From positions 1 to 64,000 of the forward strand of contig JAGWPW010000004.1 in the NCBI GenBank assembly GCA_028870315.1: a DNA stretch of 64,000 bases, written 5' to 3'. The translations under genes were made by a program, and so were the position numbers. Positions 1 to 64,000 of this stretch are shown here, one piece after another; position 1 is the first letter of the stretch; the number at the start of each line of letters is the position of its first letter. Source of the stretch: Sphingomonadales bacterium. GTDB lineage: Bacteria; Pseudomonadota; Alphaproteobacteria; Sphingomonadales; Sphingomonadaceae. The notes below the pieces were generated by a model. That model was not told the origin of the DNA. It did not search any database and saw nothing but the letters and a program-made list of their open reading frames with translations.

Positions 1-47
1 GATTCATCGCGGCCGATCGGCGGCGCCGCGACAATCGCCGCCGCGCG

Positions 48-155
48 CTAGAGCCCAGTGCGCGATTTTCCGAAAATCACGCACTGGGCTCCAGGTCTTT
101 GTTGTCGCATCGCTTTTTGCCGAAAACCGGGGCCCACTTTTCGGCGCGATGCTCT
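48..155 (+). repeat. Bipartite stem-loop intergenic repeat, copy 1
   Basis: gagcccagtgcgcgattttccgaaaatcacgcactgggctc hairpin, then ctttgttgtcgcatcgctttttgccgaaaaccggggcccacttttcggcgcgatgc; same layout as copies at 7.6, 17.7 and 60.5 kb. Confidence 0.85.
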
Positions 156-184
156 GGCGATCGCCCGCCGCGGCTGCGCGCCGC

Positions 185-1066
185 TCAGGCCGCGCCCTTG
201 TCCCGCGTCCCGCGCCCGGTCTTGTGCGCCCATTCGCGGATCAGGTCGTCGTAGAACGGCTGGCCGATCAGCGCCTGCTTTTCCGCCAGCGCGTAATTGG
301 CCGATTGCACCGTGCCGGTTTCCATCAGCTCCCTCGCCATCTTGAGGTGATTGGCTGCCGCGGTCATCCAGCCCCAGCCGGTCGAAAGCGTGAAGGCGGT
401 GTCGGGCAGGTTGAAGCCCAGCGTGCAGACAGGAACGATCCCCTTCATCGCCGCGATCAGCGGCGGCTGGTCCTGCGGCGGGCAACTGGCGAAGACCACC
501 GCATCGGCGCCGGCCGCGGCATAGGCCTTGGCGCGGTGGATCGCCTCCTCGGGGTTGCTTTTGCCGCCGCCGCCCTTCTGGTCGTCGTACATCTCGTCGC
601 AGCGGGCGATGATGACGAGGTCGCCGCCGCTGTCCTTGCGCGCGCGCACCGCCGCCTCGATCCGCCATTGCATGTCCGAAATCGAACACAGCCCGTTGAG
701 ATGCGTCGAATGCTTGGGATTGACCTCGTCCTCGACATGGTAGCCGGCGATGCCGCGCTGGATGTAGCGGCGGGTGAAATGATAGGCATCGGCCACCGTC
801 TCGCCCAGCGTGTCGGCATCGACCACCAGCGGGATGTCCATGGCATCGGCGATGCGCGTCGCCTGGTCGAGCTGCTCGACCTGGCTGAAGATGCCGTTGT
901 CGGGGATGGCATAGTGAAAGGCCGAACAGGCATGGCCGCCAAGGTAGGCCGCCTTGAAGCCAACATGCTCGACGATGCGCCCGGTGATCGCGCTATAGGC
1001 CTCGGCGGCGATGAAATGTTCGCCGCTCTCGATCAGCGCCCGCAGCTTCCTTGCCTTTTCGCTCAT
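185..1066 (-). CDS. Isocitrate lyase/PEP mutase superfamily protein (oxaloacetate decarboxylase/2-methylisocitrate lyase-like)
   Basis: ORF 185..1114 trimmed to MSEKARKLRALI; GHACSAF, VVDADTLGE, GYHVEDEVNPK and IIARCDE motifs typical of the family. Confidence 0.8.
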   Translation of the reverse strand: MSEKARKLRALIESGEHFIAAEAYSAITGRIVEHVGFKAAYLGGHACSAFHYAIPDNGIFSQVEQLDQATRIADAMDIPLVVDADTLGETVADAYHFTRRYIQRGIAGYHVEDEVNPKHSTHLNGLCSISDMQWRIEAAVRARKDSGGDLVIIARCDEMYDDQKGGGGKSNPEEAIHRAKAYAAAGADAVVFASCPPQDQPPLIAAMKGIVPVCTLGFNLPDTAFTLSTGWGWMTAAANHLKMARELMETGTVQSANYALAEKQALIGQPFYDDLIREWAHKTGRGTRDKGAA

Positions 1067-1273
1067 CACAGATCTCCCGTCTCGCCGGCCATCCGGCGAA
1101 TCCTTGCGCGGCAACCTAATGCGGATCGGCTGCCGGTGGGAAGACGCCCGGCCGATGGACGCGCGGCTTGGTCCATATCAACCGCATGATGGGATAAGTC
1201 TTTTCCTTCTGCCCCGCGCATGCCGAAATGAGCGGAGGTCGCCTCCACCTGCACCACACCACGGAGCACGGAA

Positions 1274-1876
1274 ATGTCAGAAACGGACCACCAGCGCGTT
1301 ACGGCGATCGCCCGCCTTGCCGCGCTCCACCGGCACAGCGATGCGCTGACCGCGGCTGCGACGCGGCTTGCGCATCTCGTCGCCTGGAACCAGCCGCTCT
1401 ATCCCGCCTATCTGTGGTGGCTGGTCGGCGGCGACTGGCAGGTGGGCTTCTGGACGTTCCTGTCCACCCCCTTCTTCGCCGCCGCCCCGCTCGTCGCCCG
1501 GCGCCATGCGCTCGCCGGCCGGGCGATGGTGCCGGTGACGGGGGTGGCGAATGGGTTGCTCAGCGCGAAGCTGTTCGGCGCAGCCTCGGCGGTCGAGCTT
1601 TTCCTCATTCCCTGCGCGCTGATCGCGCTGCTCGGCTTTCGCCGGCGCGAATGGCGCGTGGCGCTTGGCGTATGGGCGCTGATCGCAGCGGTCGCGCTGG
1701 CGCATGGCCATTACGGGGCGCCGGTCGGCCGCTTCGATGCCGGGCAATACGCGCGTCTGCGCCGGCTCAATCTTTACAGCGTGGTGGCGCTGTCGCTGGT
1801 GATCGTCTGGAGCCTCGGTTCGGCACGCCGACGCTTGAAGGACCCTATTCGTGGCGCAGCGCGTCGATCGGGTTGA
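1274..1876 (+). CDS. Hypothetical integral membrane protein
   Basis: ORF with several hydrophobic segments, high-GC codon usage; overlaps convergent macB-like gene by 32 nt. Confidence 0.6.
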   Translation: MSETDHQRVTAIARLAALHRHSDALTAAATRLAHLVAWNQPLYPAYLWWLVGGDWQVGFWTFLSTPFFAAAPLVARRHALAGRAMVPVTGVANGLLSAKLFGAASAVELFLIPCALIALLGFRRREWRVALGVWALIAAVALAHGHYGAPVGRFDAGQYARLRRLNLYSVVALSLVIVWSLGSARRRLKDPIRGAARRSG

Positions 1877-3074
1877 GGCTGGCGGCGCGGCGCGCGGGGA
1901 AATAGCCGAAGACCACCCCGATCAGCCCGGAAAAGGCGAAAGCGATGATATTGGTCAGCGGATCGAAGACGAAGGGCACGCCGAGCATCGCCGAAAGGCC
2001 GAGCGACGCGAAGAAGGCGAGCACCAGCCCGATCAGGCCGCCGATGCACGAGAGCACCACCGCTTCGACCAGAAACTGCAACATCACCTCGCGCCCGACG
2101 GCGCCGATCGCGAGGCGGATGCCGATCTCGCGGGTGCGCTCGGTCACCGAGACCAGCATGATGTTCATGATGCCGATGCCGCCGACGAGCAGCGAGATCG
2201 CCGCCACCGCGCTGACGATCGCGGTGAGCACGCCGGTGACGCCCGAGAGCGTATCGGCGATCTGGCGGCTGTCGAAGATGGTGAAATCGTCGAGCTTGCC
2301 GCCCTGGATGTTGCGCCGCTGGCGCAACAGCTCGGCGATCGAGAGCTGGATCGCGGCGCTGTCGTAGGCGGGATCGGCGGCGACGACGATCGCGCGGATG
2401 TCGCGGCTGCCGGTGAGGCGCCGCTGCACCGCCTTGATCGGCATGATGACGGTATCGTCGTTGTCCTGCCCGAAGCCACCCTGGCCGCGGGTCGCAAGGA
2501 CGCCGATCACCGTGCAGCTGATCGAGCCGAGCCGCAGCGTGGTGCCAACCGGCTGCTGGCCCGGATAGAGGTTCCTGGCGACGGTCGAACCCACCAGGCA
2601 GACCGACTTGCCCGATTCCTCCTCGTCGGCGGAAAAGCGCCGGCCCGCGGTCAGCTTCCAGTTCTGCGCGTCGAGATAGGCATCGCTGGTGCCGTTGACC
2701 GTGGTGGACCAGTTGGCGGCGTTGTAGACCGCGGTTTCCGAGGCCTGCGCCTGCGCCGCCACCGCGGTGACGCCGCCGATCTGGCCGCGGATCGCGGTGA
2801 CGTCCTCGGGCTTGAACGGCGGCGGCGCCTCGCCGCCACCGCCCCGGCCGGGGCCGTTGCCGGGAAGAACGGTGAGAAGATTGGCGCCAAGCCCCGAGAC
2901 CTGGTCATGCACCGATTGCGTCGCGCCCTTGCCCAGCGTCACCATCGTCACCACCGCGAAGACACCGATGACGATGCCGAGCACGGTAAGGAACGAGCGC
3001 AGCACATGCCGCCTGATCGCGCGGATGGCGAGCAGCGCGGTGGTGGCGAGCAGCCGGGTACCGGCTCCCCTCAT
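1845..3074 (-). CDS. MacB-like ABC transporter permease
   Basis: RSFLTVLGIVIGVFAVVTMVTLGKGA N-terminus, MacB periplasmic domain, C-terminal GGIGIMNIMLVSVTERTREIGIRLAIGA. Confidence 0.92.
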   Translation of the reverse strand: MRGAGTRLLATTALLAIRAIRRHVLRSFLTVLGIVIGVFAVVTMVTLGKGATQSVHDQVSGLGANLLTVLPGNGPGRGGGGEAPPPFKPEDVTAIRGQIGGVTAVAAQAQASETAVYNAANWSTTVNGTSDAYLDAQNWKLTAGRRFSADEEESGKSVCLVGSTVARNLYPGQQPVGTTLRLGSISCTVIGVLATRGQGGFGQDNDDTVIMPIKAVQRRLTGSRDIRAIVVAADPAYDSAAIQLSIAELLRQRRNIQGGKLDDFTIFDSRQIADTLSGVTGVLTAIVSAVAAISLLVGGIGIMNIMLVSVTERTREIGIRLAIGAVGREVMLQFLVEAVVLSCIGGLIGLVLAFFASLGLSAMLGVPFVFDPLTNIIAFAFSGLIGVVFGYFPARRAASLNPIDALRHE

Positions 3075-3766
3075 GCCGGCTTCCTCTCGATGGATTCGAC
3101 GAGGCCGTCGCGGAAGTGAACGATGGTGCGCGCATAGGCCGCCATCTCGGGTTCGTGCGTCACCATGAGAACGGTGATGCCGCTCGTCCGGTTGAGATCG
3201 GTCAGGAGTTCCATGATCTCGACCGAGCGCTCGCTGTCGAGATTGCCGGTCGGCTCGTCGGCGAGCAGGACATCGGGGTGGGTGACGATGGCACGGGCGA
3301 TGGCGACGCGTTGCTGCTGCCCGCCCGAGAGTTCCGCCGGGGTGTGCCTGGCCCAGGGGACGAGCCCGACCTTTTCCAGCGCCACCATCGCCATCTCGTG
3401 CCGCCGCCTTTTGTCTTCGCCGCGGTAGAGCAGCGGCAGCTCGACGTTTTCGAGCGCCGAGGTGCGCGCAAGCAGGTTGAAGCCCTGGAACACGAAACCG
3501 AGATAGCGGCGGCGCAGCAACGCGCGCTGGTCGCGCCCGAGATGTTCGACGTGATGGTCGCGGAACAGATAGGCGCCGCTCGATGGCACGTCGAGGCAGC
3601 CCAATATGTTCATTGTCGTCGACTTGCCCGAACCGGACGGGCCCATCACCGCCATGAAGTCACCCGCGGCGATATCGAGGTCAACGCCCTTCAGCGCACG
3701 GAACGCCGCCTCGCCCTCGCCGAACTGCTTGGTGACGCCGCGCAGGCGAATGAGCGGTTCGCTCAT
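3071..3766 (-). CDS. ABC transporter ATP-binding protein (MacB/LolD-type)
   Basis: Walker A GPSGSGKST, signature LSGGQQQRVAIARA, Walker B VLLADEPTGNLDS. Confidence 0.95.
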   Translation of the reverse strand: MSEPLIRLRGVTKQFGEGEAAFRALKGVDLDIAAGDFMAVMGPSGSGKSTTMNILGCLDVPSSGAYLFRDHHVEHLGRDQRALLRRRYLGFVFQGFNLLARTSALENVELPLLYRGEDKRRRHEMAMVALEKVGLVPWARHTPAELSGGQQQRVAIARAIVTHPDVLLADEPTGNLDSERSVEIMELLTDLNRTSGITVLMVTHEPEMAAYARTIVHFRDGLVESIERKPA

Positions 3767-5076
3767 GTCCCCGCCCTGGCGAGGCGACCGGTGATCACCT
3801 GCATGCCCGGCTTCAGTCCGGTTCCCGACACGGCGGTCAGCACGCCGTTGTTGCTGCCGACGATCACCGAAATCGCGCGCGGCTTGCTATCATCGCCCAG
3901 CACATAAACCGTCTGGCGGCTGCCGCGGCCGATGGTCGCGGTCTTGTCCTGGCCGGCGACCCCGAAGCCGCCAGTGCCCTTGCCGCCGCCCATCGAGAAC
4001 AGCCCCCCGCCTGCCGGCTTGCCGGCATCGGGAGTGAAGCGCAGCGCCGCGTTGGGCACCAGCAACTGGTCGCGCTCCATCGAGGTGAGGATGCGCGCGG
4101 TCGCGGTCATCCCGGGGCGCAGCAGCAGCTGCGGATTGCGCACTTCAAGCGAGGCGGTGTAGGCGATGACATTGGTGGTCGAGGTGACGGTGGTGCCGGC
4201 GCTGTTGATCGTCGGGGTCGCATTGGCACCGAGATCGATCCGCGTGACGGCGCCCTCGAAGGTTCGTCCGGGATAGGCATCGACCGCGAAGGTCGCGCTG
4301 TCGCCCACCGCGACCTCGCCGATGTCGGCCTCATCGACCTTCACGTCGAGCTTCATCGATGTGAGACTTTCGGCGATGGTGAAGAGCGTGGCGACGTTGA
4401 ACGCGGCGGCCACGGTCTGCCCCGGCTCGACCTGCCGCGACAGCACCACGCCATCGACGGGGGCATAGATCGTTGCCTTGTCGAGGTTGGTCTGGTTGGT
4501 GCCGAGCGTCGCCCGGGCCTGCGCCACCGAGGCTTGCGCCGCCTTGAGATTGGCAACGGCGCGCGCATAATCGCCGGTGGCGATGTCGAGCTCGGTCTGC
4601 GAGGGCACCTTGCCACCCGACAGGCGCGCCACTTCCTGATAGCGATGCAGTGTCGTCCGGTCCTGATCGAGCGTCGCCTTGTTCTGCGCCACGGCGGCCT
4701 CGGCCGAGAGCAGTTGCGCCTGACTTTGCATCACCGCGTCGCGAAACAGCGTCGGATCGATCTGCGCGAGCTTCTGGCCGTTCTTCACATGATCGTTGTT
4801 GTGGACATAGACCGCCACGACGATCCCCGATTCCTCGGAGCCGACGTTGACCTGCTTGGTCGGCGTCAGATTGCCCGTCGCCGAGACAGTCACGGCAAGA
4901 TCGCCCTTTCCGACCGGCGCGGTGGCATATTGCGTTGCCGGTTTGCCCGATAGCAGCGCATGCGCTCCCAGCAGCAGCACGATCACGGCCAACGCGATCC
5001 CGCCCCACAGCAGCCAGCGGCGGCGCGGGTGCGCCGGTTGCGCGCCGAGAAATTCGTCGAGCGTGGTATCGGTCAT
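3763..5076 (-). CDS. MacA-like periplasmic adaptor (membrane fusion protein)
   Basis: N-terminal TM, lipoyl-like VNVGSEESGIVVAVYVHNNDHVKNGQKLAQID, coiled coil, YAPVDGVVLSRQVEPGQTV. Confidence 0.92.
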   Translation of the reverse strand: MTDTTLDEFLGAQPAHPRRRWLLWGGIALAVIVLLLGAHALLSGKPATQYATAPVGKGDLAVTVSATGNLTPTKQVNVGSEESGIVVAVYVHNNDHVKNGQKLAQIDPTLFRDAVMQSQAQLLSAEAAVAQNKATLDQDRTTLHRYQEVARLSGGKVPSQTELDIATGDYARAVANLKAAQASVAQARATLGTNQTNLDKATIYAPVDGVVLSRQVEPGQTVAAAFNVATLFTIAESLTSMKLDVKVDEADIGEVAVGDSATFAVDAYPGRTFEGAVTRIDLGANATPTINSAGTTVTSTTNVIAYTASLEVRNPQLLLRPGMTATARILTSMERDQLLVPNAALRFTPDAGKPAGGGLFSMGGGKGTGGFGVAGQDKTATIGRGSRQTVYVLGDDSKPRAISVIVGSNNGVLTAVSGTGLKPGMQVITGRLARAGT

Positions 5077-6563
5077 GCGTGGGGTCCATTCTGCGGCGCA
5101 TTCTGCGGCGCGTTCTGTGGCGCCGGGCCGGGCTGCCAGCCGCCGCCGAGCGCGAGATAGAGTTGAACCAGCGCGGTGGCCTGCGCCGCCTGCGCCGATA
5201 CCAGGGCATTGCGTGCCGACAGCAGCGTCTGTTCGCTCTGCAGCAGCGTGACGAAATCGATGAGGCCGGTGCGATACTGGCTGCGCGCGAAGATCGCCGC
5301 GTTGTTCGAGGCTTCGGCGGCGATCGCGTCCTGCTTCTGCTGCGCCTCGGCCGAGGTCAGGGCCTGCATGCCGTTCTCGACGTCTTCGAGCCCGACCAGC
5401 ACCGTGCCCTTGTAGGTGGCGAAGGCGGCGTCGGCGGCATCGCGTGCCGAACGCAGCTGCGCGTGCAGCCGGCCCCCGTCGAAGATCGTCTGCGTCAGCC
5501 CGGCGAACAGCGTGCCGGTGACGAGATCGGTCAGACCGGGCAGGCTCTGACCAGAGGCGCTGAAGCTGCCGTTGATCGACAATTGCGGATAAAGCGCCGC
5601 CTTGGCGATGCCGATCTGCGCGGTGGCGGCGGCAAGATCACGTTCGGCGCCGCGCACGTCGGGCCGCTGGCGCAGCGTATCGGCGGGAATGCCGACGGCC
5701 ACACCTTCGGGTCCGCGCGGAATCGGGCCGGGCACCTCCATCACGCTGCGCAGCGCGCCGGGCGCCTGACCTGTGAGCACGCCGAGGCGATTGACCGCGC
5801 TGGTGAAACTGGCCTCGAGTTGCGGAATGGTCGCCGCGGTCTGTGCCCGCTGCGCGCGCGCCTGTTCCTCGTCGATCGAGGAGGCGAGCCCCGCCTGCAG
5901 CCGCCAGCCGGCGATGTCCAGATTGTCGTCCTGCGTCTTCAGCGTATCGCGCGCGATGGCGATTTCGGCCTGCGCCAACCGCGCGGAAATGTAGTTGGCG
6001 GCAACCTCGCCGGCGACCGCGGTGCGCGTTCCGACCAGCGCGAACCAGGCCGAATCGGCGCTGGCGTGTGCCGCCTCGATCGACCGCCTGGTGCTGCCGA
6101 AGATGTCGGGCGCCCATGATGCGTCAAGCGCCAGCGACAGCGAATTGGTGGCGCTCGCGCTTCCCGGCACCACCACCCCATCGGCCCTCGTGGTTCGGGT
6201 ATAGGTGACGGTGTGGCTGGCACCCGGCGATCCGGTCACCGTGGGGAACAGGGCGCTGCGCGCTTCGATCAGCGCTTCGCGCGCTTCGCGCAGGCGCGCC
6301 TGCGAGACAGCGATATCGGTGTTTCCCGAGGTCGCGCGCGCGATAAGGTCGGTGAGCAGCGGGTCGTCCAGCTGCTTCCACCAGGCGGCAAGGTCGATGG
6401 CGGCGGCGGGCGCCCCCTGCACGGAATACCGCAAAGGCACGGCGAGCGCGGCGGGCTGCGGCGGCACATAGTCCGGCCCCAGCGTGCAACCGGCAAGAAG
6501 CGCAGCGGACACGCCGGCGCAAAGCGCGCGCGAGCGCGTGGCAACGGGCATGAGTTCAGTCAT
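5073..6563 (-). CDS. NodT-family outer membrane efflux factor (lipoprotein)
   Basis: Lipobox LLAGCTLGPDY, DLAAWWKQLDDPLLTDLIARA, repeated OEP helices; start trimmed to MTELMPVATRSR. Confidence 0.92.
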   Translation of the reverse strand: MTELMPVATRSRALCAGVSAALLAGCTLGPDYVPPQPAALAVPLRYSVQGAPAAAIDLAAWWKQLDDPLLTDLIARATSGNTDIAVSQARLREAREALIEARSALFPTVTGSPGASHTVTYTRTTRADGVVVPGSASATNSLSLALDASWAPDIFGSTRRSIEAAHASADSAWFALVGTRTAVAGEVAANYISARLAQAEIAIARDTLKTQDDNLDIAGWRLQAGLASSIDEEQARAQRAQTAATIPQLEASFTSAVNRLGVLTGQAPGALRSVMEVPGPIPRGPEGVAVGIPADTLRQRPDVRGAERDLAAATAQIGIAKAALYPQLSINGSFSASGQSLPGLTDLVTGTLFAGLTQTIFDGGRLHAQLRSARDAADAAFATYKGTVLVGLEDVENGMQALTSAEAQQKQDAIAAEASNNAAIFARSQYRTGLIDFVTLLQSEQTLLSARNALVSAQAAQATALVQLYLALGGGWQPGPAPQNAPQNAPQNGPHA

Positions 6564-6780
6564 CGGCGCGGAATCCGAGCAGGTCGCCCGGCTGGCAGCC
6601 CAGTTCGCGGCAGATCGCCTCCAGCGTCGAGAAGCGGATCGCCTTGGCCTTGCCGGTCTTGAGGATCGACAGATTGGCAAGGGTGATTTCGACGCGCTCG
6701 GCAAGTTCGGTCAGCGTCATCCGGCGCGCGTGGAGCAGATCGTCGAGCTTGACGGTGATCCGCGAGACGTCCTCGGCCAT
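6556..6780 (-). CDS. XRE/Cro-CI-type HTH regulator (YozG-like)
   Basis: 74 aa, LDDLLHARRMTLTELAERVEITLANLSILKTGKAKAIRFSTLEAICRELGCQPGDLLGF. Confidence 0.88.
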   Translation of the reverse strand: MAEDVSRITVKLDDLLHARRMTLTELAERVEITLANLSILKTGKAKAIRFSTLEAICRELGCQPGDLLGFRADD

Positions 6781-7337
6781 CAGACCGTGCCCTCGACATC
6801 CTCGGCGAGCCGGGTGCCCTGCTCGAAGACGCGCGCGAGGATGAACAGCAACAGCGCGGTGATCAGCCCGGCCAGCGAAAACGGGATGAAGAAGTGCCGG
6901 CTGCCGAGCGCCTGGCGGAACCAGGGGGTCAGGAACAGCGCCGCGACCAGCATCGCCTGCATCGCAAGCACCAGCCAGCCCATCTCGCGCAGCCGCTTGG
7001 CATTGGCCGAAATGAACGGCGAACCCTGCCCCACCGTGTCGATGATCGCGACGAGATTGCGCAGGAACTGGATGGTGAGCGCATCGCCGGCGATGATCCC
7101 GCCAAGCAGGGCGCTGACCGCGCCGAGCGCGTCACGGCCCACGGGCGGGGCATCGGCATGCGCCGCGAGCCAGGCGATGACCCTGCCGCCGAACGCCCAG
7201 ACCGGGATCAGCGCGCCAAGCGCAGCCACCCCGCCGACAAGGAAGATGACGCCCGACACGACCAGCAACAGCCTGGTCCCCGCGAGCAGCGGATCGCGGA
7301 AGGGACGCGGCATCGCGCTGTGTGCCCGCGTGCTCAA
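6780..7337 (-). CDS. DUF2975-like membrane protein
   Basis: Multi-TM protein directly upstream of and overlapping a YozG-type HTH gene, the usual DUF2975 arrangement; TTG start in the given ORF. Confidence 0.7.
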   Translation of the reverse strand: MSTRAHSAMPRPFRDPLLAGTRLLLVVSGVIFLVGGVAALGALIPVWAFGGRVIAWLAAHADAPPVGRDALGAVSALLGGIIAGDALTIQFLRNLVAIIDTVGQGSPFISANAKRLREMGWLVLAMQAMLVAALFLTPWFRQALGSRHFFIPFSLAGLITALLLFILARVFEQGTRLAEDVEGTV

Positions 7338-7474
7338 CGAATGGCGCTGGGGATCGCGCTGGCGGCGGTGGGCGCGGGCAGATGCTGCGGCGCGAGGGTC
7401 GAGGTCCAGCTGGCAACCACCAGCAGGCAGGTGAGGAAGAACGCACCAAGGCGGACGCGAGGCGAAGTGGTCAT
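7334..7474 (-). CDS. Candidate 46-aa membrane/secreted microprotein
   Basis: MTTSPRVRLGAFFLTCLLVVASWTSTLAPQHLPAPTAASAIPSAIR; its TGA overlaps the TTG start of the DUF2975-like gene; follows candidate operator. Confidence 0.4.
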   Translation of the reverse strand: MTTSPRVRLGAFFLTCLLVVASWTSTLAPQHLPAPTAASAIPSAIR

Positions 7475-7484
7475 TTCACGATCT

Positions 7485-7560
7485 CCGATATGCTCGATAT
7501 CGAAGAACGATATGGTATCACGTGAGGGGAGTCAAGCAGAAATATCGAATATCGATAATA
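7485..7560. promoter_or_regulatory. Cluster of CGATAT/ATATCG half-sites (candidate operator)
   Basis: ccgatatgctcgatatcgaagaacgatatgg...aatatcgaatatcgataat upstream of the HTH/efflux operon. Confidence 0.5.
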
Positions 7561-7627
7561 CGTCGCGATGCAGGCCACAGCGCCGCCACAGCGGGCCTTG
7601 CGAGGGTCGCGATTGCGGGGTGTGGCC

Positions 7628-7754
7628 AGAGCAAGATGCGTGGTTTCCGAAAATCACGCATCTTGGTCCAAGACTTTGTTATCACATCGCTTTTTTCGAA
7701 ACGAAGCGCATCGAAGATGAAAACCCGGTACCCGCCTTTGGGCGCGATGCGCTA
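7628..7754 (+). repeat. Bipartite stem-loop intergenic repeat, copy 2
   Basis: caagatgcgtggtttccgaaaatcacgcatcttg hairpin, then actttgttatcacatcgctttttt...cccggtacccgcctttgggcgcgatgcgcta. Confidence 0.82.
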
Positions 7755-8198
7755 AAGGGTCTCGTCAGCGGGGCGGAAGGCCGGCCAGCGCCGGCCGCCG
7801 CGCGAAATCCACGTCAGTTCCACCGGCATGTCGTGGCGCAGCGCCGCTTCGGGGCAATCGACCACCTGCGACAGGTAGCGCAGCCCCGGCTGCTCGCACA
7901 GTTCGATCGCGGCGACCTGCATCGGCCGCAGCAGCGGCGCGTCGGGATCGCGCGACTGCTCGAGCAGCGTGTACATATAAAGCCGGCCGCGGCCGCTGAC
8001 CTCGTCGGGCGCGACATTCCACGACAGGCAGGCCGGGCACATCGGCCGATGCGGATAGATCCAGCGCCCGCAGTCGCGGCAATGGTTGATGAGCAGCCGC
8101 CCCGCCATCAGCCCGCGGTAATGCGCGATATTGTCGCGATCGATATGGACGTCGTGGAAATGCGCGAACACTTCCTCGTCGCTGATCGCGGCGCTCAT
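7752..8198 (-). CDS. Zn-ribbon/OB-fold (DUF35-type) acyl-CoA-associated protein
   Basis: CRDCGRWIYPHRPMCPACLSWN zinc ribbon plus OB-fold; TAG stop lies in repeat copy 2. Confidence 0.85.
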   Translation of the reverse strand: MSAAISDEEVFAHFHDVHIDRDNIAHYRGLMAGRLLINHCRDCGRWIYPHRPMCPACLSWNVAPDEVSGRGRLYMYTLLEQSRDPDAPLLRPMQVAAIELCEQPGLRYLSQVVDCPEAALRHDMPVELTWISRGGRRWPAFRPADETL

Positions 8199-8277
8199 GC
8201 GGGGTTGCGGATGCGGGCGGACATGGCAAGCCGATTACACCTTCGCCGGCCTTCGCGAAAGCGCGAGTCGCGGCGGG

Positions 8278-9063
8278 TCAGTATCCGGGCTGAGCCGGTT
8301 CGCCGAAAGCGGCGAGCAGCGCCGCCTGGCGCCGCGCGACCTCGGGCTTCGCGGCGGGGTGGGTGATGATATGTTCGGCATTGGTCTCGATCGCGCGCGC
8401 GACCGCGCGTCCCAGCCACAGCGGGTCCATCATCTGCGCGCGCCGCTGTTCCTCGGGCATGTCGGCCATCAGCTTTGCCGTCTCCTCGGACAGCGACATA
8501 TAGCTGCGGGTGAGGCCCGGATAGAGCGTCGAGACCCCGACACCGAACGGCGCAAGCTCCTGGCGCAGCGCATCGGACATGCCCGTGACCGCGAATTTGC
8601 TCGCCGAATAGGCGCCGAAGGTGCCATGCGCGAGCAGGCCGTTGAGCGAGGCGGTGTTGACGATATGGCCCGCGCGCCGCGCCTTCATCCGCGGCGCGAA
8701 GGCACAGATGCCGTTGAACACGCCGGTGACATTGACCGCCATGACCTTCGCGAACAGCGCCGGGGGCGTCTCGTCGAGCAGCAGCGGCGGCGTGGCGATC
8801 CCGGCATTGTTGCACAACACGTCGATCGGGCCGTGGCTGGTCTCGACCGCGAGCCGCGCCTCGGTCCAGCCGACCTGGCTGGTGACATCGAGGCACAGCG
8901 CGCTTGCCGCATCGCCCAGCGCCCGCGCTTCCTTCTGCGCGCGCGACAGATCGAGGTCGGCAAGGATGACGCGCATCCCGCGCTCGACCAGCGCGGCGCC
9001 GATGCCCGCGCCGATCCCGCCGCCGCCGCCGGTGATGAAGGCGGTCTTGCCCGACAGTTCCAT
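8278..9063 (-). CDS. SDR family NAD(P)-dependent oxidoreductase
   Basis: TGGGGGIGAGIG, NNAGIA, SASLNGLLAHGTFGAYSASKFA. Confidence 0.93.
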   Translation of the reverse strand: MELSGKTAFITGGGGGIGAGIGAALVERGMRVILADLDLSRAQKEARALGDAASALCLDVTSQVGWTEARLAVETSHGPIDVLCNNAGIATPPLLLDETPPALFAKVMAVNVTGVFNGICAFAPRMKARRAGHIVNTASLNGLLAHGTFGAYSASKFAVTGMSDALRQELAPFGVGVSTLYPGLTRSYMSLSEETAKLMADMPEEQRRAQMMDPLWLGRAVARAIETNAEHIITHPAAKPEVARRQAALLAAFGEPAQPGY

Positions 9064-9086
9064 CGCCGCTCTCCCTTTCCGCAGGT

Positions 9087-9434
9087 TCAGACGAGATCGC
9101 TGACCGAGCGGGTGATGACCATCGCCTCGCGCAGGGCCGCGTGCTGCGGTTCCATCTCGCGATGCACCTCGACCGCCATCTGGACATGGCCAAGCGCCAT
9201 CATCAGCGCGAGCAGCCGCTTGTCGGCGGCATCGAGTTCGGCGAGCGGGCGCGAATCGAGATGGGCCATCGCCGCTTCGAGCAGGGGTGCGGCGGCGGCG
9301 AAGAAGGCCTCGCGTTCGGCCGGGGTGCTGGCACTGCGGCGGGCCGCGCGCGCGGCGGTGGTCGGGCTCGCCCAGCCGGCGACGAAGCCTTCGAGCGCGG
9401 CAAAGCCCGCAGGCAGGCAGACCTCGCCGTTCAT
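9087..9434 (-). CDS. Hypothetical helical protein (115 aa) between SDR and Rieske oxygenase
   Basis: MNGEVCLPAGFAALEG...; start overlaps the stop of the upstream Rieske gene (ATGA-type). Confidence 0.65.
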   Translation of the reverse strand: MNGEVCLPAGFAALEGFVAGWASPTTAARAARRSASTPAEREAFFAAAAPLLEAAMAHLDSRPLAELDAADKRLLALMMALGHVQMAVEVHREMEPQHAALREAMVITRSVSDLV

Positions 9435-10642
9435 GCCGCGTCTCCCGTGCCGGCGGCTTCGCGCCGGTATTCTTCGACCATCGCGTTCGAGACGTTGAAC
9501 AGGTGCCGGCACAGCCCCTCCATCGCCTGGAAATGGAGATGTTCGAGCACGCCGCTGTTGAGCCCGCGCTGCCCGGCGCGGATCACCCCCACATCCTCGC
9601 TGTGGACATCGCGCACGACGAGGAAGCTGTATTCGCGCGCCAGCATCTCGCTCGCCGACTGTGCCGGCCCCACCCAATAGATGCGGATCACCCCGCGCGA
9701 GCGCCGCGCCGACAGCGGATAGACGGTGTGGCTGAAATGCTGGGTCGGCGATCCGAACAGGAAGAAATTGGGAAACAGCGCGTAATATTCGCGGTTGGTG
9801 GGGTTGGGCATCAACCCCTTCTCCATCGCGAACCGCGCGCCCGCGCCGAAGATCAGCTTCTGGGTGGGGGTTGCTGCATCGACATCGACATGCGGCCAGA
9901 ACATCTGCGTGCGATGCGGGCCGTGGAAGCCGAAGCTTTCCGGATAGCCGAAGGGATTTTCCGGGGTGAAGGTGGCGGCACCGCTGCGCGGATGGATGAA
10001 TTTCAGATGATAGCTTTCCTGGAAGTTGTCGTAATCGAGCTTCCAGTTGGCATCGAGCTCATAGACATATTCGCTGAATTCGGTCGCGCGCGCGCAGGGC
10101 GTCCGGGCAAGCCGATCGACCAGATATTCGCCGAGGAATTCCTTGAGCGGTGGTGCGGACGCCGGCGAGAGATTGACGAAGATCAGCCCGCCGCAGCTGT
10201 CCACCGCGACCTGCTTGAGCGCGCAATCTTCCTTGGCGAGAAAGAAATTCTCGAAGTCGGGCGCCGAGCGCAACCGGCCGTCGAGCCCGAAATTCCACAT
10301 GTGATAGGGGCAGACGAAGCCGTTCGCGCGCCCTTCGGCATCGCGCACCAGCTGCGTCGCGCGATGCGTGCAGACATTGTGAAAGCCGCGCAGGACATCG
10401 TCCTTGCCGCGCACGATGAGGATCGAGGCGTCGGCGAATTCGAGTTCGCGGCGGATGAAGCTGCCCGGCTCGGGCAGTTCGCAGACATGGCCGATCTGGA
10501 GCCAGCTGCGGCAGAAGATCGCCTTGCGCTCGGCCTCGTAATATTCAGGGTCGTAATAGGCCTTGGCCGGGATCGGGTCGCTGCCGAGCCAGGCGGTCTG
10601 ATCGACCGGCGGACGAAATGCCATCCGTGCCTCAACGTTCAT
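9431..10642 (-). CDS. Aromatic ring-hydroxylating oxygenase alpha subunit (Rieske non-heme iron)
   Basis: CTHRATQLV...CPYHMWNFGLDG Rieske motif, DNFQESYHLKFIHP iron site; start trimmed to MNVEARMAFRPP. Confidence 0.93.
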   Translation of the reverse strand: MNVEARMAFRPPVDQTAWLGSDPIPAKAYYDPEYYEAERKAIFCRSWLQIGHVCELPEPGSFIRRELEFADASILIVRGKDDVLRGFHNVCTHRATQLVRDAEGRANGFVCPYHMWNFGLDGRLRSAPDFENFFLAKEDCALKQVAVDSCGGLIFVNLSPASAPPLKEFLGEYLVDRLARTPCARATEFSEYVYELDANWKLDYDNFQESYHLKFIHPRSGAATFTPENPFGYPESFGFHGPHRTQMFWPHVDVDAATPTQKLIFGAGARFAMEKGLMPNPTNREYYALFPNFFLFGSPTQHFSHTVYPLSARRSRGVIRIYWVGPAQSASEMLAREYSFLVVRDVHSEDVGVIRAGQRGLNSGVLEHLHFQAMEGLCRHLFNVSNAMVEEYRREAAGTGDAA

Positions 10643-10721
10643 CGGGCGCTCTCCTCTCGCAACCCCCGCGCGAATCCGGGCCGTGCCAGGATACGCCGCG
10701 GCGCCCCGCGCGGCAATAGTT

Positions 10722-10741
10722 TTTATACACATATGTATAAA
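10722..10741. promoter_or_regulatory. Palindromic candidate operator TTTATACA-CATA-TGTATAAA
   Basis: 8-bp perfect arms in AT-rich spot between divergent Rieske and TetR genes. Confidence 0.55.
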
Positions 10742-10776
10742 TCATGGCCTGGGCGTTTTCAACCGGTGGAAAAAGA

Positions 10777-10854
10777 GCCTAGTGGTCCGATTCTGACATT
10801 TGCAGCTGCCATCGGCCGGGTAGTGTGCAAATGTCAGAATCAATCCACTAGGAG
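10777..10854. repeat. Palindromic REP-like element (family 2), copy 1
   Basis: tagtggtccgattctgacatttgca...tgcaaatgtcagaatcaatccacta, near-complementary arms. Confidence 0.8.
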
Positions 10855-10910
10855 TTTGCCTGAAAATCCGCCGAAGGCGCGCTTTGCCCGACAACCTCCA
10901 AGGACCACCG

Positions 10911-11501
10911 ATGGCCGCAACCGATCGCAAGCCCGAAGCGCAGCGCAACAAGGGCTTCGACCAGACGCATCGCCAGATGATCGACATGGCGGTGCGGCTG
11001 CTGGGCGAAAAGGGCGCCGAGGGCCTGTCGATCGTCGCATTGGCGCGGGCGATGGGGGTCAGCCGCGGCACCGTCTATTACCATTTCGACAGCCGCGAGG
11101 CACTGCTGGCCGGGGTCAAGGCCTGGGCTTCGGATCAGCTCGCCCGCGGCATGGATACTAGCTGGACGGTGCCCGAGCGAACCGCGGGCATCTGCCGCAT
11201 CGTGCTTGAAAACCCCGAACTGTTCAAATTGTGGATCGATGATTTCATTGCCGGCGCCGACATTCGCGACAGCTATCGGCTGTGGGACGCCTTCGTTGCC
11301 GGCATGCAGCGCCGCTTCGATACCGAACAGCCTGAGGCGGCGATCGACGCCGAGGTCTATGGCACGATCATGCTGACCGCGGCGTTCATCGCGCCACGCA
11401 TCTTCGCCCGCAGCGTGCGCCCGGACCTGGGCATCGACGAGATCGTTGAACGCTTCGTGCGCGAGCAGCGGCGCGTGCTGGCGCGCGACGGCCTTGGCTG
11501 A
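10911..11501 (+). CDS. TetR/AcrR family transcriptional regulator
   Basis: N-terminal HTH GLSIVALARAMGVSRGTVYYHFDSREALL. Confidence 0.92.
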   Translation: MAATDRKPEAQRNKGFDQTHRQMIDMAVRLLGEKGAEGLSIVALARAMGVSRGTVYYHFDSREALLAGVKAWASDQLARGMDTSWTVPERTAGICRIVLENPELFKLWIDDFIAGADIRDSYRLWDAFVAGMQRRFDTEQPEAAIDAEVYGTIMLTAAFIAPRIFARSVRPDLGIDEIVERFVREQRRVLARDGLG

Positions 11502-11532
11502 CCCGGCGCGGGCGCAAGGCCCCCGCGCCGGG
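11502..11532 (+). terminator. Rho-independent-type hairpin after TetR
   Basis: cccggcgcggg-cgcaaggcc-cccgcgccggg (11-bp stem) then ttgctct. Confidence 0.6.
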
Positions 11533-11545
11533 TTGCTCTGGATTA

Positions 11546-11707
11546 CGGATTACGGTGACGCTACATTTAATTGACGGCGGGTTTCGTGCATGAGAAGGTG
11601 CGGTCATGGCGTGATCGGCTCGAAATGTAATTCCCGGCATCCCCCACCATGAGACGCAGCGTGGCAATGGGCGACAACAGGGATAAGTGCAGCGTCACCG
11701 TAATCCG
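11546..11707. mobile_element. REPIN/MITE-like element A with 5' remnant of a RAYT-type (Y1) transposase
   Basis: cggattacggtgacgct...agcgtcaccgtaatccg terminal inverted repeats; interior encodes M-A-stop-SARNVIPGIPHHETQRGNGRQQ. Confidence 0.7.
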
Positions 11708-11848
11708 ACACACGGTGTCAAGTCGGCCACGATGGTTCGGACAGCCCGGTTGCCGAGGTCTTAGAAATACCGTTGTGGGCGGGACTTGACCGAGGTTGGT
11801 TGTTCGGCCCACAAATCTAGCCTCCGGTTTCGTTCGAGAGCACTTGGT

Positions 11849-12247
11849 ATGGCAAAGGCAAACAGTATCGCAATTTTTTCATTGCTCATGGCATGCCTAT
11901 CCATTGCGAATCCCGCCTATGCCGGGTGTTCTATTTCACCCCGGTCCGAGATTTACGATCAAGTCAGGCAAAGACAGCCCGGGTTCACCGCTTGCAATGC
12001 CACCCGCACATTGCTGCACCACTTTCGCTTGCCCATGAAGGTTCAAGCATTGGAGGCCGCTCTAGGATCAAGGGGCGTTGATCCGCGGACAGGGAGGATC
12101 ATTGGCGGCCAAGGGGCCTATACGATTCATTGGGATGGCCCCGATTCATTCTGGAATGCCGATATCGTTGACGAGGCTTGGGTCAAGCGCATCTACGGCA
12201 CGGGGCCGCACAACCAAGATTTTGAGATTGAAGCCAAGTTGAAATAG
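11849..12247 (+). CDS. Hypothetical secreted protein (132 aa)
   Basis: Signal peptide MAKANSIAIFSLLMACLSIANPAYAG; lower-GC codons than neighbours; sits between two REPIN-like elements. Confidence 0.6.
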   Translation: MAKANSIAIFSLLMACLSIANPAYAGCSISPRSEIYDQVRQRQPGFTACNATRTLLHHFRLPMKVQALEAALGSRGVDPRTGRIIGGQGAYTIHWDGPDSFWNADIVDEAWVKRIYGTGPHNQDFEIEAKLK

Positions 12248-12249
12248 CC

Positions 12250-12545
12250 GGGATTACGGTGACGGGATTACGGGGATTACGGTGACGGATTACGGTGACG
12301 CTGCATTTAATTGGGGATTACGGTGACGCTGCATTTAATTGGATTACGGTGACGCTTCATTTAATTGACGGCGGGTTTCGTGCATGAGTAAGGTGCGGTC
12401 ATGGCGCAACTGGCTCGATATGCAATTCCCGGCATCCTCCACCATGCGACGCAGCGTGGCAATGGGCGACAACAGGAATAAGTGCAGCGTCAACGTAATC
12501 CGTCACCGTAATCACAGCGTCACCGTAATCAGCACCGTAATCACA
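12250..12545. mobile_element. REPIN-like element B with nested ladder of REP half-units
   Basis: Six GGATTACGG(TGAC) units on the left and four C(A/C)CGTAATC units on the right flank a 26-codon RAYT 5' remnant MAQLARYAIPGILHHATQRGNGRQQE (12401..12481). Confidence 0.72.
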
Positions 12546-12554
12546 GCGGATCAT

Positions 12555-12620
12555 TGCCGACATTTGCATCCCGCTAGCCGGATGGGACGGTCGCAAATGT
12601 CAGAATCATCGGACCACTAG
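12555..12620. repeat. Palindromic REP-like element (family 2), copy 2, opposite end
   Basis: gacatttgca...tcgcaaatgtcagaatcatcggaccactagg; inverted relative to 10777..10801. Confidence 0.78.
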
Positions 12621-13795
12621 GCGTTGGCGGGCAGCGCGATTTCCGCGGTGCCGGTGCACATCGTCGTGCCCTTCTGGTTCGCCATGTGATGCTTCACATG
12701 GACGAGATGGCGGCCTTCGCCATCGATGCTCTTGTCCACCACCTCGCCGGTCTGGATGGTGATGTCGCCCGCCAGCGCCGGCCCGCGGTAATTGGCGGTC
12801 GAATGGACCACCCTGCCGTGTTCGCCCGCCCAGCCCGAGAGATAGTCGGTCACCCAGGCGCCCATCGAGGCGCCATAGCCATAGGCGCGCGGCATGCCGA
12901 TCCGCCGTGCATAGCGCGGGAAGAGATGCCCGCGCGAGGGGCCGTAATAGGCGCCGTCGGTCAGCGCCGGATTGATCCGTTCCATATGCGGATCGTTCTC
13001 GTGCCCGGCCATTTCCTTGGTGAAGCCCAGCGCTTCGAGATCGAGCTCGCGCCGGTCGAGCGTGCCCCAGATGGTGAACAGATAGGCGCGCCATTCGGTG
13101 GCGAAGCTGGCCACGCTGTGCGGGCCGAAGACGCGCTCGGCAAGCTTGTCGCCGATCTGCACCTCGTCCCACCAGCGCGGCTTATGGCCAAGATCGTGCA
13201 GCATCTGCACCCAGGCGAATTTTCGCTCCTCCAGCGCGGCAAGTTCGGCATCGCTCCAGACGGGTTCGTCGAATTCGTCCTTGTTGACCGTCTCGCCGCC
13301 TGCCGCGGCGCGGTAGCGGATCGAAGTCGAACGCTGCTTGGCGAGGAGTTCACCGTTCTGGTTCCGGTAGAAATTGTCGCCGCGCTGGAAACAGGTCGGG
13401 CCGGCGAAGCCGGTGTTCTTGACGACATAATCGAAGGGAATGCGCTCATTGCTGATGACATCGCCGGCAACCACCCGGGTGTCGGTGAACCACCATTCGT
13501 CGCCGCCGAACAGCAGGTGCGAATCGGGAATCCGCCCGACGCAGGACGGCGCCGAGCCGTGGCCATCGTCGATGACGATCGGAAAGCTCTGCGGCGCGAC
13601 GATCTGCCCCCAGCGGCTTTCCCGGGCATAGGCGGGGTCGAAGTGGAGCAGATTGGCGTAATGCATGGCATGCGCCCAGCGGCGGATGTCGTTGTTGCCG
13701 ATCGGTTCGCGGACCGGCGAACTGTCGATCGGCTTGCCGAGATATTGGTCGATGTCCGAGCAATCGAGCGTGGCTGCGGCGGTGGCGGTGGACAT
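12617..13795 (-). CDS. FAS1-like/MaoC-type acyl-CoA dehydratase (tandem hotdog)
   Basis: 392 aa; HFDPAYARESRWGQIVAPQSFP and STANYRGPALAGDITIQTGEVVDKS; TAG stop inside the REP-like element. Confidence 0.8.
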   Translation of the reverse strand: MSTATAAATLDCSDIDQYLGKPIDSSPVREPIGNNDIRRWAHAMHYANLLHFDPAYARESRWGQIVAPQSFPIVIDDGHGSAPSCVGRIPDSHLLFGGDEWWFTDTRVVAGDVISNERIPFDYVVKNTGFAGPTCFQRGDNFYRNQNGELLAKQRSTSIRYRAAAGGETVNKDEFDEPVWSDAELAALEERKFAWVQMLHDLGHKPRWWDEVQIGDKLAERVFGPHSVASFATEWRAYLFTIWGTLDRRELDLEALGFTKEMAGHENDPHMERINPALTDGAYYGPSRGHLFPRYARRIGMPRAYGYGASMGAWVTDYLSGWAGEHGRVVHSTANYRGPALAGDITIQTGEVVDKSIDGEGRHLVHVKHHMANQKGTTMCTGTAEIALPANA

Positions 13796-14008
13796 AAGCG
13801 GTTCCTTTCCCGGCGGCGGGGAAAAGCGCCCGTGCGCGGCTTTCCCGGCAGATTTCCGATGCTGGCAACTTGGGTGCGGCAAGCCTGCGCCGAAAGCAAG
13901 CCGACGAGCCCCCGCCCCGGCGATGCCGACCGGCTTGCCTCGGCTCGTCCGCCGGGCGTAGGCTGGCGCAAGACCGCATGATGGCGGCGCAGCGGTGGGA
14001 GCGGGAGC

Positions 14009-14443
14009 ATGGTACACGCGGTCAATCCGGTTTCGATCTTCCTGCCGGTGCTGGCAATCGTCGGGCTGACGCTGCTCGGCTTCCTGCGCATGGCGGCGGC
14101 GCGCGGCGCGGCGGTCAAGGCCGGGCAGGATCCGGCCTTCTACCGCTGCTATCAGGGCAGTCCCGAGCCGGAACCGGCGATCATCGCCGCGCGCCACTGG
14201 GGCAATCTCTTCGAAGCGCCGGTGCTGTTCTATGCGGGCTGCATCAGCGCCTATGCGCTGGGCGCGGTGACGGTCTGGACGCTCGCCTTCGCCTGGAGCT
14301 TTGCGGTCATGCGGGTGCTGCAAAGCGCGGTCCATCTCACGGGGAACGCGCCGACGTGGCGCGGGCTGTTCTTTTCGCTGGCGGTGTTTTCGGCCTTCGC
14401 GCTGTGGGGCGATCTGGCGCTGGCTATCCTCGCGCGGATGTAG
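14009..14443 (+). CDS. MAPEG family membrane protein
   Basis: EPAIIAARHWGNLFEAPVLFYAGCISAYALGAV...VLQSAVHLTGN typical of MAPEG. Confidence 0.85.
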   Translation: MVHAVNPVSIFLPVLAIVGLTLLGFLRMAAARGAAVKAGQDPAFYRCYQGSPEPEPAIIAARHWGNLFEAPVLFYAGCISAYALGAVTVWTLAFAWSFAVMRVLQSAVHLTGNAPTWRGLFFSLAVFSAFALWGDLALAILARM

Positions 14444-14483
14444 CGGACCGGGTCAGGGGCAGAGCGCAGGGAGCACGCAGCAT

Positions 14484-15296
14484 ATGGATTTCGGGCTCGC
14501 AGGAAAGCTCGCCATCGTCACCGGGGCGACCGCCAATATCGGGCGCGCGATCGCGCTCGATCTCGCTGCCGAGCAGGCAAGGCTGGTGCTGGTCGGGCGC
14601 GATTCCGCCGCGGGCGCGCGGGTGGTCGCGCTTGCGCAGGAGCGCGGGGCGCAAGCGGCGGTGTTCGTCGCCGCCGACCTCACCGATCCCGCCGCGCCCG
14701 AGCGGGTGCTGGCCGCAGCCGAAACGCTTGGCCCGGTCGATGTGCTGGTCAACAATGTCGGCGGCAATGTCGCGCCTTCGGGCTTCTTCGCCGAATCCGA
14801 CCCCGAACTGTGGCTGGGCGATCTCGATATCACGCTGCTGACCACGCTGCGCATGACCCGCGCGGTGCTGCCGGGGATGATCGCGCGCCGGTCCGGGCGG
14901 ATCGTCAACATCGGCTCGACCGCCGGCCTGACCGGCGATTACATGCTGGCGCTCTATTCGACCGCGAAAAGCGCGGTGCACGGCTTCACCCGCGTGCTGG
15001 CCAAGGAGGTCGGCCAGCATGGCATCGCGGTCAATGCGGTGGCGCCCTATGGCACGATGTCGAACGATCCCGAGGCATTCAGCGCGGGCAGCCGCTTCCG
15101 CCCCGACAGCGCTTTCCTCAAGGGCATGGCGAACGCCCGGCCCGAGGACGCCGCGCGCCGCGCGCGCAACGGCGTTTTCGAGCGCAGCATCGCGGTGCCC
15201 GAGGAAGTCGCCGCCGCGGCGGTCTTCCTTGCCTCGCAGCGCGCCAGCTTCATCACCGGGCAGGTGCTGCAAGTGGACGGCGGCGCCTTCCTTTAG
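14484..15296 (+). CDS. SDR family oxidoreductase
   Basis: TGATANIGRAIA, NNVGGN, GSTAGLTGDYMLALYSTAKSA; C-terminal QVLQVDGGAF. Confidence 0.92.
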   Translation: MDFGLAGKLAIVTGATANIGRAIALDLAAEQARLVLVGRDSAAGARVVALAQERGAQAAVFVAADLTDPAAPERVLAAAETLGPVDVLVNNVGGNVAPSGFFAESDPELWLGDLDITLLTTLRMTRAVLPGMIARRSGRIVNIGSTAGLTGDYMLALYSTAKSAVHGFTRVLAKEVGQHGIAVNAVAPYGTMSNDPEAFSAGSRFRPDSAFLKGMANARPEDAARRARNGVFERSIAVPEEVAAAAVFLASQRASFITGQVLQVDGGAFL

Positions 15297-15302
15297 AAAG
15301 TC

Positions 15303-15998
15303 TCAGAAATCGCGCGGGCTGCTCCGCGCCGGGGTGCCCGGCTCGTCCGCGGCCCCACCATAATAGAGCTTGCCGATCTCGATCTCGGGCCGGCCCTGGC
15401 TGGTGCGATGCGCGTTGGTGTCGCGCAGCGAATAGACGCAGCCGCAATATTCCTGCTGGTAGAAGCGCTCGCGCTTCGAGATCTCGATCATCCGCGCCGC
15501 GCCGCCGTGTTTGCGCCAGTTGAACGTCCAGTAGCTCACCCCGTCGTAATGCGAGGCCGCGCGCCTGCCGCAATCGTTGATCTGCTCCATGTTCTTCCAG
15601 CGCGAGATGCCGAGCGAGCTGGTGATGACCGCAAAACCGTGCTCAGCTGCGTAAAGCGCGGTCCGCTCGAAGCGCATGTCGAAGCACATGGTGCAGCGGG
15701 CGCCGCGCTCGGGCTCCCATTCGAGGCCGCGCGCGCGGCGGAACCACTCGGCGGTTTCGTAATCGGCATCGACGAAGGGAATCGCGTGCTTTTCGGCAAA
15801 GCGCACGTTCTCTTCCTTGCGCAGCAGGTATTCCTCCCTGGGGTGGATGTTGGGGTTGTAGAAGAAGATCGTGTAATCGATCCCGCTCGCGGTCATCGCT
15901 TCCATGACCTCGCCCGAACAGGGCGCGCAGCAACTGTGCAGCAGCACCTTGCGGTGGCCGTCGGGCGGGGTCAGCAGCGGGCGGTCTTCGGGGGCCAT
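15303..15998 (-). CDS. queH: Epoxyqueuosine reductase QueH
   Basis: [49 protein letters not shown]. Confidence 0.92.
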
Positions 15999-16083
15999 GG
16001 CGCGTCTATAGGCGATGGCGCGCCGCGCACAATCGAAAGCTCGGTGCGGGGCGGGCTCGGCGCGGGGCGCCTTGCGACGGCCA

Positions 16084-17463
16084 TCAGAACCTGAACTGGC
16101 CGAACAGGCCGATCTCGTCATAGGCGCCGCTCGCGCCGGGACTGGCGCCGATCGTCCCGTTCTGCGTCGCGAGCGCACCGTTGGCCACCGCCTCGCGCTT
16201 GGCCACCAGCGCAAGATCGACGATCTGCACCGGCTCCCACTGCACCCCGAGATTGGCATAATGGTCGTGGACTGTGCTCGGCGCATCCAGCCGAGCGATG
16301 GCGCGCACCCTGTCGTAGCGGCCGAACACCGACCATTTGGGGGCAAGCTTCAGGCTGGCGAAAACCGACAGGCCCAGGCTTGAATCCTCGGTCGGGCTGT
16401 TCACGCTGTTATAGTCGCGCGCGTAATAGACTTCGCCGCCAAGCGTGAGGCGCCGGTCCTTGTAGCCGAGCGCGAGATCGGCGCGCCGCGCGGTATGATG
16501 GACGGGGGCGAAGGCGCCGGTGCTGTTCACCGCTTTGCCGAGATGGCCGGCATAGCCGCCGGCTGCCGCGAAGAAGCCCGCATATTCCGCCGCGATCCGC
16601 CCCTCGAAATCGACATGGCGGGTGATGCGGACATCGCCGAAGCCTCCGCCATCGACCGCCGACAGCTGGTAGGAAATCGCGCCATCGGCCAGCTTGCCCA
16701 GCACATGCACTCCCCAATCGGCGGTGTTGCCAAGCTTCAGGCGATCGACCAGCGTGTTTTCGATCTGGCGATAGCCGTAGCGGCTTTCGATATAGCCGAT
16801 CCACGGCAGCGGCGCGGCGCCAAGCCGCAGCGTCAGCGCCGGCGCGAGACGCGCCTGAAGATAGGCATTCTTGACAAGGAACACCCGCGCGCCGGGGCTT
16901 GCCGTGGCTGCGCCATTGGCAGCGCCGCCCGCGCTCGTCGTCGTCGATCCCAGGACATTGCGCACATCGGCGAGCACGCTTGCCGAAAACACCGGATCGA
17001 ACTGGTGATCGACCCCGAAATAGAGCCGTTTGATGTTGAAGCCCATGCCCTCGGCCGGCACCGGTGCGCCATCCGCGGTCTGGTGGATGGTGCTTTCGTT
17101 GAAGAAGGCGGCGAGGTGAAAGCTGGTCGCCGCCGGGACGGCGCTTGCCGCCGCGGGCACGGGGCCTTCCTTCGTGCTCGCGGTGCCGACGGCGGGCGGC
17201 GGCGCCGCAGGCTCGTCGCCATGCGCGGGCGCGGCGGTTGGCGCGACGGGGGCAGCCGGGTGCAACAAGGCGGCGATCGCCGCGTCCTCCTCGGCGACCC
17301 GCTGCTTCAGCGCGTCGATCTGCGCCTGCTGCCGGCGGAGTTCGGTCGTGGCGATCCGCAGCGCCGAAGCCAGCCGCGCGGGCTCGGCGCGCGCATCGGG
17401 GCTGCTGCGCGCAAGCGCGGCGTGCGGGCCGCCGATCGCGGCGGCAAGTGCGAGGAGGGTCAT
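16084..17463 (-). CDS. Putative outer-membrane porin with N-terminal coiled coil
   Basis: Signal peptide, coiled-coil [17 protein letters not shown]-terminal beta strands ending in aromatic FGQFRF; start approximate. Confidence 0.7.
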
Positions 17464-17689
17464 GCCGGCCTGGGTACGCACGCAACTTCTCCTCCCGCCG
17501 GCAAGCGTCGCCGGGCGATCGCCGATCACCTGTCGGGAAGCTCCCGCACATATGTCTATCGAAATGGTAGATATTTTCGCGCGAGGGAAGCAAGGAAATT
17601 TATCAAGTGAAAGAGTAGAGATTTACACAGGCATCGTCAGGGCAGTCGCCCGAACCCCGGGCAGCGCTGGCCGCATTTCGGCGCGATGG

Positions 17690-17797
17690 CCTGTGGCACA
17701 GGGCGTGATTTCGGAAATCACGCTTTGTGCCACAGGACTTTGTTATCGCATCGCTTTTTACCGAAAACCGGTGCCCGCTTTGCGGCGCGATGCGCTA
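17690..17797 (+). repeat. Bipartite stem-loop intergenic repeat, copy 3
   Basis: cctgtggcacagggcgtgatttcggaaatcacgctttgtgccacagg hairpin, then actttgttatcgcatcgctttttaccgaaaaccggtgcccgctttgcggcgcgatgcgcta. Confidence 0.88.
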
Positions 17798-18640
17798 GCT
17801 CCTTTCGGTGAACATCCCGGCGATCATCGCGCGTGTGCCCTCGTTCCAGCGCGCCAGCGGGTTCGCCTCGCTGGTGATGAGCAGATGGCTGGTGAGCTGG
17901 GTGCCGTCCCAGTGATGCAGCGCGAAGCCCGGAGGCTCGTCGGTGATGATCACGCGATCGTCGGGCCGGGCCGGGTCCATCGGCGCGAAGTCCAGCGCCA
18001 CCGCGGCCGCGGTCGAGGGGCAGATGGTGACGGTATGGCCGCGCCAGCGGGTGGTGGCGGCGCGGTGGACATGGCCGGTGGTGATACCGACGATCTGGGC
18101 ATGGCCGGCGATCGCCCCGGCGAAGCGGTCGAGCCACGCCTCGTCGAGGTCGGGGTCCATCCAGGCGATGCCGCTGGCGAAGGGCGGGTGGTGCATCGCG
18201 ATCAGTGTCGGCGTGGTGGGCCGGGCGGCGAGCTGTTCGGAAAGCCAGCGCGCGCGCGCGCCGCAGAAGGCGCCGCCATGGCGGCCGGGCTCGAAAGTAT
18301 CGAGCATGAGGATGCACAAGCCTTCCGCCTCGATCGCATATTGGACGAAGCCGTCATGCATTCCCGCTGCCGGGAAAGCGGCAATCAGCGTGTCGCGCTG
18401 GTCGTGGTTTCCGGGGATCGGCCAGCAGGGAACGCCGAGCGGCGCCAGCGTCGCGCGCAGCGTCGCGAAGCTTTCGGCATCGCCGAATTCGGTGAGATCG
18501 CCGGTCAGCAGCATGAGGTCGGGGCGCTGCGGCGCCGCGGCGATCCGGCCAAGCGCCTGGCGCAGCCGCAGGAGGTTGAGTTCGGGATCGGCCTTGCGGT
18601 CGAAACCGATGTGAATATCGGTGAGCTGGCCGATCAGCAT
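17795..18640 (-). CDS. Metallophosphoesterase, CpdA-like 3',5'-cyclic nucleotide phosphodiesterase
   Basis: QLTDIHIG, LLTGDLTEFG, IPGNHDQRD, MHHPPF, GHVHR metallophosphoesterase motifs. Confidence 0.85.
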   Translation of the reverse strand: MLIGQLTDIHIGFDRKADPELNLLRLRQALGRIAAAPQRPDLMLLTGDLTEFGDAESFATLRATLAPLGVPCWPIPGNHDQRDTLIAAFPAAGMHDGFVQYAIEAEGLCILMLDTFEPGRHGGAFCGARARWLSEQLAARPTTPTLIAMHHPPFASGIAWMDPDLDEAWLDRFAGAIAGHAQIVGITTGHVHRAATTRWRGHTVTICPSTAAAVALDFAPMDPARPDDRVIITDEPPGFALHHWDGTQLTSHLLITSEANPLARWNEGTRAMIAGMFTERS

Positions 18641-18674
18641 TCTCGCACTCTCCTCGCGGCGCGGTCTCGCCGGA

Positions 18675-20414
18675 TCACCCCTGCCGTCGCCGGATGTTCA
18701 CCGCCAGCGCCGGCGCCAGCCGCGATGTGTGATAGGAATGGCACATGACGCAAGTGGAGGGAATCTTCGGCTTGCTCGCCGCCTCGCCAAGATGGCAGCT
18801 GCGGCATTCGGCCAGTCTGGGCAGCAGGACATCGCTGGCGGAGGCCGAGTTTGCCGCCGCGTGGCATTCGGCGCAGCGCGTCTGGCGATGCGCTTCATGG
18901 TCGAACCAGCCATCGGGCAGGTAGCGCGCGGTCTGCGTCACCGGCCGCACCGCAAGCTTGCCGCCGCGCATCTCGGGCTTGTGGCATTCGCCGCAGATGC
19001 CGTCGGGCGCCATCGCCCGCGCGACCGCGCCGCCGGGGGTGAAGCGGGCGTGATAAAGCCCGCCATTGGCATAGCTCGCGCCGAAATCGCCGGGACGCCC
19101 GCGCGTGTCGTCGAGCGGGGTGACGGGCGTGGCCATGTTCGAAAGCTGCGCTTCCATCTGCGCGACATCGCCATGCCGCAGCTTGAGGAAGGTGCCGCCG
19201 ACGCGCGCGAACACGAGGCTGTGGCAGGCTTCGCAATCGCGCTCCATGTCGATGGGCCGGAAGCCGACCCCATCCGGGCTGCGCTGGTGGCAGTCGGCGC
19301 AGTCGAGCGCATGGCCCAAGCCGCGCGCCTCGCCGAGATCGATCGCCATCCGCGCGACCCCGCCCATGCGGTCGAGGTGGGCGCGGTGCGAGAAGGTGAG
19401 CCCGCTGTCCTCATGCGGATGGTCGGCGAGCGAGACGAGGCTGCGCTGACGGGTTTCGGCATTGGTCACGACAGAAGCGCGGAATTCGGGATGCAGCGTG
19501 CCGAAATCGGCGGCATCGCCCAGCTTCGTATCGGCAAGCCGGTCCTTGAGCCCGGCATGGCAATCGGCACAGAACTGCTGGCGCGGCGCTTCCATCGCCT
19601 TCATGCCCTGGTGTTCGACATGGCAATCGATGCAGGCGCCCGGTCCTTCATGGCCGAAGGCATGGCCCACCCCCTGGAGGACGCGGGCGCCAAGGCCCGC
19701 CGGCGCGCGCGCCTCGGCAAGGCGGCCGGCCGGGGCGTGGTCGTGGACATCGCGGTGGCACGCGACGCAGGTTTCGCTGCTTACCGGCTGGAAAGGCTTG
19801 ACGTGGCACGCCTCGCAGCGGTTCGACAGCATGTGATGGGCAAGCGACAGCGCGCCGGGGTTCCACGCCTTGTCGCCGATGACATGCCCTGTCGCATTCG
19901 CCGCCCGCACGCGCGTGCCGTCCTGCGCCAGGGTGAGGTGGCTGGCGATCGGCAGCACCAGGAACACCGCGAGGATCAGCGCGAACAGCGCCCAGGCGAG
20001 CGGGCGTTTGCCCGGCATCACCGCGGCGAGCGCGAAGCCCGCCTTGTCGTCGGCGGGATCGGGGCGGACCTGCGCGGCGCCCTCGATCTCGACGAGGACC
20101 ATGCCATCGGCCTCGCGCGAGATCGTCACCGGGGTCGACCCGAAGCGCAGCTCGGCGCCCGCATCGGCGTCGATTACCGCCTCGGTCACCTGCCGGCCGT
20201 CGAGCGCGAAGCCGCGGTCGCCGACCGCGCGCACGGTGATCCGCCGGCCGGCCGCGGTCAGCGTCGCGTGCCAGGGTTCGACCGCGAGATCGGGCAGATG
20301 CAGGTCGTTCTCGCCGGCGCGGCCGATGGCAAGCGTATCGCCCGCAACCTCGCGGTCGCGCGCGATGCGGCGCCCGTCGGCGGTATAATCGATCTGCCGC
20401 AGCCGAAAGCCCAT
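18675..20414 (-). CDS. FHA domain - TM - decaheme cytochrome c
   Basis: N-terminal FHA motif IGRAGENDLHLPDLAVEPWHATL; TM WALFALILAVFLVLPIAS; ten CXXCH motifs (CEACH, CVACH, CIDCH, CADCH, CADCH, CEACH, CGECH, CAECH, CRSCH, CVMCH). Confidence 0.92.
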   Translation of the reverse strand: MGFRLRQIDYTADGRRIARDREVAGDTLAIGRAGENDLHLPDLAVEPWHATLTAAGRRITVRAVGDRGFALDGRQVTEAVIDADAGAELRFGSTPVTISREADGMVLVEIEGAAQVRPDPADDKAGFALAAVMPGKRPLAWALFALILAVFLVLPIASHLTLAQDGTRVRAANATGHVIGDKAWNPGALSLAHHMLSNRCEACHVKPFQPVSSETCVACHRDVHDHAPAGRLAEARAPAGLGARVLQGVGHAFGHEGPGACIDCHVEHQGMKAMEAPRQQFCADCHAGLKDRLADTKLGDAADFGTLHPEFRASVVTNAETRQRSLVSLADHPHEDSGLTFSHRAHLDRMGGVARMAIDLGEARGLGHALDCADCHQRSPDGVGFRPIDMERDCEACHSLVFARVGGTFLKLRHGDVAQMEAQLSNMATPVTPLDDTRGRPGDFGASYANGGLYHARFTPGGAVARAMAPDGICGECHKPEMRGGKLAVRPVTQTARYLPDGWFDHEAHRQTRCAECHAAANSASASDVLLPRLAECRSCHLGEAASKPKIPSTCVMCHSYHTSRLAPALAVNIRRRQG

Positions 20415-20419
20415 GACGC

Positions 20420-21283
20420 CTACCCGTAGTAGAAGACGCTGACGATATGCGCGGCAAGCGCGGCGATCAGCGCGACGGTGAGCGGGATGTGCACATAGAG
20501 CCAGACTTCGAGCAGCGCGCGCAGCTGCATCTGCCGGCGCATTTTTTCGAGCAGCGCGCGGCGGCGGCCGAGCAGGCTGCGCACCCGCGCCAGCGCCGCC
20601 GGATCGGCCTGCGAGCCCTCAAGCCCCGCGAGCGCGGCAAGCGTCGCGCAATCGGGCGCATGGCCCGAAAGCCGCCGCCGCAGCCCGGCGGCAAACGGGC
20701 TCTGCGCCATCGCCTCGCGCACGCGCTCGGCCTCTGTGCCGGGGAGGGGCTGCGCGGCATCGCCGAGCTGCCGGTCGATCGCGCGCAGCCCCTCGACCAT
20801 TTCGGGCTGGGTCTGCTCGCCCTCGCCGCGGCTGAGGCTGGCGGGAAGCGCGGCATAGACCGAAATGCCATAGACCCCCGAGAGGATGACCAGCATCATC
20901 AAGGTCCAGGCCAGCGTCGCAAGGTTCAAGCCGAGCCTGAGCCCGGTGTGCAGCGTGGCGATGACGATCAACGCAAGGCCGAGCCAGACATGCGCCGAGG
21001 TCCAGGCCTTGAGCGACCAGCGCCCGCGCGTCATCGCCCGCTTGCGGATGCCGAGCAGCGCCAGCCAGGCGATGATGAGCGCGCCGATCGTGCCCAGCGT
21101 ATAGCCGAACCACGTTCCGCCATAAGGGCCGGGGGCGGCGGGAATGAAAAGGAAGCCGGCAAGCGCCAGCAGCGCCAGCACCAGCCCGATCTTGAGCCAG
21201 CGGAACCGGCGATGCCGCAGGAAGCTTTCATGCGCGCCCGGCCGGTTGGCCCGGCCGACGGGTGCGGCGGAGCGGGTGGCCAT
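20420..21283 (-). CDS. Cytochrome-b-like integral membrane protein
   Basis: About four TMs with His in SAHVWLGLALIVIATLHTGLR and LYVHIPLTVALIAALAAHIVSVFYYG; ATGA overlap with upstream gene. Confidence 0.72.
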   Translation of the reverse strand: MATRSAAPVGRANRPGAHESFLRHRRFRWLKIGLVLALLALAGFLFIPAAPGPYGGTWFGYTLGTIGALIIAWLALLGIRKRAMTRGRWSLKAWTSAHVWLGLALIVIATLHTGLRLGLNLATLAWTLMMLVILSGVYGISVYAALPASLSRGEGEQTQPEMVEGLRAIDRQLGDAAQPLPGTEAERVREAMAQSPFAAGLRRRLSGHAPDCATLAALAGLEGSQADPAALARVRSLLGRRRALLEKMRRQMQLRALLEVWLYVHIPLTVALIAALAAHIVSVFYYG

Positions 21284-23835
21284 CACTCCTGCTCCTCGAG
21301 CCGGGCGACGGTCAGGAAGCCCTCGGGCGCGACGCGGATCGCCGCCCCGGTCGGGCAGGCGCGCACGCAGGCCGGCCCGCCCTCGATGCCTGAGCACATG
21401 TCGCATTTGATTGCCTTCTTGGGGGCATCGACCCCCGCCGGCATATGCTTCTTGCGCCACTTCTTCGAAGGCTCGCCCGGGCCGGGGCCGGCGCCGAACA
21501 GCAGCCACGAGAGCAGCGGCGGCTTTTTCGGCGGCACGCTGTCCATGCGGATCACGCCATAGGGGCAATTCCTCTGGCAATTGCCGCAGCCGATGCAGGT
21601 CTCGTCGATGAACACCTCGCCGTCGGGGCCGCGCTTGATCGCGTTGGGCGGGCAATCGGCCATGCAATGCGGATGCTCGCAATGCCGGCAACTGGTGGGA
21701 ACATGGAGATGGGCATAGGTCTTGCCCGCCTCGCGGTTCAGGCGCGACAGGCCTTCGTGGCTGTCGGCGCAGGCCTTTTCGCAATTGTCGCAGCCGACGC
21801 AGAGCTTCTCGTCGATGAGCAGCACATCGGTCGCCTCGCCGATGCCGTTATCGACGAGAAACTGCGCGGTCTCGGAATACATGTCGACCGCGCCCGAAAA
21901 GCTTTCCTTGCGGCGCTCGATGAAGCTGTTGACCTGCTGGCGCCCGCGCATGTCCTCGCGCGCCTTGGCCATCAACGCGGGCTTGGCCGCGAGCAGCCGC
22001 GCGAAGCGATCGCCGGGCACGCGGATCACCTCGGACTTGACCGCCGCCTTCACCGTCGCGTTGCGCGGCAGCCCGTCGATCAGCGCCATCTCGCCGACAT
22101 AGGAGCCGGCGGGAAGATAGGAGAGGAACACCGGCCGCCCGCCGATCATCCGCTCGACGATCATCGAGCCGACGCGGATGACGAAGATGTCGTTGTCCTC
22201 CCCGCCCTCGGTGATGATCGCCTCGCCCGCCTTGACCTGCATGATCTTCGCGCCGTCGACCACATCGGCGACATCGGCGGGGCTGAGCCCCGAGCCGAGC
22301 ATCTGGAGGAGCTGGCGTTCGGTCGAGATGCGTTCGATCGCGCGCTTCGCGCTGGGCACCTGGCTTTGCAGCTTGAGCGCGGCATTGCGCGAGATCTCGA
22401 CGCAGATCGCGTCCTCGGCCGCAACCACCGTCGCCCCGCGCTTGCGTCCCGAGATCAGCCCGACCTCGCCGAAGATCGAGCCGGTGCCGATCGGCACCAC
22501 CCTGGTTGTGTCCTGCGGATCGACGCGGACATGGACCGAGCCCTCGGCGATCGCGAAAAGCGAGGAGCCGGGTGCGTTTCTTTCGAAGATCGTCTCGCCC
22601 CGGCGATACTGGCGCACGGTCGAATCGAGCATGAACTCGCGCATCTGGAGCGGGCTCATCGCTTCGAGAATGCTGATCCGCGTGCGCAGCAGTTCGAGCC
22701 AGTCATCGACGCTGCGCCGCGGCGCAATGTCGCGGAACCGCGCTTCGAGCAGGGGTTCGTCGGCGGGCTTGAGCGTGGTGTTGCCATTGATGAACTCGAC
22801 GACGTCATAGCCCTGGTTCATGCAATGCTTGATCAGCGGATAGCCCGCGAGCGCGCCGATCACGAAGATGCCGGGCGCGCTCGATTCGAAGACCGGCGAC
22901 AGCGTCGGGAAGGCCAGCCGGTCGTTCGAGGTGAACTCGATCCCGCAATTCTCGACGAAGGCGCGCGGCGGCGCCGAACCGATGCGGGCGATGATGCGGT
23001 CGCAGCGGATGCGCTCCTCGCCGTCGCGGGTGGCGAGCGTGATCCAGCCCGGCTCGATCGCCTTGGTCTCGGTCTCGTAGCGCACGGTGAGCTTGCCGGC
23101 CTCGTGGTCGGCGACCAGCGCCAGCGCATTGGGCTCCTTGGCGGTCGCGAAGCTTTCGCGGACATTGGCCGAACGCGGCGCGCGGTTGAGCACGGTGACG
23201 ACATTCTTCTGTGCCGGATCCTCGGCAAGCCCGCGCGCGTTCTCGATGCCGGCATCGCCGGTGCCGACGACGACGATATGCTCGTCGAGCACCGCATAGG
23301 GATCGTCGAGCTGATAGGTGACATGCGGCAGATCGGCGCCGGGGCAGCGCATCAGATTGGGATTGCCCTGCGTGCCGATGGCAAGGATCACCGTCTCGGC
23401 CTCGATGACCTCGCCATTGGTCAGCTCGATCGCATAGGGCGGCTCGTGGCGCTGGATTTCGGTGGTGCTGGTCGAGCCGTCGCGCGCGCGGCTGACGATT
23501 TTCTGGACCGAGCCGGCAATCGCCGGGCCGAGCCCGCGAATCGCCTTCACCTCGGCGTTGTACTTGACGTTGATCGCCAGCGACGCGGTCTTCTCGTTCC
23601 AGTTCTGGAGGATCGCCTCGCGCTTGCCCGCGTCGAACTCCTGGTCAGAACGCAGGATGAGCTGCGATGGCGTTGCCATCACATGCTTGCCCTTCTGGTA
23701 TTTGAAGATCGTGTCCGAGAGGTGATCGGTCTTTTCGAGCAGCACATGGCCAAGGCCGAGCGCGGCGGCGCGGCCGGCGGCGCTGAGTCCGGCAGGCCCC
23801 GAGCCGACGATCGCGATGCGAAACCGCTCTGCCAC
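21283..23835 (-). CDS. FAD-dependent NAD(P)H-type oxidoreductase - 2x cNMP-binding - 4x [4Fe-4S] fusion
   Basis: IAIVGSGPAGLSAAG and VVVGTGDAGIENARG dinucleotide folds; FGEVGLISGRKRGATV and VGEMALIDGLPRNATV cNMP cassettes; CVGCDNCEKAC, CRHCEHPHCMADCP, CIGCGNCQRNCP, CDMCSGIEGGPACVRACP; GTG start inferred. Confidence 0.9.
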   Translation of the reverse strand: MAERFRIAIVGSGPAGLSAAGRAAALGLGHVLLEKTDHLSDTIFKYQKGKHVMATPSQLILRSDQEFDAGKREAILQNWNEKTASLAINVKYNAEVKAIRGLGPAIAGSVQKIVSRARDGSTSTTEIQRHEPPYAIELTNGEVIEAETVILAIGTQGNPNLMRCPGADLPHVTYQLDDPYAVLDEHIVVVGTGDAGIENARGLAEDPAQKNVVTVLNRAPRSANVRESFATAKEPNALALVADHEAGKLTVRYETETKAIEPGWITLATRDGEERIRCDRIIARIGSAPPRAFVENCGIEFTSNDRLAFPTLSPVFESSAPGIFVIGALAGYPLIKHCMNQGYDVVEFINGNTTLKPADEPLLEARFRDIAPRRSVDDWLELLRTRISILEAMSPLQMREFMLDSTVRQYRRGETIFERNAPGSSLFAIAEGSVHVRVDPQDTTRVVPIGTGSIFGEVGLISGRKRGATVVAAEDAICVEISRNAALKLQSQVPSAKRAIERISTERQLLQMLGSGLSPADVADVVDGAKIMQVKAGEAIITEGGEDNDIFVIRVGSMIVERMIGGRPVFLSYLPAGSYVGEMALIDGLPRNATVKAAVKSEVIRVPGDRFARLLAAKPALMAKAREDMRGRQQVNSFIERRKESFSGAVDMYSETAQFLVDNGIGEATDVLLIDEKLCVGCDNCEKACADSHEGLSRLNREAGKTYAHLHVPTSCRHCEHPHCMADCPPNAIKRGPDGEVFIDETCIGCGNCQRNCPYGVIRMDSVPPKKPPLLSWLLFGAGPGPGEPSKKWRKKHMPAGVDAPKKAIKCDMCSGIEGGPACVRACPTGAAIRVAPEGFLTVARLEEQE

Positions 23836-23948
23836 TGTGCCCCCCGTCCGCCGCCTTGCCCCTGCGGCTGATTGCAAACCGGCCCGCTTTGGGCGAAACC
23901 GGCCCCGCCTCCATAGCCGCAAAACCGCCCGGGCGAGAAACCGAAACA

Positions 23949-24839
23949 ATGCCAAAATCGAGCGCACTGCAAATAAATTCTGGCCGCATCGCCATAATTG
24001 TCGCCGGGCTGGTGCTGGCGGCGGCGCTGTGGATCGGTCATGCCCGCACGCCATCGGCGCCATCGGCGCCACCGCCCGCCACCCCCGCCCCGATGAGCGC
24101 GCCGCCGCCGCAGGATGCCGATGGCTGGCGGCGGCTCGGCGAGAGCCAATCCGGGGCCGGGCGTTATGCGGATGCGGTCGGCGCCTATGAAAAAGCGACC
24201 GCGCTCGCCCCCCAGCGCGCCGAGCTGTGGTCTGCGCTTGGCGAGGCGCGGGTGATGGCGAGCGCGCATGATCCGATGCCGCAGGCGGCGATCGACGATT
24301 TCGACCGCGCGATCGCCCGCGATGCCCGCGATCCGCGCGCGAGATATTTCCTTGCCGTCGCCCGCGATCTCAGGGGCGATCACCGCGGGGCGATCGCCGA
24401 CTGGCTGGCGCTGCTCGCCGATACCCCGCCTGGCGCGCCCTGGGAAGCCGATCTCAGGCGCACGATCGTCCAGGTCGGGCGGATCAACCACATCGCGGTC
24501 GCGGCCCGGCTCGCCGCGATCCGCCAGCCGCCGCCCGCCGTCCCCGCGCCGCCGCCGGCGCTCGCCGGCATTCCCGGCCCCACGACCGAGGACCTGCGTG
24601 CCGCCTCGGCGATTCCGCCCAGCCAGCAGCAGGCGATGGCGCAGGGCATGGTCGCCCAGCTCGAAGCGCGGCTCGCCGCCGACCCGCATAATGGCGAGGG
24701 CTGGGCAATGCTGGTGCGCAGCAAGCTGACGCTGGGCGGGCCGCAGGCGGCGGCGCAGACGCTCGACAAGGCGCTGGCCGCCGATCCCGCCGATGCCGCG
24801 ATGCTGCGCGCCGAGGCGCGGGCGATGGGGGTGCGGTGA
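23949..24839 (+). CDS. Membrane-anchored TPR protein, CcmI/CycH-like (cytochrome c biogenesis type)
   Basis: N-terminal TM, TPR GWRRLGESQSGAGRYADAVGAYEKATALAPQRAELWSALGEA; C-terminal second TPR block. Confidence 0.72.
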   Translation: MPKSSALQINSGRIAIIVAGLVLAAALWIGHARTPSAPSAPPPATPAPMSAPPPQDADGWRRLGESQSGAGRYADAVGAYEKATALAPQRAELWSALGEARVMASAHDPMPQAAIDDFDRAIARDARDPRARYFLAVARDLRGDHRGAIADWLALLADTPPGAPWEADLRRTIVQVGRINHIAVAARLAAIRQPPPAVPAPPPALAGIPGPTTEDLRAASAIPPSQQQAMAQGMVAQLEARLAADPHNGEGWAMLVRSKLTLGGPQAAAQTLDKALAADPADAAMLRAEARAMGVR

Positions 24840-24915
24840 CGGGCGTTTCGAAGGTGGATCACGCCGCCGCCCGCCCCACTCTCGCATTTGCGCGATTTGC
24901 GCCTATAAAACGCGC

Positions 24916-25905
<990 letters not shown>

Positions 25906-26105
25906 CCGCAAGCGCGGCGCGCATCTGGCGCCGAAGTGTCCCGTTTTGGCACGCCCGCGCCTGGTTCGCGGCTTTGTCGATCCTGCGCAAAGCCATTTTG
26001 GCAACTGCGGTTTGCCCGCTGCCTTGTCGTCTTTGCAGGGCCAATGGCACGCAGCGGTGGCCGATCGGCTTGCCGGGCGCAATGCTTGCAACAGGAGACG
26101 TTTTG

Positions 26106-26738
26106 ATGGCTGGTCTGAAGCATCGAATGCAATCGATTATCAAATCCGCGGCCTGCGGGCTGGTGGTGGGCTGTGTCGCGCTCGGCGCACCCGCGCAGGC
26201 GACGACTCTTGCCGGCAACACCGCCACGCTCGAATGGGGCACGCTGGCGAGCAGCCCCTGGCAACTTGCATCGCTTTCGCCGACCACAACCGGATCGAAC
26301 CCGGGGTTCGTCAACACCTTCGGGGCGACGGTGATCGGCAGCGCTAGCCCGACCTTCGCCGATCCGGCGCTGGGGGTGAATGTCAATGTCGTCGGCAATC
26401 AGGTGATCGTTTCCGAAAGCGCCGCCTCAACCAGCTTCGCCACACTGGCGTTCAATGGCTTCGTGCTGCGTGATCTCACCAATCCCTTCACCAGCGCCGC
26501 CCTGGTGACCGCCTCGGTTCCGGGCTTTTCCGCCGCCGATGTCGGCGTTATCGCCGGTGATCTCTGGGTCAATTTCGCCGGGCTGACCATCGGCAGCGGC
26601 ACCGAGGTCACGCTGAATATGAACGGCGCGGCACAGCCGGCGGTCCCCGAAGCCGCGACCTGGATGATGGCGATTGCCGGTTTCGCCGCATTGGGGGTTG
26701 TGCTGCGTCGCGAGCGCGCCCGCGTGGTATTCGGCTGA
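26106..26738 (+). CDS. Secreted protein with PEP-CTERM-type sorting signal
   Basis: Signal peptide; C-terminus VPEAATWMMAIAGFAALGVVLRRERARV matches the PEPxxWA-CTERM layout. Confidence 0.82.
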   Translation: MAGLKHRMQSIIKSAACGLVVGCVALGAPAQATTLAGNTATLEWGTLASSPWQLASLSPTTTGSNPGFVNTFGATVIGSASPTFADPALGVNVNVVGNQVIVSESAASTSFATLAFNGFVLRDLTNPFTSAALVTASVPGFSAADVGVIAGDLWVNFAGLTIGSGTEVTLNMNGAAQPAVPEAATWMMAIAGFAALGVVLRRERARVVFG

Positions 26739-26742
26739 TCGA

Positions 26743-26771
26743 GCGCCCGGTGCGTTCGGCGCACCGGGCGC
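26743..26771. terminator. Strong hairpin between convergent genes
   Basis: gcgcccggtgcg-ttcgg-cgcaccgggcgc, 12-bp perfect stem. Confidence 0.7.
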
Positions 26772-26775
26772 TTGC

Positions 26776-27075
26776 TCATTGCGAGGCGGCGGATACGGCC
26801 AGGGACGGTGCCGGCGATGCGCTGCTTTGCGCGGCGGAGGCCGCCTCGCTCGCCGCCGCCGCGGCGCTGTCGGCGCCCGGCGCGCGCGCGTCGGGGCTGG
26901 CGCGTTCGGGCGGTGCGGCGGGCGCCTGCGATTTCACCGTGTCATAGGGCAGCATCGCATCGCTGACCGAGCCCTTGAGGATTTGCCCCGAGGCGCTGCC
27001 ATGGCCGCCGGCACGATCGGCGTGGTGACAGGCGGCAAGCGCAATCACCAGCAGCGCCGCGGCGGCGCGCCTCAT
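26776..27075 (-). CDS. Hypothetical lipoprotein
   Basis: [18 protein letters not shown] lipobox; ATGA overlap with lipB. Confidence 0.65.
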
Positions 27076-27740
27076 GCGCGCGGGTCCAGAGGGCAGGGGC
27101 GATCGAGCCGGGCGAGAAAATCATCCATCTTCGCCAGCAATGCCTCATCCCATGCCGCCGGATCAACCCTCAGTCCAAGCCGGGCGAGGCTGGTGACCCC
27201 GCGATCGGCGATGCCGCAGGGGATGATGCCGGTAAAATGCGACAGATCGGGCGAGAGATTGACCGCGAAGCCATGCATCGTCACCCAGCGGCGCACGCGC
27301 ACGCCGATCGCCCCGATCTTGGCCTCGGCGCCGTCGATGTCGCGCGTCCAGATGCCGATCCCCGCCTCCGAGCGCCACGCCGCAACGCCGAAGGTGGCAA
27401 GCGTCGCGATCACCCAGCCTTCGAGCGCATCGACGAAGCCGCGCACATCGCGCGCGCGGGCCGACAGGTCGAGCAGCACATAGCCGACGCGCTGGCCCGG
27501 CCCGTGATAGGTATGGCGCCCGCCGCGCCCGGCGCTGACCACCTCGAAGCGCGGATCGAGCAATTCGGCGCCCTTCGCGCTGGTCCCTGCGGTATAGACC
27601 GGCGGATGTTCGAGCAGCCAGACGAGTTCGCGCGCGCCCGCGTTCTGGATCGCGGCGTTGCGATCGGTCATGATCGCCAGCGCCTCGCGGTAAGGCACCG
27701 GGGCGGTATCGCGGCGTATTTCGATATCTGGCTTGGCCAT
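27072..27740 (-). CDS. lipB: Lipoyl(octanoyl) transferase LipB
   Basis: [59 protein letters not shown]. Confidence 0.95.
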
Positions 27741-27824
27741 GGGGTCGGGTCGGCTGACAGCGCCGGTTGCTGCCGGCCATCGCGGCCATTATCAGGGGCC
27801 TCGCGCTTGGCAAGGAGGAACCCC

Positions 27825-28682
27825 ATGAAATTCGACGGCAACCGGGCCTGGGGAGATGCGACCCGCGCCATCGCCGCCAACCGCGAGGTGCTGCTGGTCA
27901 TGGCAGGCGTGTTCTTCTTCCTGCCGGCGCTGGCGGCGGCCTTGTTCCTGTCGGGCTACCAGTCGCAGATGCAGGCGAATCTCGCCGCGCTGTCGGCGGC
28001 CGAGCCTGGCGATACCGCGGTGTTGCAGCCGTTCCTGCGCAGCTATGCGCGGGTCGCGCCCTATCTGCTGGGGCTGCTGCTGATCAATGCCGCCGGCTAT
28101 ATGGCGATGCTGGCACTGTTGACCGACCGCCGGCGCCCGACGGTCGGCGAGGCGATGGGGATCGCGCTGCGCTGCCTGCCGGCGCTGATCGGCACGATCC
28201 TTGTCTTTGTCGCGGGCTATTTCCTCGCGCTGATCCCGCTTGGGCTGCTGCTTGGCGGGCTGATTGCGGTGGCGGGCAAGGCGACGGCCATGACCGCGGG
28301 GGTGATCGCGGTGCTGGGGCTGCTCGCGCTGGTGGCGACGCGGCTGTCGCTGACGCTGCCGGTCATCGTCATCGAAGGCCAGCACAATCCGCTGTCCGCG
28401 CTTGGCCGGTCGTGGCGCATCTCGGCGGGCAACGGCTGGCGGCTTTTTGCCTTCTACCTGCTGCTCGTGATTGCCTATCTGGTGATCGCGCTCAGCCTGA
28501 CGGCGGTGACGAAGCTTGCGGTGCTGCCGCTCGGCGGGGGTGAGCCGGAGACGATCATCTCGGGCGCGGTCTCGGGGCTGATCGGGGCGGTGGCGGCGGT
28601 GGTCCTCACCGCGATCCTGGTCGCGGTCCACCGCCAGCTTTCCGGGCCATCCCCGGATCCGGAGGGAAGGCCCTTTCGTTGA
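27825..28682 (+). CDS. Multi-TM membrane protein (glycerophosphoryl diester phosphodiesterase membrane-domain-like)
   Basis: NPLSALGRSWRISAGNGWRLFAFYLLLV and multiple TMs. Confidence 0.6.
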   Translation: MKFDGNRAWGDATRAIAANREVLLVMAGVFFFLPALAAALFLSGYQSQMQANLAALSAAEPGDTAVLQPFLRSYARVAPYLLGLLLINAAGYMAMLALLTDRRRPTVGEAMGIALRCLPALIGTILVFVAGYFLALIPLGLLLGGLIAVAGKATAMTAGVIAVLGLLALVATRLSLTLPVIVIEGQHNPLSALGRSWRISAGNGWRLFAFYLLLVIAYLVIALSLTAVTKLAVLPLGGGEPETIISGAVSGLIGAVAAVVLTAILVAVHRQLSGPSPDPEGRPFR

Positions 28683-28695
28683 TCGCCGCGGCCGG

Positions 28696-29352
28696 TCAAG
28701 CGTCGGCCACGGTATCCTTCCAGCCCCAGAACAGCCGGCACGGCAGGATGTTGCGCGCCTCGAAGCCGGTGTCGATGCGGCGGAAATGGCGCGCCATGAA
28801 ATCGCGCGCGCGGGCCGAGAACTGATAGACCAGAAACGCCCCGCCGGGCCGCAGCACGCGATGGGTGGCGGCGGCGATCGCCGGGCCGACGCCTTCGGGC
28901 AGCGTCGAGAAGGGCAGGCCCGAGAGCACGTAATCGGCGTGGTCATGGCCCTGCGCGGCGACGATCGCCTCGACATCGGCGGCCGAGCCGAGCACCGCGG
29001 TGAAGCGGCTGTCGCTGATCGTGGCGCTCAGATAATCGATGTAGAGCGGGTTGGTGTCGATCACGATCAGCCGGCCGTCGCGGCGCAACCGGTCGAGCAC
29101 CGGCCGGCAGAAGGTGCCGACCCCGGGTCCGTATTCGACGAAAAGCCGGCATTCGTCCCACCGCACCGGCGCCAGCATCCTGGCGATGGTGAAGCGCGAG
29201 GACGGGATGATCGAGCCGACCATCACCGGGTGCTTGAGAAATCCCTCGATGAATACCCCCCGGGGGCCAAGCGCGCGTTTCAGATTCTGCTTGAGATTCT
29301 GCTTGAGGCGCTGGGTCAGGGCGGGCGCGCGGGCCAACTCCGGTGCGGTCAT
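28696..29352 (-). CDS. SAM-dependent methyltransferase, PmtA-like phospholipid N-methyltransferase family
   Basis: FLKHPVMVGSIIPSSRFTIARML, EYGPGVGTF, YVLSGLPFSTLP. Confidence 0.78.
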   Translation of the reverse strand: MTAPELARAPALTQRLKQNLKQNLKRALGPRGVFIEGFLKHPVMVGSIIPSSRFTIARMLAPVRWDECRLFVEYGPGVGTFCRPVLDRLRRDGRLIVIDTNPLYIDYLSATISDSRFTAVLGSAADVEAIVAAQGHDHADYVLSGLPFSTLPEGVGPAIAAATHRVLRPGGAFLVYQFSARARDFMARHFRRIDTGFEARNILPCRLFWGWKDTVADA

Positions 29353-29538
29353 GCTGGTCGCGACATCCTCAGGGCACAGCCGGACCGGGCCGGCGGCGAT
29401 TGGTAAAACCCGGGCGTCACGCGCCCACCGCGCGCCAACGAGGCCGCCACGGACCATGCGCGTTCGCAGGTTTGTCACGCATTTGCAAGATCGCTGCGAT
29501 CAGCGCCCCACTTTGCCGCGGCCCGCCGGCGCCGGCGC

Positions 29539-29883
29539 TCACAGCAGCGCCAGCACCTTGTCCTGCGGCCGGCACAGCGCTGCACCCTTTTCGGTCTCGA
29601 CCAGCGGGCGTTCGATGAGCCGGGGCTCGGCCACCATCGCCGCCAGCACCACCGCATCCGTGGCCTGCGGCAGCCCCCGCGCCTCGGCATCGGTGCCGCG
29701 CAGCCGCAGCCCCTGCTGCGGACGGATGCCCGCCTTGCGATACAGCGCGGCGAGCCGTTCGGCGCTGGGCGGCTGCTTGAGATATTCGACGATGGTCAGT
29801 TCGATCCCCGGCGTTTCGGCAAGGATCGCCAGCGTCTTGCGCGACGTGCCGCAGTCGGGATTGTGCCAGATCGTTGCCTTCAT
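29539..29883 (-). CDS. arsC: ArsC-family arsenate reductase (glutaredoxin-type)
   Basis: MKATIWHNPDCGTSRKTLAIL ... LIERPLVETEKGAALCRP. Confidence 0.92.
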   Translation of the reverse strand: MKATIWHNPDCGTSRKTLAILAETPGIELTIVEYLKQPPSAERLAALYRKAGIRPQQGLRLRGTDAEARGLPQATDAVVLAAMVAEPRLIERPLVETEKGAALCRPQDKVLALL

Positions 29884-29893
29884 GTCCGTCCTT

Positions 29894-30391
29894 TCATCCG
29901 GGAACCGATGGGGCTGGCGCTGCGCCCCGGCTTTCTCGCGCCGCGCGGGTCACCGCCCGGACGAGCCGCGGATAGACCCCGCAGCGGCAGAGATTGGGAA
30001 TCGCCGCCTTGATCTCGTCCTCGCCGGGATCGGCATTGCGGGCGAGGAGCGCGGCGGCGGCGATCGCGATCCCCGGTGTGCAGAAGCCGCACTGGATCGC
30101 CTGTTCGGCAACCAGCGCGCGCTGCACCGGATGCGTGCCGTCGCGGCTCAGCCCCTCGATGGTGATCACCACCCGGCCTTGCGCCTCGGCGAGCGTGAGC
30201 TGGCAGGCACGCAGCGCCTCGCCATCGACCAGCACCATGCAGGCGCCGCAATCGCCCACCCCGCAGCCGTATTTGGTGCCGGTGAGATTGGCCGCATCGC
30301 GCAGCGCCCACAACAGCGGCGTCGCCGGGTCCATGGCGAAGGCGACCGGCTGGCCATTGACGGTGAGCGCCGGCATGTCCGTTGCTTTCAT
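29894..30391 (-). CDS. (2Fe-2S)-binding protein, small subunit of a molybdenum hydroxylase (IorA/CoxS-like)
   Basis: GTKYGCGVGDCGACMVLVDG and QCGFCTPGIAIAAAALLARN, LCRCGVYPR. Confidence 0.92.
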   Translation of the reverse strand: MKATDMPALTVNGQPVAFAMDPATPLLWALRDAANLTGTKYGCGVGDCGACMVLVDGEALRACQLTLAEAQGRVVITIEGLSRDGTHPVQRALVAEQAIQCGFCTPGIAIAAAALLARNADPGEDEIKAAIPNLCRCGVYPRLVRAVTRAARESRGAAPAPSVPG

Positions 30392-30400
30392 CCGCCTCTC

Positions 30401-32191
30401 CTACCGCACGCCATGCATCAGCCGGCGCAGCGCCGCCGCCACCAGCGCCAGCAGCCCGCCAAGCCCGACGCCGATCCAGCCGATCGCCGAAAACACGCGA
30501 AGATAGGTCGCAAGGCTGAGCGCCGGGTCGGTGATTTCACCGCCCACGGTGGCAACCGCGCCCAATTGCGCGATCAGCCCGGCGACATATTCGGCAACCG
30601 CCATCGACAGGAACCACACCCCCATCATCAGCCCCACCACCCTTGCGATCGAAAGCTTGGTGATCATCGAGAGCCCGACCGGCGAGATGCACAATTCGGC
30701 GAGCGACTGCACGACATAAAGCGCAAGCAGCCAGCCCAGCCCGACCCGGAAATCGGCGCCGGCGAAGCGGCCGCCAACCACGAGGATCAGAAATCCCGCG
30801 CCCGCGCCGATCAGCCCCAGCGCGAATTTGCCCGCGATCGGCGGCTCCCATCCCCGGCGCCCCAGCCAGCCCCATACCGCGCTCATCAGCGGGGCAAGCA
30901 GCACGATCGCCACCGAATTGAAATTCTGGGTCTGCGGCGCGGACAGCGTGAACAGGCCGAAGACCGAGCGGTCGGTGTTGCGGTCGGCGAACAGGGTCAG
31001 CGAGGACCCCGCCTGCTCGAACAGGGTCCAGAACACGACGTTGAAGGTGACGAGGATCATCGCGGCCAGCATCATCTCGAATTCCTGCCTGCTGCCGTGC
31101 CGCCATGCCCAGCCGAGAATCGCCGGCACCGCAACGATGAAGGTTGCGAACAGCAGCTTGCCCATCAGCGGCAGCGCCGCAAGATAGCCAAGCAAGCCGC
31201 TGCCCGCCGCCGGGCTCGGCGCCTGCATCAGATCGACGAACAGCAGGTAGAACAGGCCGATGGCGATGAGCGCACCTGTATAGATGGCACCCGCCCGGTC
31301 GCCGCCGGCACGCGGCGGCGGCTCGCCCAGCCCATCGAGCCGGCCGTGGTGAAAGCTGATGAAACCGAGCGCGATCGCCATGCCGACCGCGGCGCTGCCA
31401 AAGCCCGCCCACCAGCCGAAGGCATCGGCGAGCAGCGGGCACAGCACCTGGCCAAGAATCGAGCCGAGATTGATCCCCATGTAGAAGATGGTGAAACCGG
31501 CATCGCGGCGACGGTCGCCCGAGCCATAGAGCGCGCCGACCATGGTCGAGATGTTGGGCTTGAAAAAGCCGTTGCCGACCCCGATCGTCGCCAGCGCCAC
31601 CAGCATCAGCGCCACCATCGCCGGATCGCGCCGGCTGTCCTCGCCGAATTGGCCGGGGGCGAGCTGGCGCGCGACATGGCCATCGGCGGCGATCAGCCGC
31701 AGGCTGCCATCGGCCGCGCCCGCCACCCGCAGCCGCTGGCCGTGGTCAAGAACGCTGCGGCTTTCGCCGGCGGCGGTGCTTGGACCATCATGCGCATGCG
31801 CCAGCAGGACGACATGGGTGGCGCCGTCATAGCGCAGCACCGGCTGCGCGGGCGCGCCGCCCACCGCCAGCGCGGCATAGCCTGCGACCATCAGCAGCGC
31901 CCCGAAGCGCACCGACCGCTTCGAGCCGAGATATTGATCGGCGATCCAGCCGCCGACCAGCGGGGTGAGGAAGACCAGCGCTGTGAAGCCGCCGTAAAGC
32001 CCGGTCGCCGCGCGATCGCCAAACACGAAATGCTTGGAGAGATAAAGCGTGAGCAGCGCGCGCATGCCGTAAAAGCCCATGCGCTCCCACATTTCGGTGC
32101 CGAACAGCCAGGCAAGCGCGCGCGGATGCCCGAACCAGCCGGCTTGCCGGCCGGCCGCGGCTTGCGGCAACGAAGGCGCGGACGTCGTCAT
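30401..32191 (-). CDS. POT/PTR family peptide MFS transporter
   Basis: TEMWERMGFYGMRALLTLYL, FTIFYMGINLGSILGQVL. Confidence 0.92.
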   Translation of the reverse strand: MTTSAPSLPQAAAGRQAGWFGHPRALAWLFGTEMWERMGFYGMRALLTLYLSKHFVFGDRAATGLYGGFTALVFLTPLVGGWIADQYLGSKRSVRFGALLMVAGYAALAVGGAPAQPVLRYDGATHVVLLAHAHDGPSTAAGESRSVLDHGQRLRVAGAADGSLRLIAADGHVARQLAPGQFGEDSRRDPAMVALMLVALATIGVGNGFFKPNISTMVGALYGSGDRRRDAGFTIFYMGINLGSILGQVLCPLLADAFGWWAGFGSAAVGMAIALGFISFHHGRLDGLGEPPPRAGGDRAGAIYTGALIAIGLFYLLFVDLMQAPSPAAGSGLLGYLAALPLMGKLLFATFIVAVPAILGWAWRHGSRQEFEMMLAAMILVTFNVVFWTLFEQAGSSLTLFADRNTDRSVFGLFTLSAPQTQNFNSVAIVLLAPLMSAVWGWLGRRGWEPPIAGKFALGLIGAGAGFLILVVGGRFAGADFRVGLGWLLALYVVQSLAELCISPVGLSMITKLSIARVVGLMMGVWFLSMAVAEYVAGLIAQLGAVATVGGEITDPALSLATYLRVFSAIGWIGVGLGGLLALVAAALRRLMHGVR

Positions 32192-32515
32192 CGCGTTGAC
32201 CCAAATCACCCCTTTCGCGCGATGCCCTAGCCGAGAGCACGGCCGAAGCGACAGTGCTTTCGGCGAACAGCCGGCGGCAAAACATTACGAAACGCGGCGA
32301 GGTTCAAATTTTCTGACAGCGGGATTGCATAAGCGGCGATAATCTGTCAGTTTTTATCCTCTGCGGTGCCATTTCATCGCGGTTCGGCCCTCGCGGAATG
32401 TCGGCTCCGGCATATAGGCGGCTTCGCTCGGGGCGCGTTGCAGGGGCGATCCGGGGGCGGCTGGATGGATGCGGGGCGCTGCCACGCGCGGGGGGCGCGT
32501 TTTAGGGAGACGCGG

Positions 32516-32797
32516 ATGATCAGGTCCGAACTGCTGCTGGCGCTGGCCAAGGAAAATCCCGAATTGCGGGCCGACGATATCGAGCGCATCGCCGATGTCT
32601 TCTTCGACGAGATCGTGCAACGCCTTGCCGAGGGCGGACGGGTCGAGTTGCGCGGCTTCGGCGCCTTTTCGACGCGCGAGCGCGAAGCGCGCAAGGGCCG
32701 CAATCCGCGCACCGGCGATTCGGTCGAAGTGCCGGGAAAGCGCGTGCCCTTCTTCAAGCCGGGCAAGGAAATGCGCGAAAGGCTCAACGACGATTGA
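32516..32797 (+). CDS. ihfB: Integration host factor beta subunit
   Basis: [17 protein letters not shown]...[51 protein letters not shown]. Confidence 0.94.
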
Positions 32798-32864
32798 GGG
32801 CATGGGGTTGCGGCGCATTGCCCGGCCTGCGCGATTCTGCCAGACCCGCCGCGATCACCGGTGC

Positions 32865-32948
32865 GCGGACGTGGCGGAATGGTAGACGCAGGGGACTTAA
32901 AATCCCTTGAGCTTGCTCGTGCGGGTTCAAGTCCCGCCGTCCGCACCA
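32865..32948 (+). tRNA. tRNA-Leu (anticodon TAA)
   Basis: gcggacgtggcggaatggtagacgcaggggacttaaaatcccttgagcttgctcgtgcgggttcaagtcccgccgtccgcacca; 7-bp acceptor, encoded CCA. Confidence 0.95.
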
Positions 32949-33039
32949 GGGATGAACCCGCACCAGGGATGACTGTGCAATCTCCTGTTAACCATGCCGC
33001 GACTAGGGGTGTGGCGATCACCAGGGTGGAGCACGAGCG

Positions 33040-34317
33040 GTGAGCGAAGGGCATGCCATCTGCATGGACGGTGAGGCGGTGAGCGAGGATTGGTGCGAGG
33101 CCGTCGCCGCGCCCGATGTCTCGCTGATCATGCCCTGCCTCAACGAGCGCGACAGCCTGCCGCATTGCATCGCCAACGCCCGCTCGGCGCTTGCCGAGAT
33201 CGAGCGTCACTATGGCCTTTCGGGCGAGATCGTCATCGCCGACAACGGTTCGACCGACGGCAGCCAGGCGCTGGCCGCGGGGCTGGGCGCGCGCGTCGCG
33301 CCGGTGGCGAAGCGTGGCTATGGCGCGGCGCTGATCGGTGGCTGCGAGGCGGCGCGGGGCCGCTATCTGCTGATGGCCGATGCCGACGGCAGCTATGATT
33401 TTCGCGATGGCGTGGCCATGATCGGGCGGCTGATCGACGGCGCCGAGCTGGTCATGGGCTCGCGTTTCCAGGGCGGCATCGCCAAGGGCGCGATGCCCTG
33501 GAAGAACCGCTATATCGGCAATCCGGCGCTGACCGGCGTGCTCAACCTGTTCTTCCGATCGGGGATCGACGATGCGCATTGCGGCATTCGCGCGATCTCG
33601 AAGCAGGCGTTTCTCGAATGCAGCCTGTCGGCTTCGGGGATGGAATTCGCCAGCGAGATGGTGGTGAAGGCCAGCTTGCGCGACATGCGGATCGACCAGG
33701 TGCCGGCGACGCTGTCCCTCGACCTGCGCGACCGCGCCCCGCATCTGCGCCCCTGGCGCGACGGCTGGCGGCATTTGCGCTACCTTCTGATGCTGAGCCC
33801 GACCTGGGTGTTCGGCGTGCCGGCGCTGATGGCGATGCTGGCGGCCCTTTCGATCTTTTCGGTCGCGGCGCTGTTCGAACTCCGCCTGCTTTCCGGCACC
33901 ACGCCGTTTGGAACGAGCTGGCAGATACTTGCCGGCTTTCTCCTCAGCACGGGCCATTTCGCGCTGCTCATGGCGTTGGCGACGCATCTCTATGGCGTGC
34001 ACAATGGCTATCGCAGGCTGCGGCCGACGATCGCACGCTGGGGCCACGTGGTGACGCTGGAACACGCACTGGCGCTGGGTTCGGTCCTCGTTGTCGGCGC
34101 GGTGCTGGTGCTCGGGGTGATCGGCATCCGCTGGAGCGCTGGCGGCTTCGTGGCGCTTCCCTCGGTGCTGCCGCTGACGATGGCGCTGGCGATCGGCGCG
34201 GTCGGGGCGCAGACCGCGCTTGGCGGATTCGTGCTGGCGATCATCGCCGGGCACGATGCCGATCTTCTCGGCGCCGCGCGGCAGACGCCGGCACCCGCCG
34301 TGCCCGACCCGGATTGA
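33040..34317 (+). CDS. Glycosyltransferase family 2 (dolichyl-phosphate-mannose synthase-like) with C-terminal TMs
   Basis: SLIMPCLNERDSLP, VIADNGSTDGS, LMADADGSYDF. Confidence 0.92.
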   Translation: MSEGHAICMDGEAVSEDWCEAVAAPDVSLIMPCLNERDSLPHCIANARSALAEIERHYGLSGEIVIADNGSTDGSQALAAGLGARVAPVAKRGYGAALIGGCEAARGRYLLMADADGSYDFRDGVAMIGRLIDGAELVMGSRFQGGIAKGAMPWKNRYIGNPALTGVLNLFFRSGIDDAHCGIRAISKQAFLECSLSASGMEFASEMVVKASLRDMRIDQVPATLSLDLRDRAPHLRPWRDGWRHLRYLLMLSPTWVFGVPALMAMLAALSIFSVAALFELRLLSGTTPFGTSWQILAGFLLSTGHFALLMALATHLYGVHNGYRRLRPTIARWGHVVTLEHALALGSVLVVGAVLVLGVIGIRWSAGGFVALPSVLPLTMALAIGAVGAQTALGGFVLAIIAGHDADLLGAARQTPAPAVPDPD

Positions 34318-34320
34318 GCG

Positions 34321-34719
34321 ATGCGCGTCCTGCTGGCGACGAGCCCGCGTTATCTCGCAATCAGCGGCTTTTGCTTCCTGACGAGCAATGCCCTGCTGAT
34401 CGGGCTTGCCGCGCTGCACCTGCATTACGCGCTTTGCGTCATCGTTTCCGGCCTGGTGCTGACGCCGCTCAGCTACGCGCTTCATACCAGTTTTACCTAT
34501 CGGACACCCCGAGCCTGGAACACGTTCTGGCCGTACGCCGCGGCGCAGGCGGTCAATACGCCCGCGGGTCTGGTGCTGTCGTGGCTGTTGTGCGGACAGT
34601 TGCGGCTCGCGATGGCGTTCGCGGCGCCGATCATCACCGTCCTCATGTTCTTCTGGAACTTCACCAGCAGTTTCTGGGCAGTAGGGCAGCGCAGCAAGAC
34701 GTATCGATCGGCCGACTGA
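34321..34719 (+). CDS. GtrA-like membrane protein
   Basis: 132 aa, four hydrophobic segments, TSFTYRTPRAWNTFWPYAAAQ; follows a GT2. Confidence 0.8.
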   Translation: MRVLLATSPRYLAISGFCFLTSNALLIGLAALHLHYALCVIVSGLVLTPLSYALHTSFTYRTPRAWNTFWPYAAAQAVNTPAGLVLSWLLCGQLRLAMAFAAPIITVLMFFWNFTSSFWAVGQRSKTYRSAD

Positions 34720-34744
34720 AATCCTGTCGCGCCCGTTCCGGAGC

Positions 34745-36325
34745 TTACAGATCAGATGGGGCGAAGGGACCTTCGAAAAAGGGCACAACCCAACTCGGCC
34801 GCCTCGATGCCGGCACTTTGCCGAGCGTGACCAGCGGATCGTAGGAATTGAGCCTTATTGTGAACAGCCGTGTGCTCGGTGGCAGCCGGCCGATTGCGGC
34901 CGCGTCCACGTAATCGATTGGGCCAAGCCCATGTGCCCACCTGTTGCCCGTCGCTGTGGATACCAGCGTCAGCACCGGGATCGGGCAGTGCAGGCTGCGA
35001 AAATGGAACCGGCACGCCTTGCCGGCAACTACCCCCATCGCCTCCTGCTCGACCAGGAGCGTGCTGCCAGGGGTTTCGACCATGGTGTCGAACGCCTTGT
35101 CCCACTTCTCCCATTCGAAGCTGTTTCCGGTGTGAAACAGATTAGCCGCCAGCGCGACCACCACCGCCGCGATCGCGAGCCATCGCCATCGCCCGCTGTT
35201 GCCGGCAGCCAGGAGGCTCGGGATCAAGATCAGCGGGAAGACCGAAAGCCAGAACAATGTCGCCGGGGTGGTGATCGGGTGCACCAGGTCGGCAAGCTTG
35301 AACGTCCCCAGGCCGAGAGCAAGGATCGCAAAGAGCAATCGCACCGCCGGGGCGTGCCTGCCTTTGATGACGGACACACTGAAGACGGCAAGCACGACCG
35401 CCAGACAGGCAAAATCGGCGACCGAGGTAACCGAGACGGCGAACGCGCTCTCGGCTACCATCATCGAAAACTCGACGAGCGACCGCGGCGCAATCCAGTC
35501 TATGTTTTCCGAATTCGCGCCGATCTGGCGGAGCGAAATCACAACCCACCAGGACAGGCAGAGCAGGATGGCGCCATCGGCGGCGGCGAGGTCGCGCAGC
35601 AAGCGAAAACCGTTGGCTGCTAATGCGTTGCGGCAAGCGCAAACCGCCGCTGCGGTGGCAATGAACGGCCAGAGCAGCAGGGTCGTATGCAGATAGCCGG
35701 CAGCAACCGCGCCCGCGGCATAGAGCGCCAGCCCCGACAGCCGCCGCTTCCGGCCCCCGAGCACGATCAACAGGCCAAGCAGTGAGACGAGCACCGCGTC
35801 GGTTACAAAAATATAGCTGCGCAGGAATTCGCTGTAATAGAGGGTTTGCGCGGAAATCCCGGCGATGCTCACGCAGGCAATGGCCGCCGTCCAGCCAAAA
35901 CAGCGGCGGGAGATCGCGGCGAGAAGCGCCAGTTCGATAGCCCCGCCTAGAATAGGAAGAAGTCGCAGCGAAACAATTGTTGGGTCAACTAGCATCAGCC
36001 ATAGATGCAACGCGCTGTAGAACAGGGGCGGGTTGGTCTCCCGCACCATCCAACCGCTCCACAGCATACGCAACGGCTCACCGGCAAATATTAGGGACGC
36101 ATATTCGTCGAACAGGAATGAGTATTTGGCGAGACATATTCGAAATATGGTCACTAAAATTATCAGAGACCATATAATTGAGATAAAAATCTTATTTTTT
36201 ATTTTTTGACTTATGCTTTCTCTTTGGCTAATTGCGGCCTTCAAGGCCTTTAGCGAAGAGCCAGCCGCGGATTGCGATGGCCGCCGGCGATCGGGCACGG
36301 CGCTGGTAGTTTTTACAGGTTGCAT
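34745..36325 (-). CDS. Polytopic GT39-like glycosyltransferase
   Basis: KYSFLFDEYASLIFAGEPLRMLWSGWMVRETNPPLFYSALHLWLML, typical GT39 first-loop Asp and ETNPPL; reduced GC at 5' end. Confidence 0.75.
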   Translation of the reverse strand: MQPVKTTSAVPDRRRPSQSAAGSSLKALKAAISQRESISQKIKNKIFISIIWSLIILVTIFRICLAKYSFLFDEYASLIFAGEPLRMLWSGWMVRETNPPLFYSALHLWLMLVDPTIVSLRLLPILGGAIELALLAAISRRCFGWTAAIACVSIAGISAQTLYYSEFLRSYIFVTDAVLVSLLGLLIVLGGRKRRLSGLALYAAGAVAAGYLHTTLLLWPFIATAAAVCACRNALAANGFRLLRDLAAADGAILLCLSWWVVISLRQIGANSENIDWIAPRSLVEFSMMVAESAFAVSVTSVADFACLAVVLAVFSVSVIKGRHAPAVRLLFAILALGLGTFKLADLVHPITTPATLFWLSVFPLILIPSLLAAGNSGRWRWLAIAAVVVALAANLFHTGNSFEWEKWDKAFDTMVETPGSTLLVEQEAMGVVAGKACRFHFRSLHCPIPVLTLVSTATGNRWAHGLGPIDYVDAAAIGRLPPSTRLFTIRLNSYDPLVTLGKVPASRRPSWVVPFFEGPFAPSDL

Positions 36326-36407
36326 AAAATGACTGCCGCCGAAAACTGACACCCACCTCGACAAGAAGAAGATGAGGATTGACGCGCGAGTGACGCGCCG
36401 ATCCCAA

Positions 36408-37547
36408 TCATCGGGGCTGAGGAGCGCTGAGCGAAATATCGCTGTCAACGATCGCGAGCGAATGCGTCAAGGACAGCCGGTTCGCGTTGATCCGGTACCA
36501 TTGGGCGGTGCGTCGGCGCCACTTGGTGGCGTCTGAAGCGATCGCGAGCAACGCCTCCGCCAGCGCCTCGGCGCTCGCGGAGGCAACAAGTCCGTTTTCC
36601 TCCGGCGTTATCAATTCGACCGCGGCATTGTCGGGCGATTCAACCAGGATCGCTGGCACCCCGCGCGCTGCCGCTTCCACCACGACCATGCCATAGCCCT
36701 CGCGCGCGGACGGCTGGACGATGGCGCAGGCCTCTCCCATCGCCTGGTCGAGGGTTGCCTGATCGACAAACCCGGGCATGGCGACGGCATGACCCAGCGG
36801 TGCGGCCAGCGCGGCGATGCGCGCGCGCTGCGGCCCGTCGCCATAGAGTTCAAGCCGAAGCTCGGGGCACCGGCGATAGGCAATTGCGAAGGCTTCGACG
36901 AGCAGCACGACGCGCTTTTCGGGAATGAAGCGGCCGGCGTAAACGAACCGCAGCGGTTGCGCAGCGGGCAGCGAGGCGTGTTGGCACCCGGCATATTCGC
37001 CGCTCAGAAAGGTGGAGCCGCAGCCGAGCGCGGCGAGTCGTCCGCCGTGCAGCCGGCTGAAGACATAGGCGCGCTGCGGCACGCGCGCGCAAAGCCATTG
37101 CACCAGCCAGCCGATCGCGCCCGCTGGCCCGAGATATTCGCGCCAGTAGCGCCAGGTCCAGACCTCGTGCCAGTCCACGCCAACGCCAAACCCGGCGAAT
37201 GGCCGCGCAAGCCCGATCGCGAGCAGCGAGAAGAACGGAAAGCTGGCGCAATGGACGTGATCGTAGCGTCGGCCGTGGCGCAGCAGATGGATCAGGACGC
37301 CGGCGCCGAAGCGCAGCGGTGGCAGGATGCGTCGCCGCTCCCCCGCCATCAGCGCCATGCGCGGCCCGACGGCGATGACCTCGACGCCGGGGATCGCCGG
37401 CGGCGCGTTCTCGTCCCATTGCCGCAAGGTGAGATAGGTGACCGCATGCCCCTCGACGGCAAGCCTTTCGCCAAGCGCGCGATACCATCGCTCGGCGCCG
37501 CCCACGGTCCAGGGAAACAGGCAATCATAGACGAGGCAGATATGCAT
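36408..37547 (-). CDS. Glycosyltransferase family 4
   Basis: YDCLFPWTVGGAERWYRALGERL, FVYAGRFIPEKRV, VQPSAREGYGMVVVEAAARGVPAILV. Confidence 0.92.
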   Translation of the reverse strand: MHICLVYDCLFPWTVGGAERWYRALGERLAVEGHAVTYLTLRQWDENAPPAIPGVEVIAVGPRMALMAGERRRILPPLRFGAGVLIHLLRHGRRYDHVHCASFPFFSLLAIGLARPFAGFGVGVDWHEVWTWRYWREYLGPAGAIGWLVQWLCARVPQRAYVFSRLHGGRLAALGCGSTFLSGEYAGCQHASLPAAQPLRFVYAGRFIPEKRVVLLVEAFAIAYRRCPELRLELYGDGPQRARIAALAAPLGHAVAMPGFVDQATLDQAMGEACAIVQPSAREGYGMVVVEAAARGVPAILVESPDNAAVELITPEENGLVASASAEALAEALLAIASDATKWRRRTAQWYRINANRLSLTHSLAIVDSDISLSAPQPR

Positions 37548-38595
37548 CGCCGAAGGCCCGATCGAGGGTGGTGCAGCGACCGGTGCCAGCGCTGGTGCAG
37601 CCTGCCATCTGGACTTCACCCCGCGCATGCACCCCGGCAATCTCCAGATAGCGCAGCCGCTTCACTTCCTTGCGCCCGCGCGTCACCGTATCGAGGATGA
37701 GCCCGCTGAAGAAGCTCAGGAAGGCGAGGATCATCAACCCGGTCGCCAGCACCGCGGTCGGCAGCCGTGGCACCAGTCCGGTGCGCGCATAGTCGGCGAT
37801 CACCGGCACGCCGAGCAGCAGCGCGATGTTGAGCAGCACCAGCGCCCCCACGCCGAACAGATAGAGCGGGCGTTCCTGCTTCAGCAGCGCGGCGATCGTC
37901 CACAGGATGCGGATGCCATCGCGCACGGTGTTGAGCTTGCTGGCCGAGCCAGCGATCCGCTCCTGGAACCGGGTCGGGACCTCGGCGGTCGGCATTTCCT
38001 GTTCGAGCGCGTGGATGGTGAGCTCGGTCTCGATCTCGAAGCCCTGCGCCATCACCGGGAAGCTCTTGACGAAGCGGCGCGAGAACACGCGATAGCCGCT
38101 CAGCATGTCGGAAAAGCCGCTGCCGAACATCGCCCGCACCAGCGCGGTCAAAAGCCAGTTGCCGAACTTGTGCGCCGGGCGATAGGCGCTGCCGCCGGTA
38201 TCGACCCGCCTCGCCACCAGCATGTCGAGGCCCTGCGCGATGAGCGCCTCGACCAGTTCGGCGGCGATGGCCGCGTCATAGGTATCGTCGGCATCGCACA
38301 TCACATAGATGTCGGCGTCGATATCGGCGAACATCCGCCGCACGACATGGCCCTTGCCCTGGCGCGGCTCGCGCCGGACAATGGCACCGGCGCGCGTGGC
38401 GACCGCGGCCGAACCGTCGCGGCTGTTGTTGTCATAGACATAGATGCGCGCCTGCGGCAGCGCGTCGCGGAAGCGGTCGATCACCCGCCCGATGACGGGC
38501 GCCTCGTTGTAGCAGGGCAGCAGCACCGCGACGTCCGGCACCGGCACGGCGCCTGCGCGCACCGCCGCGCCGAAGCGTTCAGCATCCATGTCCAC
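37525..38595 (-). CDS. Glycosyltransferase family 2 with C-terminal TMs
   Basis: VAVLLPCYNEAPVIGRVIDRFRDALP, VYDNNSRDGS, VMCDADDTYD. Confidence 0.92.
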   Translation of the reverse strand: MDMDAERFGAAVRAGAVPVPDVAVLLPCYNEAPVIGRVIDRFRDALPQARIYVYDNNSRDGSAAVATRAGAIVRREPRQGKGHVVRRMFADIDADIYVMCDADDTYDAAIAAELVEALIAQGLDMLVARRVDTGGSAYRPAHKFGNWLLTALVRAMFGSGFSDMLSGYRVFSRRFVKSFPVMAQGFEIETELTIHALEQEMPTAEVPTRFQERIAGSASKLNTVRDGIRILWTIAALLKQERPLYLFGVGALVLLNIALLLGVPVIADYARTGLVPRLPTAVLATGLMILAFLSFFSGLILDTVTRGRKEVKRLRYLEIAGVHARGEVQMAGCTSAGTGRCTTLDRAFGDAYLPRL

Positions 38596-38679
38596 TTCGC
38601 GCGCCTCCCTCGGTGAACCGAGTGCTGGAATTAGGGGAGAATGGTTAACGCGCGCTTGCGCCTTTGCCCAGCGCCGCCT

Positions 38680-40428
38680 TCAGCGCAGCACGCGGACCTT
38701 GCAGCCCGCCGCGCCGAAGGCCGCGCCGAATTCGGCGAGCCGGGCATCGGCATGGCCGCGCGGCGGCAGACGGCTCCAGCGCAGGACATCGGCATAGAAG
38801 CTGTCGGCGGGCAGCGCCATGACCGCGCGCTTGCCGCAGATCGCCGCGCCCAGCGCATCGGCATCGTCGATCTGGTCGGCATCGAGGCGCAGCGGGCGAT
38901 TGGAGAGATCGGGACGGTTCAGCACGAGATCGAGCGCGAGTGGCACATCGTCCTCGCCAAGCACGATGTAATCAGCGCCGCTTGCCGCGATGCGGGCATC
39001 GGTGCGCGCATAGGCGGCATAAAGCGCATGCGTCAGCCAGCCATCGAGCGGCAGCAGCACCAGGGCCGTCGCAAGGCTCGCGCGCAGCAGCAGCGGGCGC
39101 AACCGCGCATGGAACGGCGCCAGCCAGCACCAGCCATAGCCGCCAAGCAGCGCGGCATTGCCGAGCACGCCATGGAGATAGCGATAGCCCATCCCATGCC
39201 CCTGCGGGGGCATGAGCAGCGTCATCGCCACCACCGGCGCGGCAAATCCCGCAGCAAGCGCGGCCGCCAGTGGCGCGCGGCGCGCGGCAAGAACGCCCGC
39301 GGCGAGAAGCGGGAGCAGCAGCACATGCTGCCAGACGATGAAATGCAACAGATTCGCCGCCATGATCGCGACATTGTCATGATTGCTCGCCAGTGCGTCG
39401 CGCAGCCGCGCACCATAACCCGCGCCGCCCGCATTGCTGGCGAGCGCCGAATGCGGCCCGCTGACCAGCATCCGCGTCACCTCGGGCCATGCCAGCCAGA
39501 AGCCGGCGATCGCCGCATAGGCGGCTGTGAACAGCGCCAGCCGGCGCCACCGCCGCTCGTGCCAGAGCAGCACCAGGAACGGCGCGACGAACAGCGGATG
39601 AAACAGCGGTTGATGGAGGCCGGTGGCAAAGGCGCCAACCGCGATTGCCGCGCCATCGCCGGCGCGGGAGTCGCGCAGGAACAGCCACAGCCACAAAAGA
39701 TTGCAGGCAAGATGCGCGCTCATCGCAAAGGCGGTCATGCCGGTGACCACGAATTGCGGCGACAGCGCGAGCAGCAGCACCGCGACCACGCGCGGCTCGG
39801 CGCTGCGCTCATCCGCGCCGGGCCAGATCCGCTTCGCGCAGCCCCATAGCAGCAGCATGCTTGCGGCATTGAGCGCCGCCCCGGTCAGCGCCGCATCGCC
39901 GAGCCGGGCAAACAGCGCGCGCAGCATCGCATTGCCGGGAAGATAGGCCGACACCCAGGCGACGGGGCGATCGATCGGCAGCATGAACAGCATGTTGAGC
40001 GGCGCGGTCTGGCGCTGCCACAAAGCCGGCAGCGGCCATGCGAGCCGGCCGGCGCCATAGATCGCCGCATCGAAGCTCGCCATCTGCTCGTCGCGCGACA
40101 GGTCATAGCCGGCCAGCAGCGCATGGTGCCCGGCCCAGGCGGCAAGCGCGAGGGCGAGCGCGATGCCCCCGAGCCCGCGGTTCGACAGGCGCAGCCGCGC
40201 GACGCGCGGCCCGAGCGGCAGCACGGTCAGCGCCGCGAGCGCGAGGAAAGCCACGATCAGCTCGCGGTTCTGGCGGACCATCAGCAGATAGGGGACATCG
40301 TCGCCCGGCCGGGTCAGGCTGAGCGCGAGCAGCACCGGCGGGGTCAGCAGCCAGATCGCCACAAGCCAGCCCGGCGCGGCGCCGCGCTTGCGCAAGAGGG
40401 GATGCGCCCTGGCGGCCTGTTGCGTCAT
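38680..40428 (-). CDS. Polytopic membrane protein, GT39/mannosyltransferase-like
   Basis: Many TMs, GYDLSRDEQMASFDAAIYGAGRLAWPLP. Confidence 0.6.
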   Translation of the reverse strand: MTQQAARAHPLLRKRGAAPGWLVAIWLLTPPVLLALSLTRPGDDVPYLLMVRQNRELIVAFLALAALTVLPLGPRVARLRLSNRGLGGIALALALAAWAGHHALLAGYDLSRDEQMASFDAAIYGAGRLAWPLPALWQRQTAPLNMLFMLPIDRPVAWVSAYLPGNAMLRALFARLGDAALTGAALNAASMLLLWGCAKRIWPGADERSAEPRVVAVLLLALSPQFVVTGMTAFAMSAHLACNLLWLWLFLRDSRAGDGAAIAVGAFATGLHQPLFHPLFVAPFLVLLWHERRWRRLALFTAAYAAIAGFWLAWPEVTRMLVSGPHSALASNAGGAGYGARLRDALASNHDNVAIMAANLLHFIVWQHVLLLPLLAAGVLAARRAPLAAALAAGFAAPVVAMTLLMPPQGHGMGYRYLHGVLGNAALLGGYGWCWLAPFHARLRPLLLRASLATALVLLPLDGWLTHALYAAYARTDARIAASGADYIVLGEDDVPLALDLVLNRPDLSNRPLRLDADQIDDADALGAAICGKRAVMALPADSFYADVLRWSRLPPRGHADARLAEFGAAFGAAGCKVRVLR

Positions 40429-40775
40429 CGCTGCACTCGCCCGCCTCCTTGCTCAGCGCCGCGGCGCGCGTCAAGCTTGCGGCGCACACCGTGCTTGAAG
40501 TCGGCTTCAAAACGCGCGAAGGGGCGCGTTTTGCGCCACCGCCCCGCCGCGTGCTGACGCCGCGTGCTGACCGCGAGCGTGCCTTGCCCCGGTGATCGGA
40601 CGCTGCCTTTATCCTTTAATATCATACCAGTATCGAGAGCTATCCGGGACTTGACATTAACATTGGTTAACCATCGCCTTAAACTTGAAAGAGACCCCGG
40701 CCGGATAGCGTCATCGCATGGACAGACCACCTCCACGCAATCGGGGAAAATCTTTCAGGGAGTGGGGCTAATATT

Positions 40776-41582
40776 ATGATGAACTCCTTTGCAAATTTGC
40801 GAATGGATATTTCAGATCCATACCCGGCGCGAGAAACGCCCAGGGTGGAGCAGTTTGATGAAGCATTTTCATTGCGCGGCTTGAATTTTAACGGCCAGGC
40901 AGGCGATGCCTCCATTATCCTGACCCGGGAAGCAACTACCCGGCATGCGACGCTGGACCTTATAAACCGCCGCTATGCGTGGCGCGGCTATGGCAGTAAC
41001 CATAAACTGTCGGGGCGCAAAAATGAGGCGACATTTACCGCCTGTACGGGCAATGTCGTAATTGGCACCGTAACGCTGGCAACCGAATCATCCAGAGGAC
41101 TGGATGTCGAAACAACATTTCCAGAAGAAACACGATTCTTGCGTGGACAGAGAGGAGTTGAACTTTGCGAATTGAAAAAATTGGCGATTGATTCAAGTTG
41201 TAAATCGCTAAATATATTGTCGTCCATGTTCCATTTTGCATTCTTGTATGGAACGGCAAACAAGTTCGGCAATCGACTTCTCGCTGAAGTTAACCCAAGG
41301 CACGTCATTTTCTACGAAAAAATGCTAGGATTTAAAAAATTCGGGCCGGTTAAAATTAATAAATCTGTCGATGCGCCTTCACAATTACTGTTCATTGATG
41401 TAAAGTCGATTCAGAAATTTATTTCTGATCGCAACAGAGATAATAGTAATCCGATTCTTTATCGGTATTTTTTCACTCCTGACCAAGAGCGCGATTTAAT
41501 AGAGAAAATGACGGTGCGGGGACTTTGGGAGCCGTCCCCAACCCCTCGACATTCTGCGGGTGATCTGGTTCTCTTCCCCTGA
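40776..41582 (+). CDS. FeeM-like N-acyl amino acid synthase / GNAT-related acyltransferase
   Basis: LINRRYAWRGYGSNHKLSGRKNEATFTACTGNVVIGTVTL...VELCELKKLAIDSS...YGTANKFGNRLLAEVNPRHVIFYEKMLGFKKFG; lower GC. Confidence 0.75.
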   Translation: MMNSFANLRMDISDPYPARETPRVEQFDEAFSLRGLNFNGQAGDASIILTREATTRHATLDLINRRYAWRGYGSNHKLSGRKNEATFTACTGNVVIGTVTLATESSRGLDVETTFPEETRFLRGQRGVELCELKKLAIDSSCKSLNILSSMFHFAFLYGTANKFGNRLLAEVNPRHVIFYEKMLGFKKFGPVKINKSVDAPSQLLFIDVKSIQKFISDRNRDNSNPILYRYFFTPDQERDLIEKMTVRGLWEPSPTPRHSAGDLVLFP

Positions 41583-41596
41583 CGGCAGGCGGCGAT

Positions 41597-41937
41597 ACTC
41601 AAAGCGTTCATACTGGCGGCGCAAAAAGACACCGACGCGCGCTGGACACTGACGTTCGCCGGGGCGAAGCCCACCGCCGATGGCAAGCCGGGGATCGCCA
41701 TCGCCAGCTTCGGGCACAAGAGCGGCATCTCGATCTGTCGGGCCTTCGGCGTCATCCGATAAGCCAGGGCCAACGCCGCCAAATCAACGGTCCGCGCCCG
41801 CGTCGGGCATGTGTCCGCTCAGCGCAGGGCCAGCATGGGCCGGTTCTTCCGCCCCATCGCCATCAAGTGCGCGCAAGCCAGGATGACGCTCGCCAATTTT
41901 GCCTGCAACAGGACGCCTGCGGAAATCGACGGGTAGG
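41597..41937 (+). pseudogene. Internally deleted IS5-like transposase remnant
   Basis: ARWTLTFAGAKPTADGKPGIAIASFGHKSGISICRAFGVIR-stop, then VRARVGHVSAQRRASMGRFFRPIAIKCAQARMTLANFACN resembling the IS5 C-terminus. Confidence 0.6.
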
Positions 41938-41958
41938 AAAATGGAGCGGTGAAGGGAA
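41914..41958. repeat. Left attachment-site direct repeat of tRNA-Gly island
   Basis: cgcctgcggaaatcgacgggtaggaaaatggagcggtgaagggaa, near-identical to 50085..50130 (1 substitution, 1 indel). Confidence 0.88.
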
Positions 41959-42087
41959 CCGATAATATACAATAAAATATTGGTTTTCATAATTTTTATA
42001 AAAATAAGTGTTCAAAGTACTCCCAATAATACCCCCAAGCTGCTCGGATAGGGGCGGATAATGACGGACGCCAAAGGGGTATTTTCC

Positions 42088-45000
42088 TCACAGCGCGCCA
42101 GATTCATCGCCCCGAATCCGCTCATACACTTCGCGCGCCAGGTGATCCTGTGCCGCCGTCCGAAACTGCTTGTCGCTCATCACCCGGTTGAAAATCTCGT
42201 CGTTGCCCTCCATTCGCTGAATGAACAGGTCGTCGAGGATGCGCCCGAAGAACGCGGAGAAGTTCGTCAGATTGTTGGCCTGTGCGGCCTCCACGATCTT
42301 TTCGTTGTTCTCGGCAGTGGCGCGGACCTGATCGAAAAAGAGCTGGTCCGCCTCGGTGAAGTCGGTGCCGAACCGCTCGTTCAGCGTGTCCACCAAGGCT
42401 GAGAGCGCGACTTCAGTATCCTTTTCGCGCGCCGTGCCAACATCGGTCGGCCCTTTCAGGGGCAGCGCCTCGCCGTCCGACAGGTCGATGGTACCTTCGC
42501 CGATTTGCTGGAGACGGAAGAACTTGAGCGCAACATCATCGTCGAGCGCAAACCGCTCACCGTCGCCGGGGCGGGGCAGCTTGGGCCCAAGGTTGCGCAG
42601 GAAGGCATAGAGCTGCTCTAGCCCATCATCGAAATAGGGCATGATCTGCGACAAGAACGAATAGAGGTTGCGGAACGCGGCAAGCAGGCCGCGAAACTCT
42701 TCCTGCACCGGCTCATCAAGGGCCTTGAAGCGTTCAACCGCGCGGTCGAGCACGGCGTTCATAATCCGGTGATCCTGCCCGGTCGGCTCGCGCCGCTTCT
42801 TGAACCAGACCTCGGCAAACTCGGTGATGTCGGCAGGCGTGAAAACGGCGGGTTGCAGCAGCTTATTGTGCAGTTCGTTGAGCTTGTGCGGATCGGCATT
42901 CTCGCCGACTGGCGTCGCCTCGTAATAGGGCTTGAACGCTTTGAAGATGTCGGCTTCCTCGTTCTTGAAATCGAGGACGAAGGTTTTTTTCTTTCCCGGT
43001 GCGGTGCGGTTGAGCCGTGACAGGGTTTGCACCGCCTGCACCCCGGCCAGCTTCTTCACCACATACATGGTCTGGAGCAGCGGCTGGTCGAACCCGGTCT
43101 GGTATTTCTCGGCGACGATCAGCACCCGGTAATCATCGCCGCCGAACCGTTCGGGCAGTTCCCGTTCGGGCAGGCCATCGTTCATGCCCACTTCGGTGAA
43201 GGAGGTGCCGGGCGCATCGGGGTCTTCCACTGTGCCTGAAAACGCCACCAGCGCCCGGATGCCGTGATAGCCGCGCTCGCGAATATAGGCGTCAAACGCC
43301 TGCTTGTATTTCACCGCTGACAGGCGCGAGCCGGTCACGACCATGGCTTTCGCCCTGCCACCCAGCTCGTGCATGACCTTCGAGCGGAAGTGCTCGACAA
43401 TCACCGTGACGATCTGGCCGATGTTGACCGCATGCAGCTCAAGATACTGGCCCAGCGCCTTGGCCGCCGCCTTCCTGGGCACGTTGGGATCGGTCTCGAT
43501 CTGCTTCACCAGCCCGAAGAAGCGTTTGTAGGTGGTATAGTTCTCCAGCACGTCGAGGATGAAGCCTTCCTCGATAGCCTGCCGCATGGTATATTCGTGA
43601 AAGGGCGAAGCGCCGCTCGGCCCCGGCTCGTCGAACACCGCCCTGGTTTTGAACTTGGGGGTCGCTGTGAAGGCGAAGAAGCTCAAGTTGGGCTGGCGTG
43701 CCCGTTGCAGCACTTCCTGTCTGATAGCTGCTTTGGCGGCGTCGGACAGGTCATCGTCTTCCACCTCGTCGATCTGGCTGGCGATGGCGTCGGCGATGCC
43801 GTCCTTGTTGAGGATGCCTTTCAGCGCCTTCACGGTCTCGCCGGACTGGCTGCTATGCGCTTCATCCACGATCACCGCGAAGCGCCGGTTGCGGGTTTCC
43901 AGCGCCAGCGTTTCGCCCTTGCCCGCCATCGTCTTGATGGCCTGGCTGATGAAGGGGAACTTCTGGATGGTCGAGATGATGACCGGCGTGCCGTTCGACA
44001 GCGCGCGGGCGAGCTGCTGCGTGTTCTCGTCGATCTTCTCGACCACGCCGGTCTTGTGCTCGAACTGATAGATGGTGTTCTGCAACTGCTGGTCGAGCAC
44101 GCGCCGGTCGGTGATGACGACGACCGAATGGAACACCTTCTCGTCATCGGCATCGTGCAGTGACGCCAACCGATGGGCGAGCCAGGCGATGCTGTTCGAT
44201 TTGCCCGATCCAGCCGAGTGCTGGATCAGATAGTTGTGGCCCGAACCATGCTGGCGGGCATGGCCAACCAGCCGCCGCACGGCATCAATCTGGTGATAGC
44301 GCGGGAAGATCATCCGTTCGCGCCGGACGGTGCGCAGGCCATTCGGCGTCTGCACCGTGCGTTCGCTGATCTCCAGATGCATGAACCGCTGGAGAATATC
44401 GAGCAGGCTATCAGCCGCCAGCACTTCATCCCACAGATAGTGCGTTTTCCAGTTTCCCTCGACCGGCGGATTGCCCGCGCCGAAGTTGTGCCCCCGGTTG
44501 AACGGCAGGAAAGTGGTCTCGCTGCCCTTCAACTCGGTGGCCATCCACACTTCGTCGGGATCGACCGCGAAATGGACCAGCGCGCGTTCCTTGAACCTGA
44601 ACAGCAGGTCGCGCCCGTCGCGGTCGGTCATGTACTGCTTGCAGGCATCGTCGGCACGCTGGTGCGTCAGCGGGTTTTTCAGCTCCGCTGTCACCACCGG
44701 CAGGCCGTTGATGGCGATCACCACGTCGATGATGCATTTGCGCTTGCCGCCGTCCGGGCGCTTGAGCACCTCGGAGACAAACTCCACTTGCCGGGTGATG
44801 GTCAGGCGGTTGGCCGCATAGCGCGCCGCCGCCTCGGGGTTCATGCCGGAGTTGGGCTGGAACCAGGCGAGGCGCAGCGTCTTGCCATAGCATTTGAAGC
44901 CGTGGCGCAGCACGCCCAGCGCACCCTTGCTGGTCAGTTCCCTGGTCAGACTGTCGAGCACCGTGGCGGCAGTGCGATCCTTGAGCATGGCTTCCAGCGC

Positions 45001-45165
45001 ATCCCAGCGCGTGGGCTGGCTGGCCCGGACAAACGCGATTACGTCGTCGGGAAACAGTGCCAAGGCCGCGTCATACTTCTTGGGATCGCCCTTGGCGTAG
45101 CGTTTGGTTTGAAGCAGCCCATATTCGATGGCGCGCTCGAAGTCGGTTTCGGTGTGGCCAGACAT
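42088..45165 (-). CDS. hsdR: Type I restriction endonuclease subunit R
   Basis: GLPVVTAELKNPLT nuclease motif, LIQHSAGSGKSNSIAWLAHRL Walker A, VIVDEAHSSQSG DEAH box. Confidence 0.95.
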   Translation of the reverse strand: MSGHTETDFERAIEYGLLQTKRYAKGDPKKYDAALALFPDDVIAFVRASQPTRWDALEAMLKDRTAATVLDSLTRELTSKGALGVLRHGFKCYGKTLRLAWFQPNSGMNPEAAARYAANRLTITRQVEFVSEVLKRPDGGKRKCIIDVVIAINGLPVVTAELKNPLTHQRADDACKQYMTDRDGRDLLFRFKERALVHFAVDPDEVWMATELKGSETTFLPFNRGHNFGAGNPPVEGNWKTHYLWDEVLAADSLLDILQRFMHLEISERTVQTPNGLRTVRRERMIFPRYHQIDAVRRLVGHARQHGSGHNYLIQHSAGSGKSNSIAWLAHRLASLHDADDEKVFHSVVVITDRRVLDQQLQNTIYQFEHKTGVVEKIDENTQQLARALSNGTPVIISTIQKFPFISQAIKTMAGKGETLALETRNRRFAVIVDEAHSSQSGETVKALKGILNKDGIADAIASQIDEVEDDDLSDAAKAAIRQEVLQRARQPNLSFFAFTATPKFKTRAVFDEPGPSGASPFHEYTMRQAIEEGFILDVLENYTTYKRFFGLVKQIETDPNVPRKAAAKALGQYLELHAVNIGQIVTVIVEHFRSKVMHELGGRAKAMVVTGSRLSAVKYKQAFDAYIRERGYHGIRALVAFSGTVEDPDAPGTSFTEVGMNDGLPERELPERFGGDDYRVLIVAEKYQTGFDQPLLQTMYVVKKLAGVQAVQTLSRLNRTAPGKKKTFVLDFKNEEADIFKAFKPYYEATPVGENADPHKLNELHNKLLQPAVFTPADITEFAEVWFKKRREPTGQDHRIMNAVLDRAVERFKALDEPVQEEFRGLLAAFRNLYSFLSQIMPYFDDGLEQLYAFLRNLGPKLPRPGDGERFALDDDVALKFFRLQQIGEGTIDLSDGEALPLKGPTDVGTAREKDTEVALSALVDTLNERFGTDFTEADQLFFDQVRATAENNEKIVEAAQANNLTNFSAFFGRILDDLFIQRMEGNDEIFNRVMSDKQFRTAAQDHLAREVYERIRGDESGAL

Positions 45166-46451
45166 CAGCGCAGCCCCTCGATTTGGCCGGTGACGGCGGC
45201 GGTGATGAGCGCGGAGCGGTATTCGGTGAGAGCCTTCATGCTCACACCAATTGAGCAGCATATTTTGTCGAGTTTCTCGGTCTCAATATCGACGTGCGCA
45301 CCGATGTTGATCTGCTCGTTTTCAGGCGGCAAAAGCACAGGCAGATCGCCCAACAGCGTTTGTCCTAGAGATGCGCGAGTGACGAGGTTCATTTCTTTGA
45401 CAAGGTAGGAGCGGATGCCCGTCTGACGGAAATAGTATTTTGAAAAATCGGGAACTAGCGTTCCTTTCCAAGGACGGGCGCGAATGAGAAATCCAGCGAA
45501 TGAGGCATCCCGAATATCCGCTTGGCACGTCGAGGCGATCCCAATCTCCTCTATGGTTTCAGAAGTTCGAGTAAAAAATATGTCGCCTCGGCGAACAGAA
45601 TATCGTGACCGGTCCTCTGCGGTGCTCTCGACAAGGCCTGTCACATTCGCCGGAACCGCGTAATTCTGATATACATCACTGTAGCTGACAAACGGGTATC
45701 CCGTTCCGAAAAACTCCCCTCCGATGTTTATCCCGTTTTGCAAGCGGGCCAAAAATCGCAGCCGCTTCACCTCCCAATGGGCGGGGATTTGGCCGAGCCA
45801 GCCGATGCCGCTGTCTTTCATGGCGGCGGCGGGGTTCAGGCCCTTGGTGACGGCTTGTGTGACGATCGCCTGCCGCTTTTCGGCCAGCCGCTCCAGCAGC
45901 GCTTGCTTGCGTGCAATCAGCCCGTCGATCTGCGCCGTCTTCTCATCCAGAAAGGCGGCGATGCGGTGCTGCACGCCGAAGGCAGGCATTGGCGTTTGCC
46001 AGTCTTTGAGAAACCTCTCCGGGACGCGCTTCTGACCGCCCGCACCAAGCATTTCTGCCGCGCCAAAGCTGCGAAAGTCGTGCGCAATCGTCACGTAGAA
46101 CAAGAAGCGGGCGTCCACATTGGGGCTTGCCCGGATGACGTGCAGTTCAGTGGTCCCGAACGCGACACCGTTGTGAAGGCGAGATGCATGGGCACCCTTG
46201 CCGTTTTCAAAGCAGGGCGTGATTTTCGCAACCACCACGTCATCATCGCAAAAGTAGGTATAGCCGTTGTAGACATCGTCCACGCACCGGATTTCGTCCA
46301 ACCGTAAGCCGCCTAGCTCGCCCACCGCATCCATCGGCACAAATGAAACTTCGTCGTCGTCGTGAAGGTTGATCTCCGATTTTACCGGATTGAGCTGGGC
46401 GTCAAAGCGCAACCGTCGGTTGCTCCAACCGTCAGGCAAAACGGCTGTCAC
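45165..46451 (-). CDS. hsdS: Type I restriction specificity subunit S
   Basis: Two target-recognition regions separated by conserved helix AAFLDEKTAQIDGLIARKQALLERLAEKRQAIVTQAVTKGL. Confidence 0.93.
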   Translation of the reverse strand: MTAVLPDGWSNRRLRFDAQLNPVKSEINLHDDDEVSFVPMDAVGELGGLRLDEIRCVDDVYNGYTYFCDDDVVVAKITPCFENGKGAHASRLHNGVAFGTTELHVIRASPNVDARFLFYVTIAHDFRSFGAAEMLGAGGQKRVPERFLKDWQTPMPAFGVQHRIAAFLDEKTAQIDGLIARKQALLERLAEKRQAIVTQAVTKGLNPAAAMKDSGIGWLGQIPAHWEVKRLRFLARLQNGINIGGEFFGTGYPFVSYSDVYQNYAVPANVTGLVESTAEDRSRYSVRRGDIFFTRTSETIEEIGIASTCQADIRDASFAGFLIRARPWKGTLVPDFSKYYFRQTGIRSYLVKEMNLVTRASLGQTLLGDLPVLLPPENEQINIGAHVDIETEKLDKICCSIGVSMKALTEYRSALITAAVTGQIEGLR

Positions 46452-48700
46452 GCCACCAGCCCCTTGAGCAGACCGGCAATCTCGCCTTCCAGCGCGGTGA
46501 TGTCGGTTTCGATCTCGGCCAGCGGGCGCGGCGGCTTGTAGACGTAGAAATGCCGGTTGATCGGGATTTCATAGCCGACCCTGGTCTTGGCATAATCCAC
46601 CCACGCATCGGGCACATGCGGCAGCACCTCGGCAGCCATGTAGGCGTCGATCACGCCGCGCATGGTGGCAACGAGGTCATCGTTCGGCTGGTCCGGCCCG
46701 AAGAACATCGGCAGTTTCGCGCCGCGGTGGGCGGCGTTCACCGGCTCATTGATGGTGCGGGCGAAGGCGGCGGGCAGCGCGGGATAGGCGGGCAGCGGGA
46801 TATTCTCGGTATCGCGCAGCTCGCTATCGGCCTCGGGGCGGTCCTTGCCGTCGCGGCAGATTTCGGCCTGGCTGTCACGCTCGCCCAGCGCGGCGAAGAT
46901 CGCCTTCCTGATCGGGCCGGGCAGCTTGCGCCCGAACCGCCTGGCGGCGCGGTCGAGGTCCACCTCGAAGGTGTCGCGATCCATATAGCGACCCTTGTCC
47001 GCCAGCGTGGAGCAGATGTCGCGGTATGCCTGTTGCTCTTCGCGGCCCTCGGCTTCCTCTTGCGCCGCCGCCGCCGCATCCTTGCGCTTCCTGGAGGTGG
47101 CGAGGGCGGCGAAGGCCGATTGATCGTCGAGCCGGGCGATGCGTTCCGGCGCTGCCGCAAAGTTCATGCGCAGCGGGCGTTCGACCGTGACCTTGAGGAA
47201 GCCAAACTCGTGGTTTTCGAAAATCCGGCTGACAACGCGCGCTTCGGGTTGTCCGTCGATGGTGACGGTGGCGGTTTCTCCATCGCGGTTGTTGCCATAG
47301 AGCCGGGTCAGCTCGGCAATCTGATCGTCGCCCGGCGCGTCGCTGATCTCGTTGCGCTTGTTGTTCAGGCTCTTCTTCATCTTGCGGAAGAAGCGGGTGC
47401 CGTCGATCAACTGCACCTTGCCGCGCCGTTCGGGTGCCTTCCGGTTCGTGACGAGCCAGATATAGGTGAAGATGCCAGTATTGTAGAATAGCTGGTCAGG
47501 CATGGCGACGATGGCGTCGAGCCAGTCATTCTCGATGATCCAGCGCCGGATATTGGACGGGCCGGACCCGGCATCACCGCTGAACAGCGGCGAGCCGTTG
47601 AAGATGATGGCGATCTTGGAACCCTCGCCACCGTGTGCGGGCGCGGGGTGCATTTTGGAAATCATGTGCTGGAGGAACAGCAGCGATCCGTCGTTGATGG
47701 CAGGCAACCCCGCGCCGAAGCGACCGGAGAAGCCCAGCTCGGCATGTTCCTTGGCGACCAGCTTTTGCTGGTCTTTCCATTCCACGCCAAACGGGGGGTT
47801 GGCCAGCATGTAGTGAAACTGCCGGCCGGCAAAGCCGTCGCCGGTCTTGCCGTCGCCCAGCGTGTCGCCGAGCGCGATGTTGTCGGTCTCTTCGTCCTTG
47901 ATGAGCATGTCGGCGCAGCAGATCGCCCAGCTCTCATCGTTGTATTCCTGCCCGAACAGGGCGAGATTGGCAGACTGGTTGCCGCGCAGGATCGTCTCTT
48001 CCGACACCGACAGCATGCCGCCCGTGCCGCAGGTGGGGTCGTAGACCTCCTTGTAGACCCCCGGTTTGTAGACGTCCGCCTCGCCCGTGTAGATCAGGCT
48101 GGTCATCAGCCGGATGACCTCGCGCGGGGTGAAGTGGTCGCCGGCTTCCTCGTTCGCCTGCTCATTGAAGCGCATGACGAGGTGCTCGAAGACATAGCCC
48201 ATCTGGATGTTATCGATCTTGTCCGGGTGCAGATCGATGTCGGCCATGGCCTTGACGATGTTGAACAGCCGGTTGCTGGCATCGAGCTTTTCGATCTGCT
48301 CGCCGAACTTGAACTTCTCGAAGATGCGGTGCGCGGTGGCGGAGAAGCCGTTGATATAGGAAACAAGGTTGGGCGCGATGTTCTCGCTGTCACCCAGCAG
48401 CCTGGCGAAGGTGAACGGGCTGACGTTGTAAAGCGGCTGATTGCGGTCGGGATCGACGATCTTGGTCAGCAGGCGCGGAATGGCCTCTTCCGCCCTGCCC
48501 GCTGCGATCAGCCGTTCATGTTCTTTGACAACGGCATCCTTGGTCGGCTCCAGCACGCAATCGAACCGCCGCAGCACGATCATGGGCAGCATCACCAGCC
48601 GATATTGCGGCGGGCGATAGGGACCGCGCAGCCGGTTCGCGATTTCCCATATCTTTCCAGCGATCTCTTTGTGTTGTTCGGTAAGCAAAATGTTCCCCAT
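46448..48700 (-). CDS. hsdM: Type I restriction-modification DNA methyltransferase subunit M
   Basis: DPTCGTGGMLS SAM motif, MLANPPFGVEW catalytic NPPF, HFTPREVIRLM. Confidence 0.95.
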   Translation of the reverse strand: MGNILLTEQHKEIAGKIWEIANRLRGPYRPPQYRLVMLPMIVLRRFDCVLEPTKDAVVKEHERLIAAGRAEEAIPRLLTKIVDPDRNQPLYNVSPFTFARLLGDSENIAPNLVSYINGFSATAHRIFEKFKFGEQIEKLDASNRLFNIVKAMADIDLHPDKIDNIQMGYVFEHLVMRFNEQANEEAGDHFTPREVIRLMTSLIYTGEADVYKPGVYKEVYDPTCGTGGMLSVSEETILRGNQSANLALFGQEYNDESWAICCADMLIKDEETDNIALGDTLGDGKTGDGFAGRQFHYMLANPPFGVEWKDQQKLVAKEHAELGFSGRFGAGLPAINDGSLLFLQHMISKMHPAPAHGGEGSKIAIIFNGSPLFSGDAGSGPSNIRRWIIENDWLDAIVAMPDQLFYNTGIFTYIWLVTNRKAPERRGKVQLIDGTRFFRKMKKSLNNKRNEISDAPGDDQIAELTRLYGNNRDGETATVTIDGQPEARVVSRIFENHEFGFLKVTVERPLRMNFAAAPERIARLDDQSAFAALATSRKRKDAAAAAQEEAEGREEQQAYRDICSTLADKGRYMDRDTFEVDLDRAARRFGRKLPGPIRKAIFAALGERDSQAEICRDGKDRPEADSELRDTENIPLPAYPALPAAFARTINEPVNAAHRGAKLPMFFGPDQPNDDLVATMRGVIDAYMAAEVLPHVPDAWVDYAKTRVGYEIPINRHFYVYKPPRPLAEIETDITALEGEIAGLLKGLVA

Positions 48701-48765
48701 TCAATCGTGAACGGCTTCATGCCAAGGCCGAGGCAGCAAGTCACTGAGAGACTTCGATTTGCGAA

Positions 48766-49977
48766 TTATGACAGACTCCGGTGATCGCCGGCCTGCGCCA
48801 GTAGCGCCCGCAGTCCCAAGACCTGATCGCGCGTCAATGCAGCGGGCGCGTTGTCGCGTTTTCCCATGCCCCGGATCAATTCCGCCTGTCGATGGGCTGC
48901 CACAGCGCCATAACTGGTCAGCGTGGTCATCACCCGCTCATGCCCCAGATTCTGTGACCACGCTTTGAATGCCTCAATCGTCGGGCAGATTTTCTCGCCA
49001 AGCTGCACCAGCGTATCGCGGAACGAATGCGGATTGAAATAGGGCAGGCCAGCCGCTTCAAACGCCGCCCGGAATATGTCGCGCACCGGTCCCGCGCTAT
49101 GCCAGCCATCCCGGCGAAGCCCGACAGCGGTAAACCCGCCGCCATCGCCCAGGCCGATCCGGGTAGCCGGAAACAGCGGGTCATCATCGCCCCACAGCAT
49201 CGACTCGCGTAAATGGCCGCACCAGTCCTGCACAATCGCCAGCGCCCCGTCACGTGCTCCGGTCAGCAATGCAAAGGCCACCAGCGCCCGGTTGCGTTTC
49301 TCGATGTCGGTGCCGCTGGGCATGGCGGATAGGACGTGGTGGACTTGTTCGAGCGTCGGGAACGCCTTGTGGCGTACCGCCTTGGCAATCCGCACCTCGG
49401 TTTCGGCCAGGTTGAAATAATCGGCATCGGCATAGTGCAGGTGCGACTTGTAGCCGGGTTGCCCGGCCAGCCAGACAAAGAACGCGCGCAAGGCCGACAG
49501 GGTGGAATTGACGGTGGCACGGCTCAGTGGCTTGCCGGTGCGAATGGCAGTTTCATTGTCCAGCTTCCCCTTGCCTTCGATGCGGCGAATAGCCGTCAGC
49601 ACGTCCGCCGGCTCGATCTCGCCTATGGGCAATTTGCCGATCGATCCGCAAACCAGCGACAGCAGATACTCGCTCCGGATCGCTGTTGCTGGAGCCCAGC
49701 CTTTTGAGCCGTCGCGCCGGCGCTTGTCGCAATATTCCTTGCAGATCGCGTTGAACGTGTCCGCCGCCTGCAAACGTGACCGCACCTTCTCGCGCTGCTT
49801 TTCGCGTGATGGGTCCTTGCCAAGTGCTATCAGTTCGCGCGCCTCCTCGCGCCGTCGCCGTGCTTCGCCCAGGCCGATCTCGGGATAGGCGCCCATAGCC
49901 AGCAACTTCTCGCGCCCGCCGATCCGATATTTGAGCCGCCACAATTTACCGCCTGCCGGGGTGACAAGCAGGAACAT
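48766..49977 (-). CDS. Tyrosine-type recombinase/integrase (P4-type, DUF4102-like arm)
   Basis: FLLVTPAGGKLWRLKYRIGGREKLLAMGAYPEIGLGEARRRREEAREL; C-terminal FNPHSFRDTLVQLGE...SQNLGHERVMTTLTSYG. Confidence 0.9.
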   Translation of the reverse strand: MFLLVTPAGGKLWRLKYRIGGREKLLAMGAYPEIGLGEARRRREEARELIALGKDPSREKQREKVRSRLQAADTFNAICKEYCDKRRRDGSKGWAPATAIRSEYLLSLVCGSIGKLPIGEIEPADVLTAIRRIEGKGKLDNETAIRTGKPLSRATVNSTLSALRAFFVWLAGQPGYKSHLHYADADYFNLAETEVRIAKAVRHKAFPTLEQVHHVLSAMPSGTDIEKRNRALVAFALLTGARDGALAIVQDWCGHLRESMLWGDDDPLFPATRIGLGDGGGFTAVGLRRDGWHSAGPVRDIFRAAFEAAGLPYFNPHSFRDTLVQLGEKICPTIEAFKAWSQNLGHERVMTTLTSYGAVAAHRQAELIRGMGKRDNAPAALTRDQVLGLRALLAQAGDHRSLS

Positions 49978-50084
49978 TCCGCCCCCATCGATACCCCCAT
50001 TGCGTGATGGTTAGGTGCGGACACGGGTGGACGTTTGCGGCCTGATAACCGCTGAATACCTTGGTTTTTGGGGGTTTGTCCAGG

Positions 50085-50130
50085 CGCCTGCGGAAATCGG
50101 CGGGTAGGAAAATGGAGCGGGTGAAGGGAA
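50085..50130. repeat. Right attachment-site direct repeat of tRNA-Gly island
   Basis: cgcctgcggaaatcggcgggtaggaaaatggagcgggtgaagggaa, overlaps tRNA-Gly 3' end. Confidence 0.88.
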
Positions 50131-50186
50131 TCGAACCCTCGTATTCAGCTTGGGAAGCTGCTGCTCTGCCATTGAGCTACACCCGC
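50113..50186 (-). tRNA. tRNA-Gly (anticodon CCC)
   Basis: Reverse strand gcgggtgtagctcaatggcagagcagcagcttcccaagctgaatacgagggttcgattcccttcacccgctcca. Confidence 0.94.
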
Positions 50187-50408
50187 AACGCCTGACGGAG
50201 CGGCGCACGCCCGCGGACGCGCGCCGCTTGCCATAAGCACGCCGCCGAGGTCAACGCCGGTTTTGCGTATGTCCCCTGCGATGGTGGTGCTGCGACGATG
50301 CGCGCGCAATCCGGACGCGCGCGCATCGTCGCAGCGCGATTGCCTTGTCGCGCGAAGCGGTGATAAGGCCCGCCGGGTGACAGAATGGCGGCATAGAGGG
50401 TTGCGCGC

Positions 50409-51578
50409 ATGGTCGTGATTTCGGGGCGTGGCGCCCATGGGCGGCGCCGCGCGGCGCTGCTGCTCGCCGCTTGCGCGCTTCTTTCGGGCTGCGCGACGCT
50501 GCCGATCAGCGGGCCGACGGGTTCCGAAGTGGAGGCCGCGAACCGCAGCAAGCACCAGCCGCTCAAGTTCAAGCTGGTCGAGGTCGAGGATTTCGCGGTG
50601 CTGCCCAGGCCTCCCGCGCCGCCGCCGGTGGAGTTCCAGCAGACGCCACCGCCGCCAAGCGACCTCATCGGCCCCGACGATGTCCTCGACATTGCCATCT
50701 ATGAAGCGGGGGTGACGCTGTTTTCGGGGCCGGGGGCAAGCGTGCGCGGCACGCTGCCCGAGGCCGCCTCGAACGGCGCGCAGGCCGAGCATCTGCCGCT
50801 GATCCGGGTCGATGACGAAGGCTATGTCCGGCTGCCCTATGCGGGTCGGCTGCGCGCCGCGGGCCATACCCCGGCCGAGCTTGCGCATATGATCCGCGAT
50901 GCGCTGCGCGGCATGTCGCAGGACCCGCAGGTGGTGGTGAACATCCAGCAGACGATCGCCAACAGCGTGATCGTCGGCGGCGAGGTGACGAAACCCGGGC
51001 GGCTGGTGCTGACCACCAATCGCGAGACGCTGTCCGATGCGATCGCGCTGGCGGGCGGCTATCATGGCGAAGCAAGGGATCTCACCGCGCAGGTGGTGCG
51101 CCGCGGCCAGTCCTACAGCTTCCGCCTGTCCGACGTGCTGAGCGGACCCAGCCGCGACATGCCGGTGCTTCCCGGCGACCGCATCGAGGTGGTGAGCCAG
51201 CCGCTCACCTTCGCGGTGATGGGAGCATCGGGCAAGGTGGACCAGATGCCGTTTCCCGCGCCCGCGGTCTCGCTCGCCGAGGCGGTGGCGATGGCAGGCG
51301 GCGCCAATCCCGGCCTAGGCGATGCCAAGGCGGTCTTCGTCTTCCGCTTTCAGCCGGCGGCTGACGGGACGCTGGCGCCGGTTGTCTATCACATCAACAT
51401 GATGCGCGCGGGCGCCTTCTTCCTGTCGCAGCGCTTCGAAATGCGCGACAAGGATGTCCTTTATATCGGCAATGCCGCCTCGAACCAGCCAAGCAAGCTC
51501 ATCAACCTCATCAGCCAGCTGTTCACCCCGGTGGTCGGGGTCGAGAGCGGGCTGATCGGAACCGGGGTGATCAAATAG
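50409..51578 (+). CDS. Wza/KpsD-like polysaccharide export lipoprotein
   Basis: Lipobox ALLSGCATL; DLIGPDDVLDIAIYEAG; VRLPYAGRLRAAGHTPAELAHMI SLBB-type repeats. Confidence 0.9.
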   Translation: MVVISGRGAHGRRRAALLLAACALLSGCATLPISGPTGSEVEAANRSKHQPLKFKLVEVEDFAVLPRPPAPPPVEFQQTPPPPSDLIGPDDVLDIAIYEAGVTLFSGPGASVRGTLPEAASNGAQAEHLPLIRVDDEGYVRLPYAGRLRAAGHTPAELAHMIRDALRGMSQDPQVVVNIQQTIANSVIVGGEVTKPGRLVLTTNRETLSDAIALAGGYHGEARDLTAQVVRRGQSYSFRLSDVLSGPSRDMPVLPGDRIEVVSQPLTFAVMGASGKVDQMPFPAPAVSLAEAVAMAGGANPGLGDAKAVFVFRFQPAADGTLAPVVYHINMMRAGAFFLSQRFEMRDKDVLYIGNAASNQPSKLINLISQLFTPVVGVESGLIGTGVIK

Positions 51579-51608
51579 CGCGCGGCGCAGGCGGGGCGGG
51601 CGGTGGCA

Positions 51609-51639
51609 CGAAATCCGCCGCGTCGTCGGCGGATTTTCG
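51609..51639. terminator. Hairpin between convergent export gene and kpsS
   Basis: cgaaatccgccg-cgtcgt-cggcggattttcg, near-perfect stem. Confidence 0.65.
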
Positions 51640-51648
51640 CACGAACGC

Positions 51649-52929
51649 TCAGCTCAGCAGGCGTTCGGTGGCATTGGCGACGAGGATGCGGATCGCCGAT
51701 TCGCTGGCAAGTCCGCCGCGCACCAGGCAATGCTTGTGGAGCACGCGGCAGAAGGCGTCGTAAAGCGCGGGATCGGGCGGCTGCGGCGCGGTCCAGAAGC
51801 TGTCGAGCGGCCCCTGATGGGTGATCCCCGGCATCGCATAGACCGCGCTGCCCAGCGCCATGACCGGCACGCCGCTTTCGAGCGCGAAGGTCGCCGAGGT
51901 GCTGTTGACGACGACGAGCCCGCGCGAGGCATCGGCAAGCGTCTTGAGATCGCCGCCGTTGATCGCGATCAGCCGGTCGCCGAGCCCGAGCCTTGCGGCG
52001 CAGCGCCGGATGCAAGGCCCCCAGCCCAGCAGCCGCGAATCGAGCGGATGCGCCTTGATGACCAGCTTCACCTCGGGCGGGGCATGGGCGGCAAAGCTCG
52101 CCAGCACGTAATCGACGGCCTGGCGCATGCTGCTGAACGGGGAATGCGCGCGGATCTGATAATCCGAACTCAATTGCAGCGGGAACAGGAAATAGCTGTG
52201 CCCGGCAATGGTCCGCAAGGTTGCTTCGGCGCGCTCCGCCGAGAGCCTGCGGGTGAGGAGCTTCACCGCCCAGCCGATCCCTTCGAGCGTGATCGAGCCT
52301 GGACGGTGCGAATTGTAAAAAGGATAGCGCAGGCTGATCTTGCCGAGGAACGAATGCCGGAAATAGCGCGTGGTATCGCGCACCCGCCGGCCCAGCGTCG
52401 CCACGATCGGCGCCTTGGCCGGCGGCGCGGCGATGCCGTTTGCCGCGGCGAGAATCGCCTCGGGGGTGCGCGGCAGGCGCGAGTGGCCGTTCACCCCGTC
52501 GCGTTCGAGCGTCAGCCAGTTCGGCCGGATATAGCCTTCCTCGAAGACATGGACGCGGATGCCGCGCAGCCGCGCCATCTGATGCGCCGTCATATGCATC
52601 GGCCGGCAATCGCCGAACAGGACGAGATCGGTGACCGCTTCGTCGCGCAGGAACCGTTCGATGAACAAGGTCCACCGGGCGCTTGAGCCGCGATAGCAGG
52701 TCGCCGGGCCGTCCCAGTCGGCCTGGTCGCCGCCGTTGAGATTGATCCGCAGCACGCGCGCGCCGCGCGCCTCGATCTCCTGCCCCAATTGCCGGAAGAA
52801 GGCGCCCGGCGGCCCCTGCAGGAACAGAAAGCTCCGATCCCGCGCTGGCGAGACGGTCAAGGTGTCGGCTCGTGTCGCATCTTCACCACCTCGCCCTTGC
52901 CGGAAATCGCCGTCGCAGATCAAGGCCAA
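51649..52929 (-). CDS. kpsS: KpsS-like capsule polysaccharide (Kdo linker) transferase
   Basis: FLQGPPGAFFRQLGQEIEARGARVLRINLNGGDQ, VFEEGYIRPNWLTLERDGVN, IKAHPLDS. Confidence 0.88.
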   Translation of the reverse strand: MALICDGDFRQGRGGEDATRADTLTVSPARDRSFLFLQGPPGAFFRQLGQEIEARGARVLRINLNGGDQADWDGPATCYRGSSARWTLFIERFLRDEAVTDLVLFGDCRPMHMTAHQMARLRGIRVHVFEEGYIRPNWLTLERDGVNGHSRLPRTPEAILAAANGIAAPPAKAPIVATLGRRVRDTTRYFRHSFLGKISLRYPFYNSHRPGSITLEGIGWAVKLLTRRLSAERAEATLRTIAGHSYFLFPLQLSSDYQIRAHSPFSSMRQAVDYVLASFAAHAPPEVKLVIKAHPLDSRLLGWGPCIRRCAARLGLGDRLIAINGGDLKTLADASRGLVVVNSTSATFALESGVPVMALGSAVYAMPGITHQGPLDSFWTAPQPPDPALYDAFCRVLHKHCLVRGGLASESAIRILVANATERLLS

Positions 52930-53051
52930 ACGGCATCCGTGCCGGCGCGGCGGCCCGCGGCATGACCGCCGGGGTGATGAATGGGGGTTGCACCGCGCGG
53001 TGGCCGCAGCCTATGGCGGCGGCGCGTCCTTCACGCGCAATCGGGTTATTC

Positions 53052-53615
53052 ATGCAGTTCCGACGCTTCGATATTTCCGGTCTCCTGGAAATCATTCCCA
53101 CCCGCCATAGCGACGAACGCGGCTATTTCGCTGAAATCTTCCGCGAGGACCGCTTCACCGCGGAAGCGGGGGAAACCCGCTTCGTCCAGGAGAACCAGTC
53201 GCTCAGCGTCCGTCAGGGGACGATCCGCGGCATCCACTTCCAGACCGATCCCTTCGCCCAGGGCAAGCTCGTGCGCTGCACTTCGGGGGCGATCTTCGAT
53301 GTCGCGGTCGATCTGCGGCACGGCTCGCCGACCTTCGCGCGCTGGATCGCGGTCGAGCTTACGCCCGAACGGGCCAACCAGCTCTGGATTCCGGTGGGCT
53401 TCGGCCATGCCTTCTGCACGCTTCAGGAAAACAGCACCGTCTGCTACAAGGTGACCGCCGGTTACAGCGCGCCGCATGATGGCGGGGTGGCGTGGGACGA
53501 TCCCGCCTTCGCGATCGCATGGCCCGCGCTTGCCGATGCATCGACGCTTTCGGCCAAGGATCGCGTCCAGCCCGGGCTTGCCGAGCTTGGCGTGCCGTTC
53601 CGGATGGAGCGCTGA
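53052..53615 (+). CDS. rfbC: dTDP-4-dehydrorhamnose 3,5-epimerase
   Basis: [54 protein letters not shown]. Confidence 0.95.
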
Positions 53616-53619
53616 GCCG

Positions 53620-54675
53620 ATGCGCATTCTCGTCACCGGCGGCGCCGGATTCATCGGCTCGGCGCTGGTGCGCCATCTCGTCGGCGCGGGGCATGAGGTC
53701 CTCAATGTCGATGCGCTGACCTATGCCGGCAATCTCGCCTCGCTGAAAGGCGTCGAGGGCCAGCCCAATTACCGCTTCTGCAAGGCCGACATCCGCGATG
53801 GCGCGGCGATGACCGCGGCGATGACCGGCTTTCGCCCCGAACGGGTGATGCATCTCGCCGCCGAGAGCCATGTCGATCGCTCGATCACCGGCGCGGCCGA
53901 TTTCATCCAGACCAACGTCATCGGCACCTTCACCCTGCTCGAAGCCGCGCGCGGCTTCTGGCAGACGCTCGATCGCGCGGCACGCGGGGCTTTTCGCTTC
54001 CTCCATGTCTCGACCGACGAGGTCTATGGCTCGCTCGGCGCCGAGGGCCTGTTCCGCGAGGACACGCCCTATGATCCCTCCTCGCCCTATTCGGCCTCGA
54101 AGGCGGCGTCCGACCATCTCGCCAAGGCCTGGCACCGCACCTATGGCCTGCCCGTCGTGGTGTCGAACTGCTCGAACAACTACGGGCCGTTCCATTTCCC
54201 CGAGAAGCTGATCCCGCTCACCATCCTCAACGCGCTTCAGGGCCGCGAGCTGCCGGTCTATGGCAAGGGCGAGAACATCCGCGACTGGCTCTATGTCGAG
54301 GACCATGCCCGCGCCCTCGATCTCATCGCCGAAAAGGGCCGGCCGGGCGAAACCTATAATGTCGGCGGCCGCAACGAGCGGCGCAACATCGATGTCGTCC
54401 ATCGCATCTGCGAGGTGCTCGACCGGCTGGTGCCGAACAACCGGCCGCGCGCCGAGCTGATCGCCTTCGTCACCGACCGGCCCGGGCACGATGCGCGCTA
54501 TGCGATCGACGCGAGCCGGCTCGAGGACGAGCTGGGCTGGCGCGCCGCGGAGGATTTCGAAAGCGGGATCGAAAAGACGGTGCGCTGGTATCTCGACAAT
54601 GACTGGTGGTGGCAGCCGCTGCGCGCACGCTACGACGGCGAACGGCTGGGGCTGGCGAAGGCGCCGGCGCGGTGA
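53620..54675 (+). CDS. rfbB: dTDP-glucose 4,6-dehydratase
   Basis: [49 protein letters not shown]. Confidence 0.96.
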
Positions 54676-55583
54676 GGATCGCGGTCACCGGCGGCCCGGG
54701 CCAGCTCGTCCTCTCGATGCTCGAACGCGGCCCCGGCTGCGGGCATGAGGTGATCGCGGTCGGTCCGCCCGCGCTCGATCTCGCCGCGCCCGACGATGTC
54801 GCGATCCTCGCCGCGCTCGCCGAAGCGCGGCCCGAGGCGATCGTCAATGCCGCCGCGCATACCGCGGTAGACAAGGCCGAGAGCGAACACGCGCTTGCCT
54901 TCGCGATCAATGGCGCGGGCGCGGGCGCGGTCGCGCGGGCGGCGCTGCGGCTCGGCGTGCCTTTGGTCCAGATCTCGACCGATTACGTCTTTGCCGGCGA
55001 TCAGCCTGCGCCTTACACCGAGGATGACCAGACCGGGCCGACCGGGGTCTATGGTGCCTCGAAGCTCGCCGGCGAGGAGGCGGTGCTTGCCTCGGGCGCG
55101 GATGCCGCGATCCTGCGCACCGCCTGGGTTTACAGCCCGTTCGGCGCCAATTTCGTCAAGACCATGCTGCGGCTGGCGGCCGGCCGCGACGAGCTGGGGG
55201 TCGTTGCCGACCAATGCGGCAATCCCACCAGCGCGCTTGATCTGGCCGAGGCGGCGATGCGCGTTGCCGCCAATCTCGGGGCGCGGCCCGACGCGGGCTT
55301 GCGCGGCGTGTTCCATGCGACCGGCAGCGGCGAGGCGAGCTGGGCCGATTTCGCCGAGGAAATCTTCGCCGCCGCGCGCGCGCATGGCGGGCCATCGGCG
55401 CGGGTGAGGCGGATCACCACCGCCGAATATCCCACCCCCGCGCGCCGCCCGGCCAATTCGCGGCTCGATTGCGGCAAGCTTGCCGCCCGGCACGGCGTCC
55501 GATTTCCGGACTGGCGCGCCAGCACCGCGGCGGTGGTCGCGCGGCTGGTCCGCGAAGCGCAGGAAGGGGCAGGCGCGGCATGA
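54672..55583 (+). CDS. rfbD: dTDP-4-dehydrorhamnose reductase
   Basis: [49 protein letters not shown] start. Confidence 0.95.
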
Positions 55584-56467
55584 AGGGCATCATCCTTGCC
55601 GGCGGCAGCGGCACGCGGCTCTATCCGATGACGCTGGCGGTCTCGAAGCAGCTGATGCCGGTCTATGACAAGCCGATGATCTATTATCCGCTGACCACGC
55701 TGATGCTGGCGGGGATCCGCGAGATTCTGATCATCACCACCCCGCATGATGCCGCGCAGTTTCAGGCGATGCTCGGCGATGGCGCGCAATGGGGGGTGAA
55801 GCTCAGCTACGCGGTGCAGCCCGAGCCCAGGGGGCTGGCGCAGGCCTATACGATCGGCGCCGATTTCGTCGCCGGCGGTCCCTCGTGCCTGGTGCTGGGC
55901 GATAACATCTTCTTTGGCCACGGCCTTCCCGAAGCGATGCGCCAGGCGCGGCGCACGCTCGATGGCGCCGCCGTCTTCGCCTATCAGGTCGCCGATCCCG
56001 AACGCTATGGCGTGGTCGAGTTCGACGACCAGCGCCGCGCGCTCAGTATCGAGGAAAAGCCGGCGCGGCCGCGCTCGCACTGGGCGGTGACGGGGCTCTA
56101 TTTCTACGACGAGACGGTGGTCGATATCGCCGCCAATATCACCCCTTCGGCGCGCGGCGAGCTGGAGATCACCGATGTCAACCGCGTCTATCTCGAATCG
56201 GGCCGGCTGCGTGTCGAAATGATGGGGCGCGGCTATGCCTGGCTCGATACCGGCACCCCCGAAAGCCTGCTCGAGGCGGCGCATTTCGTCGCCACGCTCG
56301 AACGGCGCCAGGGCATGAAGATCGCCTGCCCCGAGGAAATCGCCTGGCGCATGGGCTTTATCGACGATGCCGGGCTGGAGCGCGGCATCGCGCGGCTCGG
56401 CAAGAGCGATTATGCCCGCTACCTGCGCCAGCTTCTGGCCGAGGGAGCCGCCGTTCATCCGGGGTGA
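55580..56467 (+). CDS. rfbA: Glucose-1-phosphate thymidylyltransferase
   Basis: [50 protein letters not shown]. Confidence 0.97.
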
Positions 56468-56489
56468 TTGGGGAGTTCGCGGACCGGCC

Positions 56490-57524
56490 ATGCGTATCAC
56501 ACCCGTCATCCTGTGCGGCGGCAGCGGCACGCGGCTGTGGCCGCGCAGCCGCGCGAGCCGCCCCAAGCCGTTCCTGCCCTTGGTCGGCGAGCAGACGCTG
56601 TTCGAGCAGGCGCTGGCGCGCGCCGGCGATCCGGCGGTTTTCGACCCGCCGGTCGTCGTCGCCGGCGCCGCGCATCTGCGCCATGTCCGCGCGCAGATCG
56701 GCGCGGCGGGGCGGGCGCGGATCATCGTCGAGCCCGCCGCGCGCAACACCGCCGCCGCGATCGCGCTGGCTGCGGCGAGCCTGCCGGAGGATGCGCTGCT
56801 GCTCGTCTGTCCGAGCGATCATCATATCGGCGATCCGGCGCGCTTCGTTGCCGCGGCGCGTGCCGCCGCTGACCTTGCCGGACAGGGCTGGCTGGTCGCC
56901 TTCGGCATCGCCGCGACCACGCCCGAGACCGGCTATGGCTATATAAGGCGCGGCGAGCCGCTTGGCGCGCAGGGCTTCCGCGTCGACCGTTTCGTCGAAA
57001 AGCCCGACCGCGCTCGCGCCGAAGCCTTCCTCGCCGAAGGCGGCTACAGCTGGAACGGCGGCATTTTCGCCTTTCGCGCCGGCAGCTTCCTTGCCGAACT
57101 CACCCGCCATCGCCCGGCAATGGCCGAGGCGGTGCGCCAGGCGGTGGCCGCCGGCCATGCCGAAGGCGATCTCTTCCACCCCGATGCCACAGCCTTCGCC
57201 GCGATCGCCGGCGAATCGGTCGATTACGCGGTGATGGAGAATACCGACCGCGCCGCCATGGTCCCTGTCGACATGACCTGGTCCGATATCGGCAACTGGC
57301 AGGCGCTGCACGCCGCCCGCGCGCGCGATGCTGACGGCAATGCGGTCCTTGGCACGGTCGAGCTGGTCGGCTGCCGCAATCTGCTGGTCGAAACCGACGG
57401 CCCGCGCGTTTCGGTGATCGGGCTCGAAAACGTGATCATCGTCGTCGATGGCAACGAGGTGCTGGTGACCAGCGCCGATGGCGCGCAGCTCGTCGGCAAG
57501 CTGACGGGGGCGATGCGGCAGTGA
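56490..57524 (+). CDS. manC: Mannose-1-phosphate guanylyltransferase
   Basis: MRITPVILCGGSGTRLWPRSRASRPKPFLPLVG; FVEKPDRARAEAFLAEGGYSWNGGIFAF. Confidence 0.93.
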   Translation: MRITPVILCGGSGTRLWPRSRASRPKPFLPLVGEQTLFEQALARAGDPAVFDPPVVVAGAAHLRHVRAQIGAAGRARIIVEPAARNTAAAIALAAASLPEDALLLVCPSDHHIGDPARFVAAARAAADLAGQGWLVAFGIAATTPETGYGYIRRGEPLGAQGFRVDRFVEKPDRARAEAFLAEGGYSWNGGIFAFRAGSFLAELTRHRPAMAEAVRQAVAAGHAEGDLFHPDATAFAAIAGESVDYAVMENTDRAAMVPVDMTWSDIGNWQALHAARARDADGNAVLGTVELVGCRNLLVETDGPRVSVIGLENVIIVVDGNEVLVTSADGAQLVGKLTGAMRQ

Positions 57525-58330
57525 GCGCGGCGCTGCCCGCGCGCATGGTGGACAAGCCATGGGGGTGCGATCGCCTGCCGCCGCCGTTCACCGCGCCGCA
57601 GGGCCGACGGATCGGCGAGATCTGGTTCGAGCCGCCCGCGGCGCTGGCGGGGCTGCTGGTCAAATATCTCTTCACCAGCGAGGCACTGTCGGTTCAGGTC
57701 CATCCGAACGACGCCCAGACACTGGCGAAGGGGCTCGGGCGGCAGGGCAAGGAGGAATGCTGGCTGGTGATCGCCGCCGAGCCCGGCGCGCGGATCGGCA
57801 TCGGCTTTGCCGCGGCGATCGACGCGCAAACGATGCGCGCGGCGGCCCGCGATGGCAGCATCGAGGCGCGGATGCGCTGGCATGCGGTCGAGGCGGGCGA
57901 CTTCTTCTATATTCCGGCGAACACCGTGCATGCGATCGGCGCCGGGGTCAGCCTGATCGAGATCCAGCAGCACAGCGACATCACTTACCGGCTCTATGAT
58001 TACGGACGGCCGCGCGCGCTCCATCTCGACGAGGCGGTCGCGGTCGCCTGTGGCGAGCCCTATTCCGATCCGCGGCGGCGCCGGCTCGGTGCCGATGAAG
58101 CGGCGCAGCTGGTGGACGGACCCTCTTTCCGGCTCGATCGCATCGCCGGGCCGCCGGCGGCGGCGCTGCGCCCCGCCTATGGCGCGCGGCCGCTGCTCGT
58201 GATCCCGCTGGCCGGGCCGATCGGCATCGGTGGCGAGCATATCGCGCCGGGCGGCTGCGCGCTCGCCGATACGATCGATGCTGTGGATTTCGGCGAGAGC
58301 CGGCTCGCGCTTCTCGCCCAGCCCTGTTGA
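57521..58330 (+). CDS. manA: Class I mannose-6-phosphate isomerase
   Basis: KPWGCDRL, KYLFTSEALSVQVHPNDAQT, FYIPANTVHAIGAGVSLIEIQQHSDITYRLYDYGR. Confidence 0.92.
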   Translation: MSAALPARMVDKPWGCDRLPPPFTAPQGRRIGEIWFEPPAALAGLLVKYLFTSEALSVQVHPNDAQTLAKGLGRQGKEECWLVIAAEPGARIGIGFAAAIDAQTMRAAARDGSIEARMRWHAVEAGDFFYIPANTVHAIGAGVSLIEIQQHSDITYRLYDYGRPRALHLDEAVAVACGEPYSDPRRRRLGADEAAQLVDGPSFRLDRIAGPPAAALRPAYGARPLLVIPLAGPIGIGGEHIAPGGCALADTIDAVDFGESRLALLAQPC

Positions 58331-58601
58331 GCCAGCCGTGTTGAAGTGGCCGCTGAACGCAGCTTCGCGCGCCACGCGGCGCGGCGGTGCCGCAATGCAA
58401 CACCCTGGCCCAAATCGCGCGCGCCCGGCACATTTACCATTGCAAATATCCGGGAATCGGGTCTTTGCTTGCCTCTCGCGGCAGATGGACGAACTCCGGA
58501 TTTTCGTTGCGCAACAACAAGATGGCCACACAAGAATAGCAGGGCCATTGAGGGTGTCGGCGCAAGGCAGACTGCACAGCTAGTCAGGGTGGAACCGCTG
58601 C

Positions 58602-59606
58602 GTGAGCATCATTCTAAGCCTCACCCCGAATGTCGATGACGAAGCGCTGCTGGAGCGCGGCCGCGAGGTGATCCGGGTCGAGGCCGAGGCGTTGAACCGG
58701 CTCGAAGACTGCCTTGATGCCGGCTTCGTTGCCGCCTGCCGGGTGATCCTCGCCGCCGACCGCCGCCTCGTCGTCACCGGAATGGGCAAATCGGGGCACA
58801 TCGGGCGCAAGCTCGCCGCGACCTTCGCCGCCACCGGCACGCCCGCGCTGTTCATGCATCCCGCCGAAGCCGGGCATGGCGACCTCGGCATGCTCGCGCC
58901 CGGCGACGTGCTGCTGGTGTTGTCGAATTCGGGCAACACCACCGAACTGCGCGCGGTGCTCGATTATGCGCGCAAGATGGGCAACACGATCATCGGCATC
59001 GCCTCGCGCCGCGCATCGCTGGTCATGGATTTCGCCGATGTCGCGATCTGCCTGCCGACCAACCGCGAAGCCTGCGCGGCGAATATCGCGCCGACCACCT
59101 CGACCACGCTCCAGCTGGCGCTGGGCGATGCCATGGCGCTGGCGGTGATGGATGCGCGCGGCGTCTCCAGGAACCGGCTGCGCGCGCTGCATCCCTCGGG
59201 CACGATCGGGCTGCGCCTCACGCCGATTTCCGAACTGATGCATACCGGCAGCGAACTGCCGCTGGTGGATGCCGACAGCAGCATGGCCGATGTGATCTCG
59301 GTGATCACCCGCTGCCGCTTCGGGCTGGCGGGGGTGGTCGATGACAGCGGCGATCTGATCGGGGTCATCACCGATGGCGACCTGCGCCGCCATTTCGAGA
59401 CGCTGTCCTCGGCGCGCGCCGGCGAGGTGATGACCCGCTCGCCCAAGTCGATCGCTTCGGACATGCTCGCCTCGGACGCGCTGCTGTTCCTCAACGACGC
59501 CAAGATCACCGCCGCCTTCGTCGTCAACCGGCGCGATGCCGTGCACCCCGCGCGCCCGCTCGGCATTGTTCATATCCACGATCTGCTGCAATACGGCCTG
59601 AACTGA
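58602..59606 (+). CDS. kdsD: KpsF/GutQ-type D-arabinose 5-phosphate isomerase (SIS + CBS)
   Basis: VTGMGKSGHIGRKLAATFAATGTPALFMHPAEAGHGDLGML; C-terminal CBS pair; GTG start. Confidence 0.94.
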   Translation: MSIILSLTPNVDDEALLERGREVIRVEAEALNRLEDCLDAGFVAACRVILAADRRLVVTGMGKSGHIGRKLAATFAATGTPALFMHPAEAGHGDLGMLAPGDVLLVLSNSGNTTELRAVLDYARKMGNTIIGIASRRASLVMDFADVAICLPTNREACAANIAPTTSTTLQLALGDAMALAVMDARGVSRNRLRALHPSGTIGLRLTPISELMHTGSELPLVDADSSMADVISVITRCRFGLAGVVDDSGDLIGVITDGDLRRHFETLSSARAGEVMTRSPKSIASDMLASDALLFLNDAKITAAFVVNRRDAVHPARPLGIVHIHDLLQYGLN

Positions 59607-59646
59607 GCGCCGGTCGTGGTCCGCCGTCGCGGCGGGGAACCATCGC

Positions 59647-60450
59647 ATGTCTGCCAGCTTCGCCATCGTCATCCCGGCGCGTTATGCCTCGCAGCGCTTC
59701 GCGGGAAAGCCGCTCGCCGCGCTGATGGGGGCGAGCGGCGAGGCCAAGCCCCTGATCCGCCGCAGCTGGGAAGCCGCCTGCGCGGTTCCGGGGGCAAGCG
59801 CGGTGGTGGTCGCCACCGATGATACGCGCATAGCCGAGGTGGTGCGCGGTTTCGGGGGCGCGGTGGTGATGACCTCGTCTGCGGCGCGCAACGGCACCGA
59901 ACGCTGCGCCGAGGCGCTCGCCGCGCTCGATCCCGGCATCGACATCATCGTCAATCTCCAGGGCGATGCACCGCTCACCCCCGCCTTCATCGTCACCGGG
60001 CTTGTCGCCGCGCTGGCGGCGGACGCGGACGCGGCGATGGCGACCGCGGGGCTGCGCTGTTCACCCGAAACCTATGCGCATCTTGTCGGCGATCAGGCGC
60101 AGGGCCGGGTCGGCGGCACCACCGTGGTCGCCAATGGCAAGGGCCATGCGCTCTATTTCTCCAAGCGGGTGATCCCGCATGTTCCCGCGGCCATGCCCGA
60201 TCCGCATGCCGCGGTGCTGCTGCATCTGGGCGTCTATGCCTATCGCCCGGCGGCGCTGGCCGCCTATGCGGCGATGCCGCCGTCGCGGCTCGAAGCGCTC
60301 GAAGGGCTCGAACAGCTGCGCTTCCTCGAAGGCGGCCAGCCGATCCGCCTTGTCCCCTTCGAGCCGGTTGGCTGGGATTGCATCGAACTCAACAATCCCG
60401 AGGATGTGCCGGTGATCGAGGCGGTGCTGCGCCGGCGCGGGCTTGTCTGA
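59647..60450 (+). CDS. kdsB: 3-deoxy-manno-octulosonate cytidylyltransferase
   Basis: VIPARYASQRFAGKPLAALMG, VVVATDDTRIAEVVRGFGG, NLQGDAPL. Confidence 0.92.
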   Translation: MSASFAIVIPARYASQRFAGKPLAALMGASGEAKPLIRRSWEAACAVPGASAVVVATDDTRIAEVVRGFGGAVVMTSSAARNGTERCAEALAALDPGIDIIVNLQGDAPLTPAFIVTGLVAALAADADAAMATAGLRCSPETYAHLVGDQAQGRVGGTTVVANGKGHALYFSKRVIPHVPAAMPDPHAAVLLHLGVYAYRPAALAAYAAMPPSRLEALEGLEQLRFLEGGQPIRLVPFEPVGWDCIELNNPEDVPVIEAVLRRRGLV

Positions 60451-60481
60451 GCGGTGCTTTCGCGCGCGTTCGTTTCCACCG

Positions 60482-60582
60482 CCGCTGGCGAGATTTCCGA
60501 AACACGCCAGCGGCCTTATATATTTGTTGTCGCATCGCCTTTTGTAAAAACCGGTTCCCACTTTTTTGCGCGATGCTCTAAA
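60482..60582 (+). repeat. Bipartite stem-loop intergenic repeat, copy 4 (degenerate)
   Basis: ccgctggcgagatttccgaaacacgccagcgg hairpin, then tttgttgtcgcatcgccttttgtaaaaaccggttcccacttttttgcgcgatgctcta. Confidence 0.82.
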
Positions 60583-60590
60583 GCCCGGCG

Positions 60591-61421
60591 ATGATCCGCG
60601 CCGTTGCCTGCACCGAGGCCATTTGCTTCGCGAACGATCGCCCTTTCGTGCTCATCGCCGGGATGAATGTGATCGAAAGTGCCGGGCTGCTCGACGAGGT
60701 CGCCGAACATTGCGCCACGGTCAGCCGGCGGCTCGGCATTGCCTGCGTGTTCAAGGCGAGCTTCGACAAGGCCAACCGCTCGTCGATCGCCAGCTATCGC
60801 GGACCGGGGCTCGACAAGGGGCTGGCGCTGCTGTCCGAGGTCAAGGCGCGCCACGGGCTTCCCGTTCTCACCGATGTCCATGAACCCGCGCAGGCCGCGC
60901 GTGTCGCCGAGGTTGCCGACATCGTCCAGCTTCCCGCCTTTCTTGCCCGCCAGACCGATCTCGTCACCGCGCTCGCGCGCACCGGCCGGGTCATCAATAT
61001 CAAGAAGCCGCAGTTCCTCGCGCCGCAGGAAATGCGCCACATCATCGCCAAATGCGCCGAAGCCGGCAACGAGCGCGTGCTGCTGTGCGAGCGTGGCACC
61101 AGCTTTGGCTACAACAATCTCGTTGTCGACATGCTCGGCATGGATCTGATGAAGGCCTATGCGCCGGTGATCTTCGATGTGACGCATGCGCTGCAACGCC
61201 CCGGCGGCCGCGCCGACAGCGCCGATGGACGCAGCGCGCAGGCCGCGGCGCTGGCGCGCAGCGGCATGGCGCTGGGGCTTGCCGGCCTGTTCATCGAAAC
61301 GCATCCCGACCCCGCCCGCGCCTTGTGCGACGGGCCATCGGCGCTGCCGCTTGCCGAGCTGGAACCGCTGCTGCGCGCGGTCCAGGCGGTGGACCGCGCG
61401 GTCAAGCATGGAGATGGCTGA
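60591..61421 (+). CDS. kdsA: 3-deoxy-8-phosphooctulonate synthase
   Basis: [55 protein letters not shown]. Confidence 0.96.
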
Positions 61422-63054
61422 GCCCGCGCCCTTCCTGCGTATCCCGCCGTTTCCCGGTCGCCGTCTGCGTTCGCTGGTGCTCGAAGGCGAAACCGCAGCG
61501 CCCGGAGAGGCAGCGCCGCTCATCGGCGCGCTGTGCGAGAACCGGGTGGGCGGCAGCTTCTGGGGCGCGCGACCACAGCTTCCCGCCGGGCGCGACCTGC
61601 TCATGGTGCCATCCGGCCGCGCCGAGGCCACAGCCATGCTCGCGGCGGCGCGACGCGACGGATCGGCGGCGCGCGCGGTGCTCGTCGGTGTTGCCGGCGC
61701 GGGCAAGCTGCCGGTGATCCCGGCGTCCTGCGATCCCTGGCATTGCATCGAACAGGCGCGCGAGCTGCGCGTGAGTGCGCGCAGCGAATGGGCGCTGGTC
61801 GGCGCGCTGCTCGGACGTGCCTTGGCGCTCCACGGTTCGGGCCGCTTTGCCGCGCTCGCCGACGGGGCGGCGGGGCTGACACGGGTGGTGGAGCAGACCA
61901 TTGCCGCGCGGCGCTGGCGCGATCCGTTCAGCGGCGCGGAGCTTTCGGCCGAGGCGGCGATCGCCCGCCTTGCCGATTGGCGGCGGCTGATCGATGCCAA
62001 TCGCGAGATCGCCGCGGTGTTCGGCGTCGCGCGCTGGAAACGGGTGACGATGGATGCGCTCTTGTGGGATGGCGGCGGCCCGGTTCGCCATGCCGGCGCC
62101 GCGCGCGCGCGCAGCCTTGCCGCGGGCGCGCGGGTGCTCGCCTGGAAGGCGCGCACCCCGCCGGCAACGCTTGCCCTGCTCGCCGCGCGCGGCATCGTTC
62201 CGGGCGAGATCGAGGATGGCATGATCCGGTCGAGCGGGCTTGGCGCGCATTGCGTGCCGCCGCTCTCGATTCTCGTCGATCCGCAGGGCGCGCATTTCGA
62301 TCCCGGCCAGCCCAGCACGCTCGAGACGATCCTTGAGCATGAGGACATGCCCGAGGCGCTGCTGGTGCGGGCGCGGCATCTGCGCGAGCGGCTGGTCGCC
62401 GCCGGCATCGGCAAATATGGCAGCGCCGCCGCTGCCGCCGCGCCGCGTGCACATGCAGCGCGGCGCCGGGTGCTGGTCACCGGCCAGGTCGAGGATGACC
62501 GGGCGGTGCTGCTGGGCGGCGCCGGCACGTCGAACCGCGAGCTTCTGGTCCGCGCGCGCGCGGCAGAGCCCGACGCCGAGATCATCTACAAGCCGCATCC
62601 CGATGTCGAGGCGGGCCATCGCCGCGGCGCGCTTGCCGATGCCGAGGTGCTGGCAAGCGCCGATCGCATCGAACGTGCCGCGCCGATCGGCACCCTTCTC
62701 GCCAGCGTCGATGCGGTGCATGTCATCAGTTCGCTGACCGGCTTCGAGGCGCTGTGCCGCGGGGTCGCGGTGACGACGCATGGCGTCCCCTTCTATGCGG
62801 GCTGGGGCCTGACGCGCGATCTCGGGCCGGTGCCGGCGCGGCGCACCCGCCGCCGCCGCCTCGACGAGCTGGTCGCGGCGGTGCTGATCCTTTATCCGCG
62901 CTATCTCGATCCGGTCTCGCGGCTGCCCTGCCCGCCCGAGGTGCTGGTCGAGCGCATGGCGGCGGGCGAGGCCGCGGTCAGCTCGCCGCTGGTGCGGCTG
63001 CGCAAATGGCAGGGTGCGCTGATGCGCCGGCTGGAGCGGCGCGCCAAGGCGTGA
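61408..63054 (+). CDS. KpsC-like capsule Kdo transferase (single catalytic-unit form)
   Basis: [71 protein letters not shown]. Confidence 0.85.
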
Positions 63055-63075
63055 AACCCGGCTTCTGGCCGGCGG

Positions 63076-64000
63076 CTACCAGATCCGCACCCGCTGATCG
63101 GGCGGCAGATAGAGCTTGGCGGTCGGCGCCGGATGGAAGGCGGCGACCCAGGCGTCCATGTTGCGCACGATGTCGGCGCGCTGCTCGGGCGGGGCATGCG
63201 GATCGGTCACCAGCCGCTGCTTGCGCGCTTCGAGGCGGAATTTGCCGCGCCACGCCTGCGCCCAGGCCATGAAGAAGCGCTGGTCGCCGCTCAGCCCGTC
63301 GATCACCGGCGCCGGCCTTCCCTGCAACGCGGCATGATAGGCGTCATAGGCGGCCGACAGCCCGGCAAGATCGGCGGAATTTTCGCCCAGCGTCAGCCGG
63401 CCGTTCACATGCATGCCGGCAATGGGCTCATAGGCATCATATTGTGCGACGAGCTTGTCTTCCAAAGCATTGAATTTTTGCATGTCATTCGGCGTCCACC
63501 AGTTGGCGAGCCGTCCTTTCGCATCATATTTCGCGCCCTGGTCGTCGAAATGATGGCTCATTTCATGGCCGATGATCGCGCCGATCGCGCCGTAATTGAC
63601 CGCGGGATCGGCATGCGGATCGAAGAAGGGCGGTTGCAGGATCGAGGCGGGAAAGACGATCTCGACCAGCGGCGGATAGGCATAGGCATTGACCGTCATC
63701 GGTGTCATGCCCCATTCCCAGCGGCGGATCGGCTGGCCGAGCCGCGAGGTCTCGTCATCGAACTGCCATTGGTCGGCGCGCATCCGGTTGCCCAGCGCAT
63801 CGCCCTTGACGATGGCGAGCGCGCTATAGTCATGCCAGCGGCCGGGATAGCCGATCTCGGGGGTGAAGGCGGCAAGCTTGGCATGCGCCCTGGCCCTGGT
63901 TTGGGCGCTCATCCAGTCCAGCCGGTCGATCCGCGCGTTCATCGCGGCGATGAGGTTGGCGACCAGCCGGTCCGCGGCCGCCTTGGTCGCGGGCGGGAAA
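63076..64000 (-). CDS. M13-family metallopeptidase (neprilysin/PepO-like), truncated by window end
   Basis: IIGHEMSHHFDDQGAKYDAKGRLANWW zinc motif, LGENSADLAGL, RADIVRNMDAWVAAFHP. Confidence 0.94.
   Translation of the reverse strand, partial: FPPATKAAADRLVANLIAAMNARIDRLDWMSAQTRARAHAKLAAFTPEIGYPGRWHDYSALAIVKGDALGNRMRADQWQFDDETSRLGQPIRRWEWGMTPMTVNAYAYPPLVEIVFPASILQPPFFDPHADPAVNYGAIGAIIGHEMSHHFDDQGAKYDAKGRLANWWTPNDMQKFNALEDKLVAQYDAYEPIAGMHVNGRLTLGENSADLAGLSAAYDAYHAALQGRPAPVIDGLSGDQRFFMAWAQAWRGKFRLEARKQRLVTDPHAPPEQRADIVRNMDAWVAAFHPAPTAKLYLPPDQRVRIW

Follow-up and report, generated by a model that had tools for sequence, protein, structure and literature searches.

A candidate electron-transfer module with cyclic-nucleotide-binding domains, related to predicted porin-cytochrome clusters, in sphingomonads

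The g1-g4 locus and its products

The DNA analysed is a 64,000-nucleotide stretch from a Sphingomonadales bacterium (hereafter, the window). Gene calling placed four co-directional genes on its minus strand, as an earlier note on this DNA had stated: g1 (23835-21283; 850 aa, GTG start), g2 (21283-20420; 287 aa), g3 (20414-18675; 579 aa), and g4 (18640-17795; 281 aa). The claimed spacings of 5 nt after g2 and 34 nt after g3 were reproduced, but the overlap between g1 and g2, given as ATGA, is in fact a TGATG junction with a 1-nt overlap at 21283. When the conserved-neighbourhood search proposed in the earlier note was run, 11 independent loci were found to share the order g1-g2-g3, and a chance arrangement is therefore excluded. 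A divergent gene for a CcmH/NrfG-type TPR protein (23856-24839, plus strand; start uncertain, 23856-24093) adjoins g1 in most relatives; it is probably a synteny neighbour and is a possible heme-lyase helper. Comparison of 15 regions upstream of g1 revealed no convincing conserved FNR/CRP box.

The g1 product is a fusion of an FAD and NAD(P)H module resembling YpdA and thioredoxin reductase (residues 1-352; 22780-23835, minus strand), two predicted cNMP-binding domains (residues ~383-490, 22366-22689, cassette FGEVGLISGRKRGATV; residues ~500-625, 21961-22338, cassette GEMALIDGLPRNATV; both minus strand), and four [4Fe-4S] motifs of the HycB/DmsB type (residues 672-833; 21337-21822, minus strand). 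This composition, proposed before, is borne out by motif counts and by Pfam matches to Pyr_redox_3 (4e-25), cNMP_binding (two stretches, 2e-33), Fer4_7/Fer4_11, and PF13247 (43 bits; cut-off 26.2). In 12 aligned sequences, all 16 Fe-S cysteines are invariant, and so are both phosphate-binding cassettes, with E457/R466 in the first and E582/R591 in the second; both predicted domains thus carry the cassette with Glu and Arg by which cyclic-nucleotide-binding domains are recognized. No transmembrane (TM) segment was detected in g1 by hydropathy. A YpdA-like bacillithiol-disulfide reductase function was rejected: the active-site Cys is replaced by Ala (GSGPAG) in all rows, and the match to the YpdA equivalog reaches 104.6 bits against a cut-off of 339.9. 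The FAD module is missing from the cNMP-Fe-S proteins of two relatives, L099 and L110; not every relative, therefore, uses NAD(P)H as electron donor or acceptor.

g2 is predicted to be a di-heme cytochrome b-like inner-membrane protein. Hydropathy indicates five TM segments, and the sequence contains the motifs W94x3H98x13H112 and W261x3H265x13H279, with SGVYG at position 135. The four TM histidines, which make up both HX13H pairs, are invariant in 12 of 12 homologues, in agreement with the earlier suggestion of paired His-bearing TM segments that may bind b heme. In family and fold searches, there was no Pfam match above the cut-off (Ferric_reduct, E 0.006), a PDB profile search returned nothing informative, and Foldseek with the low-confidence AlphaFold model gave no usable match and nothing in the PDB.

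The third gene encodes a degenerate FHA/YscD-like cytoplasmic domain (residues ~1-100; 20115-20414, minus strand), a TM segment (residues 135-165), and a periplasmic decaheme cytochrome c region (residues 200-559; 18738-19817, minus strand). Pfam matches (Cytochrome_C7, 5e-12; Yop-YscD_cpl/FHA, 4e-8/0.0017) and motif counts agree with the architecture originally described, and ten CXXCH motifs are present in 12 of 12 g3 sequences. The best Pfam match of the N-terminal domain is YscD-like. An assignment as a phosphothreonine-binding FHA domain (GR, SxxH, N) was rejected, for only GR is retained: the Asn is lost, and the Ser and Arg of SRxH are replaced in all 12 aligned rows (EPWH, DPHH, GLHH, and others) as well as in further homologues inspected. 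Since the residues that contact phosphothreonine are missing, the proposal that a phospho-protein partner gates the system through this domain is rejected.

g4 encodes a putative class III (calcineurin-like) cyclic-nucleotide phosphodiesterase. It has a Metallophos domain (Pfam, 8e-15) and no TM segment by hydropathy, and the metallophosphoesterase motifs DIH, GD, GNHD, HHPP, and GHVH are kept in nine g4 sequences. These are the motifs of CpdA/SpdA class III enzymes, with a score below the NCBIfam equivalog cut-offs; the earlier reading of g4 as a putative cAMP phosphodiesterase stands as a prediction of the enzyme class. In loci L010, L011, and L012, the stretch examined contained no match to g4 (the sequence of L012 ends at about this point).

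Companion genes and a co-occurring cyclase

Some relatives carry, next to the genes described above, a partner set consisting of a 1,330-aa decaheme (decaheme/LVIVD) protein, an AlgE-like outer-membrane barrel of 612 aa, an HbpS-like protein, and a tetraheme c554-like protein. In L046, the genes form a single co-directional run, g1-g2-g3-g4-tetraheme-HbpS-barrel-decaheme; in L075, which belongs to a different family of the phylum, the run is g1-g2-g3-HbpS-barrel-decaheme-tetraheme. In the genome to which the window belongs, the partner genes lie outside the window, on contig C75. The earlier note had missed this other half, namely the outer-membrane barrel, the tetraheme and 1,330-aa decaheme cytochromes, and a cyclase elsewhere in the genome. 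Among 301 Sphingomonadales genomes, the set of 75 that carry g1 is identical with the set that carry the 1,330-aa protein; the two are unlinked in 34 of these, and g3 was found in all 75. A larger machine, conserved in sphingomonads, has g1-g4 as its inner-membrane half; its probable role is to convey electrons of NAD(P)H, by way of iron-sulphur clusters and hemes, to the cell envelope. The g1 homologues of genomes G301, G333, and G449 occur without the 1,330-aa partner, and g1-g3 can therefore serve another terminal module.

The 612-aa partner is modelled as a beta-barrel with a fold match to AlgE (mean pLDDT 51); it had no Pfam match and no PDB sequence match by profile, and a PDB profile search with the 1,330-aa protein was uninformative. 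AlgE, an exporter, has 18 strands and is narrower than the 26-stranded MtrB. With this narrower fold and the low pLDDT, a heme wire running through the barrel is no more than a possibility.

A nucleotide cyclase with a CHASE2 domain (Pfam) was present in 75 of 75 genomes with the system and in two of 75 without it (Fisher 5e-25, for same-family genomes and not corrected for phylogeny), and the association also holds within genera in which the system is patchily distributed. The catalytic metal-binding Asp and the transition-state N/R residues of the cyclase are present; the copy of the window genome is on contig C69. A cyclic-nucleotide input, as first suspected from g1 and g4, is supported by this dedicated enzyme. 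PADLOC matches to Pycsar anti-phage defence were traced to shared cyclase and cNMP domains only, g1 being a redox protein that lacks TIR and TM parts, and this assignment was rejected.

The same data bear on two other explanations. The cNMP domains, whose folds can be structural, might be vestigial spacers, with the cyclase and the phosphodiesterase belonging to an unrelated process that merely shares the hosts. We consider this improbable: the phosphate-binding Glu and Arg are invariant in both domains in 12 of 12 sequences, relatives lacking the FAD module keep the cNMP domains, the phosphodiesterase gene lies inside the operon, and the cyclase tracks the system even in patchy genera. Alternatively, the proteins could form a redox-sensing device rather than a respiratory conduit, in which the heme chain reads the redox state of the envelope and the cNMP and FHA-like domains pass a signal to the cytoplasm. 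The set of a cNMP receptor, a cyclase, and a phosphodiesterase, the fusion of an FHA-like domain to a decaheme protein, and the signalling-type neighbours (CHAT, CHASE2) seen in several genomes would suit such a sensor, but none of the components has an output domain (DNA-binding, kinase, or GGDEF), the FHA phospho-binding residues are lost, and a sensor would hardly need so many hemes, a barrel, and two further multiheme proteins. We therefore regard a sensor as quite unlikely, too.

Relation to PCC4 and other electron-transfer systems

He, Barco, Emerson, and Roden (2017; PMC5566968) predicted "PCC4" porin-cytochrome clusters composed of an inner-membrane protein (IMP), an Fe-S gene, a porin, and multiheme cytochromes with 4, 5, and 10 hemes. 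Their IMP has five TM segments, SGXXG on TM4, and WX3HX13H on TM3 and TM5, and a pfam13247 Fe-S gene lies upstream of it (Subgroup II) or, in some genomes, is fused to it (PMC5566968). g2 has the same five TM segments, SGXXG, and two WX3HX13H motifs, the pairs being kept in 12 of 12 homologues. The PF13247-bearing g1 lies directly upstream of g2, and in two genomes, L074 and L078, both are part of a single fused ORF; the AlgE-like barrel, in relatives and on C75, corresponds to the porin; and both systems have tetraheme and decaheme cytochromes. At the level of sequence, the link is an indirect one, through the planctomycete relative L110, where a porin, 10-, 5-, and 4-heme cytochromes, a redox protein, and an HX13H protein are laid out together, the porin and the 10-heme protein being homologous to those described here. 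The system differs from PCC4 in its heme set (10, in g3 with its FHA domain, then 4 and 10), in the fused NAD(P)H flavoprotein, and in its cNMP circuit and FHA domain, which do not appear in the main text of PMC5566968. Since the 4/5/10 heme set is not matched, we class the system as a variant of PCC4 that bears cNMP domains and not as a strict member. "Undescribed", as the system had been called, was thus too strong, because the motifs of the IMP, the Fe-S gene, the porin, and the set of multiheme cytochromes had all been predicted, and clusters related to the system received their name in 2017. In the literature searched, where He et al. 2017 and its citation were the sole relevant items, we found no report of a cyclic-nucleotide switch.

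Other comparisons were more distant. PCC3 of the same study also has an HX13H inner-membrane protein adjoining multiheme cytochromes, and the IMP of a PCC3-like locus, L100, is distantly related to g2 (E 3e-17); PCC3 cytochromes, however, often contain >20 hemes, and the separate Fe-S/FAD protein of L100 has no cNMP domains. With MtrCAB, PioAB, and MtoAB the system shares the idea of a heme conduit from the inner membrane to the surface with an outer-membrane barrel; an MtrB/PioB-type barrel with an MtrA-type decaheme protein was rejected, there being no family match and the barrel fold matching AlgE instead. g1 is composed of parts known from AegA/YgfT, HycB/HydN ferredoxin-like subunits, and YpdA/TrxR-like flavoproteins, all matched far below equivalog cut-offs, but differs in domain order, with two cNMP domains between flavin and Fe-S parts. 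In DsrMKJOP, Hmc, and Tmc, a cytoplasmic Fe-S protein, a membrane cytochrome b, and a periplasmic multiheme cytochrome c act in series, a three-part logic shared by g1-g2-g3; here, g1 is the sole Fe-S protein of the operon, the domain matches are weak and partial, and no NrfD-type partner was found among g1-g4.

Proposed mechanism and significance

On balance, we favour the view that g1-g4 make up one module, cytoplasmic and inner-membrane, of a PCC4-type system that transfers electrons under a cyclic-nucleotide switch. If the cofactors are loaded as the motifs predict, electrons of NAD(P)H would enter the FAD of g1 and pass to its four [4Fe-4S] clusters, and the two b hemes of g2 would carry them over the membrane to the ten periplasmic hemes of g3. 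This route, outlined in the earlier note, is supported by the HX13H di-heme motifs of g2 and by the conserved cofactor residues. From g3, electrons may move to the tetraheme c554-like protein and the 1,330-aa decaheme/LVIVD protein, working with the AlgE-like barrel, and on to a putative final acceptor. We infer this outward direction, which is the thermodynamically favoured one.

The opposite direction was proposed for PCC4, which was found in genomes of Fe(II) oxidisers and modelled as electron uptake to the quinone pool, and HX13H cytochromes can be quinone-reactive (PMC5566968). Donors outside the cell or in the periplasm (Fe(II), Mn(II), or other low-potential donors) could reduce the decahemes and, through g3 and g2, the quinone pool, or, via g1, NAD(P)+. 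A TrxR/FNR-like flavoprotein fused to an Fe-S wire implies NAD(P)H coupling, and transfer from c-type hemes to NAD(P)+ would be uphill with any but a low-potential donor. Most of the named hosts, moreover, are relatives of Novosphingobium and Sphingobium, which are typically heterotrophs. Inward flow thus appears to us unlikely, with perhaps one chance in a few of being correct.

In the favoured outward scheme, a cyclic nucleotide bound to the two cNMP domains, which separate the flavin part of g1 from its Fe-S part, would switch electron entry allosterically; the CHASE2 receptor cyclase would synthesise this nucleotide, and g4 would degrade it. That the complex leading from NAD(P)H to the envelope hemes is opened or closed by a cyclic nucleotide, with a receptor cyclase and a phosphodiesterase of its own, is an idea we advance tentatively, at a little under even confidence. 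To our knowledge, such direct control by a second messenger has not been described for any respiratory or extracellular electron conduit.

Our results connect PCC4, a predicted but uncharacterised type of conduit, with NAD(P)H and with a complete circuit of cyclic-nucleotide proteins. The co-occurrence of the components is unusually clean (75/75 genomes) and involves culturable relatives of Novosphingobium and Sphingobium. If the proposal is true, transmembrane electron flow would be gated directly by a second messenger in bacteria with no known record of extracellular electron transfer, and an anonymous gene cluster of 2017 would become a testable enzyme.

Conserved modules of the g1-g4 block

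The four consecutive minus-strand genes g1-g4 occupy positions 23835-17795. Genes g1 and g2 overlap by 1 nt in the sequence TGATG (the "ATGA" given in the earlier note is its sole factual slip), and the following gaps are 5 nt (g2-g3) and 34 nt (g3-g4). The g1 product (850 aa) begins with a FAD and NAD(P)H module resembling thioredoxin reductase and YpdA (residues 1-352), followed by a pair of cNMP-binding domains (~383-490 and ~500-625) and, at 672-833, a HycB/DmsB-like region containing four [4Fe-4S] motifs. The g2 gene codes for a cytochrome b-like inner-membrane protein, and g3 for a 579-aa protein with an FHA/YscD-like N-terminus, a single TM (135-165), and ten CXXCH motifs. The g4 product, a 281-aa calcineurin-like phosphodiesterase, is near CpdA and SpdA, yet falls under their curated cut-offs. 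Downstream of g4 (16084-17529, minus strand) lies a gene for a porin-like outer-membrane protein with a weak OmpO-family match, which is not conserved beside the cluster in relatives. On the plus strand, 26082-26738 encodes a protein ending in a PEP-CTERM-like sorting tail (PEAATWMMAIAGFAALGVVLRRER).

Eleven loci in the scanned genome contigs share the g1-g2-g3 order, with g3 identities of 30-54%. In a 12-sequence alignment, all 16 Fe-S cysteines of g1, the Glu and Arg of the phosphate cassettes in both cNMP domains, the four TM histidines of g2, and the ten CXXCH motifs of g3 were invariant. In the FHA domain of g3, GR is retained, while every sequence lacks the SRxH Ser and Arg as well as the Asn. 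Because of this loss, phosphothreonine binding is not expected, and the gating by a phospho-protein partner proposed in the earlier note is unsupported. The g1 flavoprotein module has Ala at the position of the YpdA active-site Cys, which rules out a YpdA-type disulfide reductase; a likelier role for the module is that of an NAD(P)H dehydrogenase supplying electrons to the Fe-S chain.

Partner genes and their co-occurrence with g1

On the Sphingobium herbicidovorans plasmid pMSHV, the cluster adjoins a set of multiheme genes, and this partner set was found again in the remaining loci. Its members are an HbpS-like lipoprotein, a protein of ~612 aa, and two cytochromes, a tetraheme c554-like one and a decaheme one of ~1,330 aa that contains LVIVD repeats. 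Modelling of the 612-aa protein gave a match to AlgE, a barrel of 18 strands (E 3e-13), with a pLDDT of 51 for the model as a whole and about 60-80 within its strands; the C-terminal residue is aromatic, as is typical for outer-membrane barrels. In locus L046, the eight genes g1-g2-g3-g4-tetraheme-HbpS-barrel-decaheme form a single co-directional run; a similar run in another family of the phylum (L075) contains seven of the eight, and in L074 and L078 g1 and g2 are one ORF. In the window's own genome, all four partner genes are located on another contig, C75, and were therefore missed in the earlier note, whose four-gene observation is real and was understated.

Searches of 301 Sphingomonadales genomes placed g1 (cut-off E<=1e-100) and the 1,330-aa protein (cut-off E<=1e-80) in an identical set of 75, all of which also contain g3. 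The two genes are <=20 kb apart in 41 of these genomes, and unlinked or on separate contigs in 34. Within some genera, the system is present in certain genomes and absent from others, which implies repeated joint gain or loss. At the phylum level, the 1,330-aa protein was found in 11 genomes, all within the 15 carrying g1. In one of the remaining four g1 genomes (G450), the HbpS and barrel genes reach the contig end, and no decaheme gene was found across the whole assembly; it is thus either absent or missing from the assembly.

In several genomes, the tetraheme gene is adjoined by genes for a CHAT-domain protein, a CHASE2 cyclase, a 240-aa protein, an FhaC-type two-partner secretion porin, and a secreted protein of 1,800-2,700 aa (L016:6841-20950, L037:5262-18494, L038, L044, L079:1-2382); these neighbours may provide the conduit with a partner at the cell surface. 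In the window's genome, the CHAT-CHASE2-240 aa triad occurs too, on contig C69, where the cyclase gene is flanked by a CHAT-like gene and the conserved 240-aa gene. A PycTM-type (Pycsar effector-like) membrane protein is encoded upstream of the cluster, between glutamate dehydrogenase and TPR genes (L003:4948-5580; equivalents in L002 and L004-L007).

A candidate cyclic-nucleotide circuit

A gene for a CHASE2 and class III nucleotide cyclase lies near the cluster in several loci, and in L076 directly follows the phosphodiesterase gene. Using one cluster-near CHASE2 cyclase as a query (E<=1e-30), we found a homologue in 75/75 genomes with the system vs. 2/75 without it, the Fisher values for co-occurrence carrying no phylogeny correction. 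In ~10 of the 75, the sole copy is diverged (near 30% identity) and in places lies beside the cluster (e.g., G201, G108). The cyclase catalytic residues (metal-binding Asp, transition-state Asn and Arg) are kept. Given this co-occurrence and the retained catalytic residues, the sequences make a dedicated circuit of cyclase, receptor (g1), and phosphodiesterase (g4) plausible. A second g1 copy in genome G301 adjoins a FIST-domain nucleotide cyclase, not a CHASE2 cyclase (L073:4869-12362).

Relation to predicted porin-cytochrome clusters and proposed electron route

The putative PCC4 clusters predicted by He et al. 2017 (PMC5566968) comprise a porin and multiheme cytochromes of 4, 5, and 10 hemes. 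Their inner-membrane protein carries a pair of WX3HX13H motifs plus SGXXG; upstream of its gene lies one for an Fe-S protein (pfam13247), the two being annotated together as one gene in Oceanospirillum (PMC5566968). Both g2 and g1 match this description. A planctomycete relative (L110) encodes a barrel, 10-, 5-, and 4-heme proteins, a cNMP/Fe-S protein, and a protein with HX13H that is truncated where the contig stops; its barrel and 10-heme proteins are homologous to those of the partner set. On these grounds, the system described here is best classed as a variant of PCC4, judged by the published description of PCC4 rather than its sequences. It differs in that the FHA-decaheme protein g3 replaces the 5-heme protein, and in that the cNMP-Fe-S protein carries a fused NAD(P)H flavoprotein. 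Neither "cyclic nucleotide" nor "FHA" occurs in the main text of He et al. 2017 (PMC5566968), and no cNMP link to such systems was found in other open-licence papers. In distant relatives (L099:7723-12649, L110:9268-12384), cNMP-Fe-S proteins without the FAD module adjoin the HX13H protein, so the cNMP and Fe-S parts may have been paired before the NAD(P)H module was added. An alphaproteobacterial locus resembling another cluster type, PCC3 (L100:9194-14342), encodes an HX13H protein, cytochromes with 24 and 27 hemes, and, as a distinct gene product, an Fe-S/FAD protein; PCC3 may thus also be coupled to NAD(P)H.

Beyond motif presence and co-conservation, the most likely reading is a route from NAD(P)H to envelope hemes with cyclic-nucleotide control of g1. 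Electrons would pass from NAD(P)H to FAD and the four [4Fe-4S] clusters, all within g1, then to the two b hemes of g2, the ten c hemes of g3, and, at the outer membrane, the tetraheme and decaheme proteins of the partner set. The earlier interpretation is partly right: the cofactor motifs and the cyclase companion support its route from NAD(P)H to heme and its cyclic-nucleotide input, and its FHA gating is unsupported. Outward flow is favoured since electrons leaving NAD(P)H would then run downhill, inward flow being the less favoured possibility. Electrons might cross the outer membrane via the predicted AlgE-like barrel, but a barrel of AlgE size is narrower than MtrB. This kind of system is already known, as a prediction (PCC4), while its cyclic-nucleotide control and near-obligate cyclase companion appear to be new.
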